Shown here in pieces: positions 1-64,000 of a stretch of DNA of 64,000 bases. The DNA is from Halorubrum salipaludis. GTDB taxonomy: Archaea > Halobacteriota > Halobacteria > Halobacteriales > Haloferacaceae. Below the pieces are notes generated by a model. The model ran no database searches. It was not told the origin of the DNA and worked only from the letters and a program-made list of their open reading frames with translations. Each line of letters starts with the position of its first letter. Positions within the stretch are counted from its first letter, which is position 1. The DNA lies in the NCBI RefSeq assembly GCF_002286985.1, contig NZ_NSKC01000009.1, positions 124,001 to 188,000 of the forward strand. The letters are read 5' to 3'. Made by a program: the position numbers and the translations under genes.

Positions 1-1
1 G

Positions 2-568
2 CTCGTCGACCTCGCGCGCAACGACGTGCGGCGCGTCTCGGAGCCCGGCTCCGTGCGCGTCGAGGAGTTCATGAACGTGCTAAAGTACAGCCACGTCCAG
101 CACATCGAGTCGACCGTCACCGGGACGCTTTCGGGCGACGCCGACGCCTTCGACGCGACGCGCGCGACGTTCCCCGCGGGCACGCTCACGGGCGCGCCGA
201 AGGTGCGCGCGATGGAGATCATCGAGGACTTAGAGACGACGCCGCGGGAGGCGTACGGCGGCGGCGTCGGCTACTACGCGTGGACCGGCGACGCCGACTT
301 CGCCATCGTGATCCGGACCGCGACGCTCGACGAGTCGCCGCCGGGCGCGAGCGATCCGGACGAGACCGCGGTCACCGTCCGGGCCGGCGCCGGGCTCGTC
401 GCCGACTCCGACCCGGCCGCCGAGTACGAGGAAACCGAACAGAAGATGGACGGCGTGTTGACCGCGATCGACCGGATCCGGGAGGACGGAGCGGACGAGG
501 GGACCGACGGCTCCGGCGCCGCCCCCGCGGACGACCCCCTCCCCGCCGGCACGGAGGTCGACGAATGA
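2..568 (+). CDS. trpE: Anthranilate synthase component I, C-terminal part (partial)
   Basis: This is the chorismate-binding catalytic subunit of anthranilate synthase, the first enzyme of tryptophan synthesis; with TrpG it turns chorismate and glutamine into anthranilate. The window begins inside the gene, so only the last 188 codons are present. Visible family motifs are LVDLARNDVRRV at the very start, FPAGTLTGAPKVRAM (the F-P-x-G-T-x-T-G-A-P-K block of the active site) and GGGVGYYAWTGDADFAI. The last 35 or so residues form an acidic low-complexity tail typical of halophiles. The stop codon overlaps the trpG start as ATGA, so the two subunits are probably translationally coupled. The alternative, a PabB or isochorismate synthase, is less likely given the TrpG partner. 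Confidence 0.93.
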   Translation, partial: LVDLARNDVRRVSEPGSVRVEEFMNVLKYSHVQHIESTVTGTLSGDADAFDATRATFPAGTLTGAPKVRAMEIIEDLETTPREAYGGGVGYYAWTGDADFAIVIRTATLDESPPGASDPDETAVTVRAGAGLVADSDPAAEYEETEQKMDGVLTAIDRIREDGADEGTDGSGAAPADDPLPAGTEVDE

Positions 569-1164
569 GGGTCGTCGTCGTCGACAACTTCGACTCGTTC
601 ACGTACAACCTCGTCGAGTACGTCTCCGATCAGCCGCTCGACGGCGAGGAAGCGCCGATCGACGTGGAGGTGTTCAAGAACACCGCGTCGCTCGCGGCGA
701 TCCGGGACGCGGACCCGGACGCGGTCCTGATCAGCCCCGGCCCCGGTCACCCCAAGAACGAGCGCGACGTGGGCGTGACGGTGCCGGTGTTGCGCGACCT
801 CGCTCCCGAGGTGCCGACGCTCGGCGTCTGTCTCGGGCTGGAAGCGGCCGTGTACGAGTACGGCGGGACCGTCGGCCACGCGCCGGAGCCGATCCACGGC
901 AAGGCGTTCCCCGTCGAGCACGACGGCGAGGGGGTGTTCGCCGGGCTCGATCAGGGGTTCCGCGCCGGGCGCTACCACTCGCTGGCCGCCACCGAGGTCC
1001 CCGATGAGTTCGACGTGACCGCCACCACGGACCACGAGGGCGAGGAGATCGTGATGGGGATCCGCCACCGCGAGCACCCGATCGAGGCGGTGCAGTTCCA
1101 CCCCGAGAGCGTGCTGACCGCGGCGGGCCACGACGTGATCCGGAACTTCCTCGCGTCGGTTTAA
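565..1164 (+). CDS. trpG: Anthranilate synthase component II (glutamine amidotransferase)
   Basis: Class I glutamine amidotransferase of 199 residues that supplies ammonia to TrpE. The N-terminus VVVVDNFDSFTYNL is the family signature, SPGPGHP is the oxyanion strand, Cys89 in GVCLGLEA is the nucleophile and QFHPES near the C-terminus carries the catalytic His and Glu. The usual GHQ after the nucleophile reads GLE here, a small departure. The start is the ATG in the ATGA overlap with trpE; a longer reading upstream would run out of frame through trpE and is arginine-rich, so it was not used. It could in principle also serve PabB, but the overlap argues for tryptophan synthesis. Confidence 0.94.
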   Translation: MRVVVVDNFDSFTYNLVEYVSDQPLDGEEAPIDVEVFKNTASLAAIRDADPDAVLISPGPGHPKNERDVGVTVPVLRDLAPEVPTLGVCLGLEAAVYEYGGTVGHAPEPIHGKAFPVEHDGEGVFAGLDQGFRAGRYHSLAATEVPDEFDVTATTDHEGEEIVMGIRHREHPIEAVQFHPESVLTAAGHDVIRNFLASV

Positions 1165-1192
1165 GGGGGTCGCGACCTCCCTCTTGCCGCCG

Positions 1193-1882
1193 TCATTCGG
1201 CGTCGTCCGGCGTCGCGTCGGCGTCGCCTGGATCCGCGTCGGCGTCGTCCGATTCCCCGCCGCCCTCTTCGTCTTCCACGCCCCGCCCCGCGAGCCCCAC
1301 GAGATGACCGATCTCGGGGAGGATGATCTCGTCGGCGCCGAGCCGGACCGCGTTCTCGGAGCCGGGCAGACAGAAGACGGGGGTGGCGGAGACGACGCCC
1401 GCGGTCGCCCGCGAGCCGATCGTGCGCGTCCCGATCTCCTCGTGAGAGAGCCGACGGAACAGCTCGCCGAAGCCGGGGAGCGTCTTGGAGAACAACCCCT
1501 TCACGGCCTCGGGAGTCACGTCGTCCGGCGTCACTCCCGTTCCGCCGGTGGTCACGACCGCGTCCGTGTCCTTGCGACGTGCGAGCCGGTCGACGGTCCC
1601 CTGCACGCTGTCGTACTCGTCGGGGACCAGCTCGCGGACGGCGACCTCGTGGCCCGCCTCCTCGAACGCCGAGACGAGGTACTCGCCGGACGGGTCGTCG
1701 TCCAGCGACCGCGAGGACGACACCGTCACGACCCCGATCGCGACGGTGTCGGCGTCGTGGTGGTGGTGATCGTGGCCGTCAGTGTGGCCGTGGTCGTGGG
1801 CGTCCTCCTCGCTGTGGCCGTGTGCGTCCTCCTCGCTGTGGCCGTGTGCGTCCTCCTCGCCGTGGTCGTGGGCGTCGCTCAT
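1193..1882 (-). CDS. moaB: MoaB/MogA-type molybdenum cofactor protein with His-rich N-terminal repeats
   Basis: The C-terminal ~165 residues are a MoaB/MogA molybdopterin adenylyltransferase-like domain: AIGVVTVSSSRSLDDDPSG, then TTGGTGVTPDD (the substrate-binding TGGTG loop) and LPGSENAV. Family members act late in molybdopterin cofactor assembly. The first ~45 residues are an unusual histidine/aspartate-rich extension built from an eight-residue unit of the HSEEDAHG type, matched in DNA by three 24-bp tandem copies at 1802-1873; such runs usually bind metal ions, which is inference here. The ATG at 1882 is the only start that includes the repeats; a start after the repeats near the AIGVV strand cannot be excluded. 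The gene faces trpG tail to tail. Confidence 0.85.
   Translation of the reverse strand: MSDAHDHGEEDAHGHSEEDAHGHSEEDAHDHGHTDGHDHHHHDADTVAIGVVTVSSSRSLDDDPSGEYLVSAFEEAGHEVAVRELVPDEYDSVQGTVDRLARRKDTDAVVTTGGTGVTPDDVTPEAVKGLFSKTLPGFGELFRRLSHEEIGTRTIGSRATAGVVSATPVFCLPGSENAVRLGADEIILPEIGHLVGLAGRGVEDEEGGGESDDADADPGDADATPDDAE
1802..1873. repeat. Three 24-bp tandem repeats inside moaB
   Basis: Three in-frame copies of a 24-bp unit begin at 1802, 1826 and 1850. The first two are identical and the third differs at a few positions. They encode the His-rich octapeptide repeats at the MoaB N-terminus and, being a multiple of three, can expand or shrink without a frameshift. Confidence 0.9.
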
Positions 1883-1955
1883 GGCTCCACGTATCCCGTC
1901 GACCGTGAAAACACCTCCCCGACGGTCGCCCGATCCGCGGCCGGCGGACGCTCCC

Positions 1956-2372
1956 TCAGGGCCAGTCGTCGCGTGAGGCCTCTTCGGCGGCCTCCGCCTC
2001 CGGCGAGTCGGTCGCGAGCGTCCAGCCCGCGGCCTCGGCCGCGTTCTCGACCTGGAGGAACTCCCAGCCGGTCGCCTCGGCGAGCGCCTCGTCCTCCTCG
2101 TCGACGCCGACGAACACGTGTCGCTCGGTGTCGAACTGCTGGGCGATGTTCTCCAAGCTCTCCTCGACGCCGCGCGGCCCCGAGAAGAAGTCCTGCCGCA
2201 CCCGGTGTTTGCGGGTGAAGTTCGTGACGACGTATGTCGGCTTCTCGCTGACGACGCCGACGTACTCGGTCCACTGTCGGGCGTTGTTGAACACGGCGTT
2301 GGGGTCCGCTAGGGCCTTCAACGCCTCCAGCTCGAACGCCAGCGTCATGTCGGTAGATCCGCCACTGTCCAT
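1956..2372 (-). CDS. Conserved haloarchaeal protein of unknown function
   Basis: A 138-residue acidic protein beginning MDSGGSTDMTLAFELEAL; a start eight codons later (ATG at 2348) is equally plausible. The body contains AVFNNARQWTEYVGVVSEKP and YVVTNFTRKHRVRQDFF, followed by an acidic Ala/Glu-rich tail ending DDWP. There is no signal peptide or membrane segment, so it should be cytoplasmic. I do not recognise an enzymatic motif. The composition and third-position GC bias are typical of a real haloarchaeal gene, and the opposite strand gives only shorter, less protein-like readings. The neighbours (moaB downstream, a short protein upstream, all minus strand) do not reveal a role. Confidence 0.7.
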   Translation of the reverse strand: MDSGGSTDMTLAFELEALKALADPNAVFNNARQWTEYVGVVSEKPTYVVTNFTRKHRVRQDFFSGPRGVEESLENIAQQFDTERHVFVGVDEEDEALAEATGWEFLQVENAAEAAGWTLATDSPEAEAAEEASRDDWP

Positions 2373-2456
2373 GGATCGGTGTTCTCGCGGCGGGCGAAAA
2401 CAACTTCGCTTCCGGGGCCGCCGCCGACCGCCCGATCGCAACCGGTAGCGACCGGC

Positions 2457-2672
2457 TCAGCGCGCGCGGACCTCGTAGTAGTCGGTGAACTTCACCACGT
2501 CGCCGTCGTCCAGATCGTCGGCCTCCGGCGCCGTCTGCGGTCGCCCCGCGAGCTCGCGGACGGTCGCCTGCGCCTCCTCGTCGAGCTCGTCGTAGTGACG
2601 GACCCGCGTGTCGGACGGGATCAGTCCGGTACGTCGGAGCCGCATGCTCCTGTTCGTCTCTCGGAGTGACAT
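2457..2672 (-). CDS. Small conserved-looking hypothetical protein
   Basis: A 71-residue protein with a basic N-terminus (MSLRETNRSMRLRRTGLIP) and a mixed C-terminal half ending GDVVKFTDYYEVRAR. A second possible start lies at the internal Met10. It has no membrane segment or Cys/His metal site. The tail DGDVVKFTDYYEV looks like a strand-rich ending. Upstream, on the minus strand, the sequence around 2683-2692 is locally AT-richer and may hold the promoter. No function can be assigned; it lies in line with the unknown gene after it and may be cotranscribed. Confidence 0.6.
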   Translation of the reverse strand: MSLRETNRSMRLRRTGLIPSDTRVRHYDELDEEAQATVRELAGRPQTAPEADDLDDGDVVKFTDYYEVRAR

Positions 2673-2819
2673 ACGGTAACATACACCATTGTTCGTGAAA
2701 AACCTGTCGCCGGTGCAGTGTGGTACACGCGGGAGCGATTCCGAATCGGGAACCGGCAGAAAGGAGCCTCGGAACGCGGTCCGGACCGGGCGGTAGCGGG
2801 GCGGGCCGTTGGAAGTCGG

Positions 2820-4061
2820 CTACTGCTGTTCCGTCGCGGCCGCGAGGTCGTCGACGGAGAAGCCGGGCTCCATCAGGAGGTCCTCCTGGCCGGTCACGTC
2901 GCGGCCCTCGCGCATCAGCTGTTTGAACGCCGACTGCGGCGAGAGGTCGCCGATGAGCACGCCGCCGACGACCTTGCCGTCCTTGAGGGCGACGCGGCGC
3001 CACTCGCCCTCGGCCGTGGTCGCCTCGACTGAATCGTCGCCGAGCGTCGGGTGACCGAACGAGAGGAACGGGAAGTCGAAGTGGGTGATCGAGTACGAGG
3101 AGACCCACTCGAACTCGTCGCTGCCGTAGTCGAGCATGTTGCGGGCGGCGATCGTCCCCTGTTCCTTGGCGGAGCCCCACGAGCCGTTCTTCGCCCGCTC
3201 GCCGAGGATGAGGTCGTTGAACGTGGTGATGTCCCCCGCGGCGTACACGTTGTCGACGTTGGTGCGCATGAACTCGTCGACGACGATGCCGTCCTCGGTC
3301 TCGATCGGCGTGTCCTCGACGAGCTCGGTGTTGAAGTTGAGGCCGATGGCGACGCCCGCGAAGTCGCACTCGTAGCGCTCGCCGTTCGGGTCGACCGCGG
3401 CCTCGACGTGGCCGTCGTCGTCGACCTCGAAGCGGTCGACGCCGGAGTCGAAGACGGGCTCGACGCCGCGCTCGCGCATCGCCTCGTGCATGATCTCCGC
3501 GCCCTCCTCGGAGAGGGCGTAGCGCCACCAGTTGTCGCCGCGCATCAGGTATTTCGCCTCGACGTCCTGCGCGCCGCAGATGGCCGCGAAGTCGATGCCG
3601 AGCAGGCCGGCGCCGACGATGACCGCCCGTTCGGCGTCCTCGACGCTCTCCTTGATGTTGCGTGCGTCCTGGAACGTCCAGAAGTGGTGGATCCCCTCGG
3701 CGTCGGCGTTGCCGACCGGGAGCTGCTGCGGGGTGCCGCCGACCGCGAGCAGGAGGGAGTCGTACTCGAACGTCTCGCCCTCGTGGGTGTGGACCGCGTC
3801 GTTCTCCACGTCGATGTCGACGACGACCGTGTTGAGCCGGAGGTCGACGTCGTGGTCGTCGTACCACGATTCCTGATGGATCGAGATCGGGGCCTCGGGG
3901 AGCTTCCCCTTCGCGTACTCCTTGATCAGGATCCGGTTGTAGAGGGACTCACCCTCGTCCGTGAGAACCGTGATCTCGGCGTCGGGGGCTTCCTCGCGGA
4001 GCGTCTCGGCCGCGGACGCGCCCGCGATACCGTCACCGATGATCACGTACGAATCGCTCAT
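2820..4061 (-). CDS. NAD(P)/FAD-dependent oxidoreductase (pyridine nucleotide-disulfide type)
   Basis: A 413-residue flavoprotein. The N-terminal FAD-binding Rossmann motif is VIIGDGIAGASAAE (about residues 5-18), the second NAD(P)-binding motif is VIVGAGLLGIDFA (about 150-162), and RTNVDNVYAAGDI is the C-terminal FAD-contact motif. The layout matches the ferredoxin-reductase / NirB-FAD-domain group, which moves electrons between NAD(P)H and a protein or small-molecule partner. There is no redox CxxxxC pair, so it is not a thioredoxin- or lipoamide-type reductase. I chose the ATG at 4061; an ATG 13 codons earlier gives a poor, His/Arg-rich extension. The partner cannot be read from the neighbourhood. 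Confidence 0.85.
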   Translation of the reverse strand: MSDSYVIIGDGIAGASAAETLREEAPDAEITVLTDEGESLYNRILIKEYAKGKLPEAPISIHQESWYDDHDVDLRLNTVVVDIDVENDAVHTHEGETFEYDSLLLAVGGTPQQLPVGNADAEGIHHFWTFQDARNIKESVEDAERAVIVGAGLLGIDFAAICGAQDVEAKYLMRGDNWWRYALSEEGAEIMHEAMRERGVEPVFDSGVDRFEVDDDGHVEAAVDPNGERYECDFAGVAIGLNFNTELVEDTPIETEDGIVVDEFMRTNVDNVYAAGDITTFNDLILGERAKNGSWGSAKEQGTIAARNMLDYGSDEFEWVSSYSITHFDFPFLSFGHPTLGDDSVEATTAEGEWRRVALKDGKVVGGVLIGDLSPQSAFKQLMREGRDVTGQEDLLMEPGFSVDDLAAATEQQ

Positions 4062-4307
4062 ACGCGGGCGTTCGGATTCATGGTTAATGTGGGTTGTCAT
4101 CCGCGTCTGGAACCGTGCTAATCTCCCGCAAAGACGGCTCGACGAGGGGATCGACGGCCCCGCGAGCGCGGAAGCGATCGACGACCGAACCGTCGACGCG
4201 GCGTCGACGTCGACGAACCGCTCGACTGGCGTCCCGACCCCGCCTAGCGGTCGCCGCTCCCTCGGTCGGCCCCGAAGACATTTACCCCGCCCGGGGAACC
4301 CGCGACC

Positions 4308-5606
4308 ATGAACAGGCGAACGGCCCTCTCCGCCCTCGCGGTGGGCGGGTTCGCCGGACTCCCGGGGTGTCTCGGCGACAGTTCCCCCGACGGGACGGAC
4401 GCGGAACCGGACGCGAACGGATCGGATCCCGAAGGGGACCCGGAAGCCGAGGCGAAGAACGACGAGTCGGAGACGGAGGGCGACGGATCGGAACCCGACT
4501 CACACGAACTGAACCGCGAGGTCGACGTCGACGGCGTCGAGGACGGCTCCCGTTCGCAGTTCCAGTGGGGGCCGACCCACGTCGCGCGGCGCGACGAGGC
4601 CGGACCGACCGACGACGTCGAGGTGTTCTGGCGCCAGACGGGAATCTGGGGGGAACACTCGCAGCCGGTCGTCTCCGGCGACCAAGCGTACGTCAGCTTC
4701 GACGGCACGCTGCTCCGGCTCGATCTCGCGACGGGCGAGGTGGAGTGGTCGACGGACCTCGGCCACGCCGCGTCGTCGTCTCCGGCGGTCCGCGACGGAA
4801 CCGCCTACCTCACGGTGTGGAACGGCATGCCGGGAGTCGATCGCGGGCTGGCGGCCGTCGACATCGAGAGCGGCGAAGTGGCGTGGCGGCGACTGACCGA
4901 CGCCGACGTGACGACCTCGCCGGTCGCGACCGACGACGGAGTGTTCGTGGGAGGCGGCCCCGACAACGGAACGGTCGCGGCGTTCGACCACGACGGGACC
5001 GAGCGGTGGCGACACGAACTCGCCGACTACGCCTCGACGCCCGCCATCGCCGACGGGACCGTCGTCTACGGCGCGGGCGACCCGCGCGTCGTCGCCTACG
5101 ACGCCGCCTCGGGCGAGGAACTGTGGGCGAGGAGAGTCGTCGGCGACGCGACCGCACCCCCGACCGTGGCTGACGGTCGGGTCCTGATCGGTACGCGGGC
5201 CGGGAAGCTGTGGGCGCTCGACATCGAGGACGGGGCCGTGGACTGGACCGCCGACCTCCCCGGTCCGGTCCGCCGATCCGTCGCCGTCGCAGACGACCGC
5301 GCCGTCGTCCCGACCGAGGACGGACTCGCCGCCGTCGGCGACGACGGCGACCGACTGTGGACCGTCGGCTGGATCGAGTACGCGACCGCACCGGTCATCG
5401 GGGGGGACTTCGCGTACCTCGGACACGACCGGGCTGTCCGAGCGATCGCCCTTGACGACGGGACGGAGCAGCGATCGTACCCGACTCGCAGACGCGAGGA
5501 CGGCGACGTCTTCCACGAGGGCTTCGAGGCGCCGCCGACCCTCGTCGGCGACGTCCTCCTCGCGGCAACCGAGGCCGGCGACGTGTACGCGTTCGGCGAG
5601 GCGTGA
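4308..5606 (+). CDS. Secreted PQQ-binding-like beta-propeller lipoprotein
   Basis: A 432-residue exported protein. The N-terminus MNRRTALSALAVGGF is a twin-arginine signal and L-P-G-C at 18-21 is a lipobox, so Cys21 probably anchors it to the outer face of the membrane. A ~60-residue acidic linker (Asp/Glu/Gly-rich) follows. The rest is a series of WD-like blades of the PQQ type: repeated LDLATGEVEWS, VDIESGEVAWRR, FDHDGTERWRH, YDAASGEELWARR and LDIEDGAVDWT. Such propellers act as extracellular binding or BamB-like scaffolds; an alcohol dehydrogenase is unlikely because the protein is too short. A TATA-like stretch lies about 30 nt before the ATG. It ends 108 nt before the next gene. Confidence 0.88.
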   Translation: MNRRTALSALAVGGFAGLPGCLGDSSPDGTDAEPDANGSDPEGDPEAEAKNDESETEGDGSEPDSHELNREVDVDGVEDGSRSQFQWGPTHVARRDEAGPTDDVEVFWRQTGIWGEHSQPVVSGDQAYVSFDGTLLRLDLATGEVEWSTDLGHAASSSPAVRDGTAYLTVWNGMPGVDRGLAAVDIESGEVAWRRLTDADVTTSPVATDDGVFVGGGPDNGTVAAFDHDGTERWRHELADYASTPAIADGTVVYGAGDPRVVAYDAASGEELWARRVVGDATAPPTVADGRVLIGTRAGKLWALDIEDGAVDWTADLPGPVRRSVAVADDRAVVPTEDGLAAVGDDGDRLWTVGWIEYATAPVIGGDFAYLGHDRAVRAIALDDGTEQRSYPTRRREDGDVFHEGFEAPPTLVGDVLLAATEAGDVYAFGEA

Positions 5607-5714
5607 GTCCGGCGTCGCCCTCGTCCGTCGGAGACGCGAAACGGGCGGCGGTCAGCCGCGTTTCGAACGCGTTCGGCGCCACACATTCAAGGCCGTCCCG
5701 GCCCAACCGGGGGC

Positions 5715-6311
5715 ATGAAGATCCGGCAGAACATCCGTCACTGGGCCGCCAAGAAGGCGTTGACGACGCCGGTCGTCGGCGACGTGGCGAACGACAAGCT
5801 CGTCGACCTGCACACGAGCATCTTCCTCAACAAGGCCGACGAGGACCGCCGCGAGGAGCGTCGCGCCCACCTCGACAGCTTCTTCGACGCGACGATGGAC
5901 ACCTACGTCGCCGCCTTGGAGGCCGGCTTCCCGGAGGCGGAGGCCCGCGAGATCACCCACGTTCAGGCCAACTTCGACTTCTTCAACCACGGCTGGACCG
6001 AGATGATGGAGATCCCCGGCGACGAGCTGGAGCCGCACTACCGGCGCTACGAGTCCTTCTTCGCCGACCACGGGATCACGATCGACGATCCGCTCGGCGA
6101 GTTCCGACCGGCCGAGGGGATCGTCGACGCCCCCGAGACGCCCGAGAAGCTGGAGACGGCGGAGTACGAGAACGCGCTGGCCGGCTTCGCGGACGACGTG
6201 TACGTCGAGACCGACGACGGGGAGACGGTCGTCGGCGGCGACCTGGAGGAGCCGGAGGAGGTCGATCCGTCCGCCGCGCCCGGGCTCGACGACGACGAGG
6301 CGAGCGCCTGA
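5715..6311 (+). CDS. Conserved haloarchaeal protein of unknown function (possibly DUF6149)
   Basis: A 198-residue, soluble, mostly helical protein. It starts with a basic segment (MKIRQNIRHWAAKKAL), continues with HTSIFLNKADEDRREERRAH and QANFDFFNHGWTEMMEIPG, and ends in an acidic tail. From memory this resembles a family restricted to haloarchaea (DUF6149), but that label is not verified here. There are no catalytic-looking Cys/His clusters and no transmembrane segment. It sits between a lipoprotein gene and a permease gene on the same strand, each with its own likely promoter, so context gives no role. Confidence 0.72.
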   Translation: MKIRQNIRHWAAKKALTTPVVGDVANDKLVDLHTSIFLNKADEDRREERRAHLDSFFDATMDTYVAALEAGFPEAEAREITHVQANFDFFNHGWTEMMEIPGDELEPHYRRYESFFADHGITIDDPLGEFRPAEGIVDAPETPEKLETAEYENALAGFADDVYVETDDGETVVGGDLEEPEEVDPSAAPGLDDDEASA

Positions 6312-6344
6312 CCGGGAGCCGTCGGTCGGTCCAGCCCCGCCCAC

Positions 6345-6352
6345 GTTTATAC
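6345..6352 (+). promoter_or_regulatory. TATA-like box of the AI-2E family gene
   Basis: The sequence gtttatac lies 23-30 nt before the ATG at 6375, the spacing expected for a leaderless haloarchaeal transcript. It supports the ATG start over an upstream in-frame TTG at 6366. Confidence 0.55.
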
Positions 6353-6374
6353 GTCGGCGGGGTAATTGGCCGAC

Positions 6375-7415
6375 ATGAACCGCGGGCAATCGTTTCTCCT
6401 CCTCCTCATCGGCTCGGTCGCGCTCCTGACGCTCTTCGTCATCAGCCCGTTCGTCGAGTACGTCATCGCCTCCGCGATCCTCGCGTACGTCCTCTACCCG
6501 TTCCACGTACGGCTCTCGCGGCGGTTCCGCCGGGCGCTCGCCGGGCGATTCCGCGAGTCCCTGTCGCGACGGTTGGGGAACATGTTGTCCGCGCTCCTGC
6601 TGATCGTCTCGTCGATCGTCGCCGTCATCCTGCCGCTCGCGTACATCTCGTGGGTGTTCGTCCGCGACCTCACGGAGATCGCGCGGGGGAACACCGACAT
6701 CGACGTCGCGGCCATCGAGGCGGAGATCGCGGCGCTCACCGGCGAGCAGATCGAGGTCGGCGAGGTCCTCGCGGCCGTCGGACAGCTGCTCGCCAACACG
6801 CTGTTCGGCGGGGTCGGCGGGATCGTCACCACCGCGCTCCGCGCGTCGGTCGGGCTCTCGCTGGCGCTGTTTTTAGTCTACTACACCCTGCTCGACGGAC
6901 CGGCGTTCGTGCGGTGGCTCCGCCTGACGAGCCCGCTCCCGTCGAACGTCACCGCGGACCTCGTCGACCGCGTCGACGCGATGACCCGCGGGGTCGTGAT
7001 CGGTCACATCGTCGTGGCGCTGTTACAGGCGCTCGTCGCGGGGATCGGCCTCTGGGCGGCCGGGATCCCGAACGCCGTCTTCTGGACGTTCGTGATGGCG
7101 GTGCTGGCGCTGCTGCCGCTGATCGGGGCGTTCTTCGTCTGGGGGCCCGCGGCGGCGTACCTCGTCGCCGTCGATCAGGTGGCCGCGGGGGTGTTCCTCG
7201 CGCTGTACGGCGTGTTCGTCATCGCGATGGTGGACAACTACGCGCGCCCGATCGTCATCGACCAGCAGGCCCACCTGAACCCGGCGGTGATCCTGCTCGG
7301 CGTGTTCGGCGGGATCTACTCGGTCGGGTTCACCGGGCTGTTCGTCGGCCCGATCGTCATCGGAGTCCTCGCGGCGACGCTGGAGACGTTCCGAGAGGAC
7401 TACGACGTGATCTAG
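6375..7415 (+). CDS. AI-2E family transporter / permease
   Basis: A 346-residue polytopic membrane protein of the AI-2E (PerM/TqsA) family. Transmembrane segments are visible at the N-terminus (SFLLLLIGSVALLTLFVISP, a second pair around residues 60-95), a long soluble insertion with acidic residues (about 95-140), and four to five C-terminal helices. Family hallmarks include SLALFLVYYTLLDGP and LLPLIGAFFVWGPAAAYL. Members export diverse small molecules or act as Na+/H+ antiporters, so the substrate is not predictable. The ATG at 6375 is favoured because a TATA box lies 23-30 nt upstream. Three 29-bp direct repeats follow the stop codon. Confidence 0.88.
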   Translation: MNRGQSFLLLLIGSVALLTLFVISPFVEYVIASAILAYVLYPFHVRLSRRFRRALAGRFRESLSRRLGNMLSALLLIVSSIVAVILPLAYISWVFVRDLTEIARGNTDIDVAAIEAEIAALTGEQIEVGEVLAAVGQLLANTLFGGVGGIVTTALRASVGLSLALFLVYYTLLDGPAFVRWLRLTSPLPSNVTADLVDRVDAMTRGVVIGHIVVALLQALVAGIGLWAAGIPNAVFWTFVMAVLALLPLIGAFFVWGPAAAYLVAVDQVAAGVFLALYGVFVIAMVDNYARPIVIDQQAHLNPAVILLGVFGGIYSVGFTGLFVGPIVIGVLAATLETFREDYDVI

Positions 7416-7436
7416 CCGCGCGGAGCGCTCCGCTCC

Positions 7437-7538
7437 GGTCGCACGGGGTCCCGTTGCGCTGAACCGGTCGCACGGGGTCCCGTTGCGCTGAACCGGTCGC
7501 ACGGGGTCCCGTTGCGCTGAACCGGTCGCACGAGGTCG
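7437..7538. repeat. Three tandem 29-bp direct repeats plus a partial copy
   Basis: Identical 29-bp units begin at 7437, 7466 and 7495, and a partial fourth begins at 7524 and loses the match after about 10-15 bases. The array fills most of the space between the stop at 7415 and the TspO promoter. It is not part of a gene on either strand that I can support. Confidence 0.93.
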
Positions 7539-7570
7539 TTTTAACTCGGTCGCGCGCGTATAGTACTCAC

Positions 7571-8104
7571 ATGTCCACCTCCGCTGTTCCGCGCCTCCCC
7601 GACCGCCGCGGCGCCCTGCTCGTCGTCGCCGCCGCGGTCGCGGTCAACCTGATCGGCGCGCTCGGCGTCCCCTTCACCGCCACCGAGAGCGCGTGGTTCG
7701 CCGGGCTCGACCTGCCCGCCTACTACCCGCCGAACTGGGCGTTCGGCGTCGTCTGGCCGATCCTCTACGCGCTCATCGGCGCCGCGGCCGCGCTCGTCTA
7801 CCTCGGGGGGCGTGAGGGGGACGGTCCCGGCGGCGGGCCCACGAGGGTCGCCCGCGACGCCCGGATCGGGCTCGCGCTGTTCGCCGTCCAGCTCGCCGTC
7901 AACGTCGCGTGGTCGCCGGTCTTCTGGGGGCTCGAACGCGCCGACCTCGGGCTCGTCGTCCTCGGGCTCCTGCTCCCGCTCGTCGTCGCGACGATCGCCG
8001 CGTTCGACCGGGTCGACCGGCGGGCGGCCCTCCTGCTCGTCCCCTACCTCGCGTGGGTCTGCTTCGCGACCGCCCTCAACTACGGGATCTGGACGCTGAA
8101 CTGA
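7571..8104 (+). CDS. tspO: TspO/MBR family tryptophan-rich sensory protein
   Basis: A 177-residue five-helix membrane protein of the TspO / mitochondrial benzodiazepine receptor family, which binds tetrapyrroles such as haem and its precursors. The hallmarks are WFAGLDLPAYYPPNWAFGVV and WPILYALIG in the first loop and second helix, VNVAWSPVFW in the third, and CFATALNYGIWTLN at the C-terminus. Five hydrophobic stretches are visible. Family members have roles in stress and porphyrin regulation; the exact role in haloarchaea is unsettled. The ATG at 7571 is preceded by TTTTAA at 7539-7544, 27-32 nt upstream, a plausible promoter. It faces the GNAT gene tail to tail with seven bases between. Confidence 0.93.
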   Translation: MSTSAVPRLPDRRGALLVVAAAVAVNLIGALGVPFTATESAWFAGLDLPAYYPPNWAFGVVWPILYALIGAAAALVYLGGREGDGPGGGPTRVARDARIGLALFAVQLAVNVAWSPVFWGLERADLGLVVLGLLLPLVVATIAAFDRVDRRAALLLVPYLAWVCFATALNYGIWTLN

Positions 8105-8111
8105 CGGGCCG

Positions 8112-8756
8112 CTACTCCTCGCCGGTCCCGTCCGCCTCGCCGTCCCCGAGCCGCGCCGCGATGAACTCCCGTTCCACCGGGTCGAGGTCGCGGTCGCCGT
8201 CGCGGAAGGCGCGCAGGCCCGCCCGGTACCGGTCGCCGACCGGCTCGCCCTCTTCGCCGGTTTCGGCTCCCGCGGCCGGCTCGGCCGCGGGGCGTTCGAG
8301 CTCCAGCTCGGCGATCCCGGTCCGATCGCCGGTGTACGCGAAGCCGCACTTATGCAGCGCCGCGTAGGCGAACGGGTTGTTGACCGCGATCTTCACCCGG
8401 TCGTACCCGTCGGCCGCGAGCCGCGCGACGGTCCGGTCGATCAGCCGCGGGCCGAGCCCCTCGCCCCGGCGCGCGACGTGGACGGTGACGTACCGGAGCC
8501 GACAGCAGTCCGGATCGGTCCGGTCCGGCGAGAAGGAGACCGCCGCGACCACGTCGTCGTCGAACGCGCTCGCCTCGACGGTCGGCGGGAGGGGCTCGTC
8601 CGGCTCCCACTCCGGCACCGCGGGCGAGCCGTCCGGGGTTCGCAACACCGCCTTGCCCGGCGCGCCGACGACGAACTTGCCGGCGTAGGCGAACGCCCGG
8701 TAGTCGAGCCGGAGCGTCGCCCCCGAGTCCGGACCGCCGAGGAACGCGTACTCCAT
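8112..8756 (-). CDS. GNAT family N-acetyltransferase
   Basis: A 214-residue protein whose middle (about residues 85-160) is a Gcn5-related acetyltransferase fold. The strand LRYVTVHVARRGEGLGPRLI contains the acetyl-CoA binding R/Q-x-x-G-x-G/A signature as RRGEGLG, followed by NPFAYAALHKCGFAYTG, the typical last strand and helix with a Tyr near the active site. The N-terminal ~80 residues (MEYAFLGGPDSG onward) are family-specific and the C-terminal ~45 are acidic. The start at 8756 was chosen because the stretch upstream is Arg-rich and unlike the rest. The acceptor substrate is unknown. Confidence 0.85.
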   Translation of the reverse strand: MEYAFLGGPDSGATLRLDYRAFAYAGKFVVGAPGKAVLRTPDGSPAVPEWEPDEPLPPTVEASAFDDDVVAAVSFSPDRTDPDCCRLRYVTVHVARRGEGLGPRLIDRTVARLAADGYDRVKIAVNNPFAYAALHKCGFAYTGDRTGIAELELERPAAEPAAGAETGEEGEPVGDRYRAGLRAFRDGDRDLDPVEREFIAARLGDGEADGTGEE

Positions 8757-8808
8757 GCCGACCGGTACGGCTCGCCGACCTAAATGAACGAGGGGTCGAC
8801 GCGACCGG

Positions 8809-8816
8809 TTTTTAAG
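8809..8816 (+). promoter_or_regulatory. TATA-like box of the methyltransferase gene
   Basis: The sequence tttttaag lies 24-31 nt before the ATG at 8840, consistent with a leaderless transcript starting at or near the start codon. Confidence 0.6.
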
Positions 8817-8839
8817 ACCTTCCGCGACCGAGCGCACCC

Positions 8840-9415
8840 ATGCACGGCCTCGGCGACGTTCGCTTCTTCGACCGGATCGCCCCCCTGTACGACCGGGTCA
8901 TGCCGCCGGCCGACGGCGAAGCGCTGGCCGCAGGCCTCGCCCACGCGACGCGTCCGATCGACCGACTGCTCGACGTGGGCGGCGGATCCGGGCGCGCCGC
9001 GGCCGCCCTCGCCGGCCCCGAGATAACCGTCGTCGACGCCTCGGTCGGCATGTTGACCCGCGCCCGAGAGCACCGCGACCGCGCCGCGATCGCCGGGGAC
9101 GCGGGACGGCTCCCGTTCCGCGACGGATCGGTCGACGCGGCGACGGTTGTCGACGCGTTTCACCACCTGCCGGACCAGCGAGCCGCGATCGAAGAGGCGG
9201 CGCGCGTGATCGCCCCCGGCGGCGCGCTCGTGGTCCGAGAGTTCGATCCGGCGCACCCCCTCGGCCGGGCCCTCGTCGCGAGCGAGCACGCGGTCGGGAT
9301 GGCGTCGCGGTTCCGGACGCCGGGCGACCTCGCCGACGCGCTCGCCGACGCGGGGTTCGACCCTCGGATCGTCGACCGCGGGTTCGCCTACACGGTCGTC
9401 GGCGTCCGAGAGTAG
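8840..9415 (+). CDS. Class I SAM-dependent methyltransferase
   Basis: A 191-residue methyltransferase. Motif I is LLDVGGGSGRAAAAL, followed by the acidic end of strand 2 (ITVVDAS), motif II-like GDAGRLPFRDGSVDAATVVD and the HHLPDQRAAIEEAARVIAPGG region typical of the UbiE/Methyltransf_11 group. These enzymes transfer a methyl group from S-adenosylmethionine to small molecules, quinones or proteins; the acceptor cannot be told. A strong TATA-like box supports the ATG at 8840. The protein is a little shorter than UbiE/MenG (about 230), so assignment to menaquinone methylation would be speculation. Confidence 0.88.
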   Translation: MHGLGDVRFFDRIAPLYDRVMPPADGEALAAGLAHATRPIDRLLDVGGGSGRAAAALAGPEITVVDASVGMLTRAREHRDRAAIAGDAGRLPFRDGSVDAATVVDAFHHLPDQRAAIEEAARVIAPGGALVVREFDPAHPLGRALVASEHAVGMASRFRTPGDLADALADAGFDPRIVDRGFAYTVVGVRE

Positions 9416-9587
9416 GTACCCGTTCGCGGGCGTACCGGTCCCGGACGAAACCGACCGCCTGCGGGGCCCTCTCGGATCTCGCAAGTCTGTCCGGTGACGG
9501 GGACGCCGACGGACCGGTCGTCGGAGCCGACGGTAACACGGTCCTCGACTGACAGGGTTATCGGGGGCGCCCCGCAAGTCGCGATCG

Positions 9588-10595
9588 ATGGACGACGGAT
9601 CTACGCGGACATCCAGGCGATCGGTGTTGGCTTCGGCAGGCGCTGCGCTCGCGGCGACGGCCGGCTGTCTCGGGTCGAGCGACGGCGACGGCGAACAGCC
9701 GGCGGCGTACACGACCCCCGCGGCCGCCGAGTTCGACGCGGTCGTCGACAGCCAGTGGCTCGAATCGAACCTCGACGACGTGCGCCTGCTCGACGTCCGC
9801 GACGAGGAGGCGTTCGGCGAGGGCCGGATCCCCGGCGCGCACCACTTCTCCAACTCGGAGATGTTCGACACGTACGCGGAGGAGACCCCGGACGGCTTCG
9901 AGGCCGACCCCGAGGCGATCGCGTGGACGCTCTCGCAGGCCGGGATCGAGGCGGACGACGACGTGGTGGTGTACGGCGCGGAGTCGAACCTCTGGGAGAC
10001 GTACGCCATCTACACGCTCAACGCGCTCGGCCACGAGGGGCAGGTCAGCCTGCTCGACGGCGGGTTCACGGTCTGGGACGCGGCCGGCGGCGAGACGGTC
10101 TCGGAGGCGCCCGAGGCGCAGGAGGCCACCTACGAGGCCGACCTCGACGCCAGCGTGGTGGCGACCCGGGAGTTCGTCGCCGACAACGTCGACGAGGACG
10201 GCGCCGCGGTCCCGATCCTCGACATGCGCTCGCCGGCGGAGTACTGGGGCGAAGACGAGCGCGGCGACCTCGACCGGTTCGGCCACGTCACCGGCGCGAC
10301 GAACCTCAACTTCGTCCAGAGCATCGACGACGAGGCCGGGCGGCTCCGGTCGCCCGAGGAGTTAGAGACCCTGTGGCTGGACGACGCCGGCCTCTCGGCC
10401 GACGAGACGGCGGTCGCCTACTGCCAGACCGCGATCCGCGCGTCGGTCGGCTGGTTCGTCCTCGACCAGTTCGGCTTCGACGACGTGCGCAACTACGAGG
10501 GGAGCTGGGCCGACTGGGGAACCCTCTCCGAGGACGACGGCTACTACTACACCACCGGCGAGGACACCGGAACGGTCGTCGACACGTTCGCGTGA
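9588..10595 (+). CDS. Exported thiosulfate sulfurtransferase-type rhodanese lipoprotein
   Basis: A 335-residue tandem-rhodanese protein. It has a twin-arginine signal (SRRSVLASAGAALAA) and lipobox T-A-G-C with Cys27 as the probable lipid anchor, so it acts outside the cell membrane. The first rhodanese domain begins VRLLDVRDEEAFGEGRIPGA but lacks the active cysteine; the second begins AAVPILDMRSPAEYWG and carries the active loop YCQTAIRAS with Cys279. This is the standard arrangement of thiosulfate:cyanide or 3-mercaptopyruvate sulfurtransferases. Exported rhodaneses are known in haloarchaea. There is no linked sulfur gene in the neighbourhood, so the donor is not clear. Confidence 0.9.
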   Translation: MDDGSTRTSRRSVLASAGAALAATAGCLGSSDGDGEQPAAYTTPAAAEFDAVVDSQWLESNLDDVRLLDVRDEEAFGEGRIPGAHHFSNSEMFDTYAEETPDGFEADPEAIAWTLSQAGIEADDDVVVYGAESNLWETYAIYTLNALGHEGQVSLLDGGFTVWDAAGGETVSEAPEAQEATYEADLDASVVATREFVADNVDEDGAAVPILDMRSPAEYWGEDERGDLDRFGHVTGATNLNFVQSIDDEAGRLRSPEELETLWLDDAGLSADETAVAYCQTAIRASVGWFVLDQFGFDDVRNYEGSWADWGTLSEDDGYYYTTGEDTGTVVDTFA

Positions 10596-10706
10596 GGCGG
10601 CTCGATCGGCGGCGCTGAGGCGCCCTGCTCTGCCGGAACGAACCGAACCGCACGGCGAAGGACGCCTCTTGATCGACGGCGGGAGTAGGTGAATCATTTC
10701 GGAGGG

Positions 10707-11110
10707 TCGGTTGTTTATAAGTCGGATTATGATGGTGCTGGCGGGTTTTTATAAGCGATCGACGATGCTGCGGTGAACAGCTTCAAAGCCCCAGTCGCGA
10801 GGACTCGCGCGGCTTGGTGCGCTCCTCGTCACTCGCGTTGCTCGTTCCTGCGGTGCTTCCGTCGCCGTGCTTCGCCCTCGCGACTGCCCCTTTGAGTCCC
10901 ACCCGACCGCAGCCTCACGCCTCCCCAGCCTCGTCGGCCGGCGCTTATAAGCGCCGGCCGACTCCCTCGCGCGTGCTCCTCGGCCGCAAAGCGGCCTCGG
11001 AGGCACACGCCACCGCTCCGTTTTTATAAGTAGTCGTCGACGCCGCTCACGGCTGTTGAAATACCGTCTCGCCACTACCCATCTGCAACACTCACTCCCG
11101 CAGTCCATCG
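10707..11110 (-). repeat. Structured dispersed element, copy A
   Basis: First of four related intergenic elements, here in minus orientation between two converging genes. In element order it contains the GTGAGTGTTGCAGAT start block, a TATA-like box (11023-11030), hairpin 1 (arms at 11003-11009 and the matching GCACGCG beyond a ggccgc/gcggcc inner stem), a perfect 30-bp palindrome centred on TTATAA (10933-10962), the conserved GTGGGACTCAAAGGGGC segment, a third stem (10876-10886 with 10792-10802, 11 perfect pairs) and the end box CTTATAAACAACCGA. Its stem-3 sequence is entirely different from that of copies C and D, yet still pairs. No protein-coding reading is convincing. Confidence 0.88.
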
Positions 11111-11178
11111 GCCCGTTCGGTATTCGGTTAGGGAACACCGAGCCGCTCCTCCCCGTTCCGTGGAATTCGACGGGCGGT

Positions 11179-11736
11179 CTACTCGATCTCTCGGATCACG
11201 CGCGCCGGGTTCCCGCCGACGACGACCCGGTCCGGCACGTCCTTCGTGACGACCGCACCCGAGGCGATCACCGCGCCGTCGCCGACCGCCACTCCCGGGT
11301 TGAGAACGGCTCGCCCCCCGATCCAGACGTCGTCGCCGACGGTCACCGGCTCGGCGCGCTCCACCCCCGTCGCGCGCTCGTCGGGGTCGATCGGGTGCGT
11401 CGGCGTGTAGACGTGGACGCCGGGCCCGAGCAGACATCGGTCGCCGAAGGTTATCGGGTTCGTGTCGAGGAACACGCAGCCGTAGTTCGCGAAGAACCCG
11501 TCGCCGACGGCGACGTTGTAGCCGTAGTCACACCGGAACGGGGGCTCGACGACGGGGTCGTCGCCGACCGCGTCGAACAGCTCCCGGAGCAGCGCCTCGC
11601 GGTGCGCCGACTCCGCCTCGCTCGTCGCGTTGTACCGCCGAGCGAGGTCGCGGGCGCGCTCCCGGTCGGCGACCAGCTCGGGGGCGTTCGGATCGTAGGG
11701 CTCCCCGGCGAGCATCCGCTCCGTCTCGGTGGGCAT
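11179..11736 (-). CDS. Sugar O-acetyltransferase, Maa/NodL type
   Basis: A 185-residue trimeric left-handed beta-helix acetyltransferase of the maltose/galactoside O-acetyltransferase group. The N-terminal helical cap (TERMLAGEPYDPNAPEL) is the Mac domain, followed by hexapeptide repeats from DYGYNVAVGDGFFANYGCVF to the C-terminus. HVYTPTHPIDPDERATG contains the catalytic His of the family (T-H-P), and VVVGGNPARVIREIE is the usual ending. It transfers acetyl from acetyl-CoA to a sugar hydroxyl; the physiological sugar is unknown even in well-studied members. The ATG at 11736 fits the conserved N-terminus. Confidence 0.92.
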   Translation of the reverse strand: MPTETERMLAGEPYDPNAPELVADRERARDLARRYNATSEAESAHREALLRELFDAVGDDPVVEPPFRCDYGYNVAVGDGFFANYGCVFLDTNPITFGDRCLLGPGVHVYTPTHPIDPDERATGVERAEPVTVGDDVWIGGRAVLNPGVAVGDGAVIASGAVVTKDVPDRVVVGGNPARVIREIE

Positions 11737-11797
11737 ACCCGACCGAGCGTGCCCCGTCGGATAGCCGTTTCCGTCGGGCTCGGCGTCTCCTCCTCAC

Positions 11798-12196
11798 TTA
11801 AACTGCCGTCACCCACGCCCGGTAGTCCTCGTCGAGCCCGTACACCTCCCGGAACGCGCGCTCGACGAACCCCGCGACGCGGTTCGCGTCCGAGCGGGCG
11901 GTGACGACGGCGTTCGTCCCCTCCGCCTCCTCCGGGCTTACCAGCTCGTCGATCCGGAACTCCGGGAACTCGCCGAGCAGGTCCTTAAGGCGGTCCAGTT
12001 CGTCGTCGGTGCAGTCGAGTATCAGCTCCGTGCCAGCGAGCTGGATCCACGGCGGCACCTCCCCGCCCTCCGTGGTGTCGCTGTCAGGGTCGACGTCGAC
12101 GGTCATCACCTCGCTCGACCGGGCGCGGTGGGCGGCGGCCGCGTCGGCGAACAGCTTCAACCGCTCTCCCTCGGTCGCGGCGTCGAATCTGGTCAT
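11798..12196 (-). CDS. Small haloarchaeal protein of unknown function
   Basis: A 132-residue acidic cytoplasmic protein starting MTRFDAATEGERLKLFADA. A central strand region (WIQLAGTELILDCTDDELD) and a C-terminal VVTARSDANRVAGFVERAFR helix give it a compact alpha/beta look. The start at 12196 is chosen because upstream codons are Arg-rich. It follows an unknown coiled-coil gene and shares strand and spacing (65 nt) with the hisI-containing run, so it could be in the same transcript. I do not recognise the family. Confidence 0.68.
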   Translation of the reverse strand: MTRFDAATEGERLKLFADAAAAHRARSSEVMTVDVDPDSDTTEGGEVPPWIQLAGTELILDCTDDELDRLKDLLGEFPEFRIDELVSPEEAEGTNAVVTARSDANRVAGFVERAFREVYGLDEDYRAWVTAV

Positions 12197-12261
12197 GCCC
12201 GCACGTCCGCGCCGCCGGTTCTTAAAAAGCCTCACCGCGAGTCCGCCGCTTCTTAAAAGGC

Positions 12262-13425
12262 CTACTCCCGCTCCGTCTCCGCCAGCACGTCCTCGGCGAT
12301 CGACAGGGTCCGCTCCGCCTCACGGACGCGGTCGTCGATGCGCTCCTCCGCCAGCAGCGCCAGCTCGGCGTCGTCGAGCGCGTCGCGCACCGCGGCCGCG
12401 CGGCGGAGCCGCTCGTACGCCTCGTCGCGCGCGAGATCGCGGATCGACCGGAGCGACGCCACCGTCTCGTCGTCGGCGACCCGCGAGACCAGGGGGATCA
12501 GCTCGTCGATCTCGTAGGCCAGCTCGTCGCCCTCGGCCGGCGGCCAGTCGAGCGTCAGCGGCTCGGCGTCCAGCCGCTCGACGTAGGTGCGGTGGACCGC
12601 GACCGCGGTCCGGAGCGCGCCGGGGTCGTCGACGTAGTGCTCCAGCTTCGAGTTCGAGTAGTCGGCGTACTCCAGCAGGGTCGGCAGGGGCTCCTCGCCC
12701 GCGTCGTACTCCTCGACGTACTCGCGGAGGTCGGTCGGCGGCACGTCCGCGTCGACGAACGGGGTGCCGTCGGCGCGGTCGAGGAATGAGAACACGTCTC
12801 GGGCCGACGCCGATTTATAAAAGGAGTCGAACGCCTCGCGGACCGCGTCGTTGTACGACGCGATCGGTTTCCGGAGCCGGGCCACGTCGGCGTCGAGGTC
12901 GGCGTCCGCCATGTCGGCGACCTCGCGGAGTTCGTCGAGCCGGGCGTCGAGCGCCTTTTTCGCCTCCCGCGCGGCCTTGCGCGCAGCCCGGTAGTCGTCG
13001 AGGGCCTCGTCGCGGTCGGCGAGCAGGTCGACGTACTCGCCGGCCGGCTCCAGCGCCTCGCGGGCGGCCGCGAAGTCGCTCTCCGAGAGCCGGCGCTTGT
13101 CGACCGCCTCCTCCGCGTCGGCGAACGCGTCGGCCGCGAGCGCGTCGTCGTCGGCGTCGACCGCGTCCCCGAACTCCCCGCGGAACTGGACGTACGAGCC
13201 GAAGTCGCCGGTGCCGACCGCGTCCTCCTCATACCGGTCGAGCACGCGGTGCGCCCGGCGGTACGCGTCGGCGGCGGCCTCGATCCGGTCCCGCCCGAGG
13301 TCGGCGATCCGCCCCTCGATCCGGGCGAGCTCGTCGTAGCGCTCGCGGAGCGTCGCGGCCGCCTCGCCCGCCGCGCGGACGGTGTCGGGGTCGGCCGCGC
13401 CGGTCGTCGCCCCCGCGCCGCTCAT
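12262..13425 (-). CDS. Acidic coiled-coil protein of unknown function (DUF7118-like)
   Basis: A 387-residue, almost wholly helical protein rich in Ala, Glu, Asp and Arg. Long heptad-like stretches such as YRAARKAAREAKKALDARL (about residues 143-161) and the C-terminal ERTLSIAEDVLAE indicate coiled coils; there is no membrane segment or signal. It starts immediately after the hisI stop with no gap, so the two are surely cotranscribed. From memory it resembles a haloarchaea-restricted family (DUF7118); that is unverified. No enzymatic motif was found; a structural or DNA-associated role is only a guess. Confidence 0.75.
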   Translation of the reverse strand: MSGAGATTGAADPDTVRAAGEAAATLRERYDELARIEGRIADLGRDRIEAAADAYRRAHRVLDRYEEDAVGTGDFGSYVQFRGEFGDAVDADDDALAADAFADAEEAVDKRRLSESDFAAAREALEPAGEYVDLLADRDEALDDYRAARKAAREAKKALDARLDELREVADMADADLDADVARLRKPIASYNDAVREAFDSFYKSASARDVFSFLDRADGTPFVDADVPPTDLREYVEEYDAGEEPLPTLLEYADYSNSKLEHYVDDPGALRTAVAVHRTYVERLDAEPLTLDWPPAEGDELAYEIDELIPLVSRVADDETVASLRSIRDLARDEAYERLRRAAAVRDALDDAELALLAEERIDDRVREAERTLSIAEDVLAETERE

Positions 13426-13809
13426 TCAGTACACCTCGTCAGGGTCGAAGACGCGCTCGCCGACGTGTTCGCCGTCGATCGTCCGGTGGAAACACGAGCG
13501 GTGGCCCGTGTGACACGCGCCCACGTTCTGGTCGACGAGGTACAGCAGGGTGTCGGCGTCGCAGTCGACCCGCACCTCGCGGATCTGTTGGGTGTGTCCG
13601 GAGGAGCCGCCCTTGTGCCACAGCTCGTCGCGCGACCGCGAGTAGTAGTGCGCCTCGCCGGTCTCGCGGGTGCGTTCGAGGGCCTCCGGCGAGACGTACG
13701 CGAGCATCAGCACCTCGCCCGAGTCGGCGTCCTGCGCGACCGCCGGGACGAGCCCGTCGTCGCCGAAGTCGACCTCGATCTCCCCCGCTCCCGCGTCGGC
13801 GTCGGTCAT
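13426..13809 (-). CDS. hisI: Phosphoribosyl-AMP cyclohydrolase
   Basis: A 127-residue HisI that opens the adenine ring of phosphoribosyl-AMP in the third step of histidine synthesis. [20 protein letters not shown] is the N-terminal signature, [16 protein letters not shown] is the substrate loop, and the metal-binding residues sit in DCDADTLLY and [13 protein letters not shown] (the two conserved cysteines and a His). The length matches stand-alone archaeal and alpha-proteobacterial HisI without the HisE domain. It is the first gene of a run with the coiled-coil gene directly abutting. No other his gene is in the window. Confidence 0.95.
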
Positions 13810-13855
13810 GTCTCGCCGGACGCGCGGGGCTCGAATAGGCCTTTTGTCTGTCCCC

Positions 13856-14314
13856 CTACCCCCGACGCAACACCAGCGCGTCGCCGTCGGCGTACGCGTC
13901 GGCCCGCCGGTCGACGACCGCGAACCCCAGCTCCTCGTACAGCGACAGCGCGGCGTCGTTGTCGGGGTGCGCCTGGAGCGTCACGGCGCCACCCGCGTCG
14001 GCGATGACGGCCGAGAGCAGCCCGCGAGCCCGTCCCTCCCGGCGGTAGTCGGGATCGACGACGAGCTCGGCGAGGTGGACGCCGGGGCGGTTCGGGGCGT
14101 CGACCGGCAGCAGGTAGCCGACCGCCCGGCCGTCGGCGACGCTGACCAGGGCCGACCCGACCGCGAGCCCGTACTCCAGTAAGTCCGGGTTGGGCTGTCG
14201 GAGGTGGTCCTGTAGCTCCCGGATCCGGGCGGCGTCGGCCGGGCGGGCAGCGCGGACTCTGGGATCCGAGGCGGGGGGGTTCTCCGCGGTCGGCCGGTCC
14301 TCGCCGCCCGTCAT
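13856..14314 (-). CDS. GNAT family N-acetyltransferase
   Basis: A 152-residue single-domain GNAT. After a short acidic N-terminal tail, [20 protein letters not shown] is the first strand and helix; [21 protein letters not shown] contains the acetyl-CoA binding RREGRARG loop, and [20 protein letters not shown] is the conserved closing helix and strand. The arrangement resembles RimI-like or small-molecule acetyltransferases. It begins one base after the DUF92 gene ends, so the two form an operon in the order DUF92, GNAT. The substrate is unknown. Confidence 0.87.
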
Positions 14315-14315
14315 C

Positions 14316-15647
14316 TCACGCGCCCACCCCGAGCGCGACGGCGGCGGCGACCGCGACGGTCGCCCCCGACAGCGTCGCGAGGAAGTTCACCGCCTGATTG
14401 CCGATCCGCTCGCCCTCGATCAGCGCGCCGAGGAGGCTGTCGACGGTCATCCCCGCGACCCCCGCGAGGACGACGATCCCGCCGCCGGCGACCGCGTCGC
14501 CGACCGGCATCCCGACCGCGGCGAGACCGGCGACGAGCAGCGCGCCCGCGAGCCCGGCGAGTTCGCCCTGCCACGTCACCGCGCCGTCGGTCCCCGGCTC
14601 GACGCGTCGCAGGGTGGTCACCAGCCGGGGCCCGTCGAAGAGCCCGCCGATCTCGGAGGAGAGCGTGTCGGCCATCGCGGTCGCGGTCGCGCCCGCGAAC
14701 GCGAAGCCGAAGAGCGCGCCCGGCACGCCGACGTGAGCGGTCGCCGCGTAGCCCACGACGGCGACGAGCGCGACCGCGGAGTTCGCCAGCACGTTTCCGG
14801 TGCCGCGGGCGCCCTCGTTCTCTTGGGCGACGCCGCGGTCCGCCTTCTCGTCGAAGCGGTACTTCGACGCTAACCCGCCGATCGCGTAAAACGAGATGAG
14901 CGTGGCGAACCAGCCGACACCGCCGAGGACGACGGCCAGCAGCGCGGACAACACCCCGGTCAGCATGCCGGGAACGGAGGCCGTCCCGAGCGCGAACGAG
15001 ACGTAGCCGAGTGCGCCGGTCACCGCCAGCCCGAAGGCGACGAGCGGGACGGTGACCGTCGGCTCCACCGCGACGAACCCCCAGACGGCGAACGCGACGA
15101 GGATGACCGTGATGTGCGCGTCCCGGTCGAACACGAGCGACCTGACGAGCGCCGCCCCGAGCGCGGCCACGGCCGCGAGGAAGGCGATTTCCGGGAGGCC
15201 GTCGACGAGCACCGACCCGTCGGTCTGGAGCAGCACGCCGACCTGTCCGGCGAGGGCGCCGAGCGTCCCGCCGGCGACGTACCCGGCGACGAGGGAGAAC
15301 TCGTCGGCGGAGCGCTCGGCGACCACCGCGCGGCCGAGGCGACCGCCGCCGACCGCGAGGGTCGCCGCGGCGAACGCCTCGTACGGGAGCGGCGCGCGGG
15401 GGAGGGAGGCGAACAGCGCGAGGCCGGCGGCCGCGAGCGCGAACGCGACGAAGCCGTAGAGGCGCTCCTCCTCGCGGTCGCCGGGCAGGGCGAGCGTCTC
15501 GAACCACACGCCGTCGCGGACCCCGAAGAAGGCGAGGCCGGCGACCGCGAGGAACGGCACGGCGGCGGCGTCGCCGAGCGCCGGCGCGAGGACGGCGACG
15601 GCAGCCACCGCGGCGAAGACACTCGCCCGTCGAAGCCTCCGTATCAC
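14316..15647 (-). CDS. DUF92 family integral membrane protein
   Basis: A 443-residue polytopic membrane protein with roughly ten to twelve hydrophobic segments. The C-terminal half carries the DUF92 hallmarks: GGLASKYRFDEKADRGVAQE, GTGNVLANSAVAL, ATATAMADTLSSEIG and AGMTVDSLLGALIEG, the last two being the conserved acidic motifs. Plant DUF92 protein VTE6 is a phytyl-phosphate kinase, and archaeal members have been suggested to act on isoprenoid phosphates; that role here is inference. The N-terminal ~190 residues form an additional membrane region, longer than in bacterial DUF92 proteins. It leads an operon with a GNAT gene. Confidence 0.88.
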   Translation of the reverse strand: MIRRLRRASVFAAVAAVAVLAPALGDAAAVPFLAVAGLAFFGVRDGVWFETLALPGDREEERLYGFVAFALAAAGLALFASLPRAPLPYEAFAAATLAVGGGRLGRAVVAERSADEFSLVAGYVAGGTLGALAGQVGVLLQTDGSVLVDGLPEIAFLAAVAALGAALVRSLVFDRDAHITVILVAFAVWGFVAVEPTVTVPLVAFGLAVTGALGYVSFALGTASVPGMLTGVLSALLAVVLGGVGWFATLISFYAIGGLASKYRFDEKADRGVAQENEGARGTGNVLANSAVALVAVVGYAATAHVGVPGALFGFAFAGATATAMADTLSSEIGGLFDGPRLVTTLRRVEPGTDGAVTWQGELAGLAGALLVAGLAAVGMPVGDAVAGGGIVVLAGVAGMTVDSLLGALIEGERIGNQAVNFLATLSGATVAVAAAVALGVGA

Positions 15648-15776
15648 ACCGTCGGGTACCCGGGACGCGCACTTAACGGTCCCGACACCGCCCCGTCGCC
15701 GTCGCCGGAGTACGCTCTCTCCGTCTGGCGATCACGAGGGTGGCGCCGCCGAGCGCCGGATCGCCGGCTCCGGGGT

Positions 15777-15890
15777 TCAGTAGCGGTACTCGTTGAACTG
15801 GACCGCGTGCCCCTCGATCACGCGGACGGCCGCTTCTGGGTCCTCCTCGTCGTCGGCCGTCCGATCCTCGTGTGAGGCAACCTCTCTCAT
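15777..15890 (-). CDS. Possible 37-residue acidic peptide
   Basis: A short reading frame encoding MREVASHEDRTADDEEDPEA and then AAVRVIEGHAVQFNEYRY-like residues at the C-terminus. The ATG at 15890 has a TATA-like acttatc at 15914-15921, 24-31 nt upstream, the proper leaderless spacing, which is the main support. The frame stays open upstream to 16043, but that part would overlap the HAD gene and is Thr/Ser-rich, so the short start is preferred. It fills the gap of about 350 nt between the DUF92 and HAD genes. Function unknown. Confidence 0.4.
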   Translation of the reverse strand: MREVASHEDRTADDEEDPEAAVRVIEGHAVQFNEYRY

Positions 15891-15913
15891 GTCCGTGAGG
15901 TAGACGTTGTCGT

Positions 15914-15921
15914 TGATAAGT
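15914..15921 (-). promoter_or_regulatory. TATA-like box before the 37-residue frame
   Basis: On the minus strand acttatca reads 24-31 nt before the ATG at 15890. It stands out in an otherwise GC-rich gap. Confidence 0.4.
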
Positions 15922-15999
15922 GTTGTCCACGTCGTGAAAGTGATCGTCCGACGTATCGGCGTCGAAAGCGGCGCAGAGACGGGATCGCCGATTGGGTCG

Positions 16000-16779
16000 T
16001 CAACCGATGACGCGGTCGATGTCGCCGAGGTCGTCGAGGACATAGTCCGGCGACACCCCCGCGTCCGCGACCGCGGCCTCGTCGGTGACGCCGGACAGCA
16101 CGAGCGCGGTGGTCATCCCGGCCCGCTCGCCGAGGGCGATGTCGGTGTCGAGGCGGTCGCCGACGACGAGACACTCCTCGGGCGGGTACGGCAGCCGCTC
16201 GCGGACCATCTCGATCGCCGTGTCCGAGGGCTTCCCGAGCACCGCGTCGGGCTCGCGCTCGGCGACCCCCGCGATCGCGTTGATCACGGCGCCGGACCCC
16301 GGCACGTCGCGCTCGGGGGCCGGGATGACCACGTCGGGATCGGTGCCGATGAAGGGGATGTCGCGCTCTAGCGCCCACAGCGCGGTACAGAGGTCGTCGT
16401 AGTGGAACTCGGGGTCGATCGACGCGACGAGCGCGTCCGCAGCGTCGACGTCGTCGGTCGTCGCGAGCCCGGCCGCCTCGAACTGGTCGACCAGCCCCGG
16501 GTCGCCGATACACAGCAGCTCGTCGGCCGCGTGGCGCTCGCGCAGGTACCGCGTGGTCACGGTCCCGGCGGTGAACACCCGGTCCGCGTCGACCTCGTAG
16601 CCCGCGGCGCCGAGTCGGTCGACGTACGCGGGCGGGGCCTTCGTCGGGTTGTTCGAGACGAACAGCGTCTCGATCCCGGCCTCGCGGAGCCGGCGGTAGC
16701 CCGCCGGCGCGTCCGGGATGGGATCGTCGCCTCGCACGACCGTGCCGTCCACGTCGAGGACGGCGCCGCTGAACTCCAT
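16000..16779 (-). CDS. HAD-IIA family phosphatase (NagD-like)
   Basis: A 259-residue haloacid dehalogenase hydrolase of subfamily IIA. Motif I is AVLDVDGTVVRGD (nucleophile and acid/base Asp), motif II is LFVSNNPTKAP, motif III lies around LGKPSDTAIEM and motif IV is LVVGDRLDTDIALGERAGM. The C2a cap between motifs II and III defines the NagD/AraL group, which dephosphorylates nucleotides, sugar phosphates or phosphoglycolate. The substrate cannot be set from sequence. It diverges from the GTP cyclohydrolase III gene, with about 160 nt between the two starts. Confidence 0.92.
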   Translation of the reverse strand: MEFSGAVLDVDGTVVRGDDPIPDAPAGYRRLREAGIETLFVSNNPTKAPPAYVDRLGAAGYEVDADRVFTAGTVTTRYLRERHAADELLCIGDPGLVDQFEAAGLATTDDVDAADALVASIDPEFHYDDLCTALWALERDIPFIGTDPDVVIPAPERDVPGSGAVINAIAGVAEREPDAVLGKPSDTAIEMVRERLPYPPEECLVVGDRLDTDIALGERAGMTTALVLSGVTDEAAVADAGVSPDYVLDDLGDIDRVIG

Positions 16780-16939
16780 GGACCGGATCGGGGCGCCACC
16801 GCCGTAGGGATTGCGGCGCCCGGGGGATTCGCTCCGGGACGCCGTCCGCAGTTCGAGCCCCTCGTTTCACATTCGGGACCAGTTCCAGCTTCGGGATAAC
16901 GGAAGCGTAAAGCGGGGTCGCTCCCAACCGACGGTCACT

Positions 16940-17713
16940 GTGACGACGACTCAGGTGACGCTGGTCCAGATCGACAACTACGGGCCGTGGACGGTGACGC
17001 CGGAGCCCCGCCGGGAGATGGACCTCCAGGCGCTCCAGTCGCGGCTCTTCGCCGATATCGCCCAGTTCATGGGTCCGCGGGACGCCTACGTCTTCTCCAC
17101 CCGGTACGACAACATGATCGCCGTGACGAACGGGCTCGACGGCGCGGCCCACGCGGCGCTCCAGGAGTCGATCGGGAACCGCTACCCCGTGAGCGTCAGT
17201 CTCGGGACGGGCGTCGCCGAGCGACCGATCGACGCCCTGGAGGCCGCGAACCGCCTGCTCCAGACCGAGGGGAGCGCCCAGGACGAGGACCGGACCGAGG
17301 TGCTCGCCGGCGACTACCTCACCGAGACCGACCCGTCCGACCTCCAGATCGCCCACTTCGACGTGGTGAACGTGACCGGGAAGTACACCGACCGCCTCAA
17401 CGAGTTCGACACGTTCCTGAACGTCGAGCGCGCCTACGGCTCGCTGACGCGGTACCTCCGCGAGACCCACGGCGCCCTCTCGTTTTTTGTCGGCGGCGAC
17501 AACGTCGTCGCCGTCTGTCCGGACCTCCCCGAGCGGGCCTTCGCCGACGCGGTCGCGCACGTGGCCGACGACGCCGACATCGAACTGCAGGTCGGCGTCG
17601 GTCGCGGCGCCTCCGCCCACGAGGCCGGCTTCGCCGCCAAACACGCGCTCGAGGCCTGCCGCGACGGCGGGACGAGCGTCGAGTTCTCCGGCGTCCCGGT
17701 TCTCGGCGACTGA
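16940..17713 (+). CDS. gch3: GTP cyclohydrolase III (IIa)
   Basis: A 257-residue archaeal GTP cyclohydrolase III, which opens GTP to a formamidopyrimidine at the start of archaeal riboflavin and F420 synthesis. VTLVQIDNYGPWTVTP at the N-terminus is diagnostic. GGDNVVAVCP and LQVGVGRGASAHEAGFAAKH belong to the two GGDEF-like cyclase-fold halves that bind GTP and metals. The start is the GTG at 16940; the frame remains open upstream, but the protein-like sequence begins only here and the family length (about 255) fits. It diverges from a HAD phosphatase gene; a phosphatase is required in riboflavin synthesis, but a link is only suggestive. Confidence 0.93.
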   Translation: MTTTQVTLVQIDNYGPWTVTPEPRREMDLQALQSRLFADIAQFMGPRDAYVFSTRYDNMIAVTNGLDGAAHAALQESIGNRYPVSVSLGTGVAERPIDALEAANRLLQTEGSAQDEDRTEVLAGDYLTETDPSDLQIAHFDVVNVTGKYTDRLNEFDTFLNVERAYGSLTRYLRETHGALSFFVGGDNVVAVCPDLPERAFADAVAHVADDADIELQVGVGRGASAHEAGFAAKHALEACRDGGTSVEFSGVPVLGD

Positions 17714-17819
17714 TCGCCGGATCCGCGGCGGTGTTCGGTCCCGTTCTCTCCGCCCCTCCCGTCTCTCCGCGTGTTCCCCTCCGCCACCCGTTATCAGATC
17801 TGAAGATTAGGCTGTGACG

Positions 17820-17827
17820 TTTTTATA
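17820..17827 (+). promoter_or_regulatory. TATA-like box of the small zinc-finger-like gene
   Basis: The sequence tttttata (17820-17827) lies 26-33 nt before the ATG at 17853. This is one of the clearest promoter-like elements in the window. Confidence 0.65.
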
Positions 17828-17852
17828 GGGGCGGTCGGAACGCTCAGCCAAC

Positions 17853-18083
17853 ATGTCCGATGACATAGTGTTCGTCTGCACGGCGGACGGCTGCGACGAG
17901 GGGCCGTGGGAGGGGTCTCACGACGCGATGGCGCACTGCGCCGAGCACCCGGACCACGGGTACACCGGGCGGCCGCGCGCCGAAGTCGATGAGGTCATCC
18001 CCGCGACGGCGACGCGGAAGCGCGACAACCGGAACTTACAGCACAAGGGTCACCCGAAGGGCGCGCTTGCGCAGGACGACTGA
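17853..18083 (+). CDS. Small zinc-finger-like haloarchaeal protein
   Basis: A 76-residue protein beginning MSDDIVFVCTADGCDEGPWE. The spacing Cys-x4-Cys near residues 9 and 14, followed by HDAMAHCAEHPDHGY, gives a cluster of Cys and His that could bind one zinc ion, roughly in C2H2 style. The C-terminal third is basic (TRKRDNRNLQHKGHPKGAL), suitable for nucleic-acid contact, which is inference. The TATA box at the right distance supports the ATG. It is monocistronic by spacing. No named function. Confidence 0.72.
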   Translation: MSDDIVFVCTADGCDEGPWEGSHDAMAHCAEHPDHGYTGRPRAEVDEVIPATATRKRDNRNLQHKGHPKGALAQDD

Positions 18084-18233
18084 CCGCGCCCGGGATCGGA
18101 CCGCCTCCGAGGTCCGCGTTCTCGGCCGGGAGACCCGCGTTCTCGGCCGGAAGTGGCTTCCGGTGATCGGTGTCTCGCGGCTCCGCGACGCCTGACGGCG
18201 TCCTCGCGTCCCGCCTCGAGCGTCGATATCGCG

Positions 18234-18295
18234 GTTCTCACCGTCTCCGCTCTCCTCGACTGCCGTTCTCACCGTCTCCGCTCTCCTCGACTGCC
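18234..18295. repeat. Two tandem 31-bp repeats in the gap 18084-18373
   Basis: Two identical 31-bp pyrimidine-rich units begin at 18234 and 18265, followed by degenerate shorter copies of a ctccgactgcgcc-like core to about 18341. Together they occupy the middle of a 290-nt intergenic region between converging small genes. I see no supported gene here. Confidence 0.85.
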
Positions 18296-18373
18296 GTTCT
18301 CTCCGACTGCGCCCTCTTCGACTGCGCCCTCTCCGACTGCGACCACCCTAGCGCCCCGTTCGCCGTTTCCCCT

Positions 18374-18580
18374 TCAGGCCTCGTCGAAGAGACCGAGGTC
18401 CTCCGCGACGAGGTCCGCCAGCTGGTCTTTCAGCGCGGGGTCGACCTCCGCGATCTCCTCTCCGTCGTGTTTCCCGTCGTTGTGCTTGGCGAGCGCGTCC
18501 GCCACGTCGGACAGCGGGACGCTGGTCTCCGTCTCGCACTCGGTGCACACGATCGGGACGGACGGTTCGTCGGTGGACAT
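18374..18580 (-). CDS. Small acidic haloarchaeal protein with a CxxC pair
   Basis: A 68-residue protein: MSTDEPSVPIVCTECETETS at the N-terminus contains Cys12 and Cys15 in a CTEC knuckle, followed by VPLSDVADALAKHNDGKHDG with two His that could complete a metal site, and an acidic helical tail ending LGLFDEA. The frame remains open further upstream, but that part overlaps the SDR gene on the other strand and is not protein-like, so the ATG at 18580 is used. Possible zinc-binding; role unknown. Confidence 0.72.
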   Translation of the reverse strand: MSTDEPSVPIVCTECETETSVPLSDVADALAKHNDGKHDGEEIAEVDPALKDQLADLVAEDLGLFDEA

Positions 18581-18740
18581 TGTCCGGGTAGTCGCGGGTC
18601 GCCGGTATATGCCTTCGGGAGCGCGGACCCGACGGGCCCGTCGTCCCCGTCGCCATCGCGGATCGAACTCCCGAGAGTTCCGGAGCCCGCGTCCGGTCCG
18701 AACCGCCAGCGTCACCCGTTTCGGAGCGCTATCGGTCCCC

Positions 18741-19556
18741 ATGCGTGTCCTCGTGACCGGGGCGGCCGGCGGCATCGGAAGCGGCGTCGTGCGAACGCTC
18801 GCGGCCGCCGGCCACGACGTGATCGGGATCGACCGCGACGCCGCGGGGCTGGCCGACCTCCCCGGGGCCGCGGAGACCCACGCGCTCGACCTCCGTGACG
18901 GGGACGCGGTCGAGGCGCTCCTCGCCGACCGCGAGCTGGACCGCGTCGTCTCCTGCGTCGGCGGGTACGAGATCGCGGCGGTCGAGGACACCACCCTCGA
19001 CTCCTTCCGTCGCCAGCTCGACGCGAACCTGACCGCGGTCCACACCGTCGTCCGGGCCGCCCTCCCGTCGATCCGGGAGCGCGGCGGGCGGATCGTCGTG
19101 GTCGGGTCGATGGTCGGCTCGACCGCGCTGCCCTACCACGGCGCCTACAGCGCGGCGAAGGCCGGGCTGCGCGGGTACGCCGACGCGCTCCGCCGCGAGG
19201 CCGAGCCCCGGGGCGCGACCGTCGCCTTCGTCGAGCCGGGGCCGGTCCCGACCGGGTTCAACGAGCGCGCGGCGGCGGGGCTCGCGGAGCGAAACGCTGA
19301 CGCCGATCCCGACGGGCCCTACGCCGACGCGTACCGGGCGTTCGAGGGGTACTCGCCCGCCGCCACCGACGTGGAAACCGTGGTCGAGCGCGTCGTCGTC
19401 GCGGCCACGACGGACCGGCCGCGGGCGGTCTACCGAGTGAGCCGGCGCGCGCGCTGGCTGCCGCGGCTGGCGGCGATACTCCCCGACCGGCTGTACGACC
19501 GCCTGGTCCGCGCCGGGCTGCCGGACGGGGTGCTCGGACGGCTCATCGACCGATAG
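18741..19556 (+). CDS. Short-chain dehydrogenase/reductase
   Basis: A 271-residue classical SDR. The cofactor loop is VLVTGAAGGIGSGVV (T-G-x3-G-x-G), the Asp at the end of strand 2 (IGIDRDA) suggests NAD preference, IVVVGSMVGS carries the catalytic Ser and YHGAYSAAKAGLRGYADAL has the Tyr-x3-Lys pair. A C-terminal extension (RAVYRVSRRARWLPRLAAIL) resembles the membrane-associating tails of retinol-type or lipid SDRs. The substrate is unknown. Its 3' end overlaps the converging PadR regulator gene by 14 nt. Confidence 0.88.
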   Translation: MRVLVTGAAGGIGSGVVRTLAAAGHDVIGIDRDAAGLADLPGAAETHALDLRDGDAVEALLADRELDRVVSCVGGYEIAAVEDTTLDSFRRQLDANLTAVHTVVRAALPSIRERGGRIVVVGSMVGSTALPYHGAYSAAKAGLRGYADALRREAEPRGATVAFVEPGPVPTGFNERAAAGLAERNADADPDGPYADAYRAFEGYSPAATDVETVVERVVVAATTDRPRAVYRVSRRARWLPRLAAILPDRLYDRLVRAGLPDGVLGRLIDR

Positions 19557-20121
19557 CGTCCCCGCCGCTCTCGTCGGCAGCGGCGTCGCCGCCCGCGCCC
19601 TCGCCGCCTCCCCCTCCGTTCGCCGCCGCGTGGAACTCCTCCGGCGTGTCGTCGATCCGCTCGAACTCCCCGAAGTCGCGCTCGTGGTGGCGGATCGTCT
19701 GCTCGACGATCCACGCGCTGTAGCGCTCGGAGAATTCCCACTCTCCTTCGTCGTCGTCGACCGCGAACCGCTCGTCGGTGGCGAGCGCGGCGTACAGGTG
19801 GTAGAAGCCGAGCACCACGTCGCCGAAGTCCTTCGCCTCGCCGCCGATCGCCCGGCGCTTCTCGGCGAGCTCCTCGCGGCCCGCGTCGGTGAGCGCGAAG
19901 TACTTGCGGTCGGGCTCGTCGGCGCGCTCGACGCGCTCGGCGACGCCCTCCTCCTCGAACTTGTAGAGGATCGGGTAGACCGAGCCGTACGAGGGCTCCC
20001 AGTGCCCGCCGCTTATCTCGGTGATCTCGCCGAGCAGCTCGTACCCGTACCGGGGTCGCTCGTCGAGCAGCTCCAACACGAGATACGAGATCAGGCCTTT
20101 CGGCGGGCCGCTTTTCCGCAT
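19543..20121 (-). CDS. PadR family transcriptional regulator
   Basis: A 192-residue regulator with an N-terminal PadR winged helix: GLISYLVLELLDERPRYGYE (helices 1-2), GGHWEPSYGSVYPILYKFEE (recognition helix, with the family's S-x-G-x-x-Y-P-x-L) and the wing RKYFALTDAGREEL. The C-terminal half is a helical dimerisation domain with an acidic, glycine-rich tail. The start at 20121 gives the canonical MRKSGPPKGL. It is transcribed away from the chlorite-dismutase-like gene with 88 nt between the starts, so it may bind that shared region; that is inference. Confidence 0.9.
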   Translation of the reverse strand: MRKSGPPKGLISYLVLELLDERPRYGYELLGEITEISGGHWEPSYGSVYPILYKFEEEGVAERVERADEPDRKYFALTDAGREELAEKRRAIGGEAKDFGDVVLGFYHLYAALATDERFAVDDDEGEWEFSERYSAWIVEQTIRHHERDFGEFERIDDTPEEFHAAANGGGGGEGAGGDAAADESGGDAIGR

Positions 20122-20209
20122 CGTTTCTACGTTTCTGAGTCGTCGTGAAAGGGTTTCGGTCGCGGCGACGACTCGCAAACCCCTAAGTCCCGGCGACCCA
20201 AGCCGCCGT

Positions 20210-21823
20210 ATGGTCGAGGCACCACAGACCGAGGAGGGGTGGTTCGCGCTGCACGACTTCCGGTCCATCGACTGGGACGCGTGGCGCGAGGCCCCGGAGC
20301 GAGAGCGTGAACGGGCGATCGAGGAGGGGAAGCGCTTCCTGCGGCACCGGGAGCAGGTCGCCGACGCCGAGGCGGGCGACTCCGGGCTGTTCTCCGTGCT
20401 CGGGCACAAGGCGGACCTGCTGTTCGTCCACTTCCGCCCCGCGCTCGACGACCTGTCGTCGATCGAGCGCCGATTCGAGGACACCGCGCTCGCGCGGTTC
20501 ACGGAGCGGACGACCTCCTACGTCTCCGTCACCGAGGTCTCCGGCTACGTCTCCGACGAGTACTTCGAGGACCCCGAATCGGTCGACGCGGGCCTCAAGC
20601 GCTACATCGAGGGGAAGCTGACGCCGGAGATTCCGGACGACGAGTACGTCTGCTTCTACCCGATGAGCAAGCGCCGCGGCGAGGAGTACAACTGGTACGA
20701 CCTCTCGTTCGAGGACCGCGCCGACCTCATGGCCGGCCACGGCGAGGTCGGGAAGGAGTACGCCGGCAAGATCAAGCAGGTGATCGCCTCCTCCGTCGGC
20801 TTCGAGGACCACGAGTGGGGCGTCACCCTGTTCGGCTCGGACCCGACGGACATCAAGGACATCGTCTACGAGATGCGGTTCGACCCCGCCTCCTCGCGGT
20901 ACGGCGAGTTCGGCGAGTTCTACATCGGTCGGCGGTTCCCGCCCGCGGATCTCGGCCCGTACCTCGCAGGCGAGACGGTGCCGACGGGCGGCGCGGACGA
21001 GGCCCACCACGGCAAAGGCCACGGTCACGCCCACGGCGAGGGCGGTCACGATCACGCCCACGGCGACGACGGCCACGGTCGCGGCGAGGGCCACGACCGC
21101 GCCGGCTCCGGCGGCGGCCCCGCGCACGGGGACCACCCCCACGGCGAGGGGGAGTCGAGCGGCGAGGGCGATCACCCGCACGCGGGCGAGGGGGAGGGCC
21201 ACGGCGGAGATGACGGTGAGGACGGCGACGCAGACGCCGCCGCCGACATCCGCGGCGAGCTCGCCGACCTCGACATCTACGCCGGCAAGCCCAGCGGCGA
21301 GGACGTGTACGCGACCGTGCTCTACAGCGAGGCCGACGTGGAGGAGCTGTTCGACGAGGTCGAGGGGCTCCGCGGTAACTTCGACCACTACGGGACCCAC
21401 GTGAAGACGGCGGTGTACGAGGGGCGCGCCACCGACCGCGCCGCGGTCGTCTCCATCTGGGACACCGCCTCCGCCGCCGAGACCGCGGCCGGCTTCCTCT
21501 CGGAGCTGCCGGACATCGTCGCCCGCGCCGGCGAGGAGTCCGGATTCGGCACGATGGGGATGTTCTACACCGTCAAGCCGGAGCATCAGGAGGACTTCAC
21601 CGACACGTTCGACGACGTGGGCGAGATCCTCGGGGAGATGGACGGCCACGTCGAGACGGACCTGATGGTGAACGTCGAAGACGAGAACGACATGTTCATC
21701 GCGAGCCAGTGGCACGCGAAGGAGGACGCGATGGCCTTCTTCGGCTCCGAGGAGTTCCGCGAGACGGTCCAGTGGGGCCGCGAGGTGCTCGCCGACCGAC
21801 CGCGGCACGTCTTCCTGGCCTGA
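20210..21823 (+). CDS. pitA: Chlorite-dismutase-like haem protein fused to a monooxygenase domain (PitA-like)
   Basis: A 537-residue fusion. Residues ~1-245 are a chlorite dismutase/HemQ-like domain: DLLFVHFRPALDDLSSIERR, CFYPMSKRRGEEYNWYDLSF with the Tyr of the N-W-Y motif, and LMAGHGEVGKEYAGKIKQVI containing the putative proximal haem-ligand His. Residues ~263-345 are a low-complexity linker very rich in His, Gly and Asp. The remainder holds a dimeric alpha/beta-barrel part ending in an antibiotic-biosynthesis-monooxygenase (ABM) domain (MGMFYTVKPEHQEDFTDTF onward). The Cld-ABM fusion is known in haloarchaea as PitA. The Cld part may decarboxylate or bind coproheme; neither activity is shown by sequence alone. 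A PadR regulator is divergent. Confidence 0.88.
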   Translation: MVEAPQTEEGWFALHDFRSIDWDAWREAPERERERAIEEGKRFLRHREQVADAEAGDSGLFSVLGHKADLLFVHFRPALDDLSSIERRFEDTALARFTERTTSYVSVTEVSGYVSDEYFEDPESVDAGLKRYIEGKLTPEIPDDEYVCFYPMSKRRGEEYNWYDLSFEDRADLMAGHGEVGKEYAGKIKQVIASSVGFEDHEWGVTLFGSDPTDIKDIVYEMRFDPASSRYGEFGEFYIGRRFPPADLGPYLAGETVPTGGADEAHHGKGHGHAHGEGGHDHAHGDDGHGRGEGHDRAGSGGGPAHGDHPHGEGESSGEGDHPHAGEGEGHGGDDGEDGDADAAADIRGELADLDIYAGKPSGEDVYATVLYSEADVEELFDEVEGLRGNFDHYGTHVKTAVYEGRATDRAAVVSIWDTASAAETAAGFLSELPDIVARAGEESGFGTMGMFYTVKPEHQEDFTDTFDDVGEILGEMDGHVETDLMVNVEDENDMFIASQWHAKEDAMAFFGSEEFRETVQWGREVLADRPRHVFLA

Positions 21824-21871
21824 GACCCCTCCGATCGCGGGGCCGCTAACCGCCGATCGGCGGTCGGCGGC

Positions 21872-22378
21872 TCACTCGAAGTTCCATTCCGTCTCCACCG
21901 ACGGCGGCGACGCCAGCGTCTGATACACGACGCAGTACTTCTCGGTGTACTTTCGTAGCGCGTCTCTGGTCCCCTCGTCGAGGTCGCCGTCGACGGCGAC
22001 CTCGAGTCTGATGTCTTGGAACCCGACCGGCACGTCGTCGTCGACGCCCATCGTCCCCCGGAGGTCGAGGTCGCCGCTCGCCTCCACGGAGATGTCGGCG
22101 TCGCTCCCGAAGCTGTCCGCGACGGCCTGCGCGGTCAGCTGCGCGCAGGCCGCCAGCGCGCCCAGGAGTAGGTCGCCGGAGCAGGCGCCGCCGCCCGGCC
22201 CGCCCGCCCCCTCGTGGAGCTCCGCCTCGTAGATCGCCCGGCCGATGTCCACGCTACACGACCGGGCGTCGCCCTCCGTCTCGCCGGTCGCGCTCAGCGT
22301 GATCTGTGCCGCCTCCGGGTTCGTCTCGTACTCCGCTTTCAACGGCTCCTGCTCCTCCTGTATGTCACTCTCTCCCAT
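21872..22378 (-). CDS. OsmC family protein
   Basis: A 168-residue OsmC/Ohr-fold protein. ACSGDLLLGALAACAQLTAQ holds the two conserved cysteines that reduce organic or fatty-acid hydroperoxides in this family; VSLD-like dimer strands and LRKYTEKYCVVYQTLASPP form the C-terminal half with a further conserved Cys. The N-terminal 30 residues are acidic. The start at 22378 avoids an upstream in-frame extension rich in Pro/Arg. The gene converges with the PitA-like gene, leaving 48 nt between the stops, so it has its own promoter. A thiol-dependent peroxidase role is likely but the substrate is not known. Confidence 0.88.
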   Translation of the reverse strand: MGESDIQEEQEPLKAEYETNPEAAQITLSATGETEGDARSCSVDIGRAIYEAELHEGAGGPGGGACSGDLLLGALAACAQLTAQAVADSFGSDADISVEASGDLDLRGTMGVDDDVPVGFQDIRLEVAVDGDLDEGTRDALRKYTEKYCVVYQTLASPPSVETEWNFE

Positions 22379-22478
22379 GCTTCTTCCCCTCTCCGGGGCC
22401 ACCGGAATAACCGTTTCCGTCGCACCCGTCCCCGCGTGACCGCCGGGTTTTAGGTGGGGTCTGGGCCAATGGGCGTCC

Positions 22479-22943
22479 ATGTTCGACACGATCGTGGTCG
22501 CGACCGACGGCTCCGACAGCGTCCGCCGGGCCGTCGACGTCGCGGTCGACGTCGCCGCGCGGTTCGACGCCGAGGTCCACGCCGTCTACGTCGTCGACAG
22601 CGGCGAGGTCGAGTCCACGCCCGACGAGGTCCGCGACGACCTCCGCGACGCGCTCGACGACCGCGGCGAGGACGCGCTCGACGAGGTGACCGACGCCGCG
22701 GCCGAGCGCGATCCGACCCTCGACATCACGGCCGAGGTCCGGGAGGGTCGCCCGGCCCCCGAGATCGCCGGGTACGCTCGGGAGGTCGACGCCGACGTGG
22801 TCGCGATGGGGACCCGCGGGCGACACGGCGAGAACCGGTTCCTCATCGGCTCGGTGGCGGAGCGGGTCGTCCGGACCTGCCCGATCCCCGTGCTCACCGT
22901 CCGCCAGCTCACCGACGAGGACCCGCGGCGGACGACGATCTGA
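22479..22943 (+). CDS. Universal stress protein
   Basis: A 154-residue single UspA domain. FDTIVVATDGSDSVRRAVDV is the N-terminal strand and Asp that contacts ATP, and GTRGRHGENRFLIGSVAE carries the G-x2-G-x9-GS ATP-binding signature, followed by CPIPVLTVRQL. Such proteins bind ATP and respond to stress or modulate partners; haloarchaea carry dozens. A tttta stretch near 22449-22453, about 25 nt before the ATG, may be the TATA box. Three 18-bp tandem repeats lie downstream of its stop. Confidence 0.93.
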   Translation: MFDTIVVATDGSDSVRRAVDVAVDVAARFDAEVHAVYVVDSGEVESTPDEVRDDLRDALDDRGEDALDEVTDAAAERDPTLDITAEVREGRPAPEIAGYAREVDADVVAMGTRGRHGENRFLIGSVAERVVRTCPIPVLTVRQLTDEDPRRTTI

Positions 22944-23010
22944 GCGGGGATCTGAACGGGGCCGTCGCGCGGCGGCGGGCCAAGGCGGGCGGCAACGCGT
23001 TGGCCCACCT

Positions 23011-23064
23011 GAGACCGTTCGACCGCCTGAGACCGTTCGACCGCCCGAGACCGTTCGACCGCCC
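23011..23064. repeat. Three tandem 18-bp repeats between usp and DHH genes
   Basis: Units of 18 bp begin at 23011, 23029 and 23047; they differ only at the last base of the first copy. The array sits 68 nt after the Usp stop and 42 nt before the next ATG. It is in phase for a short peptide but no start supports translation. Confidence 0.9.
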
Positions 23065-23105
23065 GAGAACGGCGGAGTTTTCCCGCTCCCGCCCGGCGCG
23101 ACGGT

Positions 23106-24362
23106 ATGGACGACGAACTCATCGACGAGGCGGACATCCCCCGCTCGCGGTACACGCGGCTGCCCGGCAAGGGCTTCTTCTACCCGGACTCGCTGGACGA
23201 GGAGCGCGCGGAGCGACGCGCGAAGGAGGCGATCGAGGGCAGCGAGGCGGTCGTCATCGCCGACGCCGACGCCGACGGGCTCGCCTGCGCGGCGATGATC
23301 CGGGAGGCGTACGACGCCGCCCTCGACGCCGCTGACTTCGAGGCGGCCATCGCGGCGCGACTCGATGACGGGGAAGAGGACGGCGAGGAAGCCGGCGACG
23401 CCCACGGCGAGACCGAAGCCGACGATTCCGACGACCCCGACCCGACCGAGGACGCCCACGCGCAGTCGCCCGTCGGGCTGGTCGCCGCCGGGCCGTACTC
23501 CATCGACACGTCGCTCGAACGCGTGCTCGCGTACGCCGACGATGACGTGGATCTCTTCGTCTGTGACCTCTGTCCCGACGACTACGAGTGGATCGCGGAG
23601 CCGCTGGAGGCGCTCGCGGAGTCGACCGCCTCGATCCGGTGGTTCGACCACCACCAGTGGGACGAGTCGACCGCCGCGGCGGTCCGCGACCTCGGCGTCG
23701 ACCTCGTGGTCGGCGAGTCCGACGAGGAGTGCACCGCCGACGTGGCGCTCCGGTCGCTCGACCACGAGTTCGACGACCGGTGGACCGAGCTGGCGGCCGT
23801 GACCCGCGACCACGACCTCTGGATCAAGGAGGACCCGCGCTCCGACGACCTGGCCGACTACTCCTACTGGGCCGGAAGCGAGGAGTACGCGGCGATCGTG
23901 GGCGCGCACGGCGCCGACCTCCCCGAGACGGTCCGGGAGTTCGTCGCCGAGCGGCGCGTCGAGAAGGAGGCCCGGATCGACGCCGCCGTCGACCGCGCGG
24001 TCACCCACGAGGTCGGCGAGTGGACCGTCGCGGTGACGTACGGGCGGTGCTCGCAGAACGAGGTCGCGGAGGCGCTCCGGGGCGAGGGCGCCGACGCCGC
24101 GGTGATCGTCAAGCCCGCCGGCTCGGCGTCGATCCGCGGCTCCGAGGACTTCCGGCACGCCCACGAGGTCGCCGGGAAGGTGAACGGGGGCGGCCACCCG
24201 CAGGCGGCCGGCTGCAAGCCCGACATCTACGACGACATGCTCGACTACGCGCAGCACTGGACGACCGAGGGGCAGGCCTGCAAGCGGGTCATCCTCGCGG
24301 CGTTCGAGGCGGTCGCGGAGGCGGAGGCGGAGGGCGACGAGGGCGACGAGGACGACGAGTAA
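23106..24362 (+). CDS. DHH family phosphoesterase (RecJ/NrnA-like)
   Basis: A 418-residue DHH-DHHA1 enzyme. The N-terminal strand AVVIADADADGLACAAMI is motif I (D-x-D-x-D), IRWFDHHQWDE contains the DHH signature, DHDLWIKEDPRSDDLAD matches motif IV, and VNGGGHPQAAGC is the DHHA1 GGGHP motif that binds substrate. Archaeal relatives are RecJ-like exonucleases (GAN) or oligonucleotide phosphodiesterases acting with the replisome or on nanoRNA. An acidic insertion (about residues 80-120) and an acidic tail are halophilic additions. Which activity applies cannot be set from sequence. The start at 23106 gives a clean N-terminus. Confidence 0.87.
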   Translation: MDDELIDEADIPRSRYTRLPGKGFFYPDSLDEERAERRAKEAIEGSEAVVIADADADGLACAAMIREAYDAALDAADFEAAIAARLDDGEEDGEEAGDAHGETEADDSDDPDPTEDAHAQSPVGLVAAGPYSIDTSLERVLAYADDDVDLFVCDLCPDDYEWIAEPLEALAESTASIRWFDHHQWDESTAAAVRDLGVDLVVGESDEECTADVALRSLDHEFDDRWTELAAVTRDHDLWIKEDPRSDDLADYSYWAGSEEYAAIVGAHGADLPETVREFVAERRVEKEARIDAAVDRAVTHEVGEWTVAVTYGRCSQNEVAEALRGEGADAAVIVKPAGSASIRGSEDFRHAHEVAGKVNGGGHPQAAGCKPDIYDDMLDYAQHWTTEGQACKRVILAAFEAVAEAEAEGDEGDEDDE

Positions 24363-24431
24363 CCGCAGATCGGAGTCCGCGACCCGACGAACGGCGAACC
24401 TTCATACCGGTCGGCGACGATCCTCCCACCC

Positions 24432-25421
24432 ATGACCGACATCCTCGTCGCCGGTGAGACGCTCGTCGACATGCTTCCCGGGGCGGGCGAGACGCTGCGC
24501 GACGTGGACGGGTTCACGCACCGACCGGGCGGCGCCCCGGCCACCGTCGCGGTCGGACTCTCGCGGCTCGGTGTACCCCCGCGATTCTGGACTCGGCTCG
24601 GCGACGACCCCTTCGGTGACTTCCTGCGGGAGACGCTCGACGAGGCGGGCGTCCCGGGCGGGTTCTCTCGACGCGTCGAGGGGAACACCACCCTCGCGGT
24701 GGTCTCCCCGCCGGACGCAGACGGTCGGCGCTTCCGCTTTTACGGCTCGCGGGACGCCACCTTCGGGTTCGAGCCCGACGCGGTCCCGACCGACGCGCTG
24801 GTGTCCGTCTCGTGGGTCCACCTCGGCGGCGTCGCCCTGACGCACCCCGCGGGCCGGAGAGCCATGCGGACGCTGGCGGCCGCGGCCGCCGAGCGCGGGT
24901 GCACCGTCTCATTCGACGTGAACTACCGCCCCGATCTGGTTCCGGAAGGGGAGCGCGACGCGGTGATGGAGGCGATCCGCGACGTACTCGCGGACGCCGA
25001 CGTGGCGTTCGCCAGCGACGAGGACGCGGCGGCGGCCGGTCTCTCCCCGCACGAGGGCGACGCGCTGGCTCGGGACCTGGTGGAGTTCGGACCGCACACG
25101 GCGGTCGTCACGCTCGGCGCCGCGGGCGCGGTCGCGGCGAGCTCGGAGGCGGCGCCGTGGGGTGAGGCGGCCGCGCGCCATGGGGGGTTCCCGGTCGAGG
25201 CGGTCGACGCCACCGGCGCGGGCGATGCGTTCACCGCCGGGCTCATAACCCGGCTCGCCGCGAGTGCTGGCGACGCCGGCGACGCGGATGACCCGCCAGA
25301 CCTCGACGACGCGCTCGCGTTCGCCAACGCGACCGCCGCGCTCTCGGTGCAGGGCTACGGAGGAATGACGGCGCTCCCCGACCGCGAGGCCGTCGAAGCC
25401 TTCCTCGCGGAACGAGAGTAA
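24432..25421 (+). CDS. PfkB family carbohydrate kinase
   Basis: A 329-residue ribokinase-fold sugar kinase. [14 protein letters not shown] and [15 protein letters not shown] form the N-terminal sugar-binding region (PfkB signature 1), and [14 protein letters not shown] is signature 2 with the anion-hole GAGD and catalytic Asp. The overall pattern resembles fructokinases and 2-keto-3-deoxygluconate kinases, both found in haloarchaea; sequence alone does not decide. It has its own upstream region of about 70 nt, with cttcatacc 24-32 nt before the ATG as a weak TATA box. The neighbours (DHH, Nif3-like) are not sugar-related. Confidence 0.9.
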
Positions 25422-25499
25422 CCACCGTGGGGCGCCGCCGGCGGCGAACCGACCGCCGAGAGCCGCGCGCTTTATCTCCCGGCCGCCGCACGCGTCGGT

Positions 25500-26300
25500 A
25501 TGGAGCGCTCCGAGTACGTGCGACGACTCGACGACCGGCTGGATACGGCCGCGTACGCCGACGTCGACGCCAGCGCGAACGGACTGCAGGTGGGGTCGGA
25601 CGAGGGGGAGATCGAGCGCGTCGCCTTCGCGGTCGACGCCGCGGACGCGACGATCGAGGCCGCGGCCGACGCGGGCGCCGACGCCCTCGTCGTCCACCAC
25701 GGGATCTCGTGGGGCGGGATCGAGCGGGTCACGGGCCGGACCTACGACCGGGTCGAGGCGCTCGCCGAGCGCGACATCGCCCTGTACGTCTCGCACCTCC
25801 CGCTCGACGGCCACCCCGACCTCGGCAACGCCGCCGGCGTCGCGGAAGAAATCGGCCTCGGCGACCGGGCGCCGTTCGGCGAGATCGGGCCGGTCACGAT
25901 CGGGACGATCGGCGAGACGGAGTCGCCGCGGTCGGCGGCGTCGATCCGCGAGACGCTCGACGGGTTCGAGGGCCAGCCGGGCGGCGAGGGCGACGGCGAG
26001 GACGAAAGCGGAGCGTCCCCGACGCGAGTCGTCGACTTCGGGCCCGACGAGATCGAGCGCGTCGCGGTCGTCACCGGCTCCGGGACCGACTGGCTCGACG
26101 AGGCGGTCGAGGCGGGCGCCGACGCGCTGGTCACCGGCGAGGGGAAGGGACGCGTGTACCACGACGCGCGCGAGGCCGGGATCACGGTGTTCCTCGCGGG
26201 CCATTACGCGACCGAGACGTTCGGCGTCCGGTCGCTGCAGGCGCTGACCGAGGAGTGGGGGCTGGAGACGACGTACGTGAGTCACCCGACCGGACTGTAG
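25500..26300 (+). CDS. Nif3-like dinuclear metal centre protein
   Basis: A 266-residue member of the NIF3/YbgI family, toroidal hexamers with two metal ions per subunit. Metal ligands are visible as [11 protein letters not shown] (two His), the Asp/His in [13 protein letters not shown], and GHYATETFG near the C-terminus. It was long annotated as GTP cyclohydrolase I type 2, but the true activity of this family is unsettled. An acidic insertion ([11 protein letters not shown]) is halophilic. The ATG at 25500 is preceded by gctttatctc, a TATA-like box about 30 nt upstream. Confidence 0.9.
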
Positions 26301-26368
26301 CGCGGCGGTCGGCCCGTCGGCTCGCCCCCGAACGCAACCCTTACCGCCCGCGTCCCCGCACTCCGGGT

Positions 26369-27880
26369 ATGCGCGATCACTTCGAGATCCGGGACCACGA
26401 CGCCGCCGGGCGGATCGGGCGGCTGGAGGTCCCCCGCGCCGGGGTGACCGTCGAGACGCCGGCGCTCCTGCCGGTCGTCAATCCCAACGTCCTCACGATC
26501 GAGCCGCGGCGGCTCGCCGAGGAGTTCGGCGCGGAGATGCTGATCACCAACTCCTACATTATCCGGAGCACCGACCGGATCCGCGACCGCGTGCTCGAGG
26601 AGGGGCTCCACGACTTCCTCGGGTTCGACGGCGCGATCATGACCGACTCCGGCTCCTTCCAGCTGGCCGAGTACGGCGACATCGACGTGACCACCGAGGA
26701 GATCATCGAGTTCCAGCGGCAGATCGGGACCGACGTGGCCACGCCGGTCGACGTGCCGACGCCACCCGACGTCGACCGCGAGCGCGCGGAGCGCGAGCTG
26801 GAGACGACGCGGCAGGCCCTCGCCGACGCCGAGGCCGCGGAGACGGGCGACATGCTCGTCAACGCCCCCGTGCAGGGGTCGACGTTCCCGGACCTCCGCG
26901 AGGAGGCGGGGCGCCACGCGAGCGCGACCGACCTGGACGTGTTCCCGGTCGGCGCGATGGTCCCCCTGCTCAACTCCTACCGCTACGCCGAGGTCGTCGA
27001 GGCGGTGCGGGCGGCCAAGCGCGGGCTCGACCCGGACGCCCCGGTCCACCTGTTCGGCGCCGGCCACCCGATGATGCTCGCGCTGGCGGTCGCCGCCGGT
27101 TGCGACCTGTTCGACTCGGCCGCCTACGCGCTGATGGCGCGCGACGGCCGGTACCTGACGGTCTCGGGGACGGAACACCTCGAAGAGATGGAGTACTTCC
27201 CCTGCTCGTGTCCCGTCTGCGCCGAGCACACGCCCGCGGAGCTGCGGGAGCTGGACGGGGGCGGCGGAAGCGCCGACACCGACGACGACCGGACCGCGGA
27301 GCAGCTCCTCGCCGAGCACAACCTCCACGTCACCTTCGAGGAGCTGCGGCGCGTGAAGGCCGCGATCCGCTCCGGGAACCTCCTCCAGCTCGTCGACCGC
27401 CGCGCCCGGGGCCACCCCGCGATGCTCGACGGGCTCCGGACCCTCCTCGACCACGCCGACGAGTTAGAGGAGACCGACCCCGTCTCGAAGGACGCGTTCT
27501 TCTACACCTCCCACGAGTCCGCCCGCCGTCCCGAGGTCCGGCGGCACCACGACCGGCTCTCGCGGCTCGCGGTCCCCGACCGGATCCTCCTCACCGAGTC
27601 GGACGCGCCCTCCGACCACGACTACGACGCGGTGTGGCGCGTGAAACCCCCGTTCGGCCCCTTCCCGCGGGCACTCTCCGAGACCTACCCGCTCACCGCG
27701 GAGGTCCCCGAGCGCGTCGACGGCGCGGCGCAGGTGGCGGCCGCCGAGGGCGTCGCGAGTCTCGCCGACGCCAACCCCGACGCGGAGATCGTCCTCGGCC
27801 ACGACGACTGGGCGCCGCGCGCGGTCGACGCGGTGCCGGACCGCGTCGAGACGGAGAACCTGCGGCACCTCGGTCGCTGA
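26369..27880 (+). CDS. tgtA: tRNA-guanine(15) transglycosylase (archaeosine pathway)
   Basis: A 503-residue archaeal TGT that exchanges guanine 15 of tRNA for preQ0, the first tRNA step of archaeosine synthesis. [15 protein letters not shown] contains the catalytic Asp93 of [19 protein letters not shown] and [14 protein letters not shown] are the substrate and second-Asp regions; [10 protein letters not shown] holds the zinc-binding cysteines. After the catalytic domain there is an additional C-terminal region but no clear complete PUA domain, which in haloarchaea is often on the partner ArcS. The ATG at 26369 gives the family N-terminus; the much longer in-frame reading upstream is out of phase with kinase and Nif3 genes. 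arcS lies 2.3 kb downstream. Confidence 0.95.
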
Positions 27881-27911
27881 GGGTCCCGGCATCCGCCCGC
27901 GCGCTCGCCGG

Positions 27912-28358
27912 TCAGGGGTCGGCCGGCCCCATCCGCTCCGAGTAGTCCCACGAGTGGAGTCGCTCGGGCTCGATCCGCACCCGGACCTCCTCGCGGTCCG
28001 GCCGGAGGAGCCGGTCCCCCGTCGGGTTGTCGACGCCGCCGAGATAGCGCTCCAACAGCGCGCGGAGCAGCTCCTGGTCCGCGTCCGGCGTCACCGTCGC
28101 GCGCCCCCGTCCCCGGACTCCCTTATAAGGGGGATCGTTCGTCGACACCTCGAAGGAGACGTGATCGTCGTGCGCGAGGAAGTCGGCGAGGTCGGCGCTC
28201 GCGCTCGTCGCGCAGTTGACCGCGCCGTCCCACGAGAACCACAGCGAGACGATCCACGGGGCGTCGCTCGGCGTGCGACAGCCGACGCGGACCGGAATCT
28301 GCGCTCCGTCGAGGAACTCGTCGACGCGCTCCCGGTCCCAGGGGCCGGTGATGTCCAT
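27912..28358 (-). CDS. Pyridoxamine 5'-phosphate oxidase-like flavin-binding protein
   Basis: A 148-residue split-beta-barrel protein of the PNPOx-like superfamily. PVRVGCRTPSDAPWIVSLWF is the typical strand pair, followed by DHVSFEVSTNDPPYKGVRGR, where the G-V-R-G-x-G turn precedes the flavin-phosphate contacts, and RIEPERLHSWDYSERM at the end. Members bind FMN, F420 or haem and reduce or sense small molecules; the ligand here is unknown. It converges with tgtA and has its start at 28358, next to the gap holding element copy B. Confidence 0.83.
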   Translation of the reverse strand: MDITGPWDRERVDEFLDGAQIPVRVGCRTPSDAPWIVSLWFSWDGAVNCATSASADLADFLAHDDHVSFEVSTNDPPYKGVRGRGRATVTPDADQELLRALLERYLGGVDNPTGDRLLRPDREEVRVRIEPERLHSWDYSERMGPADP

Positions 28359-28450
28359 ACGAGTCGTAGGGGCGTCTCCGCCTAAACAGTAGGTGCCGAC
28401 GGAGCCGGGCCACGGTCGCGGACTCGGGTCTCTTAAACTACTACAGACGC

Positions 28451-28762
28451 GGCACCGATCGATAGCGGGAGTGAGTGTTGCAGATTAGTGGATGCGAGAG
28501 GATATTTAAAAGAACCGTGAGCGACGGCGACGATCGCTTATAAATGACGACGCGGTGGCGCGTGCCTGCGAGCGGCCGACAGGCCGCGAGCAGCACCGCG
28601 CGAGGGAGTCGCTGGCGCCTTATAAGGCGCCAGCGACGAGGCTGGGGAGGCGTGAGGCTGGGGAGACGTGAGGCTGGGGCTTTGGAGGCCTTCACCACAG
28701 ACACGTCGATCACGTATAAACAGCCGCTAGCGACACCACAATCCGACTTATAAACAACCGAT
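28451..28762 (+). repeat. Structured dispersed element, copy B (lacks stem 3)
   Basis: Second intergenic element, plus orientation. It keeps the start block with GGGAGTGAGTGTTGCAGAT, TATA-like cttataaa at 28537-28544, hairpin 1 from 28559 (inner stem gcggcc/ggccgc with a gaca loop), a perfect 30-bp palindrome centred on TTATAA at 28608-28637 and the end box CCGACTTATAAACAACCGAT. The GGGACTCAAAGGGGC segment and the whole of stem 3 are missing; three gtgaggctgggg-like repeats stand at the junction. It accounts for most of the 475-nt gap 28359-28833. Confidence 0.88.
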
Positions 28763-28833
28763 CAGCCAATTTGCCATACGTACTCCCGGTATCGATCAAA
28801 AGCGGATCTGTTTCGGTGCCAGCTACGAGGCGG

Positions 28834-30006
28834 TCAAGCCGCCGGGATCCCGATCGTCACCGCCGTCCCGGTGTCGTCGCCTGCGCCCTCCCCGTCCGCC
28901 CGCGTCGTCTCGATCGAGAGCCACCCGTCGAACGCGTCCGCGGTCGCCCGGACGATCCAGAGCCCGAGCCCGCTCGCGTGCTCCAGTTGGGTCTCCGGGT
29001 CCCGACCCGTGATCACGCGGCTCTCGTCCTCGTGGATCCCGGGCCCGTCGTCGGCGACGGTGATCGCCACGTCGCCGTCGACCTCGCGGGCCGACAGGTC
29101 GACCACGCTCGCGCCGTGTTCCGGCGCGTTGGTCGCGAGCTCCTCGACCGCGGTCGCGAGCCGGTCGTCGGCCAGCGCCGCGCAGGGCTCGACGTCGACG
29201 TCGACGGTCTCGGCGCCGGCCTCGCGGGCGGCCGCGGCGGCGTCCTCGATCAGCGGCTCGACCGGGACCGACTCGCGCTCGTCCGGGCGGCGCTCGAAGG
29301 CCGCCTGCAGTCGCTTGGCGTCCTCCGCGAGCCCGCCGATCACCGCGGCGCTCTCCGCCACCGCCTCGGCCGAATTGCGGAGCTCGGGGTCGTCGACGCC
29401 CTCGGCGATGAGCGAGGCGTGGCCGCCGAGCACCGTCGTCTCGTTGCGGAGGTTGTGGCGGATCATCCGGTTCAGCACGGAGACGCGGCGCTGCTCCTTG
29501 GCGAGCTGCTGTGCGCGCACCCGTCGGGCGTCGTAGACGCCGATGATGACGTGCGCGACCGCGCCGATCGCGAGCACCTTCGCGACCGTGAAGGTGGGCG
29601 CGATCATCGGCGATCCGAGCTGCGCCTGATACCGGATAATACCGAGCATAATGGCGCCGAGAACGACGATCCCGAACAGGCTCCAGACGGCGATACGGAC
29701 CGCGTTCCGCGTCGTGAACGTGCTGCGGTACAGGAGTCCGCCGACGATCACCAGCGCGACCGACAGGACGGTCCCCAGCACCGACAGGGCGATCCCGATC
29801 GGCGGTTCGCCGCCCGAGACGAGCGGGGTCACGTTCGGGATCAGGAGGACGAATCCCGACAGCGAGACGAACAGGGCGGCGGCCGCGCGAGCGACGCCGC
29901 CGTCCGGCTCCTCGGAGACGTGGTCCGGATCGATCACGCCGAGCGCCGCCAGCAGTTCCCGTACTCGTCCCCCTCCGGCGTCCCGCGTGTCGTACCGTCC
30001 TGCCAT
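28834..30006 (-). CDS. Membrane-bound sensor histidine kinase (HNLRN type)
   Basis: A 390-residue kinase. Four hydrophobic segments lie at about residues 41-62, 70-93, 102-124 and 143-158, without a long external loop. The H-box is RMIRHNLRNE with His184 as phosphoacceptor, a form typical of haloarchaea. The ATPase part shows EELATNAPEH (N box), VADDGPGIHEDE (G1) and SGLGLWIVRATADA (G2). No receiver domain or adjacent response regulator is present, so it is an orphan in this window. The signal is probably sensed in or near the membrane. A TATA-like box at 30028-30035 supports the ATG at 30006. Confidence 0.9.
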   Translation of the reverse strand: MAGRYDTRDAGGGRVRELLAALGVIDPDHVSEEPDGGVARAAAALFVSLSGFVLLIPNVTPLVSGGEPPIGIALSVLGTVLSVALVIVGGLLYRSTFTTRNAVRIAVWSLFGIVVLGAIMLGIIRYQAQLGSPMIAPTFTVAKVLAIGAVAHVIIGVYDARRVRAQQLAKEQRRVSVLNRMIRHNLRNETTVLGGHASLIAEGVDDPELRNSAEAVAESAAVIGGLAEDAKRLQAAFERRPDERESVPVEPLIEDAAAAAREAGAETVDVDVEPCAALADDRLATAVEELATNAPEHGASVVDLSAREVDGDVAITVADDGPGIHEDESRVITGRDPETQLEHASGLGLWIVRATADAFDGWLSIETTRADGEGAGDDTGTAVTIGIPAA

Positions 30007-30027
30007 CCCGTCCGGGAATGACGGTCC

Positions 30028-30035
30028 GAAATAAA
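30028..30035 (-). promoter_or_regulatory. TATA-like box of the histidine kinase gene
   Basis: On the minus strand ttttattt lies 22-29 nt before the ATG at 30006, the normal spacing for a leaderless transcript. Confidence 0.55.
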
Positions 30036-30160
30036 ACGCTTCGCACGCGAGTATCGGCGGTGAGTCTCGGACCGGTCGAACGAGGAGCACTCCCTCTCCA
30101 CGACTCCTCCGCGCGACCGCGGAACACAAGAGAATTGACCGTCCCCCCGCGAGAGGGAGT

Positions 30161-31963
30161 ATGACCGAGTACTTCGAGGTCCACGAGCGCGACGGCGCCG
30201 CCCGGCTCGGTGAGCTCCGGCTCGCCGACCCCGTGACGACGCCGGCGCTCGCGGACCCGTTCCTGGCGGATGCCGGCAGCCTCTGGGCCGGCGACCGAGC
30301 GGTCCCCGACGGCGACGCGGCCGAGCTCACCGTCCTGCCCCACCGGGCGTTCCCCGCGGGCACCCGCGAGGAGGTCCGCGAGTCGTTCGCGGTCGATCAC
30401 CCGGATGTCGACTACCCCGCCGCCGCGGTCGTCGACAGCGAGAGCGCCCGCGACGTGGGCGCCGACGCGTACGTCCTCGCGGACGCCTCCGGGTTCGTCG
30501 GCCACGGCGAGGCGTTCCGCGACGCGGTCGTGGCGGCGAAGGAGGCTCTGCCGGCCGACACCGCCCTCACGCTCTCCGGGGTCGCCACGCCCCGGAACGT
30601 CGCCACCCTCGCGTACGCCGGCGTCGACCTCGTCGACGCCACGCTCGCGCGGACGAAGGGGACGCAGGGAATGTATCTCACCGCCGACGCCGAGCACTTC
30701 CTCGAAGACCTCGACGAGCTGCCGTGCGCCTGTCCCGCCTGCGCGGGGCCCCGCGAGGAGTTCGACCGGGCCGACTGCGCCGAGCACAACGTCAACGCGC
30801 TCCGCGCCGAGCTCCGGCGGGTCCGCGAGCGGATCCGGGCGGGTCGCCTGCGCGATTACATCGAGGGGCAGAGCCGCCACGAGCAGTGGCTCACGGCCGC
30901 GTTCCGCGAGTTCGACGACCAGTGGGGGTACCTGGAGGAGCGGACGCCGCTCATGCGCGACGCCGAGGTGACCGCGGCGACCGCGGAGACGCTCGACCGC
31001 GTCGAGATCCGGCGGTTCGCCGACCGCGTCACGAGCCGGTACCGGAACCGCTTCGCCGACCAGCCGCTCGTGCTCGTGCCCTGCTCGGCGACGAAGCCGT
31101 ACAGCGACTCCCAGAGCCACCGCCAGTTCCACGACGCGATCCAGTGGCGGGGCCACACCGTCTCGATGACCTCGCCGATCGGCGTGGTGCCCCAGGAGCT
31201 GGAGACGACCTATCCCGCGCAACACTACGACGCCGTCGTCACCGGCGACTGGAGCGAAGACGAGATCGAGTTCGTCGCCGAGGTGCTCCGCCGATATCTG
31301 GAGCGCAACGACTACTCCCGCGTCGTCGCGCACGTCCCAGACCACGGCTACCGCGAGATCTGCGAGCGCGTCGAGCGCGACCCCGCGATCGACGTCTCCT
31401 TCGAGTACACCTGCGTCGGCCATCCGACGAGCGACGAGTCGCTGGGCGAGCTGAACGCCGCTCTCCAGGGCGAGCCCGCCTACAGCAAGCGGGAGCGCGA
31501 GCACAACACGGTCCGGGCGCTCGCCGACTACCTGCTCGGCGACGGCGCCGGCGACGACCTGTTCGGCGGGCCGGGCGAGGCCGACATCCGGACCACCGGC
31601 CGGTACCCCAAGCTCCAGGTGTGGGGCGACGACCCCGACGCCGGGCGCGAGGGCGAGCCGGGCGAACAGCTCGCGACGATGGTGCCGCAGTACGGCACCC
31701 TCTCGTTTACCATCGAGGGCGCGCGCCGGTGGGTCGCGAGCGACGCCCCGACCAAGCGCGTCGAGATCGACCGGTTCGTCCCGCACGGCTCCGTCTTGGC
31801 GCCCGGCGTCGTCGACGCGGACGACGACATCCGCGTGGGCGACGAGGTCGTCATCGAGGGGCCGAAGGCGTTCGCGGTCGGCCGCGCCGAGATGTCCGGC
31901 CCCGAGATGGTCGACTCGACGCGCGGCGTCGCCAGCGAGGTCCGGCACGTCGACGAGAAGTAG
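30161..31963 (+). CDS. arcS: Archaeosine synthase ArcS (TgtA2)
   Basis: A 600-residue ArcS, which completes archaeosine at position 15 of tRNA by adding the amidine group to preQ0-tRNA. The N-terminal TGT-like domain has lost the transglycosylase DSGSFQ motif (here LADASGFVGHG) but keeps the zinc-type cysteines CACPACAG. The middle domain carries LVLVPCSATKPYSDSQSH, the ArcS lysine-bearing motif (PCS-x-x-KPY). The C-terminal ~75 residues from RRWVASDAPTKRVEI form a PUA RNA-binding domain. Together with tgtA (2.3 kb upstream) it gives two consecutive tRNA steps. The start at 30161 matches the TGT-like N-terminus (MTEYFEVHERDGAARLG). Confidence 0.95.
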   Translation: MTEYFEVHERDGAARLGELRLADPVTTPALADPFLADAGSLWAGDRAVPDGDAAELTVLPHRAFPAGTREEVRESFAVDHPDVDYPAAAVVDSESARDVGADAYVLADASGFVGHGEAFRDAVVAAKEALPADTALTLSGVATPRNVATLAYAGVDLVDATLARTKGTQGMYLTADAEHFLEDLDELPCACPACAGPREEFDRADCAEHNVNALRAELRRVRERIRAGRLRDYIEGQSRHEQWLTAAFREFDDQWGYLEERTPLMRDAEVTAATAETLDRVEIRRFADRVTSRYRNRFADQPLVLVPCSATKPYSDSQSHRQFHDAIQWRGHTVSMTSPIGVVPQELETTYPAQHYDAVVTGDWSEDEIEFVAEVLRRYLERNDYSRVVAHVPDHGYREICERVERDPAIDVSFEYTCVGHPTSDESLGELNAALQGEPAYSKREREHNTVRALADYLLGDGAGDDLFGGPGEADIRTTGRYPKLQVWGDDPDAGREGEPGEQLATMVPQYGTLSFTIEGARRWVASDAPTKRVEIDRFVPHGSVLAPGVVDADDDIRVGDEVVIEGPKAFAVGRAEMSGPEMVDSTRGVASEVRHVDEK

Positions 31964-31981
31964 GGACGCGAACGGCGCACA

Positions 31982-32290
31982 CTACTTATAAACAGAGTCG
32001 CGGTGGCGCGTGCCTCTGAGCGCCCATCGGGCGCGAAGAGCACGCGCGAGGGAGTCGCTGGCTCCCGGAGCGAAGCGGAGGGTGCCAGCGACGAGGCTGG
32101 GGTGGTGTGAGGTGCGGTTGCGGTGCGGAGCGGGTGGGACTCAAAGGGGCAACCGGGAGGTCGGCAGAGGCGACGTAAGCACCGCAACGAGTGAGCGGAG
32201 CGAACGAGTGAGGAGCGCAGCGAGCGTCTGCCGACCTCCCGGTTGGGGCTTTGGAGGTCTCGTCCGAGCTGTCAGTGACACCGATCACGT
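31982..32290 (+). repeat. Structured dispersed element, copy C (ends degraded)
   Basis: Third element, plus orientation, starting at the TATA-like cttataaa (31985-31992) shortly after the arcS stop; the upstream start block and the final end box are missing or unrecognisable. Hairpin 1 starts at 32007 (inner stem gcgccc/gggcgc). Stem 2 keeps nine-base arms 32054-32062 and 32084-32092 but the TTATAA centre is replaced by a different loop. Stem 3 is an 18-bp perfect inverted repeat, 32151-32168 with 32227-32244, different in sequence from copy A and by a compensated pair from D. Confidence 0.86.
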
Positions 32291-32415
32291 ACGGCCGAGC
32301 GGCTGGTGCATTGGCGGTGTTCATCGCCGATCCCTCAGTAACGACTGATAAGTGATCGACCGCGTACAACCGCCGGATCAGTAGCTTCAAAACCGCGCCG
32401 GACGGATCCGCGCAC

Positions 32416-32580
32416 ATGGCGCTCGAAAAGGACGTGGACTGTCCCTCGTGCGGAGAGGCCCAGTCGTTCTACCGGACCGCGGCGATGACGCTCCACCTCG
32501 GCGAGAAGACGAAGTGGCGCTGCCCCGAGTGCGGGTACGGCTACGTCGAGATCAACGGGATCGACACGCTGCCGGCCTGA
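32416..32580 (+). CDS. 54-residue zinc-ribbon-like protein
   Basis: A very short gene: MALEKDVDCPSCGEAQSFYR at the start and KWRCPECGYGYVEINGIDTL towards the end. Two CPxC knuckles (Cys9/Cys12 and Cys36/Cys39) 24 residues apart make a textbook treble-clef or zinc-beta-ribbon. All codons show the haloarchaeal third-position GC bias. Such mini-ribbons are common and largely uncharacterised in haloarchaea; RNA or protein binding is plausible but not shown. Its stop codon lies in the first of three short tandem repeats. Confidence 0.78.
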   Translation: MALEKDVDCPSCGEAQSFYRTAAMTLHLGEKTKWRCPECGYGYVEINGIDTLPA

Positions 32581-32613
32581 CTCGGTGCCGGCCTGACTCG
32601 GTACCGGCCTGAC
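32571..32613. repeat. 16-bp tandem repeat spanning a stop codon
   Basis: Units of 16 bp (gccggcctgactcggt) at 32571 and 32587 and a degenerate third from 32603. The stop of the 54-residue gene lies in the first unit, so each copy repeats the TGA. Confidence 0.85.
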
Positions 32614-32674
32614 GCACTGACGCCGACCGCCAACCGACCGCCCGTCCCCGTTTGCTCCGCTTTCTCCCCGCCGC

Positions 32675-33571
32675 TCAGTCGTCGCCCACCACGTCGGCCT
32701 CCAGCGCGCCCACGCCCTCGACCTCCGCGCGGACCGTGTCGCCGGGCTCGATCACGCCCGCGCCGGGGGTCCCCGTCGAGATGAGGTCGCCGCGCTCTAA
32801 CGTCATCACGCGCGAGTGGACGCCGACGAGCTCCTCGGGCGGGAACAGCATCCGGTCGACGGTGTTCTCCGAGACCGTCTCGCCGTTGATCACGGTCCGG
32901 ACCGTGGTGCCCGCGAGCCGGTCGACGCTCACCGGCGCCGACACCCACGGCCCGACGACGAGGAACGTGTCGTAGCTCTTCGCCCGGGTGAGAAAGCGCG
33001 GGTTGCGCTGGAGCACGTCCTCGGCGGTCATGTCGATGACCGGGACGACCCCGGCGACCACGTCGCCGAACTCGTCCTCGCCGACGTCGGTGCAGGTCCG
33101 ACCGATCACGACCCCCAGTTCAGCCTCCGCCGTGACGCGGGCCGTCTCCTCGGTCGGCGGGAGCCGGATCGGGCCGCCGGGCGCGGTCAGCGCCGTCGCC
33201 GGCTTCATGAAGCTCGCGGGCTCCGCGGGCCGGGTCTCCTCGAGGTCCGCCGCGTGGTCGGCGTAGTTGAGCCCGATCCCCCAGAGCTTCCCCGGGTCGA
33301 ACGGGACGCCGAACGAGAGCCGATCCGCCGGCGTCCGCGAGGCCGGGAGGTCGTCGAGCGACGGGAGTGCCCCCGCTCCGGAAGCGTCGCCGCCGCCCCC
33401 GCCCCCGCCGCCCCCGCCGACCGCGGCAGCGAGCGCGTCGTCGACCCCGTCGAGCCCGGCCGACGCGAGCGGGACGAACCCGTCCTCGTCGCCGAGCAGC
33501 GGTCGGCCCTCGGCGGTCCGCGCGAGGCGGACCGTCCCTGCGTCCCCCGACTGCGGTGCCTCGTCAGCCAT
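32675..33571 (-). CDS. Fumarylacetoacetate hydrolase family protein
   Basis: A 298-residue FAH-fold enzyme. KLWGIGLNYADHAADLEETR is the conserved entry motif (x-G-x-N-Y-x-x-H), AEAELGVVIGRTCTDVGEDE has the metal-binding E-x-E pair, and RGDLISTGTPGAGVIEPGD is the C-terminal signature. Members hydrolyse or decarboxylate acylpyruvates, 2-keto acids or aromatic breakdown products. Residues ~52-61 form an unbroken run of ten glycines between the N-terminal domain and the catalytic core, a flexible linker. The ATG at 33571 overlaps the stop of the cupin gene by one base (TGATG), so they form an operon. Confidence 0.9.
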   Translation of the reverse strand: MADEAPQSGDAGTVRLARTAEGRPLLGDEDGFVPLASAGLDGVDDALAAAVGGGGGGGGGGDASGAGALPSLDDLPASRTPADRLSFGVPFDPGKLWGIGLNYADHAADLEETRPAEPASFMKPATALTAPGGPIRLPPTEETARVTAEAELGVVIGRTCTDVGEDEFGDVVAGVVPVIDMTAEDVLQRNPRFLTRAKSYDTFLVVGPWVSAPVSVDRLAGTTVRTVINGETVSENTVDRMLFPPEELVGVHSRVMTLERGDLISTGTPGAGVIEPGDTVRAEVEGVGALEADVVGDD

Positions 33572-33918
33572 CACTCCTCGCGGTCCGTCCAGAAGTCGAA
33601 GCCGCGGCCGGGCGCGAACACGTCGAGGCCGACCGCGCGCTCGTCGGTCCGGTTCTCGACGCGGTGCGACTCCCACGCGTCGAGGTGCACCGAGTCGTAC
33701 CGCTCTAACACGGCGGTGTCGTCCTCGGTGTGGACGACGAGCTCGCCCTCCAGACAGAGGCAGACCTGCTCGTTCTCGTGGTCGTGCATCGGCGAGGAGT
33801 GGCCCGCCGGCTTCTCGAACCACTCGAAGGTGAACCGGTCGCTGCCCGCCAGCGCGGCGCGCCCCCACCCGTCTTCCGGCTCGTAGGTCTCCGCGTCGTC
33901 GAACGGAACGTGTTCCAT
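33571..33918 (-). CDS. Cupin domain protein
   Basis: A 115-residue single cupin. The metal-binding motif 1 appears as GHSSPMHDHENEQVCLCLEG (two His, then Glu) and motif 2 as HLDAWESHRVENRTDERAV with the second conserved His. Such small cupins bind metal ions and act as isomerases, dioxygenases or sugar-binding modules. It is the upstream member of a two-gene operon with the FAH protein, which hints at a shared catabolic substrate, possibly an aromatic or keto acid; that is inference. Start at 33918 by the first in-frame ATG before the conserved core. Confidence 0.88.
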   Translation of the reverse strand: MEHVPFDDAETYEPEDGWGRAALAGSDRFTFEWFEKPAGHSSPMHDHENEQVCLCLEGELVVHTEDDTAVLERYDSVHLDAWESHRVENRTDERAVGLDVFAPGRGFDFWTDREE

Positions 33919-33992
33919 GGGCGTCCGTGGACGCCCCGTGTCAAATCGGTTCGGGTCGCGGGGGGATTGGGTTCCCGCCGATCCGAAGCCGC

Positions 33993-34916
33993 CTACGCGA
34001 CGGCGCCGAGCAGCTCGATCAACAGGGTCAGCGACGCGACCGACGCGACCGTCGTGACGAACACGTTCAGCGAGGCGAACCCGGCGTCGCCGCCGAGCTC
34101 GGTCGCGAACACGTACGTCGACACCGCGGTCGGCGTCCCGAGCATGACGACGCCCGCGGTGAACGTCGCGGCGTTGACGCCGAGCAGCGCGAGGACGCCC
34201 CACGCGATGGCGGGCATACACCCCACCTTGAGCGCGACCACCGAGGCGGTCGCTCGGCGGTCGATCGTCGAGGAGTCGATCTGCAGGGTGGCGCCGACGC
34301 AGAGCAGCGCGAGCGGGAGCGCCAGCGACCCGACCAGATCGAGGCCGGTCGCGGCCGCGGCCGGCACGCCGAGCTCGAACCCGCCGATCGCCATGCCGGC
34401 GACGAGCGCGATGAGCACGGGGTTGCCCGCGAGCGACGTGAGGTGCCGCCCGAGCGCGCCCTCGGCGCTCGTCCCGTTCATCGACACCAGCAGGATCACC
34501 GTCAGCGGCACCTGCACCAGCGCGCCGATCCCGAGGATGACGCTCGCGATCGCGGTCACCTCGGCGTCGAACGTCGCCGCGACGAGCGGGACGCCGAGGT
34601 AGCCCAGGTTCGAGTGGTACGACTGGACGACGGCGACGCTGCGGCGCCCGCTCGGCGACCGGTGCCGGTGGACGAGCGACGCGACGAGCGCGGTCCCGAG
34701 GAGCGTGGCGAGCACGCCCACGAACAGCTCCCACGAGACCACGTCGCCGATCGACTGGTCGTAGGTCGCGACGAACACCAGCGCCGGGAGCGCGACGTAG
34801 TACGCCGTCTGGTTCAAACGCTCCGTGCGGTCCGCGTCGAGGACGCCGACCCGCCGGAGTCCCGTCCCCGCGAGCAGCAGCGCGAGCAGCCCCGTGAGCC
34901 GGACGAGAACCTCCAT
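33993..34916 (-). CDS. AEC family transporter (auxin efflux carrier-like)
   Basis: A 307-residue membrane protein with ten hydrophobic segments arranged in two five-helix halves separated by a cytoplasmic loop near residues 145-165. MEVLVRLTGLLALLLAGTGL starts the first helix; VVQSYHSNLGYLGVPLVAAT carries the family N-x-G-x-x-G-x-P motif and NAATFTAGVVMLGTPTAVST its counterpart in the second half. AEC carriers export or exchange organic acids such as malate or amino-acid derivatives; the cargo is unknown. The gene ends 75 nt after the cupin start, so it may lead the same transcript. Confidence 0.9.
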   Translation of the reverse strand: MEVLVRLTGLLALLLAGTGLRRVGVLDADRTERLNQTAYYVALPALVFVATYDQSIGDVVSWELFVGVLATLLGTALVASLVHRHRSPSGRRSVAVVQSYHSNLGYLGVPLVAATFDAEVTAIASVILGIGALVQVPLTVILLVSMNGTSAEGALGRHLTSLAGNPVLIALVAGMAIGGFELGVPAAAATGLDLVGSLALPLALLCVGATLQIDSSTIDRRATASVVALKVGCMPAIAWGVLALLGVNAATFTAGVVMLGTPTAVSTYVFATELGGDAGFASLNVFVTTVASVASLTLLIELLGAVA

Positions 34917-34984
34917 CTACGCGGACCGAGACGATCCCATCGGTTGACGGTTGCGAAAGCGGATTGACGGGGACGGCGGCCCGG

Positions 34985-35779
34985 CTAGAGGTTCGAACTG
35001 CCGCCGCCGCCGTCGATGACGATCGCCTGCCCGTTCACGTACCCGGAGCGCGGCGAGGAGAGGAACGCGACGGTGTTGCCCAGCTCGATCGGGTCGCCGA
35101 TGCGGTCGAGGGGGTTGTCGACCCAGTCGGCGAGCCCCTCCTCGTAGGAGTCGTACTCGCCGCGCTCGATCGCCTGGTTGACCAGGTCCCGGATCCGGCT
35201 CGTCTCGTGGGGGCCGGGGAGCACCGCGTTCGCGCGCACGTCCGGGCCGAGCTCCTTCGAGAGCGTCTTCTCTAACCCGACGACGCTCATCCGCACCGAG
35301 TTCGAGAGCACCAGCCCGTCGATCGCCTCCTTCACCGACCGTGAGGTGATGGTGACGATCGTGCCGCCGTCGCCGTCGGCGAGGGGCTCCGCGCACTTCC
35401 GCGCCAGCCGGACGACGCTCATCACGAGCAGCTCGTAGGCCGCCTCCCAGTCCTCGTCGTCGGTCTCGAGGAACGCGCCAGACGGCGGCCCGCCGGCCGA
35501 CGTGACGAGGTGGTCGAGCCGGCCGAACTCGTCGAGCGTCGTCTCGACGAGGGTGTCGAGGTCGTCCGGATCGGTGATGTCGCCCTCGACCGCGACGACG
35601 CGGGCGTCGCCGGCGGCCTCCGCTTCCAGCTCTTCCTTCGCCTCCGCGAGGCTGTCGCCGTCGCGGCCGTTGATGACCACGTTCGCGCCCTCGCGGACGA
35701 GCGCCTGCGCGGACGCGAAGCCGAGGCCGCTGCTCGATGCCGTCGTCAGCGCGACGTTCCCCTCGATGTCGAGATCCAT
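34985..35779 (-). CDS. SDR family oxidoreductase lacking the canonical active-site Tyr
   Basis: A 264-residue SDR fold protein. The cofactor loop is NVALTTASSSGLGFASAQAL (an unusual A-S-S-S-G-L-G form instead of T-G-x3-G-x-G), NVVINGRDGDSLAEAKEEL follows strand 2 with Arg favouring NADPH, and HLVTSAGGPPSG replaces NNAG. Where Tyr-x3-Lys is expected the sequence reads LVLSNSVRMSVVGLEKTLSK: the Lys is plausible but the Tyr is absent. This variant SDR group is annotated as 3-oxoacyl-ACP reductase-like in many genomes; its chemistry is unclear. The C-terminus GYVNGQAIVIDGGGGSSNL is normal for SDRs. It diverges from the CoA-transferase gene. Confidence 0.87.
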   Translation of the reverse strand: MDLDIEGNVALTTASSSGLGFASAQALVREGANVVINGRDGDSLAEAKEELEAEAAGDARVVAVEGDITDPDDLDTLVETTLDEFGRLDHLVTSAGGPPSGAFLETDDEDWEAAYELLVMSVVRLARKCAEPLADGDGGTIVTITSRSVKEAIDGLVLSNSVRMSVVGLEKTLSKELGPDVRANAVLPGPHETSRIRDLVNQAIERGEYDSYEEGLADWVDNPLDRIGDPIELGNTVAFLSSPRSGYVNGQAIVIDGGGGSSNL

Positions 35780-35961
35780 ACGCGCCGAGACGAGACGCCG
35801 CGGCTTAACCGTTGGCGACGCGGCGGACGTCGCCGGCGGCGGTTTCGTCGGTGGACCGAGGCGTCCGTCCCCGCCGGGAGGCTCATAACCCGTCCGCCCG
35901 AGTCGGGGGACATGGACCCGACACGACGACCGGCCGCGAGGACGATCCGACGACCGACCTC

Positions 35962-35968
35962 GGAGGTG
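35962..35968 (+). promoter_or_regulatory. Shine-Dalgarno sequence before the GTG start of the CoA transferase
   Basis: The sequence ggaggtg ends 7 nt before the GTG at 35976. A clear ribosome-binding site is rare in this window, where most genes look leaderless, and it decides the GTG start. Confidence 0.7.
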
Positions 35969-35975
35969 CCCTCCC

Positions 35976-37226
35976 GTGGTCGGTGAGGCGCGCGACCCCG
36001 AGGGCGACGCGGGGCCGCTCGACGGCGTCACCGTGCTCGACGCCTCACGGGTGCTCGTGGGGCCGTTCTGCACCATGCAGCTCGGCGACCTCGGCGCCGA
36101 GGTGATCAAGGTCGAGCGCCCGGGCGAGGGCGACCAGACGCGGACCTGGCGCCCGCCCGCGTTCGGCGAGGACGAGGGCGACGGCGAGGGCGCGCAGAGC
36201 GCCTACTACGCCAGCGTCAACCGGAACAAGCGCTCCGTCGAGCTGAACCTCGCGAGCGAATCTGGGCGCGAGGTCTTCCGTGACCTCGCGCGGGAGGCCG
36301 ACGTGCTCGTCGAGAACTTCCGGGTCGGCAAGATGGCCGAGTGGGACCTCGACTACCCGGACCTCGCCGAAGAGAACCCCGAGCTGATCTACTGCGGGCT
36401 CTCCGGGTACGGCGAGTGGGGGCCGGACCGCGACGAGCCCGCCTACGACATCGTGATGCAGGCCCGCGGCGGCTTCATGTCGATCACGGGCGTCGAGGGG
36501 GGTGCGCCGGTCAGGATCGGCGTCGCGCTCGCCGACATCGGCGCCGGGATGTACGCGACGCAGGCGATCCTCGCGGCCCTCCTCGAACGGGAGCTCGGCG
36601 ACGGGACCGGCCAGAAGATCGACGTGAGCTTGCTCGACGGGCAGGCCGCGTGGACCAGCTACATGGCGGCGAACTACTTCGCGAGCGGCGAGCCGCCGGG
36701 GCGGATGGGGAGCAAACACCCGAACATCGCCCCGTACCAGGCGTTCGAGACGCGGGACGGGTACGTAGTCGTCGCCTGCGCGTCCGACGCGTTCTGGCCC
36801 CGGCTCTGCGAGGCGCTCGACCGCCCCGACCTGCTGGCCGACGAACGGTTCGAGACCAACGAGCAGCGCGTGCGCAACCGGGACGCCCTCGACCCCGAGC
36901 TCGACGCGTCGTTCGCGGAGCTCGCGACGGCGGAGGCGCTCGACCGGCTCGACGAGCACGGCGTCCCCGCGAGCCGCGTCCGCGACATGGCCGAGGTGTT
37001 CGACGACCCGCAGCTGGCCGCGCGGGACATGGTCGACGAGTTCGACCACCCGACCGCCGGCCCGATGCGGGTGCCGGGCTCGCCGATGCACTTCTCGCGG
37101 ACGTCGACGACGGCCCGGCGGCACCCGCCCTCGCTCGGCGAGCACACGGAGGCGGTGCTCAGGGAGTACGGGTACGGCGACGGCGACCTCACCGAGCTGA
37201 AAAATATGGGTGCGATCCCCGAGTAG
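35976..37226 (+). CDS. CaiB/BaiF family CoA transferase
   Basis: A 416-residue class III CoA transferase, which moves CoA between an acyl-CoA donor and a carboxylic acid through an Asp-bound mixed anhydride. The N-terminal motif GVTVLDASRVLVGPFCTMQL and LGDLGAEVIKVERPGEGD are diagnostic; RNKRSVELNLASESGREVF follows, and the catalytic Asp is probably that in YDIVMQARGGFM or a nearby conserved site. AYYASVNRNK and the PYQAFETRDGYVVVACAS strand are also typical. The start is GTG with a good Shine-Dalgarno. Possible substrates include mesaconyl, succinyl or carnitine-type CoA esters. It converges with the isocitrate lyase gene. Confidence 0.92.
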   Translation: MVGEARDPEGDAGPLDGVTVLDASRVLVGPFCTMQLGDLGAEVIKVERPGEGDQTRTWRPPAFGEDEGDGEGAQSAYYASVNRNKRSVELNLASESGREVFRDLAREADVLVENFRVGKMAEWDLDYPDLAEENPELIYCGLSGYGEWGPDRDEPAYDIVMQARGGFMSITGVEGGAPVRIGVALADIGAGMYATQAILAALLERELGDGTGQKIDVSLLDGQAAWTSYMAANYFASGEPPGRMGSKHPNIAPYQAFETRDGYVVVACASDAFWPRLCEALDRPDLLADERFETNEQRVRNRDALDPELDASFAELATAEALDRLDEHGVPASRVRDMAEVFDDPQLAARDMVDEFDHPTAGPMRVPGSPMHFSRTSTTARRHPPSLGEHTEAVLREYGYGDGDLTELKNMGAIPE

Positions 37227-37314
37227 TCCCGCGGAGGTTCGTCCCGGCGAGTCGGGGTCCCGTGATGCCCATCGGCTCCCCGAACCGCCTCCGCGAGCGC
37301 GTGATCGGGTGGAT

Positions 37315-37364
37315 CCGTCTCGCCGATCAGTCGTCGGCTACTCCGTCTCGCCGATCAGTCGTCG
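37315..37364. repeat. 22-bp duplication overlapping the aceA stop
   Basis: A 22-bp sequence at 37315-37336 recurs at 37343-37364, 28 nt on. The second copy contains the last codons and stop of aceA (stop 37355-37357); the first lies just beyond it, so the end of the gene has been duplicated in tandem. Confidence 0.88.
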
Positions 37365-38392
37365 TCTTCGGCGGTGATCGGGTCGCTCTCGTCTTCGGTG
37401 AAGCCGGCCGACTCCTCCTGCCGCTGCCGGGCCTCGGGGTCGAACTCGGCCTCGATGTCCTGGTACCGCGGGACGAAGGAGAGCTCGTGGTGGCTCTCGG
37501 TCTCATGGCCGATGTACCGCTCCTCGAGGTCGAACTGCGCCTCCTCGTCGTTCTCCGCGATGTTCTCGAAGTCCTCGTAGGCGGCGTGCGCGCCCGAGTG
37601 GAGCCCGTACAGCGTGATGAAGATGTACTGGTAGCCCAGGTCCCCCAGCTCCTGGAAGGTGAGCGGGTCCTCCTCGGCGCCCCACTCGAACGAGGAGGAG
37701 TAGTTGAACGCGAGGTCAAGGTCGGGGTGGGTCTCGTGGATCGTCTCGGCGTACTCGACCGCGTCCTCGCGGGACGGGTCGGGCATCTCCGGCCAGACGA
37801 GGTCGACGCCGGCGTCGGCGTAGATCCGGCCGCGTTCGAGGTGCTCCTCCCAGTCGCCGTTGGCGGAGCCGTACGCGTCGGTGCGGGCGATGATGACGGT
37901 GTCCTCGCTCTGCTTGGCGTCGACCGCGGCCTCGAAGCGCGAGCGGGCCTGCTCGCGAGAGACGATCTGCTTGCCCGCGATGTGGCCGCACCGCTTCGGC
38001 GAGGTCTGGTCCTCGATGTGGATCGCCGCGACGCCGGCCTTCTCGTACTCGCGGACCGCGCGGCGGACGTTGTGGACCCCGCCGTAGCCGGTGTCGCAGT
38101 CGGCGACGACCGGGAGGTTCGTCGCCTCGACCATGCGCTTGGCGTTCTCGACCATCTCGCTCATCGTGACCATCTCCAGATCGGGGAAGCCGAACTGGCC
38201 GAGGACGGTCGAGTAGCCGCTCATGTAGGCCGCGTCGAGCCCGGCCATCTCCGCGAGGCGGGCGTCGAGCGCGTGGTAGATCCCGGGCGCGAACGTGTAG
38301 TCCTGCTCCTCGAACAGCTCGCGGAGCCGCCGGCCGGCCGGGTTGTCGATATCTCTCGTGAAGACGTCGTCGTCGAGTTCGTTGGGATGCAT
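37355..38392 (-). CDS. aceA: Isocitrate lyase
   Basis: A 345-residue haloarchaeal isocitrate lyase, splitting isocitrate to glyoxylate and succinate for growth on C2 compounds. The catalytic motif is [11 protein letters not shown] with Cys135 of the K-[KR]-C-G-H signature; [10 protein letters not shown] binds Mg2+ through the Asp pair, and [10 protein letters not shown] is the conserved Arg/Asp region. The C-terminal ~45 residues are acidic. The length is like that of the characterised short haloarchaeal enzyme (about 345), shorter than bacterial ICL. The ATG at 38392 is preferred to one ten codons upstream. No malate synthase gene is beside it, unlike the aceA-aceB arrangement known in Haloferax. 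Confidence 0.93.
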
Positions 38393-38516
38393 CGTTGTCA
38401 CTCCGTGGTCGCGTCGTCGCATCGGTCACTCCGCTCGGTCCGTCCGGTCGCGCGCCGCGTGAACGTCGTCGGGTCCGGGCGCGGGCCGCGTCCCGTCCCG
38501 GCCATCGGGACGGCGC

Positions 38517-38879
38517 TCATCGCGACCCCCCGTCGGTCCGCGGGCGACGCGTCGGTCGCAGGTCGGGGACCAGCGGGGCGTCCCGCTCGCCGTCGGTCGG
38601 CGGCGGGCTCGGGCGGCGCGGGGTCTCGCTCGCGGTCGACCCCTCGGTCGTCGGACGTGTCGTCGGGACGATCGGCGCGCCCGCCTCTTCGGTGCTCGGC
38701 GTGCGCCCGGGGATCGTCCGGGGAGAAGGATCGGCGTCGCGTCGATCGGTCGGGGTCGGATCCGTCGGCGTCCGGTCCGTGGCCGTTCGGTCGGTCGTCG
38801 TCCGATCGGTCGCCGTTCGGTCGGTCGTCGTCCGGTTCGTCGGGTCGTCGGTGGGTGTGGTGTCGTCAGGTGTCGTCAT
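38517..38879 (-). CDS. Possible Thr/Asp/Pro-rich low-complexity protein upstream of aceA
   Basis: A 120-residue frame beginning MTTPDDTTPTDDPTNRTTTD, built from repeated TTTDRTATDR-like decapeptides and followed by Pro/Thr/Arg-rich sequence. The repeat exists in DNA as a 30-bp unit around 38770-38830. It has no recognised domain and could equally be the untranslated leader of aceA or a decayed gene. The DNA is open in several frames, which weakens the coding case. If translated it would be disordered. It lies between the AT-rich block at 38985-39060 and aceA. Confidence 0.35.
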   Translation of the reverse strand: MTTPDDTTPTDDPTNRTTTDRTATDRTTTDRTATDRTPTDPTPTDRRDADPSPRTIPGRTPSTEEAGAPIVPTTRPTTEGSTASETPRRPSPPPTDGERDAPLVPDLRPTRRPRTDGGSR

Positions 38880-39154
38880 CGGGTTGTGTGGGCGGTTGCG
38901 GCAGTCGTCTGGTGATCGTGCTGTCGGCGGGTCGGGCTGCTGCGTGTCCGCGTACGGATACTGTCATTGCACTCGGTAGGTGCGAGGGGATGGTAATAAA
39001 CATAATGATTGATAATGATAATATTCGTTAATGTGTAATACCTGTTTAAATGTATCTTGCTAACAACTGCCAAAGGATGCCGGAGCTCCGGAACCGATCC
39101 GGCGGCGTCCGGATCGATCCCTTATAATCCGTTCCGCCTCGATCGGTCGGTATC
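38880..39154. promoter_or_regulatory. AT-rich divergent promoter region between aceA unit and thiL
   Basis: The stretch from about 38985 to 39065 is by far the most AT-rich in the window, with aataaacataatgattga and gataatgataatattcgt runs, in strong contrast to the GC-rich surroundings. On the minus strand it offers a TATA-like tttatta near 38996-39002 that could start a long leader running to aceA. On the plus strand the separate cttataat box for thiL is at 39121. Carbon-source control of aceA makes a regulatory block here plausible; no operator can be named. Confidence 0.5.
39121..39128 (+). promoter_or_regulatory. TATA-like box of thiL
   Basis: The sequence cttataat lies 27-34 nt before the GTG at 39155 and supports this non-ATG start. 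Confidence 0.6.
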
Positions 39155-40069
39155 GTGAACGAGCGAGACGCGCTCCGGGCGCTCGCGGCCGACCTCCCGC
39201 ACGCGGGCGACGACGCCGCCGTCGTGGGCGACACCGTGATCACGACCGACATGCTCCACGAGCGGACCGACTTCCCGCCCGGGACGACGCGGTACACCGC
39301 CGGGTGGCGCGCGGTCGGCGCGTCGCTCTCGGACGTGGCCGCGATGGGGGCGCGAGCGACTGCGGCGGTCGCCGTCTACGCCGACGCCGCCTTCGACGAG
39401 GAGAAGCTCGATCGGTTCGTCGCCGGCGCGGTCGACGTCTGCGAGGCGGTCGACGCCGAGTACGTCGGCGGCGACCTCGACACCCACGACGAGTTCACCA
39501 CGGCCTCGACCGCGGTCGGCGACGCGACCGACGCGGGCGTCGTCACGCGGTCCGGCGCGCGACCCGGCGACGCGCTCTGCGTCACCGGCGAGTGGGGCCG
39601 GTCCGCGGCCGCGCTCCGCCTGTTTAAAAGAGAGACCGACGAGGCCGGCGATGGGGAGGCCGTCGAGCGCGCCAACGACCTGTTCCGGTTCACGCCCCGC
39701 GTCGCCGACGGGCTGACGCTCGCGGACCGCGCGACCGCGATGATGGACTCCTCGGACGGGCTCGCGCGCTCGCTTCACCAGCTCGCGGAGGCGAGCGAGG
39801 TCGGCTTCGCGCTCGATCCCGAGCGGCTCCCGGTCCACCCCGCCGTCGACGCGGTCGCCGAGGGACCGGCCGACCGCTTCGAGCTGGCCGCCCACTTCGG
39901 CGAGGACTTCGAGCTCGTCTGCGCCGTCCCCGAAGAAGCGATCGAGCCCGCCCGCGAGGCGTGTCCGGGCGGGCTGACCCGCGTGGGCCGGGTCGTCGAC
40001 GCCGGGGACGGGGTCACCGCCGACGGCGAGCCGCTTCCGGACCGCGGGTACACGCACGGGTCGGAGTGA
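39155..40069 (+). CDS. thiL: Thiamine-monophosphate kinase
   Basis: A 304-residue ThiL, which phosphorylates thiamine monophosphate to the active cofactor thiamine pyrophosphate. GDDAAVVGDTVITTDMLHE carries the N-terminal Asp that binds ATP/Mg2+; WRAVGASLSDVAAMGARATA is the second conserved block (SLSD), and TAMMDSSDGLARSLHQLAEA is the C-terminal signature with D-x-S-D-G-L. HFGEDFELVCAVPEEAIEPA matches the AIRS-C domain. The start is GTG (first codon read as Met), supported by a TATA-like box. It stands alone, diverging from aceA. Confidence 0.94.
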   Translation: MNERDALRALAADLPHAGDDAAVVGDTVITTDMLHERTDFPPGTTRYTAGWRAVGASLSDVAAMGARATAAVAVYADAAFDEEKLDRFVAGAVDVCEAVDAEYVGGDLDTHDEFTTASTAVGDATDAGVVTRSGARPGDALCVTGEWGRSAAALRLFKRETDEAGDGEAVERANDLFRFTPRVADGLTLADRATAMMDSSDGLARSLHQLAEASEVGFALDPERLPVHPAVDAVAEGPADRFELAAHFGEDFELVCAVPEEAIEPAREACPGGLTRVGRVVDAGDGVTADGEPLPDRGYTHGSE

Positions 40070-40093
40070 TCGGCCCGGCGTAGCGGAACCGAC

Positions 40094-41005
<912 letters not shown>

Positions 41006-41082
41006 ACGCGCGTGTTGGCGGGCGGCCTCATAAACGACGGCGGGTCGGGGGCGCCGGTAGGGGGGAAAGACCGGGTCGTCGC

Positions 41083-41253
41083 CTACTCCGACTCGTCGGC
41101 GTCGTCGACGGCGTCGGCCAGCTCGTCGATGTGCGTCCGGAGCACCGAAACCGTCGCGTCGGCGTCCGCGTACCCCTGGTCGTAGCTGTCCAGCGGGGAC
41201 TCGGTCTCGTCGAGGAAGCGTTCGACCGCGGACTCGATCGTCTCGTCGCTCAT
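41083..41253 (-). CDS. 56-residue acidic protein
   Basis: A short gene encoding MSDETIESAVERFLDETESP at the start and SVLRTHIDELADAVDDADES near the end. It is strongly acidic, helical and free of Cys, with clear haloarchaeal codon usage. Its start at 41253 is the only Met. It lies 77 nt upstream of the converging-side small membrane protein on the same strand and 78 nt before the menB start, so a shared transcript leading into menB is possible. No function is recognised. Confidence 0.62.
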   Translation of the reverse strand: MSDETIESAVERFLDETESPLDSYDQGYADADATVSVLRTHIDELADAVDDADESE

Positions 41254-41329
41254 GGCCGTCGGTTCGACTGCCGTCGGGTTATATCCCTCGCCGCGCCGGC
41301 GACCGCATCGGACCGATCGCGACGCCCCG

Positions 41330-41560
41330 TCAGCGACGCCGCAGTGCGTAGGTCGCGTAGCCGACGGCGACGAGGAGGCCCGCGGACAGCAGGCTCCCGA
41401 ACACCGCGGGCGAGGTCACGACGAACTCGCCGAACGGGTCGGTCAGCGCGAGCACGCCGACGATGAGCGCGACGGAGATGAGGATCCCCACCGCGCCGAA
41501 CGCCTTGAACGCCGCGTCGAGGTCCAGCCCGCGCGATCCGGATCCGGTCGAATGGCTCAT
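41330..41560 (-). CDS. 76-residue membrane protein
   Basis: A small protein starting MSHSTGSGSRGLDLDAAFKA with two clear transmembrane helices, about residues 22-41 (GAVGILISVALIVGVLALTD region) and 50-70 (VFGSLLSAGLLVAVGYATYA region), and a basic C-terminus RRR. It resembles the many haloarchaeal small two-helix proteins of unknown role. The ATG at 41560 is chosen because the upstream extension lacks a protein-like pattern. It diverges from the BMP lipoprotein gene. Confidence 0.65.
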   Translation of the reverse strand: MSHSTGSGSRGLDLDAAFKAFGAVGILISVALIVGVLALTDPFGEFVVTSPAVFGSLLSAGLLVAVGYATYALRRR

Positions 41561-41716
41561 ACCTTCTCGTAGGCGCTCCGCATATATATGGACAGGCGCC
41601 GTTCCCACAGCGAGAGAACGCGACGGCGGCCACTCAATCCGGGGCGAATCGCGTCAGAGTACCTCACGGCGTCGCGTTCGGATATCGCTATCGCCCTTGA
41701 TAATCTCTGCGTAGCC

Positions 41717-41724
41717 GTTTTATC
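41717..41724 (+). promoter_or_regulatory. TATA-like box of the BMP-lipoprotein/transducer operon
   Basis: The sequence gttttatc lies 23-30 nt before the ATG at 41747 and is the likely promoter of the binding protein-transducer pair. Confidence 0.6.
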
Positions 41725-41746
41725 CCCGATCCGTCGAGCGCAGACA

Positions 41747-42904
41747 ATGACGCATAAGCGATCGACGACGCTCCCCCGGCGGCGGCTCGTCGCCGGGCTC
41801 GGCGCCGCCGCAGTCGGCGGGCTGGCCGGGTGTCTGGGTGGCGATCCGAGAGACGATTCGGCCTCGACCGGAGACGAAACGAACGCGGCGACGACGAAGA
41901 ACGGGTCGGCGATCGGCGACGCGGACGACGCCAGCGCGACGGTCGGAATGGTGTACGCGCTCGGCGGGCTCGACGACCGGTCGTTCAACGACGCGGCGAA
42001 CAGGGGGATCCAGCGCGCACGCCTCGACCACGACGTCGCGTTCGCGAACGAGGAACCCACCGCGGCTCCGGAGTTCCAGACCACGCAGGCGGCGCTGTCG
42101 GCGTCGACCGACCCCGACTACGACCTGATCTGCTGCGTCGGCTTCCTGCAGGCGGAGGGGCTCACGGCGGTCGCGGGCGAGTACCCGGACCAGCGGTACG
42201 CGATCGTCGACTCCGTCGTCGACCGGGAGAACGTGGCGAGCTACGTGTTCCGCGAGCACGAGGGGTCGTTTCAGGCCGGTCACCTCGCCGGACTGGTGAC
42301 GAGCCGCGACGTGTCGGTCGGGGCGGGCTCGACGCTCCCCGACGAGCGAACGGTCGGCTTCGTCGGCGGGGTCGAGTCGGACCTCGTCCGCAAGTTCGAG
42401 GCGGGCTACCGCGCCGGCGTCGACCACGCGGCCGTCGACGCCTCGGTCCTCGGCGCGTACGTCGGCGCCTTCGACGACCCCGAGAGCGGGTACGCCGCCG
42501 CCGCGGAGATGTACGAGCAGGGCGCCGACGTGGTGTATCACGCGGCGGGCGGGAGCGGCCTCGGCGTCTTTCAGGCCGCACAGGAGCACGGCCGGTACGC
42601 GATCGGCGTCGACTCCGACCAGTCGCGGAGCAACCCGCGGTACGCGGACGTGATCTTGGCGTCGATGGTGAAACGGGTCGGCACCGCCGTCTACGACGCC
42701 GCGGAGCGGACGATCGACGACGAGCTCGGCACGGGTGAGACGACCGCGCTCGGCCTCGCCGAGGACGGCGTCGCGCTCGTGTACGGCACGTCGCTCGGGC
42801 CGGTGATCCCCGACGACGTGCGCGACGCGCTCGGCGAGTCCGGCGACCGGATCGTCGCCGGCGACCTGTCGGTCCCCTCGGACCCGGCGGAGGTGGGGCA
42901 ATGA
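41747..42904 (+). CDS. BMP family (nucleoside-type) binding lipoprotein
   Basis: A 385-residue exported binding protein. It has a twin-arginine signal ([16 protein letters not shown]) and lipobox L-A-G-C with Cys29. After an acidic linker the BMP/Med domain begins [20 protein letters not shown], the classic G-x-x-D-x-S-F-N signature, with [20 protein letters not shown] and [20 protein letters not shown] later. Related proteins (PnrA, BmpD) bind nucleosides or purines for ABC import. Here no ABC permease or ATPase gene follows; the gene instead overlaps a chemotaxis transducer by four bases (ATGA). It is therefore probably a ligand-presenting protein for taxis, as in the haloarchaeal BasB-BasT and CosB-CosT pairs. 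Confidence 0.92.
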
Positions 42905-45297
42905 CGGACGGCCTCGTCGACCGACTGGCGCGGGCCGCGAGCCGGGTCCTCCCGGACGCGGTCCGCCGCCGGTACGCCGCCAAGTTCGCGCTCGCGTTCC
43001 TCGTCGTCGCCGCGGTCGTCGTCGCGGGAGGCGCGTTCACTTACCTTCAGACCGGCGAGACCGTGGAGGCGGACGCGACGACCCAGCTGGCCGAGACCGG
43101 CGGGCTGCAGGCGGACGCGATCGGCTCGTGGACCGAGCGGATGAGCACGGAGACGCGGTCCATGTCGGCCGCCGACGCCCTCCGCTCGGACCGGCGCGCG
43201 CCAGCCTACATTCTGTTGAAAGACGAGCTGCTCTCCGACGACATCGTCAGCATCCACCTCGTCGACTCCGGCGAGAACCGCGTGGTCGCCAGCACGGAAC
43301 AGCCGTTGGAGGGGCGCGCTCCGAGCGACCTCGACGCGCCGTGGAGCGACGCCGACGTGCCCGAGGGGGTCGGCGACGACGACCGCGTCTGGCGGTCGGC
43401 CCGCTCGTACCGGTCGCCCGTGCTCAACGACCGCCCGGTGATGGCGTTCGCCAGCTCCGTGCCGCGGGCCGACGGCCGGTACCTCGTCGTGGTGACCCGC
43501 ATCCAGCCGCAGCTCGAGCGGATCCAGAACACCGACACCGGCGAGGAGACGACGATCCTCAACGCCGACGGCCGGACCGTCCTCGACATCGACGGCACCG
43601 TCGACGAGGAGGAACACGCCGACGGCGTCGAGACGATCCGCGGAGGGAACGCCACGACCGCGACCCGGATCGGCGACGGACAGGTCCACGCGTACGCGGC
43701 CGTTCCCGGAACCGACTGGGTGGCGGTCACGAGCGTGGACCAGTCGACGGCCTTCGCCGTCCGGAACGACGTGGGGAACTCGGTGCTGCTCCTCATCCTC
43801 CTCACGCTCGCGTCGCTCGGGGTCGTCGGCGTCGTGCTCGGCAGCCGGACCGTCGTCCCCCTCTCGCGGCTGCGCGACCGCGCCGAACGGATCGAGTCGG
43901 GCGAGCTCGACGTGGACCTGGCGACCGGGCGAGTAGACGAGATCGGCCGCCTGTTCACGAGCTTCGGCGAGATGCGGGACGCGCTCCGCGACCGGATCGC
44001 CGAGGCCGAGACCGCGGCCGACGAGGCCGAGGCGGCCCGCGAGGAGGCCGAGGCCGTGACGCGGGACATGGAGACGCGCGCGGCCGACTACAGCGAGGTG
44101 ATGGGCGCGGTCGCCGACGGCGACCTCACTCGGCGGATGGACCCGAACGCGGACCGCGACGCGATGCGGGAGATCGCCGAGGAGTTCAACGACATGGTGG
44201 CCCAACTGGAGCGGACCACCGCGCGGGTGGCCGCCTTCGCCGCCGAGGTCGACGACGCGAGCGCGGAGCTCGCGGCCGGCGCCGACGAGGTCGAGACCGC
44301 GAGCGGGACCGTCAGCGAGCAGATCCAGGAGATCGCCGACGGCGCGGTCAGGCAGGACGACCGGCTCGACGCGGTGAGCGGCGAGATGAGCGACCTCTCC
44401 GCGAGCATCGAGGAGGTCGCGTCGTCGGCCGCATCCGTCGCGGAGACCGCGGAGGCCGCCTCGGAGCGCGGGGTGGAGGGCCGCGAGGCCGCCGCGGAGG
44501 CGCTCGACGAGATGGACGCGATCGAGGAGCGCTCCGCCGCCGCGGTCGAGCAGATGGAGTCGCTCGACGACCGCATGGACGAGATCGACGAGGTCGTCGA
44601 CTTCATCACCGACGTGGCCGAGCAGACGAACATCCTCGCGTTGAACGCCTCCATCGAGGCCGCCCGGGCGGGCGAGGCCGGCGAGGGCTTCGCCGTCGTC
44701 GCCGACGAGGTCAAGGACCTCGCCGAGGAGACGCAGGCGGCCGCCGCCGAGATCGAGTCGCAGATCGAGGCCGTCCGCGGTGAGGCGGACGAGACCGTCG
44801 ACGACATCCGCGAGACGAACGCGCGGATCGACGAGGGGTCCGACACCGTCCGCGAGGCGTCGTCGTCCCTCGAGGCCGTCGTCGACGCGGTCGAGGAGAC
44901 GAACCACGGCGTCCAGGAGATCAGCGAGGCGGCCGAGGACCAGGCGCGGTCGACCCAGCGCGCGGTCGAGGGCGTCGAGGACGTCGCGGAGGTGAGCGGC
45001 GAGGTCGCGACCGGCTCCGAGCAGGTGTCCGCCGCCGCTGAGGAGCAGACGGCGACCGTCACCACCATCGCCGAGAACGCCGACCGGCTCCGGGGACAGG
45101 CCGAGGCGCTCTCGGAGTCCGTCTCGACGTTCGAGGTCGACGTCGATCCCGACGATATCGAGGGCGCAGAGCGCGGAGCGAACGCCGGGAACGGCGAGAT
45201 CGACGGTCTCGACTCGACGGAGGGCGACGGTCTCGCCGCCGACGGCGACGGGCGGGACGGCTCGGCGGACGTTAGCCTCTCGCCAGACGAGCGCTAG
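42901..45297 (+). CDS. Methyl-accepting chemotaxis transducer
   Basis: A 798-residue transmembrane receptor. TM1 lies at about residues 28-48, followed by a ~240-residue extracellular dCache-like sensor domain (with [20 protein letters not shown] and [20 protein letters not shown]), TM2 at about 291-314 and a HAMP domain. A second HAMP-like region and a long antiparallel coiled coil follow. The hairpin tip that binds CheA/CheW reads [20 protein letters not shown] and [15 protein letters not shown] (about residues 570-615). Glu/Gln-rich segments either side are likely methylation sites. Its start overlaps the BMP lipoprotein stop, making a binding protein/transducer pair. The C-terminal 50 residues are an acidic tail. 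Confidence 0.95.
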
Positions 45298-45318
45298 CTT
45301 CTCGGCGGACGAGCGCTA
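45278..45318. repeat. Imperfect 19-bp duplication holding two converging stop codons
   Basis: A 19-bp segment at 45278-45296 recurs with two mismatches at 45300-45318, 22 nt on. The stop of the transducer (45295-45297) lies at the end of the first copy, and the stop of deoC on the other strand (45316-45318) at the end of the second. Confidence 0.8.
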
Positions 45319-45963
45319 CTCCCCGCTCTCCGGATGCCCTTCGACGATGGCGACGCCCGAGGAGGCGCCGATCCGGACCGCGCCGGCGTCGAGCATCGCC
45401 GTCGCTTCCGCGTAGGAGCCGACGCCGCCGGACGCCTTCACCGGCAGGTACTCGCTCATCAGCTCCACGTCCGGGACCGTGGCGCCGCCGTCGGCGAACC
45501 CCGTGGAGGTCTTCACCATGTCGGCGTCGGCGGCGACGGCGGCCTCGCAGGCGCGGCGCTTCTCGGCGTCCGTCAGGAGCGCGGTCTCGATGATCACCTT
45601 CACCGGGACCGGCACCGCGGCCACCACGTCCGAGATCTCGGCGGCGACGGTGTCGTCCTCGCCCGCCTGCAGGCGCCCGACGTTGATCACCAGATCGATC
45701 TCGTCGGCGCCGTCGTTCCATGCGGCGACGGCCTCGTCGCGCTTCGTCGCGGGCGCGTGCTGGCCGTGGGGGAAGCCGACCACGGTCGCGATCGTCTCGG
45801 GCGCGTTCTCGTAGTCGGTCGCCTCGGGCAGGTAACAGGGCGGGATACAGGCGTTCATCCCGTGGGCTGCGGCCTCGTCGAGCACGGTCTTGACGTCCCC
45901 CCACGTCGTCTCCGGGCCGAGCACGGTGTGGTCGATGCTGGCGGCGAACTCGTCGCGGTCCAT
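45316..45963 (-). CDS. deoC: Deoxyribose-phosphate aldolase
   Basis: A 215-residue class I aldolase that cleaves 2-deoxyribose-5-phosphate to glyceraldehyde-3-phosphate and acetaldehyde in nucleoside breakdown. [17 protein letters not shown] is the N-terminal signature, [18 protein letters not shown] carries the catalytic proton-relay region, and [15 protein letters not shown] has the Schiff-base Lys151. [20 protein letters not shown] and [10 protein letters not shown] form the phosphate-binding end. The length fits the archaeal form. It converges with the transducer gene; with the nucleoside-type binding protein this gives a small nucleoside-related neighbourhood. Confidence 0.95.
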
Positions 45964-46091
45964 GCGCTCACGGTCGGGAGCGCGCGTAAAAGACGTACTG
46001 GGTCCGCGTCGCCGCCGCCCGGGTCGAAACCGAGCCCGCTTCGGACCGCCGAACGGTTGGATTCAAGTCCGCCGCAGGGAAATCGGGTGGT

Positions 46092-47387
46092 ATGCAACCG
46101 GGAGATCGCGTCCGCGTCGACCGCGGGGACGTCACGAACGAGGGCGTACTGCTCCCCTCGACGACTCGCGACCACCTCGTCGTCAAGCTCGACGGGGGGT
46201 ACAACGTCGGCATCGACCGCGACGAGGCCGACGTGGAACTGCTCGAATCCGGGGCCCGCGACGTCGACGAGGGGGCCGACGCGGGCGGCGGCGAGGCCTC
46301 CGAGATCACCTTCGACGACGATCTGCCGACGGTCTCGCTCATCTCCACCGGCGGGACGATCGCCTCCACCGTCGACTACCGGACCGGCGCGGTCACCGCC
46401 CAGTTCGACGCCGAGGACGTGCTCCGCGCGGTCCCCGACCTGGCCGGCCGCGCGAACTACCGCGGGCGGGTCGTCGCCAACATCCTCTCGGAGAACATGG
46501 AGCCGCCGATCTGGCGGGAGCTGGCCGAGGCCGTCCGCGAGGAGATCGCGGCCGGCGCCGACGGCGTCGTCGTGATGCACGGGACCGACACGATGCAGTA
46601 CTCCGCCTCCGCGCTCTCCTTCATGCTCGACTCGCCGGTCCCGATCGTCTTTACGGGCAGCCAGCGCTCCGCGGACCGGCCCTCCTCCGACAACGTGATG
46701 AACGCGGTGTGCGCGGTCGAGGCCGCGAAGGCCGACCACGCCGAGACGCTCGTCTGCATGCACGCGACGCAGTCCGACGACGCCTGCGCGCTCCACCGCG
46801 GCACGCGCGTCCGGAAGAACCACACCTCCCGGCGCGACGCCTTCGAGACGGTCGGCGCCGAGCCACTCGGCCGCATCGACTATGAGGCCGCGGCCGAGGC
46901 GGGCGCCGAGGGCGGCGCCGCGGACGCCGCCATCGAGTGGGCCCGCGAGCCGATCGCGCGGGGAGACGGGGACGACGCCGATCTCTCGGCCGCGACCGAC
47001 CTCGACGCCGACGTGGAGCTCGTCAAGTTCACGCCCGGCATGGACCCGGCCGCGTGGGACTACCTCGACGAGAAGGACGGCGTCGTGATCGAGGGGACCG
47101 GGCTCGGGCACGTCCACACCGACCTCATCCCGCGGATCGAGGAGCTGGTCGAGGGAGGGACCGTCGTCGCGATGACGAGCCAGTGTCTGTCCGGCCGCGT
47201 CTGCGACCGGGTGTACGACACCGGCCGCGACCTGCTCGACGCCGGCGTCGTCGAGGCAGGCGACACCCTCCCCGGCACCGCGAAGGTGAAGCTGATGTGG
47301 GCGCTCGCGAACCTGTCCGACCCCGCCGAGGCGATGGGCCGGGACCTCGCGGGCGAGCTGACAGAGGAGTCGCAGCCCTGGCGATGA
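46092..47387 (+). CDS. gatD: Glu-tRNA(Gln) amidotransferase subunit D
   Basis: A 431-residue archaeal GatD, the L-asparaginase-like subunit that frees ammonia from Asn or Gln for conversion of Glu-tRNA(Gln) to Gln-tRNA(Gln) by GatE. The N-terminal ~75 residues are the archaeal AnbA-like domain (MQPGDRVRVDRGDVTNEGVL). The asparaginase core begins LPTVSLISTGGTIASTVDYR with the first catalytic Thr in TGGTIAS, and VVMHGTDTMQYSASALSF holds the second Thr-Asp pair. GSQRSADRPSSDNVMN is also typical. An acidic insertion separates the two asparaginase lobes. Its stop overlaps the next ATG. gatE is not in the window. Confidence 0.94.
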   Translation: MQPGDRVRVDRGDVTNEGVLLPSTTRDHLVVKLDGGYNVGIDRDEADVELLESGARDVDEGADAGGGEASEITFDDDLPTVSLISTGGTIASTVDYRTGAVTAQFDAEDVLRAVPDLAGRANYRGRVVANILSENMEPPIWRELAEAVREEIAAGADGVVVMHGTDTMQYSASALSFMLDSPVPIVFTGSQRSADRPSSDNVMNAVCAVEAAKADHAETLVCMHATQSDDACALHRGTRVRKNHTSRRDAFETVGAEPLGRIDYEAAAEAGAEGGAADAAIEWAREPIARGDGDDADLSAATDLDADVELVKFTPGMDPAAWDYLDEKDGVVIEGTGLGHVHTDLIPRIEELVEGGTVVAMTSQCLSGRVCDRVYDTGRDLLDAGVVEAGDTLPGTAKVKLMWALANLSDPAEAMGRDLAGELTEESQPWR

Positions 47388-48469
47388 CGGACCTTGAGGA
47401 TGAATCGGCGCCGGGCGCCGGTTCGGCTCCGGCCCCCGTCGTCCGCGAGGCGCACCCCGCCGACGCCGACGCGGTCGCCGCGTTCACCCGGGACACGTGG
47501 GGCGAGCGACACGAGGACTACATCCCGCGCGTGTTCCCCGAGTGGGCCGCGTCCGACGACCCCGACAGCGCCACCTTCGTCGCGACCCTGCCGCCCGAGG
47601 CGGTCGCGGAGCGCGGCGCGCCCGACGACGCCGACCGGGAACCCGGCGACACCCTCGTCGAGGGGGACGGGACGGGCGCGGCCGCGGCGGGGGAGCCGGA
47701 GGCCGTGGTCGGCTGCATCCAGGGCGTCCTGCTCTCCGAGTGGGAGGCGTGGGGGCAGGGGATCCGCGTCGACCCCGCGGCCCGCGGGTTCGGCGTCGGG
47801 ACCGCGCTCTCGGAGGCCGCGCTCGACTGGGCCCGCGACCGCGGCGCGACAGTCTGTCGCAACATGGTGTTCTCGTGGAACATTATGGGGCTCGGGCAGT
47901 CTCGCGCGGTCGGCTTTGAGCCCGCGACGGAGTTCCGGTTCGCGGAGCCGGAGCCGGACTCGGAGGCGATCGACTCCGACCCCGCCGACCCCGCCGGCCC
48001 GACCCCGGTCCCCGCTCCCGACCCGAACGCCGCGTGGGCGTTCTGGAGCGACAGCGACGCCCGGGACCTCCTCCGCGGGCTCGCGCTCGACCCCGACGAG
48101 TCGTGGGCGTGCTCCGAACTGACCCGCGAGCGCCTCCGGAGTGCGGCCGGCGAAGACCGGCTGCTCGCGGTCGCCGGCGGCGACGCCCTCGCCGGGTTCG
48201 CGGTCCGGACGCGCGTGGCGGAGCGCGAGGCGGACGGCGAGACGACCCGGACCGCGACCTACGGCGCCGCCGCGTGGCGGGACACCGAGGCGGCGGGCGC
48301 GCTGTACGACGCGATCGCGGCCGACGCCGCCGCGGTCGACGCCGACGGCGCCCGCGTGCTGATCCCGGAGACGGTCGAACACGTCAGCGACACGGGCGCG
48401 AACCGGATCCCGGTCGCGGCCGAACCGGACTTCGTGATGGCCGCGGACCTCACAGGCGGTGCGCCGTGA
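47384..48469 (+). CDS. GNAT family acetyltransferase, two tandem domains
   Basis: A 361-residue protein. The first GNAT domain (about residues 20-195) begins VREAHPADADAVAAFTRDTW and has the acetyl-CoA loop VDPAARGFGVGTALSEAALD, with NMVFSWNIMGLGQSRAVGFE after it. A Pro/Asp-rich linker leads to a second, shorter GNAT-like half (about 215-361) containing LLAVAGGDALAGFAVRTRVA and a final IPVAAEPDFVMAADL. Two-domain GNATs act on aminoglycosides, proteins or polyamines; the substrate is unknown. The start is the ATG that overlaps the gatD stop (ATGA), and its own stop overlaps the following gene (GTGA), so the three are tightly coupled. Confidence 0.86.
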   Translation: MTDLEDESAPGAGSAPAPVVREAHPADADAVAAFTRDTWGERHEDYIPRVFPEWAASDDPDSATFVATLPPEAVAERGAPDDADREPGDTLVEGDGTGAAAAGEPEAVVGCIQGVLLSEWEAWGQGIRVDPAARGFGVGTALSEAALDWARDRGATVCRNMVFSWNIMGLGQSRAVGFEPATEFRFAEPEPDSEAIDSDPADPAGPTPVPAPDPNAAWAFWSDSDARDLLRGLALDPDESWACSELTRERLRSAAGEDRLLAVAGGDALAGFAVRTRVAEREADGETTRTATYGAAAWRDTEAAGALYDAIAADAAAVDADGARVLIPETVEHVSDTGANRIPVAAEPDFVMAADLTGGAP

Positions 48470-48678
48470 GCCTCTTCGGCGTCCCGCTCCCGTGGTCGCT
48501 CCCGCTCACGCTCGTGATCTACGGGGTCGTCGTCGCCGCCGCGGCGTGGATCTACCGCGACGCGAAGGCGCGCGGGAGCCGCTACGCGGTCGTCTGGGGG
48601 CTCTCGACGCTCCTCTTCACGATTCTCCCGGTGCTCGCGTACCTGTACCTCCACCGCGACGCGGGACCGGCGCGGTGA
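48466..48678 (+). CDS. 70-residue two-helix membrane protein
   Basis: A small membrane protein beginning (GTG read as Met) with SLFGVPLPWSLPLTLVIYGV and holding two hydrophobic segments, about residues 10-28 and 42-61, separated by the basic loop YRDAKARGSRY. The C-terminus YLYLHRDAGPAR is basic. Its GTG start overlaps the stop of the GNAT gene by four bases, strong evidence for translational coupling. The sequence resembles the haloarchaeal small membrane proteins of the phospholipase_D-nuclease N-terminal (PLDc_N-like) shape, but this is uncertain. Confidence 0.72.
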   Translation: MSLFGVPLPWSLPLTLVIYGVVVAAAAWIYRDAKARGSRYAVVWGLSTLLFTILPVLAYLYLHRDAGPAR

Positions 48679-48691
48679 CCCGCACCGACCG

Positions 48692-48699
48692 CTTATAAA
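48692..48699 (+). promoter_or_regulatory. TATA-like box of the DUF6498 gene
   Basis: The sequence cttataaa lies 26-33 nt before the ATG at 48725, a near-perfect haloarchaeal box. It marks the end of the gatD operon. Confidence 0.65.
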
Positions 48700-48724
48700 C
48701 CCGGGAGGCGGATCGCCCGAACGG

Positions 48725-50002
48725 ATGCCCTCCACCGATCGCGCTCACCGGCTGGGAGCCCTCGCTCGCGGTCGCCGCCCGCGGGCGATCGCGTTCCTCG
48801 TCTCCAACCTCCTCCCGCTCGTCGGCGTCCTCGCGCTCGACTGGAACGCGGCCGCGCTGATGACGCTCTACTGGTTCGAGCTCGGGATCGCCTCCTTCTG
48901 GGCCGTCGTCCGCGGGCTGTTCGCCGGCCGCCCCTCCGAGATCGAGTCCGACGCGCTGATCGCCGGTCCGCTCGCGCAGCGGCGGGTCGGCCTGTCGATC
49001 CCCCGAACGGGCCTGCGGATCCGGCTCTCCTCGCTGCTCGTGCTCCCGGTCGTCGCGCCCATCCTCGCGGTCGTCTGGCTGTTCGTCGGCGCGCTCACCG
49101 TCGGCGTCGTCGCCGACGGCGGGCTGGCCCCCGAGGCGCTCGACACCGTGACGCTCGCGGTCCTCGCCGTCTTCGCCGGCGAGGCGGGGACGACGCTGAC
49201 CGACTACTTCGGCCGCGGCGAGTACCGCGACCACAGCGCCCAGACCGCGATACGGGGCGTGTTCGCCCGCGGCGCGGCGATATTCCTCGGCGCGCTGTTC
49301 ACCGTCACGATCGTGGGCGCGGCGACGATGGAGGGGGACGCGCCGATATCCGCGCTCGACCCGAACGCGGTCGGGCTCCCACTGTTGCTCGGGATCGTCG
49401 CGGTGAAGGCCGCGTTCGACCTCGCGGGGCTGTACGGCGACCGGCTCGCGGCGTTCGACGAGTCGTCGGCGCTCGACCTGGGGCTCTCGTACGACCCGCC
49501 CGCGACGGAGCCCGTCGACGGATCCGTCGCGGAGCCGGCGCAGACGGTTCGGCAGTCCGTTCGCGCGCGACTCGCGGGCGCGGCCGTCACGCCGATCGGC
49601 CACCCGGGGCTGTGGTACCTCGCCGCGGTTCCGGCGCTCGTTGCCGCGTTGTTCGCGATCGGCGGCGACTGGGCGACCGCCGCCGCACTCCTCGCGGTCG
49701 CAGTCGCGATCCCGCTGGGCCTCGGCGCGCTCGACCACGAGCTCCGGTACGGCCTCGTCGCGTACCGGGTCGGCGACGACGCTTTGGTCGCCTACGACCG
49801 GCTGTTCGGCGTCCCCCTGTGGCGCGTCGAGCCGTGGGACGAGACGGACCTGCGGGTGAGACGCGGGCGGCTCGACCGCCGGCTCGGGACCGCGACCGTC
49901 GTGATCGAGCTCCGCGACGACGAACGCCGAATTCCCGGACTGGCCGATCCCGAGCCGGTGCTCTCGGTCTTCGACAGGCGCGCGGAGCGCCCGGACGATT
50001 GA
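48725..50002 (+). CDS. DUF6498-type integral membrane protein
   Basis: A 425-residue membrane protein. The N-terminal half has about six hydrophobic segments, including AIAFLVSNLLPLVGVLALDW and AALMTLYWFELGIASFWAVV; the aromatic L-x-x-Y-W-F-E motif is the main family hallmark. A soluble loop precedes two more helices near residues 297-340, and the C-terminal 90 residues form a soluble strand-rich part resembling a bacterial PH-like domain (YRVGDDALVAYDRLFGVPLW). Function is unknown. A TATA box at the right place supports the ATG. Confidence 0.8.
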   Translation: MPSTDRAHRLGALARGRRPRAIAFLVSNLLPLVGVLALDWNAAALMTLYWFELGIASFWAVVRGLFAGRPSEIESDALIAGPLAQRRVGLSIPRTGLRIRLSSLLVLPVVAPILAVVWLFVGALTVGVVADGGLAPEALDTVTLAVLAVFAGEAGTTLTDYFGRGEYRDHSAQTAIRGVFARGAAIFLGALFTVTIVGAATMEGDAPISALDPNAVGLPLLLGIVAVKAAFDLAGLYGDRLAAFDESSALDLGLSYDPPATEPVDGSVAEPAQTVRQSVRARLAGAAVTPIGHPGLWYLAAVPALVAALFAIGGDWATAAALLAVAVAIPLGLGALDHELRYGLVAYRVGDDALVAYDRLFGVPLWRVEPWDETDLRVRRGRLDRRLGTATVVIELRDDERRIPGLADPEPVLSVFDRRAERPDD

Positions 50003-50057
50003 GCGGCCGCACGACTGGTCGCCCGGAGGCCAAAAGATCGACGACCGACCGCGGCAG

Positions 50058-50579
50058 TCAACGGTTTTCCGCCCGGTAGAGCGGGTGCGCGTCCCCCACG
50101 ATCCGCCTGAAGACCGCGATGACGCCGGCATGGATGCCCACGAGGACGGTCACGCTCGCGACGATGATCGCCACCTCGGTCGGGGTCGAGAGGAGGCCGA
50201 GCGAGACGATGAGCGTCGTCGCGCAGGCGGGGGCGTGTACCGCGTCGGTCGCGATCATCGCCCAGCTCGTCGCCACGAGCGAGACGGTCGCGCTCGCCGC
50301 GAGCCGGAACCCCTCCGGCGAGAACGCGGGGGGCGTCGCGGTGAGACTCGCGCCGGCCGCGATCAGCGACCACGCCGCGAGCCCGGCGACGCCCCCGATG
50401 AGGTGGCTCCCGACGATCCGGGCGGCCCGGCCGCGCTCGCTCCGGCGGTCGAACGCGATGAGGAACGCCGACGGCCCGAGGCTCGGGAAGACGAACGGCT
50501 GGCCTGTCCCCCACGCGATCGCGCCGAGGACGGTGAAGAGGAGCCCGGCGTACAGGCTGGTTCCGACGCGGCGTCGCAT
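50058..50579 (-). CDS. HPP family membrane protein
   Basis: A 173-residue protein with four to five transmembrane helices. FPSLGPSAFLIAFDRRSERG carries the conserved S-L-G-P-[ST] motif, and VHAPACATTLIVSLGLLSTP corresponds to the H-P-P region that names the family (here H-A-P). Some members transport nitrite across membranes; others are unstudied. The ATG at 50579 begins MRRRVGTSLYAGLLFTVLGA, a positive-inside N-terminus. It diverges from the prepilin peptidase gene (132 nt between the starts). Confidence 0.85.
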   Translation of the reverse strand: MRRRVGTSLYAGLLFTVLGAIAWGTGQPFVFPSLGPSAFLIAFDRRSERGRAARIVGSHLIGGVAGLAAWSLIAAGASLTATPPAFSPEGFRLAASATVSLVATSWAMIATDAVHAPACATTLIVSLGLLSTPTEVAIIVASVTVLVGIHAGVIAVFRRIVGDAHPLYRAENR

Positions 50580-50711
50580 CGTCGCCCCTCGGCCGCGGGA
50601 TCACAAAGCGTCGGCGGTTCGGCTTGCCGCGTCGCCCGCGACCGTCGCCGCGCTATCGATCGCGATACGCGAACCCGAACGCCTAATTGCGCCCGCGCCG
50701 CCCGTGGTGAC

Positions 50712-51710
50712 ATGTTCGCGACGCTGCCGGACGCCCTCCGCCTGTTCGTCGTCCCCGTCTTCGCGTGGGCGGCCCTGCGCGACGTCCGGACCCGACGCCT
50801 CCCGAACCGGCTGTGGCCGCCGCTGTACCTGTTCGGCGCGCTGCTGTTGCTCTGGGAGACTGCACGGCTGTGGCCTCTCGCTGGGTTCGAGGGGCGGCTG
50901 TTCCTCGTTCAGGCCGCGATCAGCCTGCTGTTCGTCGCCCCGCTGGGCTACGCCTTCTGGTATCTCGGCGCGTTCGGCGGCGCCGACGCGAAGGCGCTGA
51001 TCGCGATCGCAGTCCTCTTCCCCACCTTCCCCGCCTACGAGATCGCCGGAACGACGCTCCCGCTCGTCGACACCCAGATCGGCGTGTTCTCGCTGACGGT
51101 GCTCACGAACACGGTCCTGCTCGCGCTCGCGTACCCGCTCGGGCTCGCCGGGATCAACCTCCTCCGCGGGGAGCGCTCGGCGACGATGTTCTTCGCGCGG
51201 CCGGTGGCGACCGACTCGCTGCCGGACCGCCACGGGCGCCTGTTCGAGGACGACGCCGGAACGACCCGGAACGGCCTCGATCTGGACGCGCTCCGGATGT
51301 ACCTTCGCTGGCGCGGGGCGACCCTCGCGGACCTGCGCGCGGACCCGGATCGGCTCCGCGACCCCGACAGCGTCGGCGAGACGCACGAGCCGACCGACGG
51401 CGGGACGCACGTCGGCCCGCGGACGGACGGGGGGACCCCGACCGGGGCTGAAGGCGAGGGCGGCACCGAGCGCTCCGAGAGCCCCGACGACCCCTGGGCC
51501 GCCGAGCGCTTCCTCGACGAGATCGACCACGGCGCGTACGGCACCGACGCCGAGACGCTCCGCGGCGGGCTGGCGGTCGTCGCCCGGAAGGACCGCGTGC
51601 TGGTGTCGCCGGGGATGCCGTTCGTCGTCCCGATGGCGGTCGGGCTGGTCGTCTCGCTGACGTACGGAGATGCGCTGTTCGCGGTGCTCGGCGCGATCGG
51701 CCTTGTGTAA
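50712..51710 (+). CDS. pibD: Class III prepilin/archaellin peptidase (A24 family)
   Basis: A 332-residue membrane aspartyl protease that removes signal peptides from type IV pilins and archaellins. The two catalytic aspartates are in LRDVRTRRLPNRLW (Asp24) and in the GxGD-type motif FGGADAKALIAIAV (G-G-A-D, Asp92). Six hydrophobic segments can be made out, the last one at the extreme C-terminus (VVPMAVGLVVSLTYGDALFA). A long soluble acidic insertion, about residues 165-290, is typical of haloarchaeal PibD/FlaK. It stands alone, with element copy D downstream. Confidence 0.93.
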   Translation: MFATLPDALRLFVVPVFAWAALRDVRTRRLPNRLWPPLYLFGALLLLWETARLWPLAGFEGRLFLVQAAISLLFVAPLGYAFWYLGAFGGADAKALIAIAVLFPTFPAYEIAGTTLPLVDTQIGVFSLTVLTNTVLLALAYPLGLAGINLLRGERSATMFFARPVATDSLPDRHGRLFEDDAGTTRNGLDLDALRMYLRWRGATLADLRADPDRLRDPDSVGETHEPTDGGTHVGPRTDGGTPTGAEGEGGTERSESPDDPWAAERFLDEIDHGAYGTDAETLRGGLAVVARKDRVLVSPGMPFVVPMAVGLVVSLTYGDALFAVLGAIGLV

Positions 51711-51774
51711 GCGGATCGTCGTCGAAACATCCGACGAGAAACACTCGCCGAGAAGATCTAGGAGGGATTGACAC

Positions 51775-52197
51775 GGCGGCGATCGATAAACGGAGTGGGT
51801 ATTGCAGATCGGTAGCGGCGAGACGGTATTTAAGTATCCGTGAGCGACGGCAACGACCACTTATAAAAACGGCGTAGTGGCGCGTGCCTGTGAGGCCGCC
51901 TCGCGGCCAAGCAGCACGCGCGAGGGAGTCGGCCGGCGCTTATAAGCGCCGGCCGACGAGGCTGGGGAGGTGTGAGGTGCGGTTGTGGTGCGGTTGTGGG
52001 TGGGACTCAAAGGGGCAGCCGGGAGGTGGGCAGAGGCGACGCAAGCACCGCAACGAGTGAGCGGAGCGAACGAGTGAGGGGCGCAGCGAGCGTCTGCCCA
52101 CCTCGCGGTTGGGGCTTTGGAGGTTTTCACCGGAGCGTTATCGATCACTTATAAACAGCCGACAGCACCACCACAATCCGATTTATAAACAACCGAT
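51775..52197 (+). repeat. Structured dispersed element, copy D (most complete)
   Basis: Fourth and fullest element, plus orientation, between two converging genes. In order: start block gatcgataaacggagtgggt, TATA-like cttataaa (51860-51867), hairpin 1 (51881-51887 with 51914-51920; inner 51894-51899 with 51903-51908), a perfect 30-bp palindrome with TTATAA at its centre (51928-51957), GTGGGACTCAAAGGGGC, stem 3 (52023-52034 with 52093-52104, twelve pairs), GGGGCTTTGGAGG and the end box CCGATTTATAAACAACCGAT. It fills most of the 593-nt gap 51711-52303. I see no credible gene in it. Confidence 0.9.
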
Positions 52198-52303
52198 AAA
52201 CCGTAGTGATTCAGGTACTCCCGCCGTCGATCGGGGGTGTGCGCTTCGGCGGGCGGTCGAGTCGACGAGGGGAGCTCAAACGGGCGAGACTCGACGCGTG
52301 TTT

Positions 52304-53230
52304 TTAAAACAACCCGCCGACCCGCGAGAGGAGCCGCGGGACCTCCTCGGCGATCGCGTGTCGCTTCAGCAGCGCGAACCCGACGACGATGACGGCGAAG
52401 CCGGCGACCGTCAGCGGGGTCACGGGTTCCGCGAGGAGCACCGCCCCGGCGACGGTCGCGACCACGGGCACGACGTAGGAGACGAGGTTGATCTCGAACG
52501 CGCCCAGCCGGTCGAGCAGCGTGAAGTAGATGGTGTACGCGACCGCCGAGGACAACACGCCGAGGAACAGCAGCGCGCCGACCGCCGGGAGCTCGGCCGA
52601 CGGGAGCTGTTGGCTCTCGCCCAGCCCGAGGCTGAGCCCGTGGATGACCAGTGCGCCGAACAGCATCGCCCAGCCGGTGAGCGCGATGCTGGAGAAGCTC
52701 GTCTCCACGGTCCGGAGGCCGACGCTGCCGACCGCGACCGCGAGCACGCCGACCGAGATGAGCCCGACGCCGATCGTGACGCCCCCGGCCAGGTTCGCGG
52801 GATCGGGCTGGGCGACGAGCCCGACGCCGACGAACGCGAGCACCACGCCGAGCGCGCCGCGCGCGTCGAGGTCCGAGCCGCCGATCCAGAGGGCCGCGAC
52901 CGCGGCGGTCGCGATGGGAACGAGGCTGTAGGTGATCGAGGCGATGCCGCTCGTCGTGTACTGCTGGCCGACGAACAAAAGCGAGTTGTTGGCGGCGACG
53001 GAGAGCCCGCCGCTGAACCCGATCGCGGCCAGATCGCCGCGGGTCCGGGGAAGCGGGCCGCTCTCGGTCAGGAGGACGTACGAGACCAACGCCAGCGCCG
53101 CCACGTCGAACCGGTAGGCGGCGTACAGCACCGGCGGGTAGTAGTCGAGGCCGACCTCGATAGCGACGAAGGAGCCGCCCCACAGCGTCGCGAGCGCGAA
53201 GAACAGGACGACGTCTCGGTACCGGGACAC
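52304..53230 (-). CDS. EamA/DMT family transporter
   Basis: A 308-residue member of the drug/metabolite transporter superfamily with ten transmembrane helices in two EamA repeats. VVLFFALATLWGGSFVAIEV opens the first repeat with the conserved W-G motif, and LTGWAMLFGALVIHGLSLGL and VGALLFLGVLSSAVAYTIYF lie in the second repeat with its SA-x-A-Y motif. The C-terminus after helix 10 (LLKRHAIAEEVPRLLSRV) is soluble and basic. Substrates range from amino acids to nucleotide sugars; none can be assigned. The ATG at 53230 gives MSRYRDVVLFFAL. Confidence 0.92.
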   Translation of the reverse strand: MSRYRDVVLFFALATLWGGSFVAIEVGLDYYPPVLYAAYRFDVAALALVSYVLLTESGPLPRTRGDLAAIGFSGGLSVAANNSLLFVGQQYTTSGIASITYSLVPIATAAVAALWIGGSDLDARGALGVVLAFVGVGLVAQPDPANLAGGVTIGVGLISVGVLAVAVGSVGLRTVETSFSSIALTGWAMLFGALVIHGLSLGLGESQQLPSAELPAVGALLFLGVLSSAVAYTIYFTLLDRLGAFEINLVSYVVPVVATVAGAVLLAEPVTPLTVAGFAVIVVGFALLKRHAIAEEVPRLLSRVGGLF

Positions 53231-53275
53231 GTTCGGAACAACGGGGTGCCGAAGTAAAGCGGTGTCCGTTTCGGC

Positions 53276-54322
53276 TCAGTAGCCGCGGACGATCAGGTAG
53301 TCCGCGAGGTCGGCCAACAGCTCGCGGGACCCGCTCTCGGGCAGGATCTCGAGGTGTTCCTTCGACCGCGCCGTGAGGTCCTCGGCCGTGTCCCGGGCGT
53401 ACGCGATCGAGCCGACCTCCTCTAAGGCCGCCACCGCGTCGTCGATGGCCTCCTCGGTCACCTCGGCGGGCGTGTCGGCGTCGACCAGCCCGTCCACGTC
53501 GACGCCCTGCTGGCGGGCGTGGAGGGTGATCAGCGTCTCCTTCCCCTCGACGAGGTCGGAGCCGCGCTGCTTGCCCAGGTCCTCGGAGGGGACCGTCAGG
53601 TCGAGCACGTCGTCCTGGATCTGGAACGCCCGCCCCGAGTCGATCCCGTACTGGTAGAGGGCGTCGACGACCTCCTCGTCGGCGCCGAGGAGGAGGGCCG
53701 GGGTCGCGGCCGAGGCGCCGTAGAGGACGGCGGTCTTCAGCTCGACCATCTCCAAGTACTCCTCCGGGAGGATGTCGTCGCGGCTCTCGAAGGCGACGTC
53801 GAGCGCCTGTCCCTCGCAGATCTCCGTGCAGGTGGACGCGAGCATCCGCATTGCCTCCAGCCCGTTTTGGGGGTCCGCGCCCGTCTCCGTCATGAACTCG
53901 AACGCCTTCGAGTAGAGGGTGTCGCCGGCGAGGATGGCGGTCGAGGTGTCGTACTGCTCGTGGACGGCCGGGACGCCCCGCCGCAGGTCGTCCTCGTCCA
54001 TGATGTCGTCGTGGATCAGCGTGAACGACTGGATCACCTCGATCGCGACCGCAGCGCGCATCACGTCGACAGTGTTGCCGTCGAGGGCCGCAAACTCGCG
54101 GAAGTCGGCGCCGAGCGGGTCGGTGCCGGTCACCGCCTCCGCGGCCAGCGTCGCCACCGTCGGCCGGAGCCGCTTGCCGCCCGCTTCGAGGATGTATCGG
54201 GTCGCCTCGTAGAGCCGCTCCGGCTCCTGTATCGGCAGCTCCTCGTCGATAGCGGCGTTGACGAGGTCACGCCGCTCGCGGATGGCTTCCAGCACCCGCG
54301 CCTCCTTCGTCTCGCTCGTCAT
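53276..54322 (-). CDS. idsA: Polyprenyl (geranylgeranyl/farnesyl) diphosphate synthase
   Basis: A 348-residue trans-prenyltransferase that builds the C20 geranylgeranyl (or C15) chains of archaeal membrane lipids and quinones. The first Asp-rich motif is [14 protein letters not shown] (Asp105-Asp109, D-D-x-x-D), the second [33 protein letters not shown] carries the diphosphate-binding Lys/Arg. The residues upstream of the first motif (SFTLIHDD) set chain length; their meaning is not tested here. Its start overlaps the RNase J stop by four bases. This RNase J-idsA coupling is seen in other haloarchaea. Confidence 0.95.
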
Positions 54323-55671
54323 TCGACGAGCTGGATGACGCTCCCGTTCTGCGTGACGTGCACGTCACGGCCGAGCTTGTACCCCTGCGACTTCGCGAGG
54401 TCGACGTACGGCGAACGACCCTTCAGCGTCTGGTGGCCGGGAATGAGGTGCTGGGGCTGGAGCGCCTGCAGCATCTCGTAGTGGCCCTCCTCGCGGAGGT
54501 GGCCGGAGACGTGGATGTCGTCGTAGAGGCGCGCGCCCTGCATCCGGAGGAGCTGTTCGGACTGGTACCGCTGCCCCTCGTTGGTCGGCTCCGGAATGAC
54601 GCTCGCGCTGAAGACGACCTTGTCGCCGTCGTCGATTTCGTACGGGGTCTCGCCGCGGCCCATGCGGGTCAACATTGCGCGCGGCTCGCCCTGGTGGCCC
54701 GTCACGATGGGGAGGAAGTTCCCCTTCCCCTCCTTCATGATCCGCTTGAACGCGCGGTCGACCGACTTCCGGTGGCCGTACATGCCGACGTCGCCCTGGA
54801 AGTCGACGAAGTCGAGCCGCTCCGCGGTGCCCGAGTACTTCTCCATCGAGCGACCGAGCAGGACCGGCTGCCGGCCGATCTCGCGGGCGTACTCGACGAG
54901 CGTCTTCACGCGGGCGATGTGGGAGGAGAACGTCGTGGCGATGATCCCGCCCGAGTAGTCCTCCATCGATTTGAGCGTGTCCTCGACGTGCTTCTTCGCG
55001 TACGACTCGGAGGGCGTCCGACCTTTCCGGCCGGCGTTCGTACAGTCCTCGATGTAACAGAGGACGCCCTCGTCCTGACGGCCGATCTCGCGGAACCGGT
55101 CCATGTCGATCGGGTCGCCGATGACCGGCGTGTGGTCCAGTCGCTTGTCGAGGCCGTAGACGATCGCGCCCTCGGGCGTGTGGAGGACCGGGTTGATCGC
55201 GTCGATGATCGAGTGGGTGACGTTGACGAACTCCATCTCGACCTGCTCGGAGTCGCCGATGGCCATCGTGCCGCCCGCCTTCATCTTCACGAGGTCGTTG
55301 TCGACCTGGAACTTCCCCTCGTCGTCGATCTGCTGTTTGACCAGCTCGATCGTGTACGGCGAGCCGACGATGGGCGCGTCGTACCGGTGCGCGAGCTTCG
55401 GGATGCCCGCGATGTGGTCGAGGTGACCGTGAGTGGGGACGATCGCCTGCACGTCGCCCTCCAGCTCGCTCATGACGCGGTCGTCCGGGATCGCGCCCAT
55501 GTCGATCAGGTCGAGGCTGTGCATGCTCTCGGTCTCCACGTTGTCGTGGATGAGGACCTTACTGAGGTTCAGGCCCATGTCGAAGATGACGATGTCGTCG
55601 CCCGCTCTGACCGCCGTCATCTGTCGACCGACCTCTTCGTAACCGCCGAGTGTCGCAATTTCGATTTCCAT
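54319..55671 (-). CDS. rnj: Archaeal ribonuclease J (beta-CASP 5'-exoribonuclease)
   Basis: A 450-residue metallo-beta-lactamase/beta-CASP nuclease. [20 protein letters not shown] is the N-terminal signature of RNase [10 protein letters not shown] at residues 81-89 is motif 2 with the zinc ligands; [20 protein letters not shown] gives motif 3; and [19 protein letters not shown] and [13 protein letters not shown] are beta-CASP motifs B and C. It degrades RNA 5' to 3' in the cytoplasm and takes part in decay and maturation. It is the first gene of a pair with idsA. A 302-nt gap (55672-55973) separates it from the divergent LSm gene. Confidence 0.95.
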
Positions 55672-55973
55672 GGTTTGTGGGTTCGAACGCCGTGGTGGCG
55701 TCCATCACTGAAACCCCGCAAGGAGCCGTCAGCGCTACGTTGATCCGCGCGTCGTTGAGGCCCCGCTACGGCCGAGCCGACGTCGACTCACCGTGTCCCG
55801 CGGGAGTGTGGTACCCGGAGGTACAGCAGCCCGTCTTAAAAACACCCGGGTTCGAGCGCGCCGTTTGCGGCCCGCCGGCGACGGCCGTCGATCGCGGGCG
55901 TCTCGCGGCGAAAGCCGGACGAGCCCCCGGCGTCCCGGTATTTTTATTAGTGCGACGGGCGGCGATACGGACA
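55672..55973. other. Divergent intergenic region, RNase J / LSm
   Basis: The 302-nt gap contains the LSm promoter at its right end (TATA-like box at 55939-55949). On the minus strand a gtttttaag box lies about 170 nt before the RNase J start, suggesting a long leader for that mRNA. I see no coding sequence with a good start or composition, and no repeat. Confidence 0.5.
55939..55949 (+). promoter_or_regulatory. TATA-like box of the LSm-rpl37e operon
   Basis: The run tatttttatta lies 25-35 nt before the ATG at 55974 and is the most AT-rich point in the gap. Confidence 0.65.
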
Positions 55974-56216
55974 ATGAGTGGACGACCCCTCGACGTGCTC
56001 GAAGCGTCGCTCGAGGAGCCGGTGACGGTTCACCTGAAGGACGGGACGACCTACTACGGCATCCTCGCCGGCTACGACCAGCACATGAACGTCGTCATCG
56101 AGCCGGAGTCCGACGTGGACGACCGCGTCGACGACGACCTCGACGGCGAGTTCGCGGTCGCGATCGAAGACACAACGATTATACGCGGCGATAACGTCGT
56201 CACCATCAAAGCATGA
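55974..56216 (+). CDS. lsm: Sm-like RNA-binding protein (LSm)
   Basis: An 80-residue archaeal Sm1-type protein that forms a heptameric ring binding U-rich RNA, the archaeal counterpart of Hfq. [20 protein letters not shown] contains the Sm1 motif (strand with h-x-x-L-K-D/N-G), [20 protein letters not shown] is strand 2-3 with the conserved G-x-D-x-x-M-N, and [12 protein letters not shown] is the Sm2 motif (I-R-G-D/N). An acidic loop of about 15 residues between strands 3 and 4 is halophilic. The stop overlaps the rpl37e start (ATGA). The start is set by the TATA box and by the family N-terminus. Confidence 0.96.
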
Positions 56217-56389
56217 CCGGCTCCGGAACGCCCTCTCAGGGGAAGAAGAACAAGACGGTTCACGTGAAGTGCCGCCGCTGCGGCGAGAAATCCTACCACG
56301 TCAAGAAGGAGCGCTGCTCCTCGTGCGGCTTCGGCGACTCCGCCTCCCGCCGCGACTACGCCTGGCAGTCGAAGAACGGCGACAACTGA
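56213..56389 (+). CDS. rpl37e: 50S ribosomal protein L37e
   Basis: A 58-residue zinc-binding protein of the large ribosomal subunit. [20 protein letters not shown] leads to the zinc site Cys-x2-Cys (CRRC) and then, 11 residues on, a second Cys-x2-Cys (CSSC) in [20 protein letters not shown]. The tail WQSKNGDN matches archaeal L37e. It is the second gene of the well-known archaeal LSm-L37e operon and overlaps the LSm stop by four bases, so its translation is probably coupled. Confidence 0.97.
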
Positions 56390-56551
56390 CGACCGCGCTC
56401 TCTCTTTCGACGCTTTCGTTTCCCAGCTCTCCAGCCGCTGCGCCGGACCGTCGGGTCGACGCGCCCGGTCGATCGGCGAGCGCGGCTTCCGATCCCCCGA
56501 CGCGACCGCCGGGAGCCCAACCGTTACCCCTCGGGCTCGCCGACGGCGGAC

Positions 56552-57583
56552 ATGGACCTCTCGATCGTCGACCTCTCGCCGGTCCCCGCGGGCGGGACCG
56601 CGGCCGACGCGTACGCGAACACGGTATCCGCCGCGGAGCAGGCCGAGCGGCTGGGCTACTCGCGGTTCTGGGTCGCCGAACACCACGGCATGGGCGATCA
56701 CCTCGCCGGGACGACCCCGGAGGTGCTGCTCGGTCGGCTCGCGGGCGCGACCGAGGAGATCCGGATCGGCTCCGGCGCCGTCCTGCTCAACCACTACAGC
56801 CCGTACAAGGTCGCGGAGGCGTTCGGGACGCTCGACGGGCTCGCGCCGGGACGGATCGACGCCGGCCTCGGCCGAGCGAACGGGTCGCCGGCATCGGACC
56901 GGGCGCTCGGCACGGACCGCCGCGTCGAGGACCCCGACGAGGACCACGAGGAGCGCATCCGCGCGGTCGTGAACCACCTATACGACGCCTTCCCCGACGA
57001 CCACCCGTACGGCGATCTGACGGTCCCGCGCTCGGGGGCGGCCCCGCCGGTCCCGTGGGTGCTCGGTTCCAGCCCGTCGAGCGCGGCGATCGCCGGGAAG
57101 CTCGGCGCCCGGTTCTGCTTCGCGGCGTTCATCCGACCGGGACTCGCCGAGCGCGCCTTCGAGACCTACCGCGAGCGATTCGAGCCCACGGGGCTCGGCG
57201 GCGGGCCCGAGGAGCCGCACGGGATGGTCGCGGTCAACGCGGTCGCCGCCGAGACGGACGCGGCCGCGGCGCGCCGCCGCGCGCCCGCGGAGGCGACCTT
57301 CAAGCGGATGCGACGCGGCGAGGTCGGGTCGATCCCCTCGGTCGAGGAGTCGATCGCGGAGCTCGGCGGCGCCCCCGACCCGACGCCGGCGACCCTCGAC
57401 GCCGACGAGTGGCCGCGAGCGATCTCGGGGAGCCCGGAGACGATATCCGGCCTGCTCGAACAGCTCGCCGACCGGGTCGGCGCCGACGAGGTGATGATCC
57501 AGCACGCGGTGCCCGACCACGGGGACGCGCTGGAATCGCACGCGCTGTTGGCGGAGGCGGTCGGGACCGAGTCGCGGGCGTGA
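56552..57583 (+). CDS. LLM class flavin-dependent oxidoreductase (luciferase-like)
   Basis: A 343-residue bacterial-luciferase-like TIM-barrel protein. LSIVDLSPVPAGGTAADAYA starts the barrel, GYSRFWVAEHHGMGDHLAG is the conserved W-x-A-E-H-H motif of the MsnO8/luciferase-like subgroup, and RIGSGAVLLNHYSPYKVAEA and GLAPGRIDAGLGRANGS bind the flavin phosphate. Members use FMN (or F420 in some archaea) and oxygen to oxidise long-chain or small substrates; none is assigned. The start at 56552 gives the canonical MDLSIVDLSPV. It follows the ribosomal gene by 162 nt with an independent upstream region. Confidence 0.92.
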   Translation: MDLSIVDLSPVPAGGTAADAYANTVSAAEQAERLGYSRFWVAEHHGMGDHLAGTTPEVLLGRLAGATEEIRIGSGAVLLNHYSPYKVAEAFGTLDGLAPGRIDAGLGRANGSPASDRALGTDRRVEDPDEDHEERIRAVVNHLYDAFPDDHPYGDLTVPRSGAAPPVPWVLGSSPSSAAIAGKLGARFCFAAFIRPGLAERAFETYRERFEPTGLGGGPEEPHGMVAVNAVAAETDAAAARRRAPAEATFKRMRRGEVGSIPSVEESIAELGGAPDPTPATLDADEWPRAISGSPETISGLLEQLADRVGADEVMIQHAVPDHGDALESHALLAEAVGTESRA

Positions 57584-57698
57584 CCGCGGCAGGGGGTGAG
57601 ACTCCCGGCGGCACGACTGCGTCCGGCCGTTCGGCGGTCCGTCGTCGCCCGGGCCACCACCCTCGTCGCCCTTCTCCTACCCGTCGCGATTCGGACTG

Positions 57699-58736
57699 CT
57701 ACTCCACGCGCTCGCGGGCGGCGGCGACGAGCATCGGCAGCATGACGGTCGCGTCGCCGTAGACCGAGGCGTTGCGCGCGTCCTTCTCCAGTTTCCCCCA
57801 CGAGCGCGCCTCCTCGAGGGTCGCGCCCGAGAGCCCGCCGGTCGCCTCCGGGTCCATCGTGATCTGGACCGCGTAGTCGTACGCGCGCGGCGTGACGAGC
57901 ATCGTCTGGAGCGTGAAGTTCTTCGGGACGCCGCCGCCGACGAGCAGGCAGCCGGCGTCGTCGGCGTCGAACGCGAGGTCGGTCAACTCCGTCATGTCCG
58001 CGAGGGCGTCCAGCGTGAAGTCGGCGGTCTGGGCGTACATCCACGCCTGCAACCCGAGCACGGAGTCCTGCACCGCGGGGCAGTAGACCGGCACGTCGCA
58101 CTCATAGGCCGCGGCGGCGACGCCGGGGTCCTCGGCCACGTCGTCGCGCTCGTTGACCGCGGCGTTGGCGCGGCCGAGTTCGCGTGTCAGGTCCGCGATG
58201 GAGACGGGGTCGGCCCCCTCGCTGTCGGGGTCGGCCTCCAGCTCCGGGAACACCTCCTCGCGAAGGTGGCCCTCGAAGGCGGCGAAGTGCTCCTGCGGGA
58301 GGTAGACGTTGTAGATGCGGTCGACGCCCTCGTCGCGGAGCCCCTCGTCGTGCTCGCGGGGGGTCTTCTCCGGGTCGTGGGTCCGGCCGTGGTGGTGTTT
58401 CCCGCCGATCGCCTCGATGGCGTCGTGGGTGAGGTTCGCCCCCGTTGTCACCAGGGCGTCGACGTAGCCGTCGCGGATGAGGTCGGAGACGATCCGGCGC
58501 ATCCCCGCTGGCACCATCGCGCCCGCCAGCGAGAGGAACACGGTGCAGTCGTCGTTCGCGAACATCTCCGCGAGCACGTCGCCCGCCTCGTTGACGGACG
58601 CCGCGCCGATCCCCGCGTCGCCGTACCCCTCGACCAGCTGTCCGACCGTCATGTCGCCGGTCGCGCGGGTGTGTCCGACCGGGTCCTCGTGGAACTCCTC
58701 GCGCCCCTCGCGCGCTTCGTCGTCGCTGTCGCTCAT
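57699..58736 (-). CDS. dys: Deoxyhypusine synthase
   Basis: A 345-residue archaeal deoxyhypusine synthase, which moves the aminobutyl group of spermidine (or agmatine-type donors in haloarchaea) onto a Lys of translation factor aIF5A. MTVGQLVEGYGDAGIGAASV opens the family-specific N-terminus; MVPAGMRRIVSDLIRDGYVD and TTGANLTHDAIEAIGG belong to the NAD-binding Rossmann part. The catalytic Lys is in EEARSWGKLEKDA (about residue 315), preceded by DPEATGGLSGATLEEARSW, a typical S-G-A-x-x-x-E-A stretch. The acidic N-terminal 25 residues are halophilic. It converges with the LLM oxidoreductase gene. Confidence 0.95.
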   Translation of the reverse strand: MSDSDDEAREGREEFHEDPVGHTRATGDMTVGQLVEGYGDAGIGAASVNEAGDVLAEMFANDDCTVFLSLAGAMVPAGMRRIVSDLIRDGYVDALVTTGANLTHDAIEAIGGKHHHGRTHDPEKTPREHDEGLRDEGVDRIYNVYLPQEHFAAFEGHLREEVFPELEADPDSEGADPVSIADLTRELGRANAAVNERDDVAEDPGVAAAAYECDVPVYCPAVQDSVLGLQAWMYAQTADFTLDALADMTELTDLAFDADDAGCLLVGGGVPKNFTLQTMLVTPRAYDYAVQITMDPEATGGLSGATLEEARSWGKLEKDARNASVYGDATVMLPMLVAAARERVE

Positions 58737-58815
58737 GCCGAGAGGTGCGGCGCGCGACCGTTTGAAACGACCGATCCGTCGGCCGTGCTACCGGCGGGTC
58801 ACTCCACTGGCCACC

Positions 58816-59112
58816 CTACCGCTCGGCTCCCGCGCCGCCCGCGCCTCCGCTCACCGGCGGGAACAGCGCCAGTTCGTCGCCCGCTTCGAGCGTCGCGTCC
58901 ATCCCGCCGCCCTGACGGACGTTCTTCCCGTTCCGGAGGACGTTGATGTGGTCGGCGACCTCGCCGTCCTCGAGCACTCGGTCGCGGAGGTCCGGGTGGG
59001 CCGCCAACAGCGCGTCGAGCGCGTCGTCGACCGTGTCTCCCGGCTCCGCCGCCACGTCTATCTCGCGTCCGCCGGCGATCTCCGCGAGGTCGGCGAACAG
59101 CTTCCACTCCAT
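58816..59112 (-). CDS. samp1: SAMP1-like ubiquitin-fold (MoaD family) protein with a C-terminal extension
   Basis: A 98-residue beta-grasp protein. MEWKLFADLAEIAGGREIDV and DALDALLAAHPDLRDRV, then DHINVLRNGKNV and GDELALFPPVSGG match the small archaeal modifier SAMP1, which is conjugated to protein lysines through its C-terminal diglycine and also serves in molybdopterin sulfur transfer. In Haloferax SAMP1 ends with VSGG; here the Gly89-Gly90 pair is followed by eight further residues, AGGAGAER, before the stop. Conjugation or thiocarboxylation would need prior cleavage. The stop at 58816-58818 is clear. The start at 59112 gives the family MEWKLF. It lies just after the potassium gene pair. 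Confidence 0.9.
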   Translation of the reverse strand: MEWKLFADLAEIAGGREIDVAAEPGDTVDDALDALLAAHPDLRDRVLEDGEVADHINVLRNGKNVRQGGGMDATLEAGDELALFPPVSGGAGGAGAER

Positions 59113-59135
59113 ACGCGGATCCCCGCGCGGGCGGC

Positions 59136-60563
59136 TCAAGAGCGTTGCGCCCGGTCGGCGTCGTCGGCGTCGTCGGGGGCGTCGGGGGCGTCGGTCCCGT
59201 CTGTCCCGTCGGTGTCCGTGACGTCGGTCCCGTCGCCCTCGGAGGTTCCGTCCCCGTCGCCGCCGGCCGGATCGTCGCCCTCGCCGCTAACACCGCCTCC
59301 GTCGTCCCGGTCCTCTCCCTCGCTCCCGTCCGCAGCCGCCGCGGCGGCCGCCTCGAACCGACGGAGCGCGTCCGGCCGGCCGACGAGGTACACCAGGTCC
59401 CCCGGCGCGAACGCGTGCGACCGCGCGGGGATCGGCTGGACCGATCCGCCGTCGGGACGGACCGCGGCGACGACGACCCCAACGTCGCCGACGGTCGTCC
59501 CGACGAGCTCGCTCCCGGCCGCGACCGTGACGGTGGCCATCGTCTCGTCGACGCGGCGCAGGAGCGAGGCGAACTCCCGGTCGGCCTGCGGCTCCGCCGG
59601 CAGCGTGACGAGGCGGTAGCCGGACTCGTCGGTCAGCTGCTCGGCGTCCGACTCGTCGAGCGCGACGGTCGCCGCGTCGCCGGCGACGCCTCGGAGCTCG
59701 CCGGTGGCGACGCGTTTCGGCTCGGGCTCCGCCCGCCACACCTGCACCGCGTCGCCCGCGGTGGCGTTGTTCGGCGGGTCGGCGGCGATCGCGACCGCGG
59801 CCGAGCCCGGCGCCAGCGTCGGGCCGAGCCCGGCGGCCCGGGAGCCGACCGCGAAGTACTCGACGGTCCCGTCCTCGGTCACGTCCACGTCGACGTAGCC
59901 GACCGCGTACTCCTCTTTCACGCGGGTGACGAGCCGGGACCGGAGCTCCTCGGGCGAGAGCTTCCGCGCGAACAGCAGCGTCTTCTCGGCCAGCTCCGCC
60001 TTCTTCTCCGCCGAGACCGGGTCGTACGTCTCCATGTCCTCGATGTCTTCCGCCGCCGGGAGCGTGACCGCCGTGAACCGCCCGATCGCCCGGACGATCC
60101 CGCTCAGCTCTCCCTCGAGCTGTCGCGCCCCCGAGAGCGCGAACACGTCGACCGCGAGCCGGTCGCCGGCGTACCGGCCGACCGGCGCGGTGACCGCCGT
60201 GACGCCGATGGCGACGATGTTGAAGAACGCGCTCTCCGGGTCGAGCAGCCCCGGGCTCTCGCCGGCGGCGACCGCCCCGAGCGATGTCGTGTTGAGATAC
60301 AGCGCGACGACGGACACGCCGAGCAGCACCGTGACGCCCTCGGGGATCTCGTCGCGGAAGTACCAGCGGTACGCGAGCGCGGCCCCCCCGGCCACGACGA
60401 CCGAGAGGAGCGCGAACGAGAGGAGCGTCGCCGCCGCCTGTCGGGGCCGGGAGAACCCGACTCCCACCGGGGTTTCGCCGACGAGGCTCGCTCCGATCCC
60501 GACCGCATCTCCGAGGGGGAGGCCCCCTCCGGCGACGACCGCCTCCGCGAGCGGTCCGATCAT
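59136..60563 (-). CDS. TrkA-C domain membrane protein, potassium-transport related (second of a pair)
   Basis: A 475-residue protein. The N-terminal ~120 residues hold three to four hydrophobic segments (AATLLSFALLSVVVAGGAAL, TVLLGVSVVALYL and FFNIVAIGVTAVTA); a large soluble region follows. TrkA-C-like ligand-binding folds can be seen in the middle (AAVAIAADPPNNATAGDAVQ) and near the C-terminus (VAAGSELVGTTVGDVGVVVA then FAPGDLVYLVGRPDALRRFE). The C-terminal 50 residues are an acidic Thr/Asp/Gly-rich tail. Such proteins regulate or form part of K+ uptake systems in haloarchaea. Its ATG overlaps the stop of the upstream partner. A much longer upstream reading is Arg-rich and was discarded. 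Confidence 0.82.
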   Translation of the reverse strand: MIGPLAEAVVAGGGLPLGDAVGIGASLVGETPVGVGFSRPRQAAATLLSFALLSVVVAGGAALAYRWYFRDEIPEGVTVLLGVSVVALYLNTTSLGAVAAGESPGLLDPESAFFNIVAIGVTAVTAPVGRYAGDRLAVDVFALSGARQLEGELSGIVRAIGRFTAVTLPAAEDIEDMETYDPVSAEKKAELAEKTLLFARKLSPEELRSRLVTRVKEEYAVGYVDVDVTEDGTVEYFAVGSRAAGLGPTLAPGSAAVAIAADPPNNATAGDAVQVWRAEPEPKRVATGELRGVAGDAATVALDESDAEQLTDESGYRLVTLPAEPQADREFASLLRRVDETMATVTVAAGSELVGTTVGDVGVVVAAVRPDGGSVQPIPARSHAFAPGDLVYLVGRPDALRRFEAAAAAAADGSEGEDRDDGGGVSGEGDDPAGGDGDGTSEGDGTDVTDTDGTDGTDAPDAPDDADDADRAQRS

Positions 60564-61819
60564 TTCGCCGCCTCCGCGAACCGGTCGAGCGCGTCTCGGT
60601 TCCCGACGACGAAGAGGTCGTCGCCGGCCGACAGCGCCTGCGACCCGCTCGGCGCGACGGTCCACGACTCGTGCCGGGCCGCGAGGACGGCGACGCCGTA
60701 CCGTTCGCGGACCCCGACCTCCCCGATCGTGTGCCCGTCGAGGGGGCCGCCCGCGACGACGGTCACACGGCGGAAGCGCTTCCCCGCGCGCCGCAGCAGC
60801 GTCGTCAGCTCGTACTCGCGCCGGGTGCCGCGGGAGAGGACCAGCACCCGCCCCCGGTCGACGCCCAGCAGCGCGCTGGCGTCCCCCCGGTCGACGGCCA
60901 GCGTCACCCGCCCCTCGCCGCCGGTCGTCGTCGGGGCGGGCGCGGGCAGCGGGGCCTCGCCGCCGTCCGTTCGCGCGTCGGGGTCGGCGTCCGGATCGTC
61001 TCCCGGCGACGGCGCGGCGCTCGCGGGCCGCTTCTCGCTCGGCGCCTTCACCTCGCCGCTCGACCGCGCGGCGATGACCGTCCCGTCCACGGTGCGGTCG
61101 GGCGTGATCACCCGAACGAGGTCCCCGCGGGCGATCCCGGTGGGGACGAGCGCCGACACCGACACCGCGCGCTTGCCCGACCCGACCCGCTTCGAGAGCC
61201 CGCCGATCGGCGGCGCGGCCGCCACCGTCGCGCGCGCCTTCTCGTCGATCCGGACCGCCGCGTCGGCGAGGTCGTACTCGGTCAGCAGCCGTTCCGTGAA
61301 CCGGTTCTCGAGCTCGCGGAGCGGGAGGTCCGCGGGGAACGTCCACTCTCCCTCGGCGATCGCGGTCCGCGTCTCCGCGGGCAGCGGCGGGTACCCCTCC
61401 ATGTCGCTCACCTCTCCGGCAACCTCGACGCCCACCCGGCCGCGACCGCCGACGAGTTCGACCACGTCGGCCGAGAGCGTCCGGTCGCGCAGCTGTCGTA
61501 TCGAGATCCGCTTCGGGACGCTCGCGCCCAGCTTGTCGCCCTGCGCGTGCGCGTACAGCGACAGCATGAGGACGACGATGATCGCCGTGAGCAGGGCCGG
61601 GGCCCGCTCGGACGACCGGATCGTCTGGTCGTTGAGCGCCATCAACCCCCCGTTGACGCCCGCGATCGCGAGCGCGAGGACGACGACCCCGAGCCCGGGG
61701 ATCGTCACGTCGGTGACGTACTTGAAGAGGAAGCCGAGGACCCCCGCCACCAACGCGGGAACGATCCCCGTGACGATACCGAGGTAGACCCCGAAGACGA
61801 TCTCGACCGGCAGTGACAT
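60560..61819 (-). CDS. TrkA-C domain membrane protein, potassium-transport related (first of a pair)
   Basis: A 419-residue protein, similar in design to its downstream partner. Four N-terminal membrane segments lie before residue ~100 (VYLGIVTGIVPALVAGVLGF, VTIPGLGVVVLALAIAGVNG and ALLTAIIVVLMLSLYA are clear). The soluble part begins with DKLGASVPKRISIRQLRDRT and ends with a TrkA-C fold: VVAGGPLDGHTIGEVGVRER and LSAGDDLFVVGNRDALDRFA. The two proteins probably form a complex controlling cation flow across the membrane. The gene is divergent from a K+ channel gene with 181 nt between the starts. Confidence 0.84.
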   Translation of the reverse strand: MSLPVEIVFGVYLGIVTGIVPALVAGVLGFLFKYVTDVTIPGLGVVVLALAIAGVNGGLMALNDQTIRSSERAPALLTAIIVVLMLSLYAHAQGDKLGASVPKRISIRQLRDRTLSADVVELVGGRGRVGVEVAGEVSDMEGYPPLPAETRTAIAEGEWTFPADLPLRELENRFTERLLTEYDLADAAVRIDEKARATVAAAPPIGGLSKRVGSGKRAVSVSALVPTGIARGDLVRVITPDRTVDGTVIAARSSGEVKAPSEKRPASAAPSPGDDPDADPDARTDGGEAPLPAPAPTTTGGEGRVTLAVDRGDASALLGVDRGRVLVLSRGTRREYELTTLLRRAGKRFRRVTVVAGGPLDGHTIGEVGVRERYGVAVLAARHESWTVAPSGSQALSAGDDLFVVGNRDALDRFAEAAK

Positions 61820-62000
61820 ACGCCCCCAAACCGGCGGCGGGGTTAAACCTGTGTCGGCGGCGGGCGCGCGGGCAGCGAGGGCGTGGACGACGGGAGTACG
61901 GATCCGGCGACGGGGCGTGGACGACGGGAGTGCGGGCTCGGCGCGTCCCGCGACCGACCTCGCTCGCGGGGTTTAAGTCGTCCGTCGGCGACGAACGCCC

Positions 62001-63212
62001 ATGGAGCTGACCCGCGACTGGGTGACCGTGCGGGCGTCGATCGCCCTGACGTTCGCGGTCGCGATCCTGTCGATCCTCGCCGGGCTCGCGCAGATCGGCG
62101 GCCTCGGCGTCTCGGGGCCCCTCGCTCCGCACGTCCCCGACGTGGTCCGACAGACGGTCGGATTCACGGGGACGATCACCGGCTTCGCGATGCTCGGGAG
62201 CGGCTTCGCGCTGCGGAACGGCTACCGCGTCGGGTGGTACTCGACCGCCGTGCTGCTCCCGCTGACCGCGGTCCAAGGGCTGATGCAGGCGTCCGTCCTC
62301 TCGTTCCCGCTGGTGGCGCTATCGGTGCTGTCGATGCCGGCGCTCGCCTACAACCGCGGGCGGTTCGACCGGGATTTCAGGCCCTCTCCCACGCAGCTCG
62401 CCGCGAGCGCGGCGCTCGGGACTGCGATCGCCTACGGGACCGTGGGCACGTACGCGCTCCGCGAGCAGTTCAACGGGGTCGAAACGATCGTCGACGCGTT
62501 CTACTTCACCGTCGTCACCGCCTCGACGGTCGGGTACGGTGACATTTACCCGACGAGCGGCGCCGCGTCCGACATCGCCCAGCTGTTCGTGCTCTCCTCG
62601 CTCGTGATGAACGTCGCCGCGTTCGCGGTGGCGCTCGGCGTCCTCCTGACGCCGGCCATCGAGGCGCAGCTCTCCAAGGCGCTTGGAAGAATGACCGACA
62701 GACAGATCGACCTCCTCGACGACCACGTCCTCGTGTTAGGCTACGGGGACCTGACGGAACCGATACTCGAAGAACTCGCCGCCCGCGACGGGACGGAGTA
62801 CGCCGTGATCACGACCGACGAGTCCGCGGCCAGACGGCTCGGCGAGCGCGACGTCCCGGTGTTCACCGCGGACCCGAGCGACGTCGAGCCGCTGGAGCGC
62901 GGTCACGTCGACCGGGCCCGCGCGGTCGTCGCCGCCACCAACGACGACGCCCGGGACGCGCTCGCGATCCTCACGGCGCGACAGCTCAACCCCGACGTGC
63001 GGATCGTCGCCGCCGCGACCCAGCGGGAGAACATCGACAAGCTCCGCCGCGCCGGGGCGGACCAGGTGATCTCCCCCTCGACGCTCGGCGGCCACATCCT
63101 CATCGACTGCGCGTTCGGCGCCGACAGCGACGACGCGACGGCCGACCTCCTCGGTGACGCCGCGTTCGACGGCGAGGTGGACCCCACGGGGAGCGACGAC
63201 CGGCCGAGCTAG
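62001..63212 (+). CDS. Potassium channel with RCK (TrkA-N) domain
   Basis: A 403-residue channel. The N-terminus has four helices of a non-classical sensor-like part (ASIALTFAVAILSILAGLAQ, FTGTITGFAMLGSGFAL, STAVLLPLTAVQGLMQAS, VLSFPLVALSVLSMPALAYN), then a pore module AFYFTVVTASTVGYGDIYPT with the K+ selectivity filter TVGYGD (about residues 177-182) and the inner helix VLSSLVMNVAAFAVALGVLL. The cytosolic RCK domain starts DDHVLVLGYGDLTEPILEEL (Rossmann G-x-G-D form) and ends ISPSTLGGHILIDCAFG. It would gate K+ flux in response to NAD(H), nucleotides or Ca2+. It diverges from a pair of TrkA-C-like genes, making a K+ locus. Confidence 0.93.
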   Translation: MELTRDWVTVRASIALTFAVAILSILAGLAQIGGLGVSGPLAPHVPDVVRQTVGFTGTITGFAMLGSGFALRNGYRVGWYSTAVLLPLTAVQGLMQASVLSFPLVALSVLSMPALAYNRGRFDRDFRPSPTQLAASAALGTAIAYGTVGTYALREQFNGVETIVDAFYFTVVTASTVGYGDIYPTSGAASDIAQLFVLSSLVMNVAAFAVALGVLLTPAIEAQLSKALGRMTDRQIDLLDDHVLVLGYGDLTEPILEELAARDGTEYAVITTDESAARRLGERDVPVFTADPSDVEPLERGHVDRARAVVAATNDDARDALAILTARQLNPDVRIVAAATQRENIDKLRRAGADQVISPSTLGGHILIDCAFGADSDDATADLLGDAAFDGEVDPTGSDDRPS

Positions 63213-63357
63213 ACGCGAGACGGCGGACCGAACCGAGGCGATCCGACGATGCGGCCCGACCCTCGACGCGCTCGATCCCGAGGAGAACACAGCCGAATAT
63301 AGCGTTCAATAGGCCTCACAAGCGGGTTTTTTGTGGTTTTCGTCCGATCCCGATCAC

Positions 63358-63705
63358 ATGCCACGAGCCGTCCTCCTCAGGTGTCCGGTCTGTGACGCGG
63401 TGCGCGCCCTCGACGGAGACCGATCCGACTGGCCGCGCGGCGACCTGTACGCGACGGTCGAGTCGCACGTCCGCGACCACTCGACCGACGAGACCAAGAC
63501 CGCGATCCGGAAACACCGCGCCGTCGCGGAGTCGACGGAGCTCGTCGTCTCTCGAACGCAGCTCGACCGGCTGCCGACGGAACGGTGGCGGGACCGCGAG
63601 GCCGCGACGCTCCCGGAGAGCCTTCCGGCGGACGCGATGCCGCCGGCCGCGGCGGAGTCCCCGTCCGCGGAGACGACGGGGCCCCGCTCGCGTGTCGAGG
63701 ACTGA
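63358..63705 (+). CDS. Haloarchaeal protein of unknown function with a CPVC motif
   Basis: A 115-residue protein starting MPRAVLLRCPVCDAVRALDG, with Cys9 and Cys12 in a zinc-knuckle CPVC. VESHVRDHSTDETKTAIRKH supplies several His that could complete the metal site. The C-terminal 40 residues are an acidic, Pro/Ala/Ser-rich tail. The ATG at 63358 is preceded by a ggttttttgtgg stretch about 30 nt upstream. It may be a small DNA- or RNA-binding protein, but this is not shown. Confidence 0.65.
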   Translation: MPRAVLLRCPVCDAVRALDGDRSDWPRGDLYATVESHVRDHSTDETKTAIRKHRAVAESTELVVSRTQLDRLPTERWRDREAATLPESLPADAMPPAAAESPSAETTGPRSRVED

Positions 63706-63802
63706 CCGCGCGCCGCCGGATCGGACGCGCGGCGACGCGTGGCGCGCCGAGTCGGTGACGCCGCGCCGCGACGGCGACGCCTCCGAGTAGACCGCGGTCC
63801 CG

Positions 63803-64000
63803 CTACCGGCTCTGCCGTCCCTTCGTCTGTCGGTAGTCCCGGCTCAGCACGTTCTCGCGCATGTGCTCGCGGAACGCGTCGGCGTCGGCGTCGGTCATCT
63901 CGGCCGGGTCCTTCATCGGGACCAGCTCGAAGCCTCGCCCGCGGATCGTCGTCGCGTGCTCGGCGTCGACGTCGAAGGAGTCTGGCCGCCGCGTCGTGTA
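63803..64000 (-). CDS. C-terminal fragment of an uncharacterised protein (partial)
   Basis: The last 65 codons of a minus-strand gene whose start lies beyond the window. The visible part runs from YTTRRPDSFDVDAEHATTIR through GRGFELVPMKDPAEMTDADA to HMRENVLSRDYRQTKGRQSR at the C-terminus. The ending is markedly basic, unlike most haloarchaeal proteins. The composition and codon bias favour a real gene. I do not recognise the family. Confidence 0.55.
   Translation of the reverse strand, partial: YTTRRPDSFDVDAEHATTIRGRGFELVPMKDPAEMTDADADAFREHMRENVLSRDYRQTKGRQSR

Follow-up and report, generated by a model that had tools for sequence, protein, structure and literature searches.

The hairpin-bearing sequence repeated in the window (the whole stretch of 64,000 nucleotides of Halorubrum salipaludis DNA that was analysed) belongs to a dispersed element which we read, with a probability of roughly one half, as a hairpin element similar to REP/BIME that an IS5-type MITE carries in Halorubrum and that is maintained by selection on the folded (probably DNA) strand together with conversion between copies. 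Describing the hairpin core and the MITE together as a modular hairpin-array repeat of haloarchaeal chromosomes appears plausible to the same degree. The known part is the IS5-type MITE in Halorubrum; the new part is a widespread main-chromosome hairpin core with sheared G·A motifs, and no published description of the hairpin-array element was found in the literature. A broader and still tentative proposal is that of a haloarchaea-wide chromosomal element whose hairpins, made of short Watson-Crick steps alternating with tandem sheared G·A pairs and often GNA-capped, are selected as single-stranded DNA, and which, borne by an IS5-type MITE in Halorubrum, would mark gene ends of the main chromosome as a topological, replication or recombination site.

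Copies in the window and their spread

The original prediction had described four copies (A to D) with a common order of blocks and with pairing arms that differ in sequence among them; all four are real and laid out as stated. In hairpin 1, copies A and D pair GGCCGC with GCGGCC, copy B pairs GCGGCC with GGCCGC, and copy C pairs GCGCCC with GGGCGC. A 30-bp palindrome without mismatches forms stem 2 of A, B and D, its place in C being taken by an imperfect hairpin. Stem 3 of copy C is made of 18 perfect pairs (AACCGGGAGGTCGGCAGA/TCTGCCGACCTCCCGGTT), and the linker GTGGGACTCAAAGGGG is identical in A, C and D and absent from B, where stem 3 was lost along with it. The limits first proposed for the element were nevertheless too narrow, as 430-bp inner blocks are bounded by CGGGAGTG inverted repeats and complete copies run on through arms of 75–80 bp to GGCTCTGTTGAAA ends (Table 1). 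The outer arm of copy D appears strongly decayed.

Table 1. Positions in the window of the parts of copy D and of the other three copies.
Feature	Position	Strand	Remarks
Copy D, outer arm, alpha type, degenerate	51713..51790		assigned by eye against the arm consensus (47 copies)
Copy D, inner block between CGGGAGTG-type inverted repeats	51791..52223	+	inverted repeats degenerate here
Copy D, TATA-like motif CTTATAAA upstream of core	51859..51869	+	conserved in Halorubrum; absent in most copies shown from other genera
Copy D, hairpin 1	51880..51921	+	GA only on the 5' side, AA opposite; tandem GA/GA in most copies
Copy D, hairpin 2	51928..51957	+	30-bp palindrome, centre TTATAA
Copy D, G-rich conserved core 20-mer GAGGCTGGGGAGGTGTGAGG	51958..51977	+	
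Copy D, conserved linker GTGGGACTCAAAGGGG	52000..52015	+	base of stem 3
Copy D, hairpin 3	52008..52119	+	arms 52008-52037 and 52090-52119; inner part GA-rich
Copy D, two direct repeats TTATAAACARCCGA	52149..52196	+	near right end
Copy A, inner block	10687..11100	-	inverted repeats, three hairpins, linker
Copy B, inner block	28466..28788	+	both inverted repeats present; has lost stem 3 and linker
Copy C	31982..32290	+	core-only, without MITE ends

Four copies turned out to be an undercount, the genome having about 145. Indeed, the pattern RAGGCTGGGGWGGYGTGAGG, which covers the linker after hairpin 2, was found at 145 sites of the 3.5-Mb genome with up to 3 mismatches (~100 of them exact), versus a single site for the reversed control of the same pattern. 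The inverted repeats CGGGAGTGRGTNTYGCA occur at 68 sites of this genome (0 in the control) and enclose the core-bearing 430-bp block in about 25–30 copies. Outside them lie the alpha and beta arms, 75–80 bp long and terminating in GGCTCTGTTGAAA, for which a consensus was built from 47 copies; the inner block was found in both orientations relative to the arms. Most core copies are without recognisable MITE ends.

The core has the order [hairpin 1]-GCGCGAGGGA-[hairpin 2]-GAGGCTGGGGAGGYGTGAGG-[G-rich spacer]-GGGACTCAAAGGGGC-[hairpin 3]-GGGGCTTTGG. Its linkers are conserved throughout the genus and recognisable in four other genera, while the hairpins vary in sequence and keep their pairing, their tandem G·A mismatches and their short loops. 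A DNA search matched the element in all 52 sampled genomes of Halorubrum. In a class-wide sample, searched with up to 2 mismatches, the core 20-mer was present in 15–195 copies in each of 46 genomes of the genus; outside it a few genomes reached at least 100 copies (121 in G225, 136 in G196) and most had none. A scan by genus name placed the 20-mer mainly in Halorubrum, and also in Haloparvum, Halorussus, Halobellus and Halosimplex. Several copies from other genera retain the succession hairpin - CGCGAGGG - hairpin - GAGG[CT]TGGGGAGG - later linker - hairpin. Their hairpins differ widely, and at the base of their stem 3 CTGAAAG...CTTTCAG replaces CTCAAAG...CTTTGgAG, that is, both sides are changed but complementary.

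Core-only copies L020, L025, L014 and L028 are followed by ~57-bp tandem repeats (GGCTGGGGCTTTGGCGGTGTTCACCGTCGATCTGACAGCAACCATTTATAACCGAGC). A second insert of ~50 bp with two hairpins (AGGGCGAGAGCGAAGCTCTCGCTTGCAACCGGACGTAGTCCGGTGAC) has 12 matches in this genome (G000 C1:63846, C1:69163, C1:44673, C23:131933 and others, L328-L337), and several of these inserts adjoin or interrupt hairpin 1 or 2 of the element. Two contigs (C23:3-314 and C27:3-314 of G000) start with the same piece of an element, so it is the repeat that sets a limit to the assembly.

Transposon ends and turnover of copies

Complete Halorubrum copies are 574–631 bp long (typically about 575–590 bp), non-coding and without a transposase gene, and their outer ends read GGCTCTGTTGAAA[CT]CC. 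They are flanked by degenerate 8-bp target duplications, with 5.86 of 8 positions matching versus 2.70 in shuffled pairings (p = 3.5e-4), a statistic that rests on 7 complete copies, the four window copies not being among them, and on duplications read from the copies themselves, as the intergenic DNA of relatives is too diverged for exact empty sites. An IS5-family transposase gene (NF033579, E = 1e-64; PF01609) lies between the same GGCTCTGTTGAAA ends in a transposon of 1418 bp (L297:1116-2533) having a target duplication that matches at 8/8 positions, and a further IS5 copy, with an in-frame stop, is found on contig C5 of this genome (L285:706-2356, 1651 bp, duplication 8/8). The right arm of individual elements is 75–88% identical to that of the L297 transposon over 58–75 bp, and the target duplication is 8 bp long in both. 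As ends and target duplication are common to the IS5 transposon, and no transposase is encoded, the Halorubrum element falls within the definition of a MITE. An IS5-type transposase would have moved it in trans.

The original prediction did not recognise a named family. This stands for Rfam, which gave 0 gathering matches in the window and, at a relaxed threshold, only chance-level ones; on the other hand, the IS5-family ends amount to a match with a known transposon, which the prediction itself had taken as an outcome that would speak against it, and the covariation is unaffected by it.

The same GGCTCTGTTGAAA ends also enclose core-less cargo (L156, L151, L248 and L257), including a cassette with a 124-aa membrane-protein frame (L156:1938-2536, duplication 8/8) and one with a 351-aa lipoprotein-like frame (L151:4105-5407, duplication 7/8). 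The further cassettes lie at L248:1016-1649 and L257:1281-2499; none of the four encodes a transposase of the IS5 partner type, and their genes are small and of membrane-protein or lipoprotein-like type. It may be the IS5 transposase that mobilises these gene cassettes. Variable passenger DNA was also observed between the transposase gene and one end in both IS5 transposons, L297 and L285. An IS6-family transposase was discarded as the partner, its PF13610 matches having other ends (GGTCGCGTTAAG) and being merely nested in some copies; one such insertion, with its own ends, lies within a hairpin element copy at L273:1354-2647. No autonomous element bounded by the inner CGGGAGTG repeats was found, the longest repeat pair being 625 bp.

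Copies turn over between relatives. Copy B is missing from the syntenic site in G017, G027 and G051, which speaks for mobility, and is present there in G014 and G036. At the site of copy C the core is present in three species (the orthologous site being occupied in two other species), and hairpins 1, 2 and 3 are all different. Copy L009 is a mosaic, its left part corresponding to L006/L007, its middle ~110 nt to window copy A (L004) and the sequence beyond to L006 again (identical). The mosaic and the exchanged hairpins at site C indicate that hairpins are swapped by recombination as well as altered by point mutation; hairpins are exchanged between copies by gene conversion. In G036, G019 and others the genes that flank copy D (window 51775-52230) are separated, and G036 has elements at both junctions. 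Such a break in gene order would be expected if copies recombine.

Evidence for selection on the fold

The original prediction had taken arms that change and still pair as the mark of selection for hairpins, and this was upheld by pairing, covariation and half-swap tests: the element pairs well beyond chance. In hairpin 1 (46 equal-length sequences), 98% of the cells pair versus 79% after shuffling, 9 of 15 pairs have both of their bases changed and the covariation score reaches 0.462 versus 0.142 (sd 0.012); in the GGA-type hairpin 2, pairing is 98.0% versus 89.0% and the covariation score 0.280 versus 0.114. Pairing and covariation scores exceed all 500 shuffles, in sets picked by length and shape, a choice that favours structure, although slid and shuffled controls are still far lower. 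For 41 dissimilar representatives of hairpin 2, the mean folding energy of -21.9 compares with -13.2 when halves are swapped between copies, corresponding to a loss of ~40%, and with -12.4 for shuffled sequences. Not every difference between hairpins, however, is stepwise compensation as had been assumed: the covariation is real, but many differences are whole-module swaps by recombination. Covariation among dispersed repeats can thus stem partly from module exchange, and alone is no proof of RNA.

The hairpins are further characterised by GA/GA internal loops, counted 415 times in 485 hairpin sequences versus ~20 in dinucleotide shuffles, and by GGA/GGA internal loops (37 versus ~0.3), both counts coming from a folding program that rewards tandem G·A, a reward for which the shuffles control only in part. 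Copying of one arm from the other (palindrome correction) would give GA/TC, so that GA/GA needs selection for a folded single strand, and these loops also tell which strand folds. The excess of G·T over A·C in fixed structures (24 to 5 and 7 to 3, in total 31 to 8, counts that are not independent as the copies are related) likewise identifies the + strand as the folding strand. A pseudoknot between GCACCGCA (stem 3) and TGCGGTGG (5' start) gained no support when its covariation was inspected.

Chromosomal setting, alternative readings and known systems

Of 189 core copies, 182 fall outside the genes predicted by a simple gene caller. Convergent gene ends host 91 of 179 copies (51%), compared with 250 of 969 gene pairs (26%) at the same loci (p = 3e-11), a preference that could reflect purifying selection against insertions near promoters. 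In the complete genome G017, the 2.74-Mb main chromosome holds all 70 copies and the replicons of 526 kb and 431 kb (0.96 Mb) have none, a placement with P of about 8e-10 if copies were uniform; a replichore strand bias was rejected on the same list, which shows mixed strands. Only two weak matches to the element came from plasmid records and none from phage records or viral contigs, whereas 120 haloarchaeal plasmid records match the IS5 partner. A later arrival of the secondary replicons, along with their different base composition (PMC5018182), may be all that the chromosome restriction reflects.

The original prediction had left RNA and DNA side by side as the folded molecule. DNA is favoured by the type of loop, by the restriction to the chromosome and by the absence of a conserved promoter, and we lean towards the folded strand probably being single-stranded DNA rather than RNA. 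In the cleaner sets, triloops cap 112 of 152 sequences of hairpin 2 and 105 of 138 of hairpin 1 (74–76%); over all hairpins there are 170 C-GNA-G loops, 12 GNRA and 0 UNCG, a count for which the hairpin-1 slices took in some adjoining sequence. Both GNA triloops and sheared G·A pairs occur in DNA minihairpins and Streptomyces telomeres (PMC7205883; PMC6479982). Alternatively, the copies may make up a family of structured non-coding RNAs, many of them being transcribed and acting as RNA. The strong covariation would agree with it, but is equally expected of a single-stranded DNA structure; it would also agree with the single folding strand, the conserved unpaired linkers, the tolerance of RNA for tandem G·A pairs and triloops, which tells against the DNA reading, and the TATA-like CTTATAAA, which in Halorubrum precedes the core at a near-constant distance and from which the RNA would be transcribed. 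For Halorussus, Halosimplex and Halobellus, however, most of the copies shown lack that box, G·U makes up only ~2–4% of the pairs, GNRA and UNCG tetraloops are nearly absent, Rfam gave no match, and wholesale hairpin swapping and a family of more than 100 diverging copies are each unusual for an RNA gene, so that we consider this reading unlikely.

No more probable is a purely selfish IS5-type MITE, with hairpins that only seem conserved through youth or mutual conversion and bring the host no gain. MITE ends and target duplications, the mosaic copy L009, the cargo variants with the same ends and the sporadic distribution outside the genus all fit it, yet copying alone leaves unexplained arms that are unrelated and still pair, and tandem G·A kept on both sides while the flanking pairs change. 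Moreover, the core (about 145) is more conserved and commoner than the inverted-repeat ends (68 sites), is present in other genera, and is nearly absent from plasmids, where the IS5 partner is common. Convergent genes flank half of the copies, and the core 20-mer lies at a median of ~200 bp past the upstream gene, as would suit a bidirectional transcription terminator or a 3'-end processing hairpin, but this reading is by far the least probable: archaeal terminators are generally U-tracts that need no hairpins, no T-run follows the hairpins of the element, the remaining copies have other surroundings and show no orientation bias beside co-directional genes (34 vs 31), and a strand-specific tandem G·A would be superfluous for a bidirectional terminator. 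Under the preferred reading of a REP/BIME-like element under selection on its fold, the + strand would fold as DNA whenever single-stranded, on the lagging strand, in a cruciform or in an intermediate of recombination or transposition. Where convergent genes meet with their 3' ends, the element may, by analogy, serve the host as a REP/BIME-like topological or replication landmark and recombination site.

REP/BIME sequences resemble the element in their more than 100 copies, intergenic location, convergent-gene preference, one-strand hairpins, mosaic units and role as recombination or rearrangement sites. Its palindromic copies are likewise more than 100, intergenic and often convergent; REPs, on the other hand, are units of 20–40 bp with GTAG/CGTC tags and a Y1 transposase, whereas the element spans 250–590 bp with three hairpins and IS5-type ends. 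BOX, ERIC and similar bacterial repeats are modular, structured, intergenic and possibly MITE-derived; the likeness to the element lies in this modular description, but they belong to another domain of life and their hairpin motifs differ.

Among haloarchaeal repeats, the MITEs of Haloquadratum walsbyi, of which the cited parts of PMC3119063 give 55 in all per genome in 5 families, are likewise non-coding and have transposon-shared terminal inverted repeats, a target duplication and no transposase, but no covarying hairpin core, chromosome restriction or cross-genus presence is described for them in those parts. The IS605-type PATEs are, according to the same parts, also non-coding haloarchaeal repeats with palindromes, which are near-terminal and without terminal inverted repeats or target duplications (PMC3119063). 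The palindromes of our element are central, and its terminal repeats and 8-bp duplication rule out PATE/IS605 membership. Streptomyces telomeres share with it a series of palindromes, GNA triloops with sheared G·A, compensatory changes and a single-stranded DNA structure (PMC7205883); the element differs from them in its internal, dispersed sites rather than chromosome ends, in its extensive tandem G·A and in having no link to telomere proteins.

If our reading is true, haloarchaea would have a counterpart of bacterial REP/BIME arrays, with one copy per ~20 kb of main chromosome, whose hairpins would be tied to chromosome rearrangement, copy D sitting at a gene-order break in relatives. It would also provide a natural set of hundreds of covarying hairpins, rich in GNA loops and in sheared tandem G·A, that could be tested under the very high KCl concentration of the haloarchaeal cytoplasm. 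The conserved 20-mer GAGGCTGGGGAGGYGTGAGG, present in all copies, has four G-runs and could form a two-layer G-quadruplex in high KCl.
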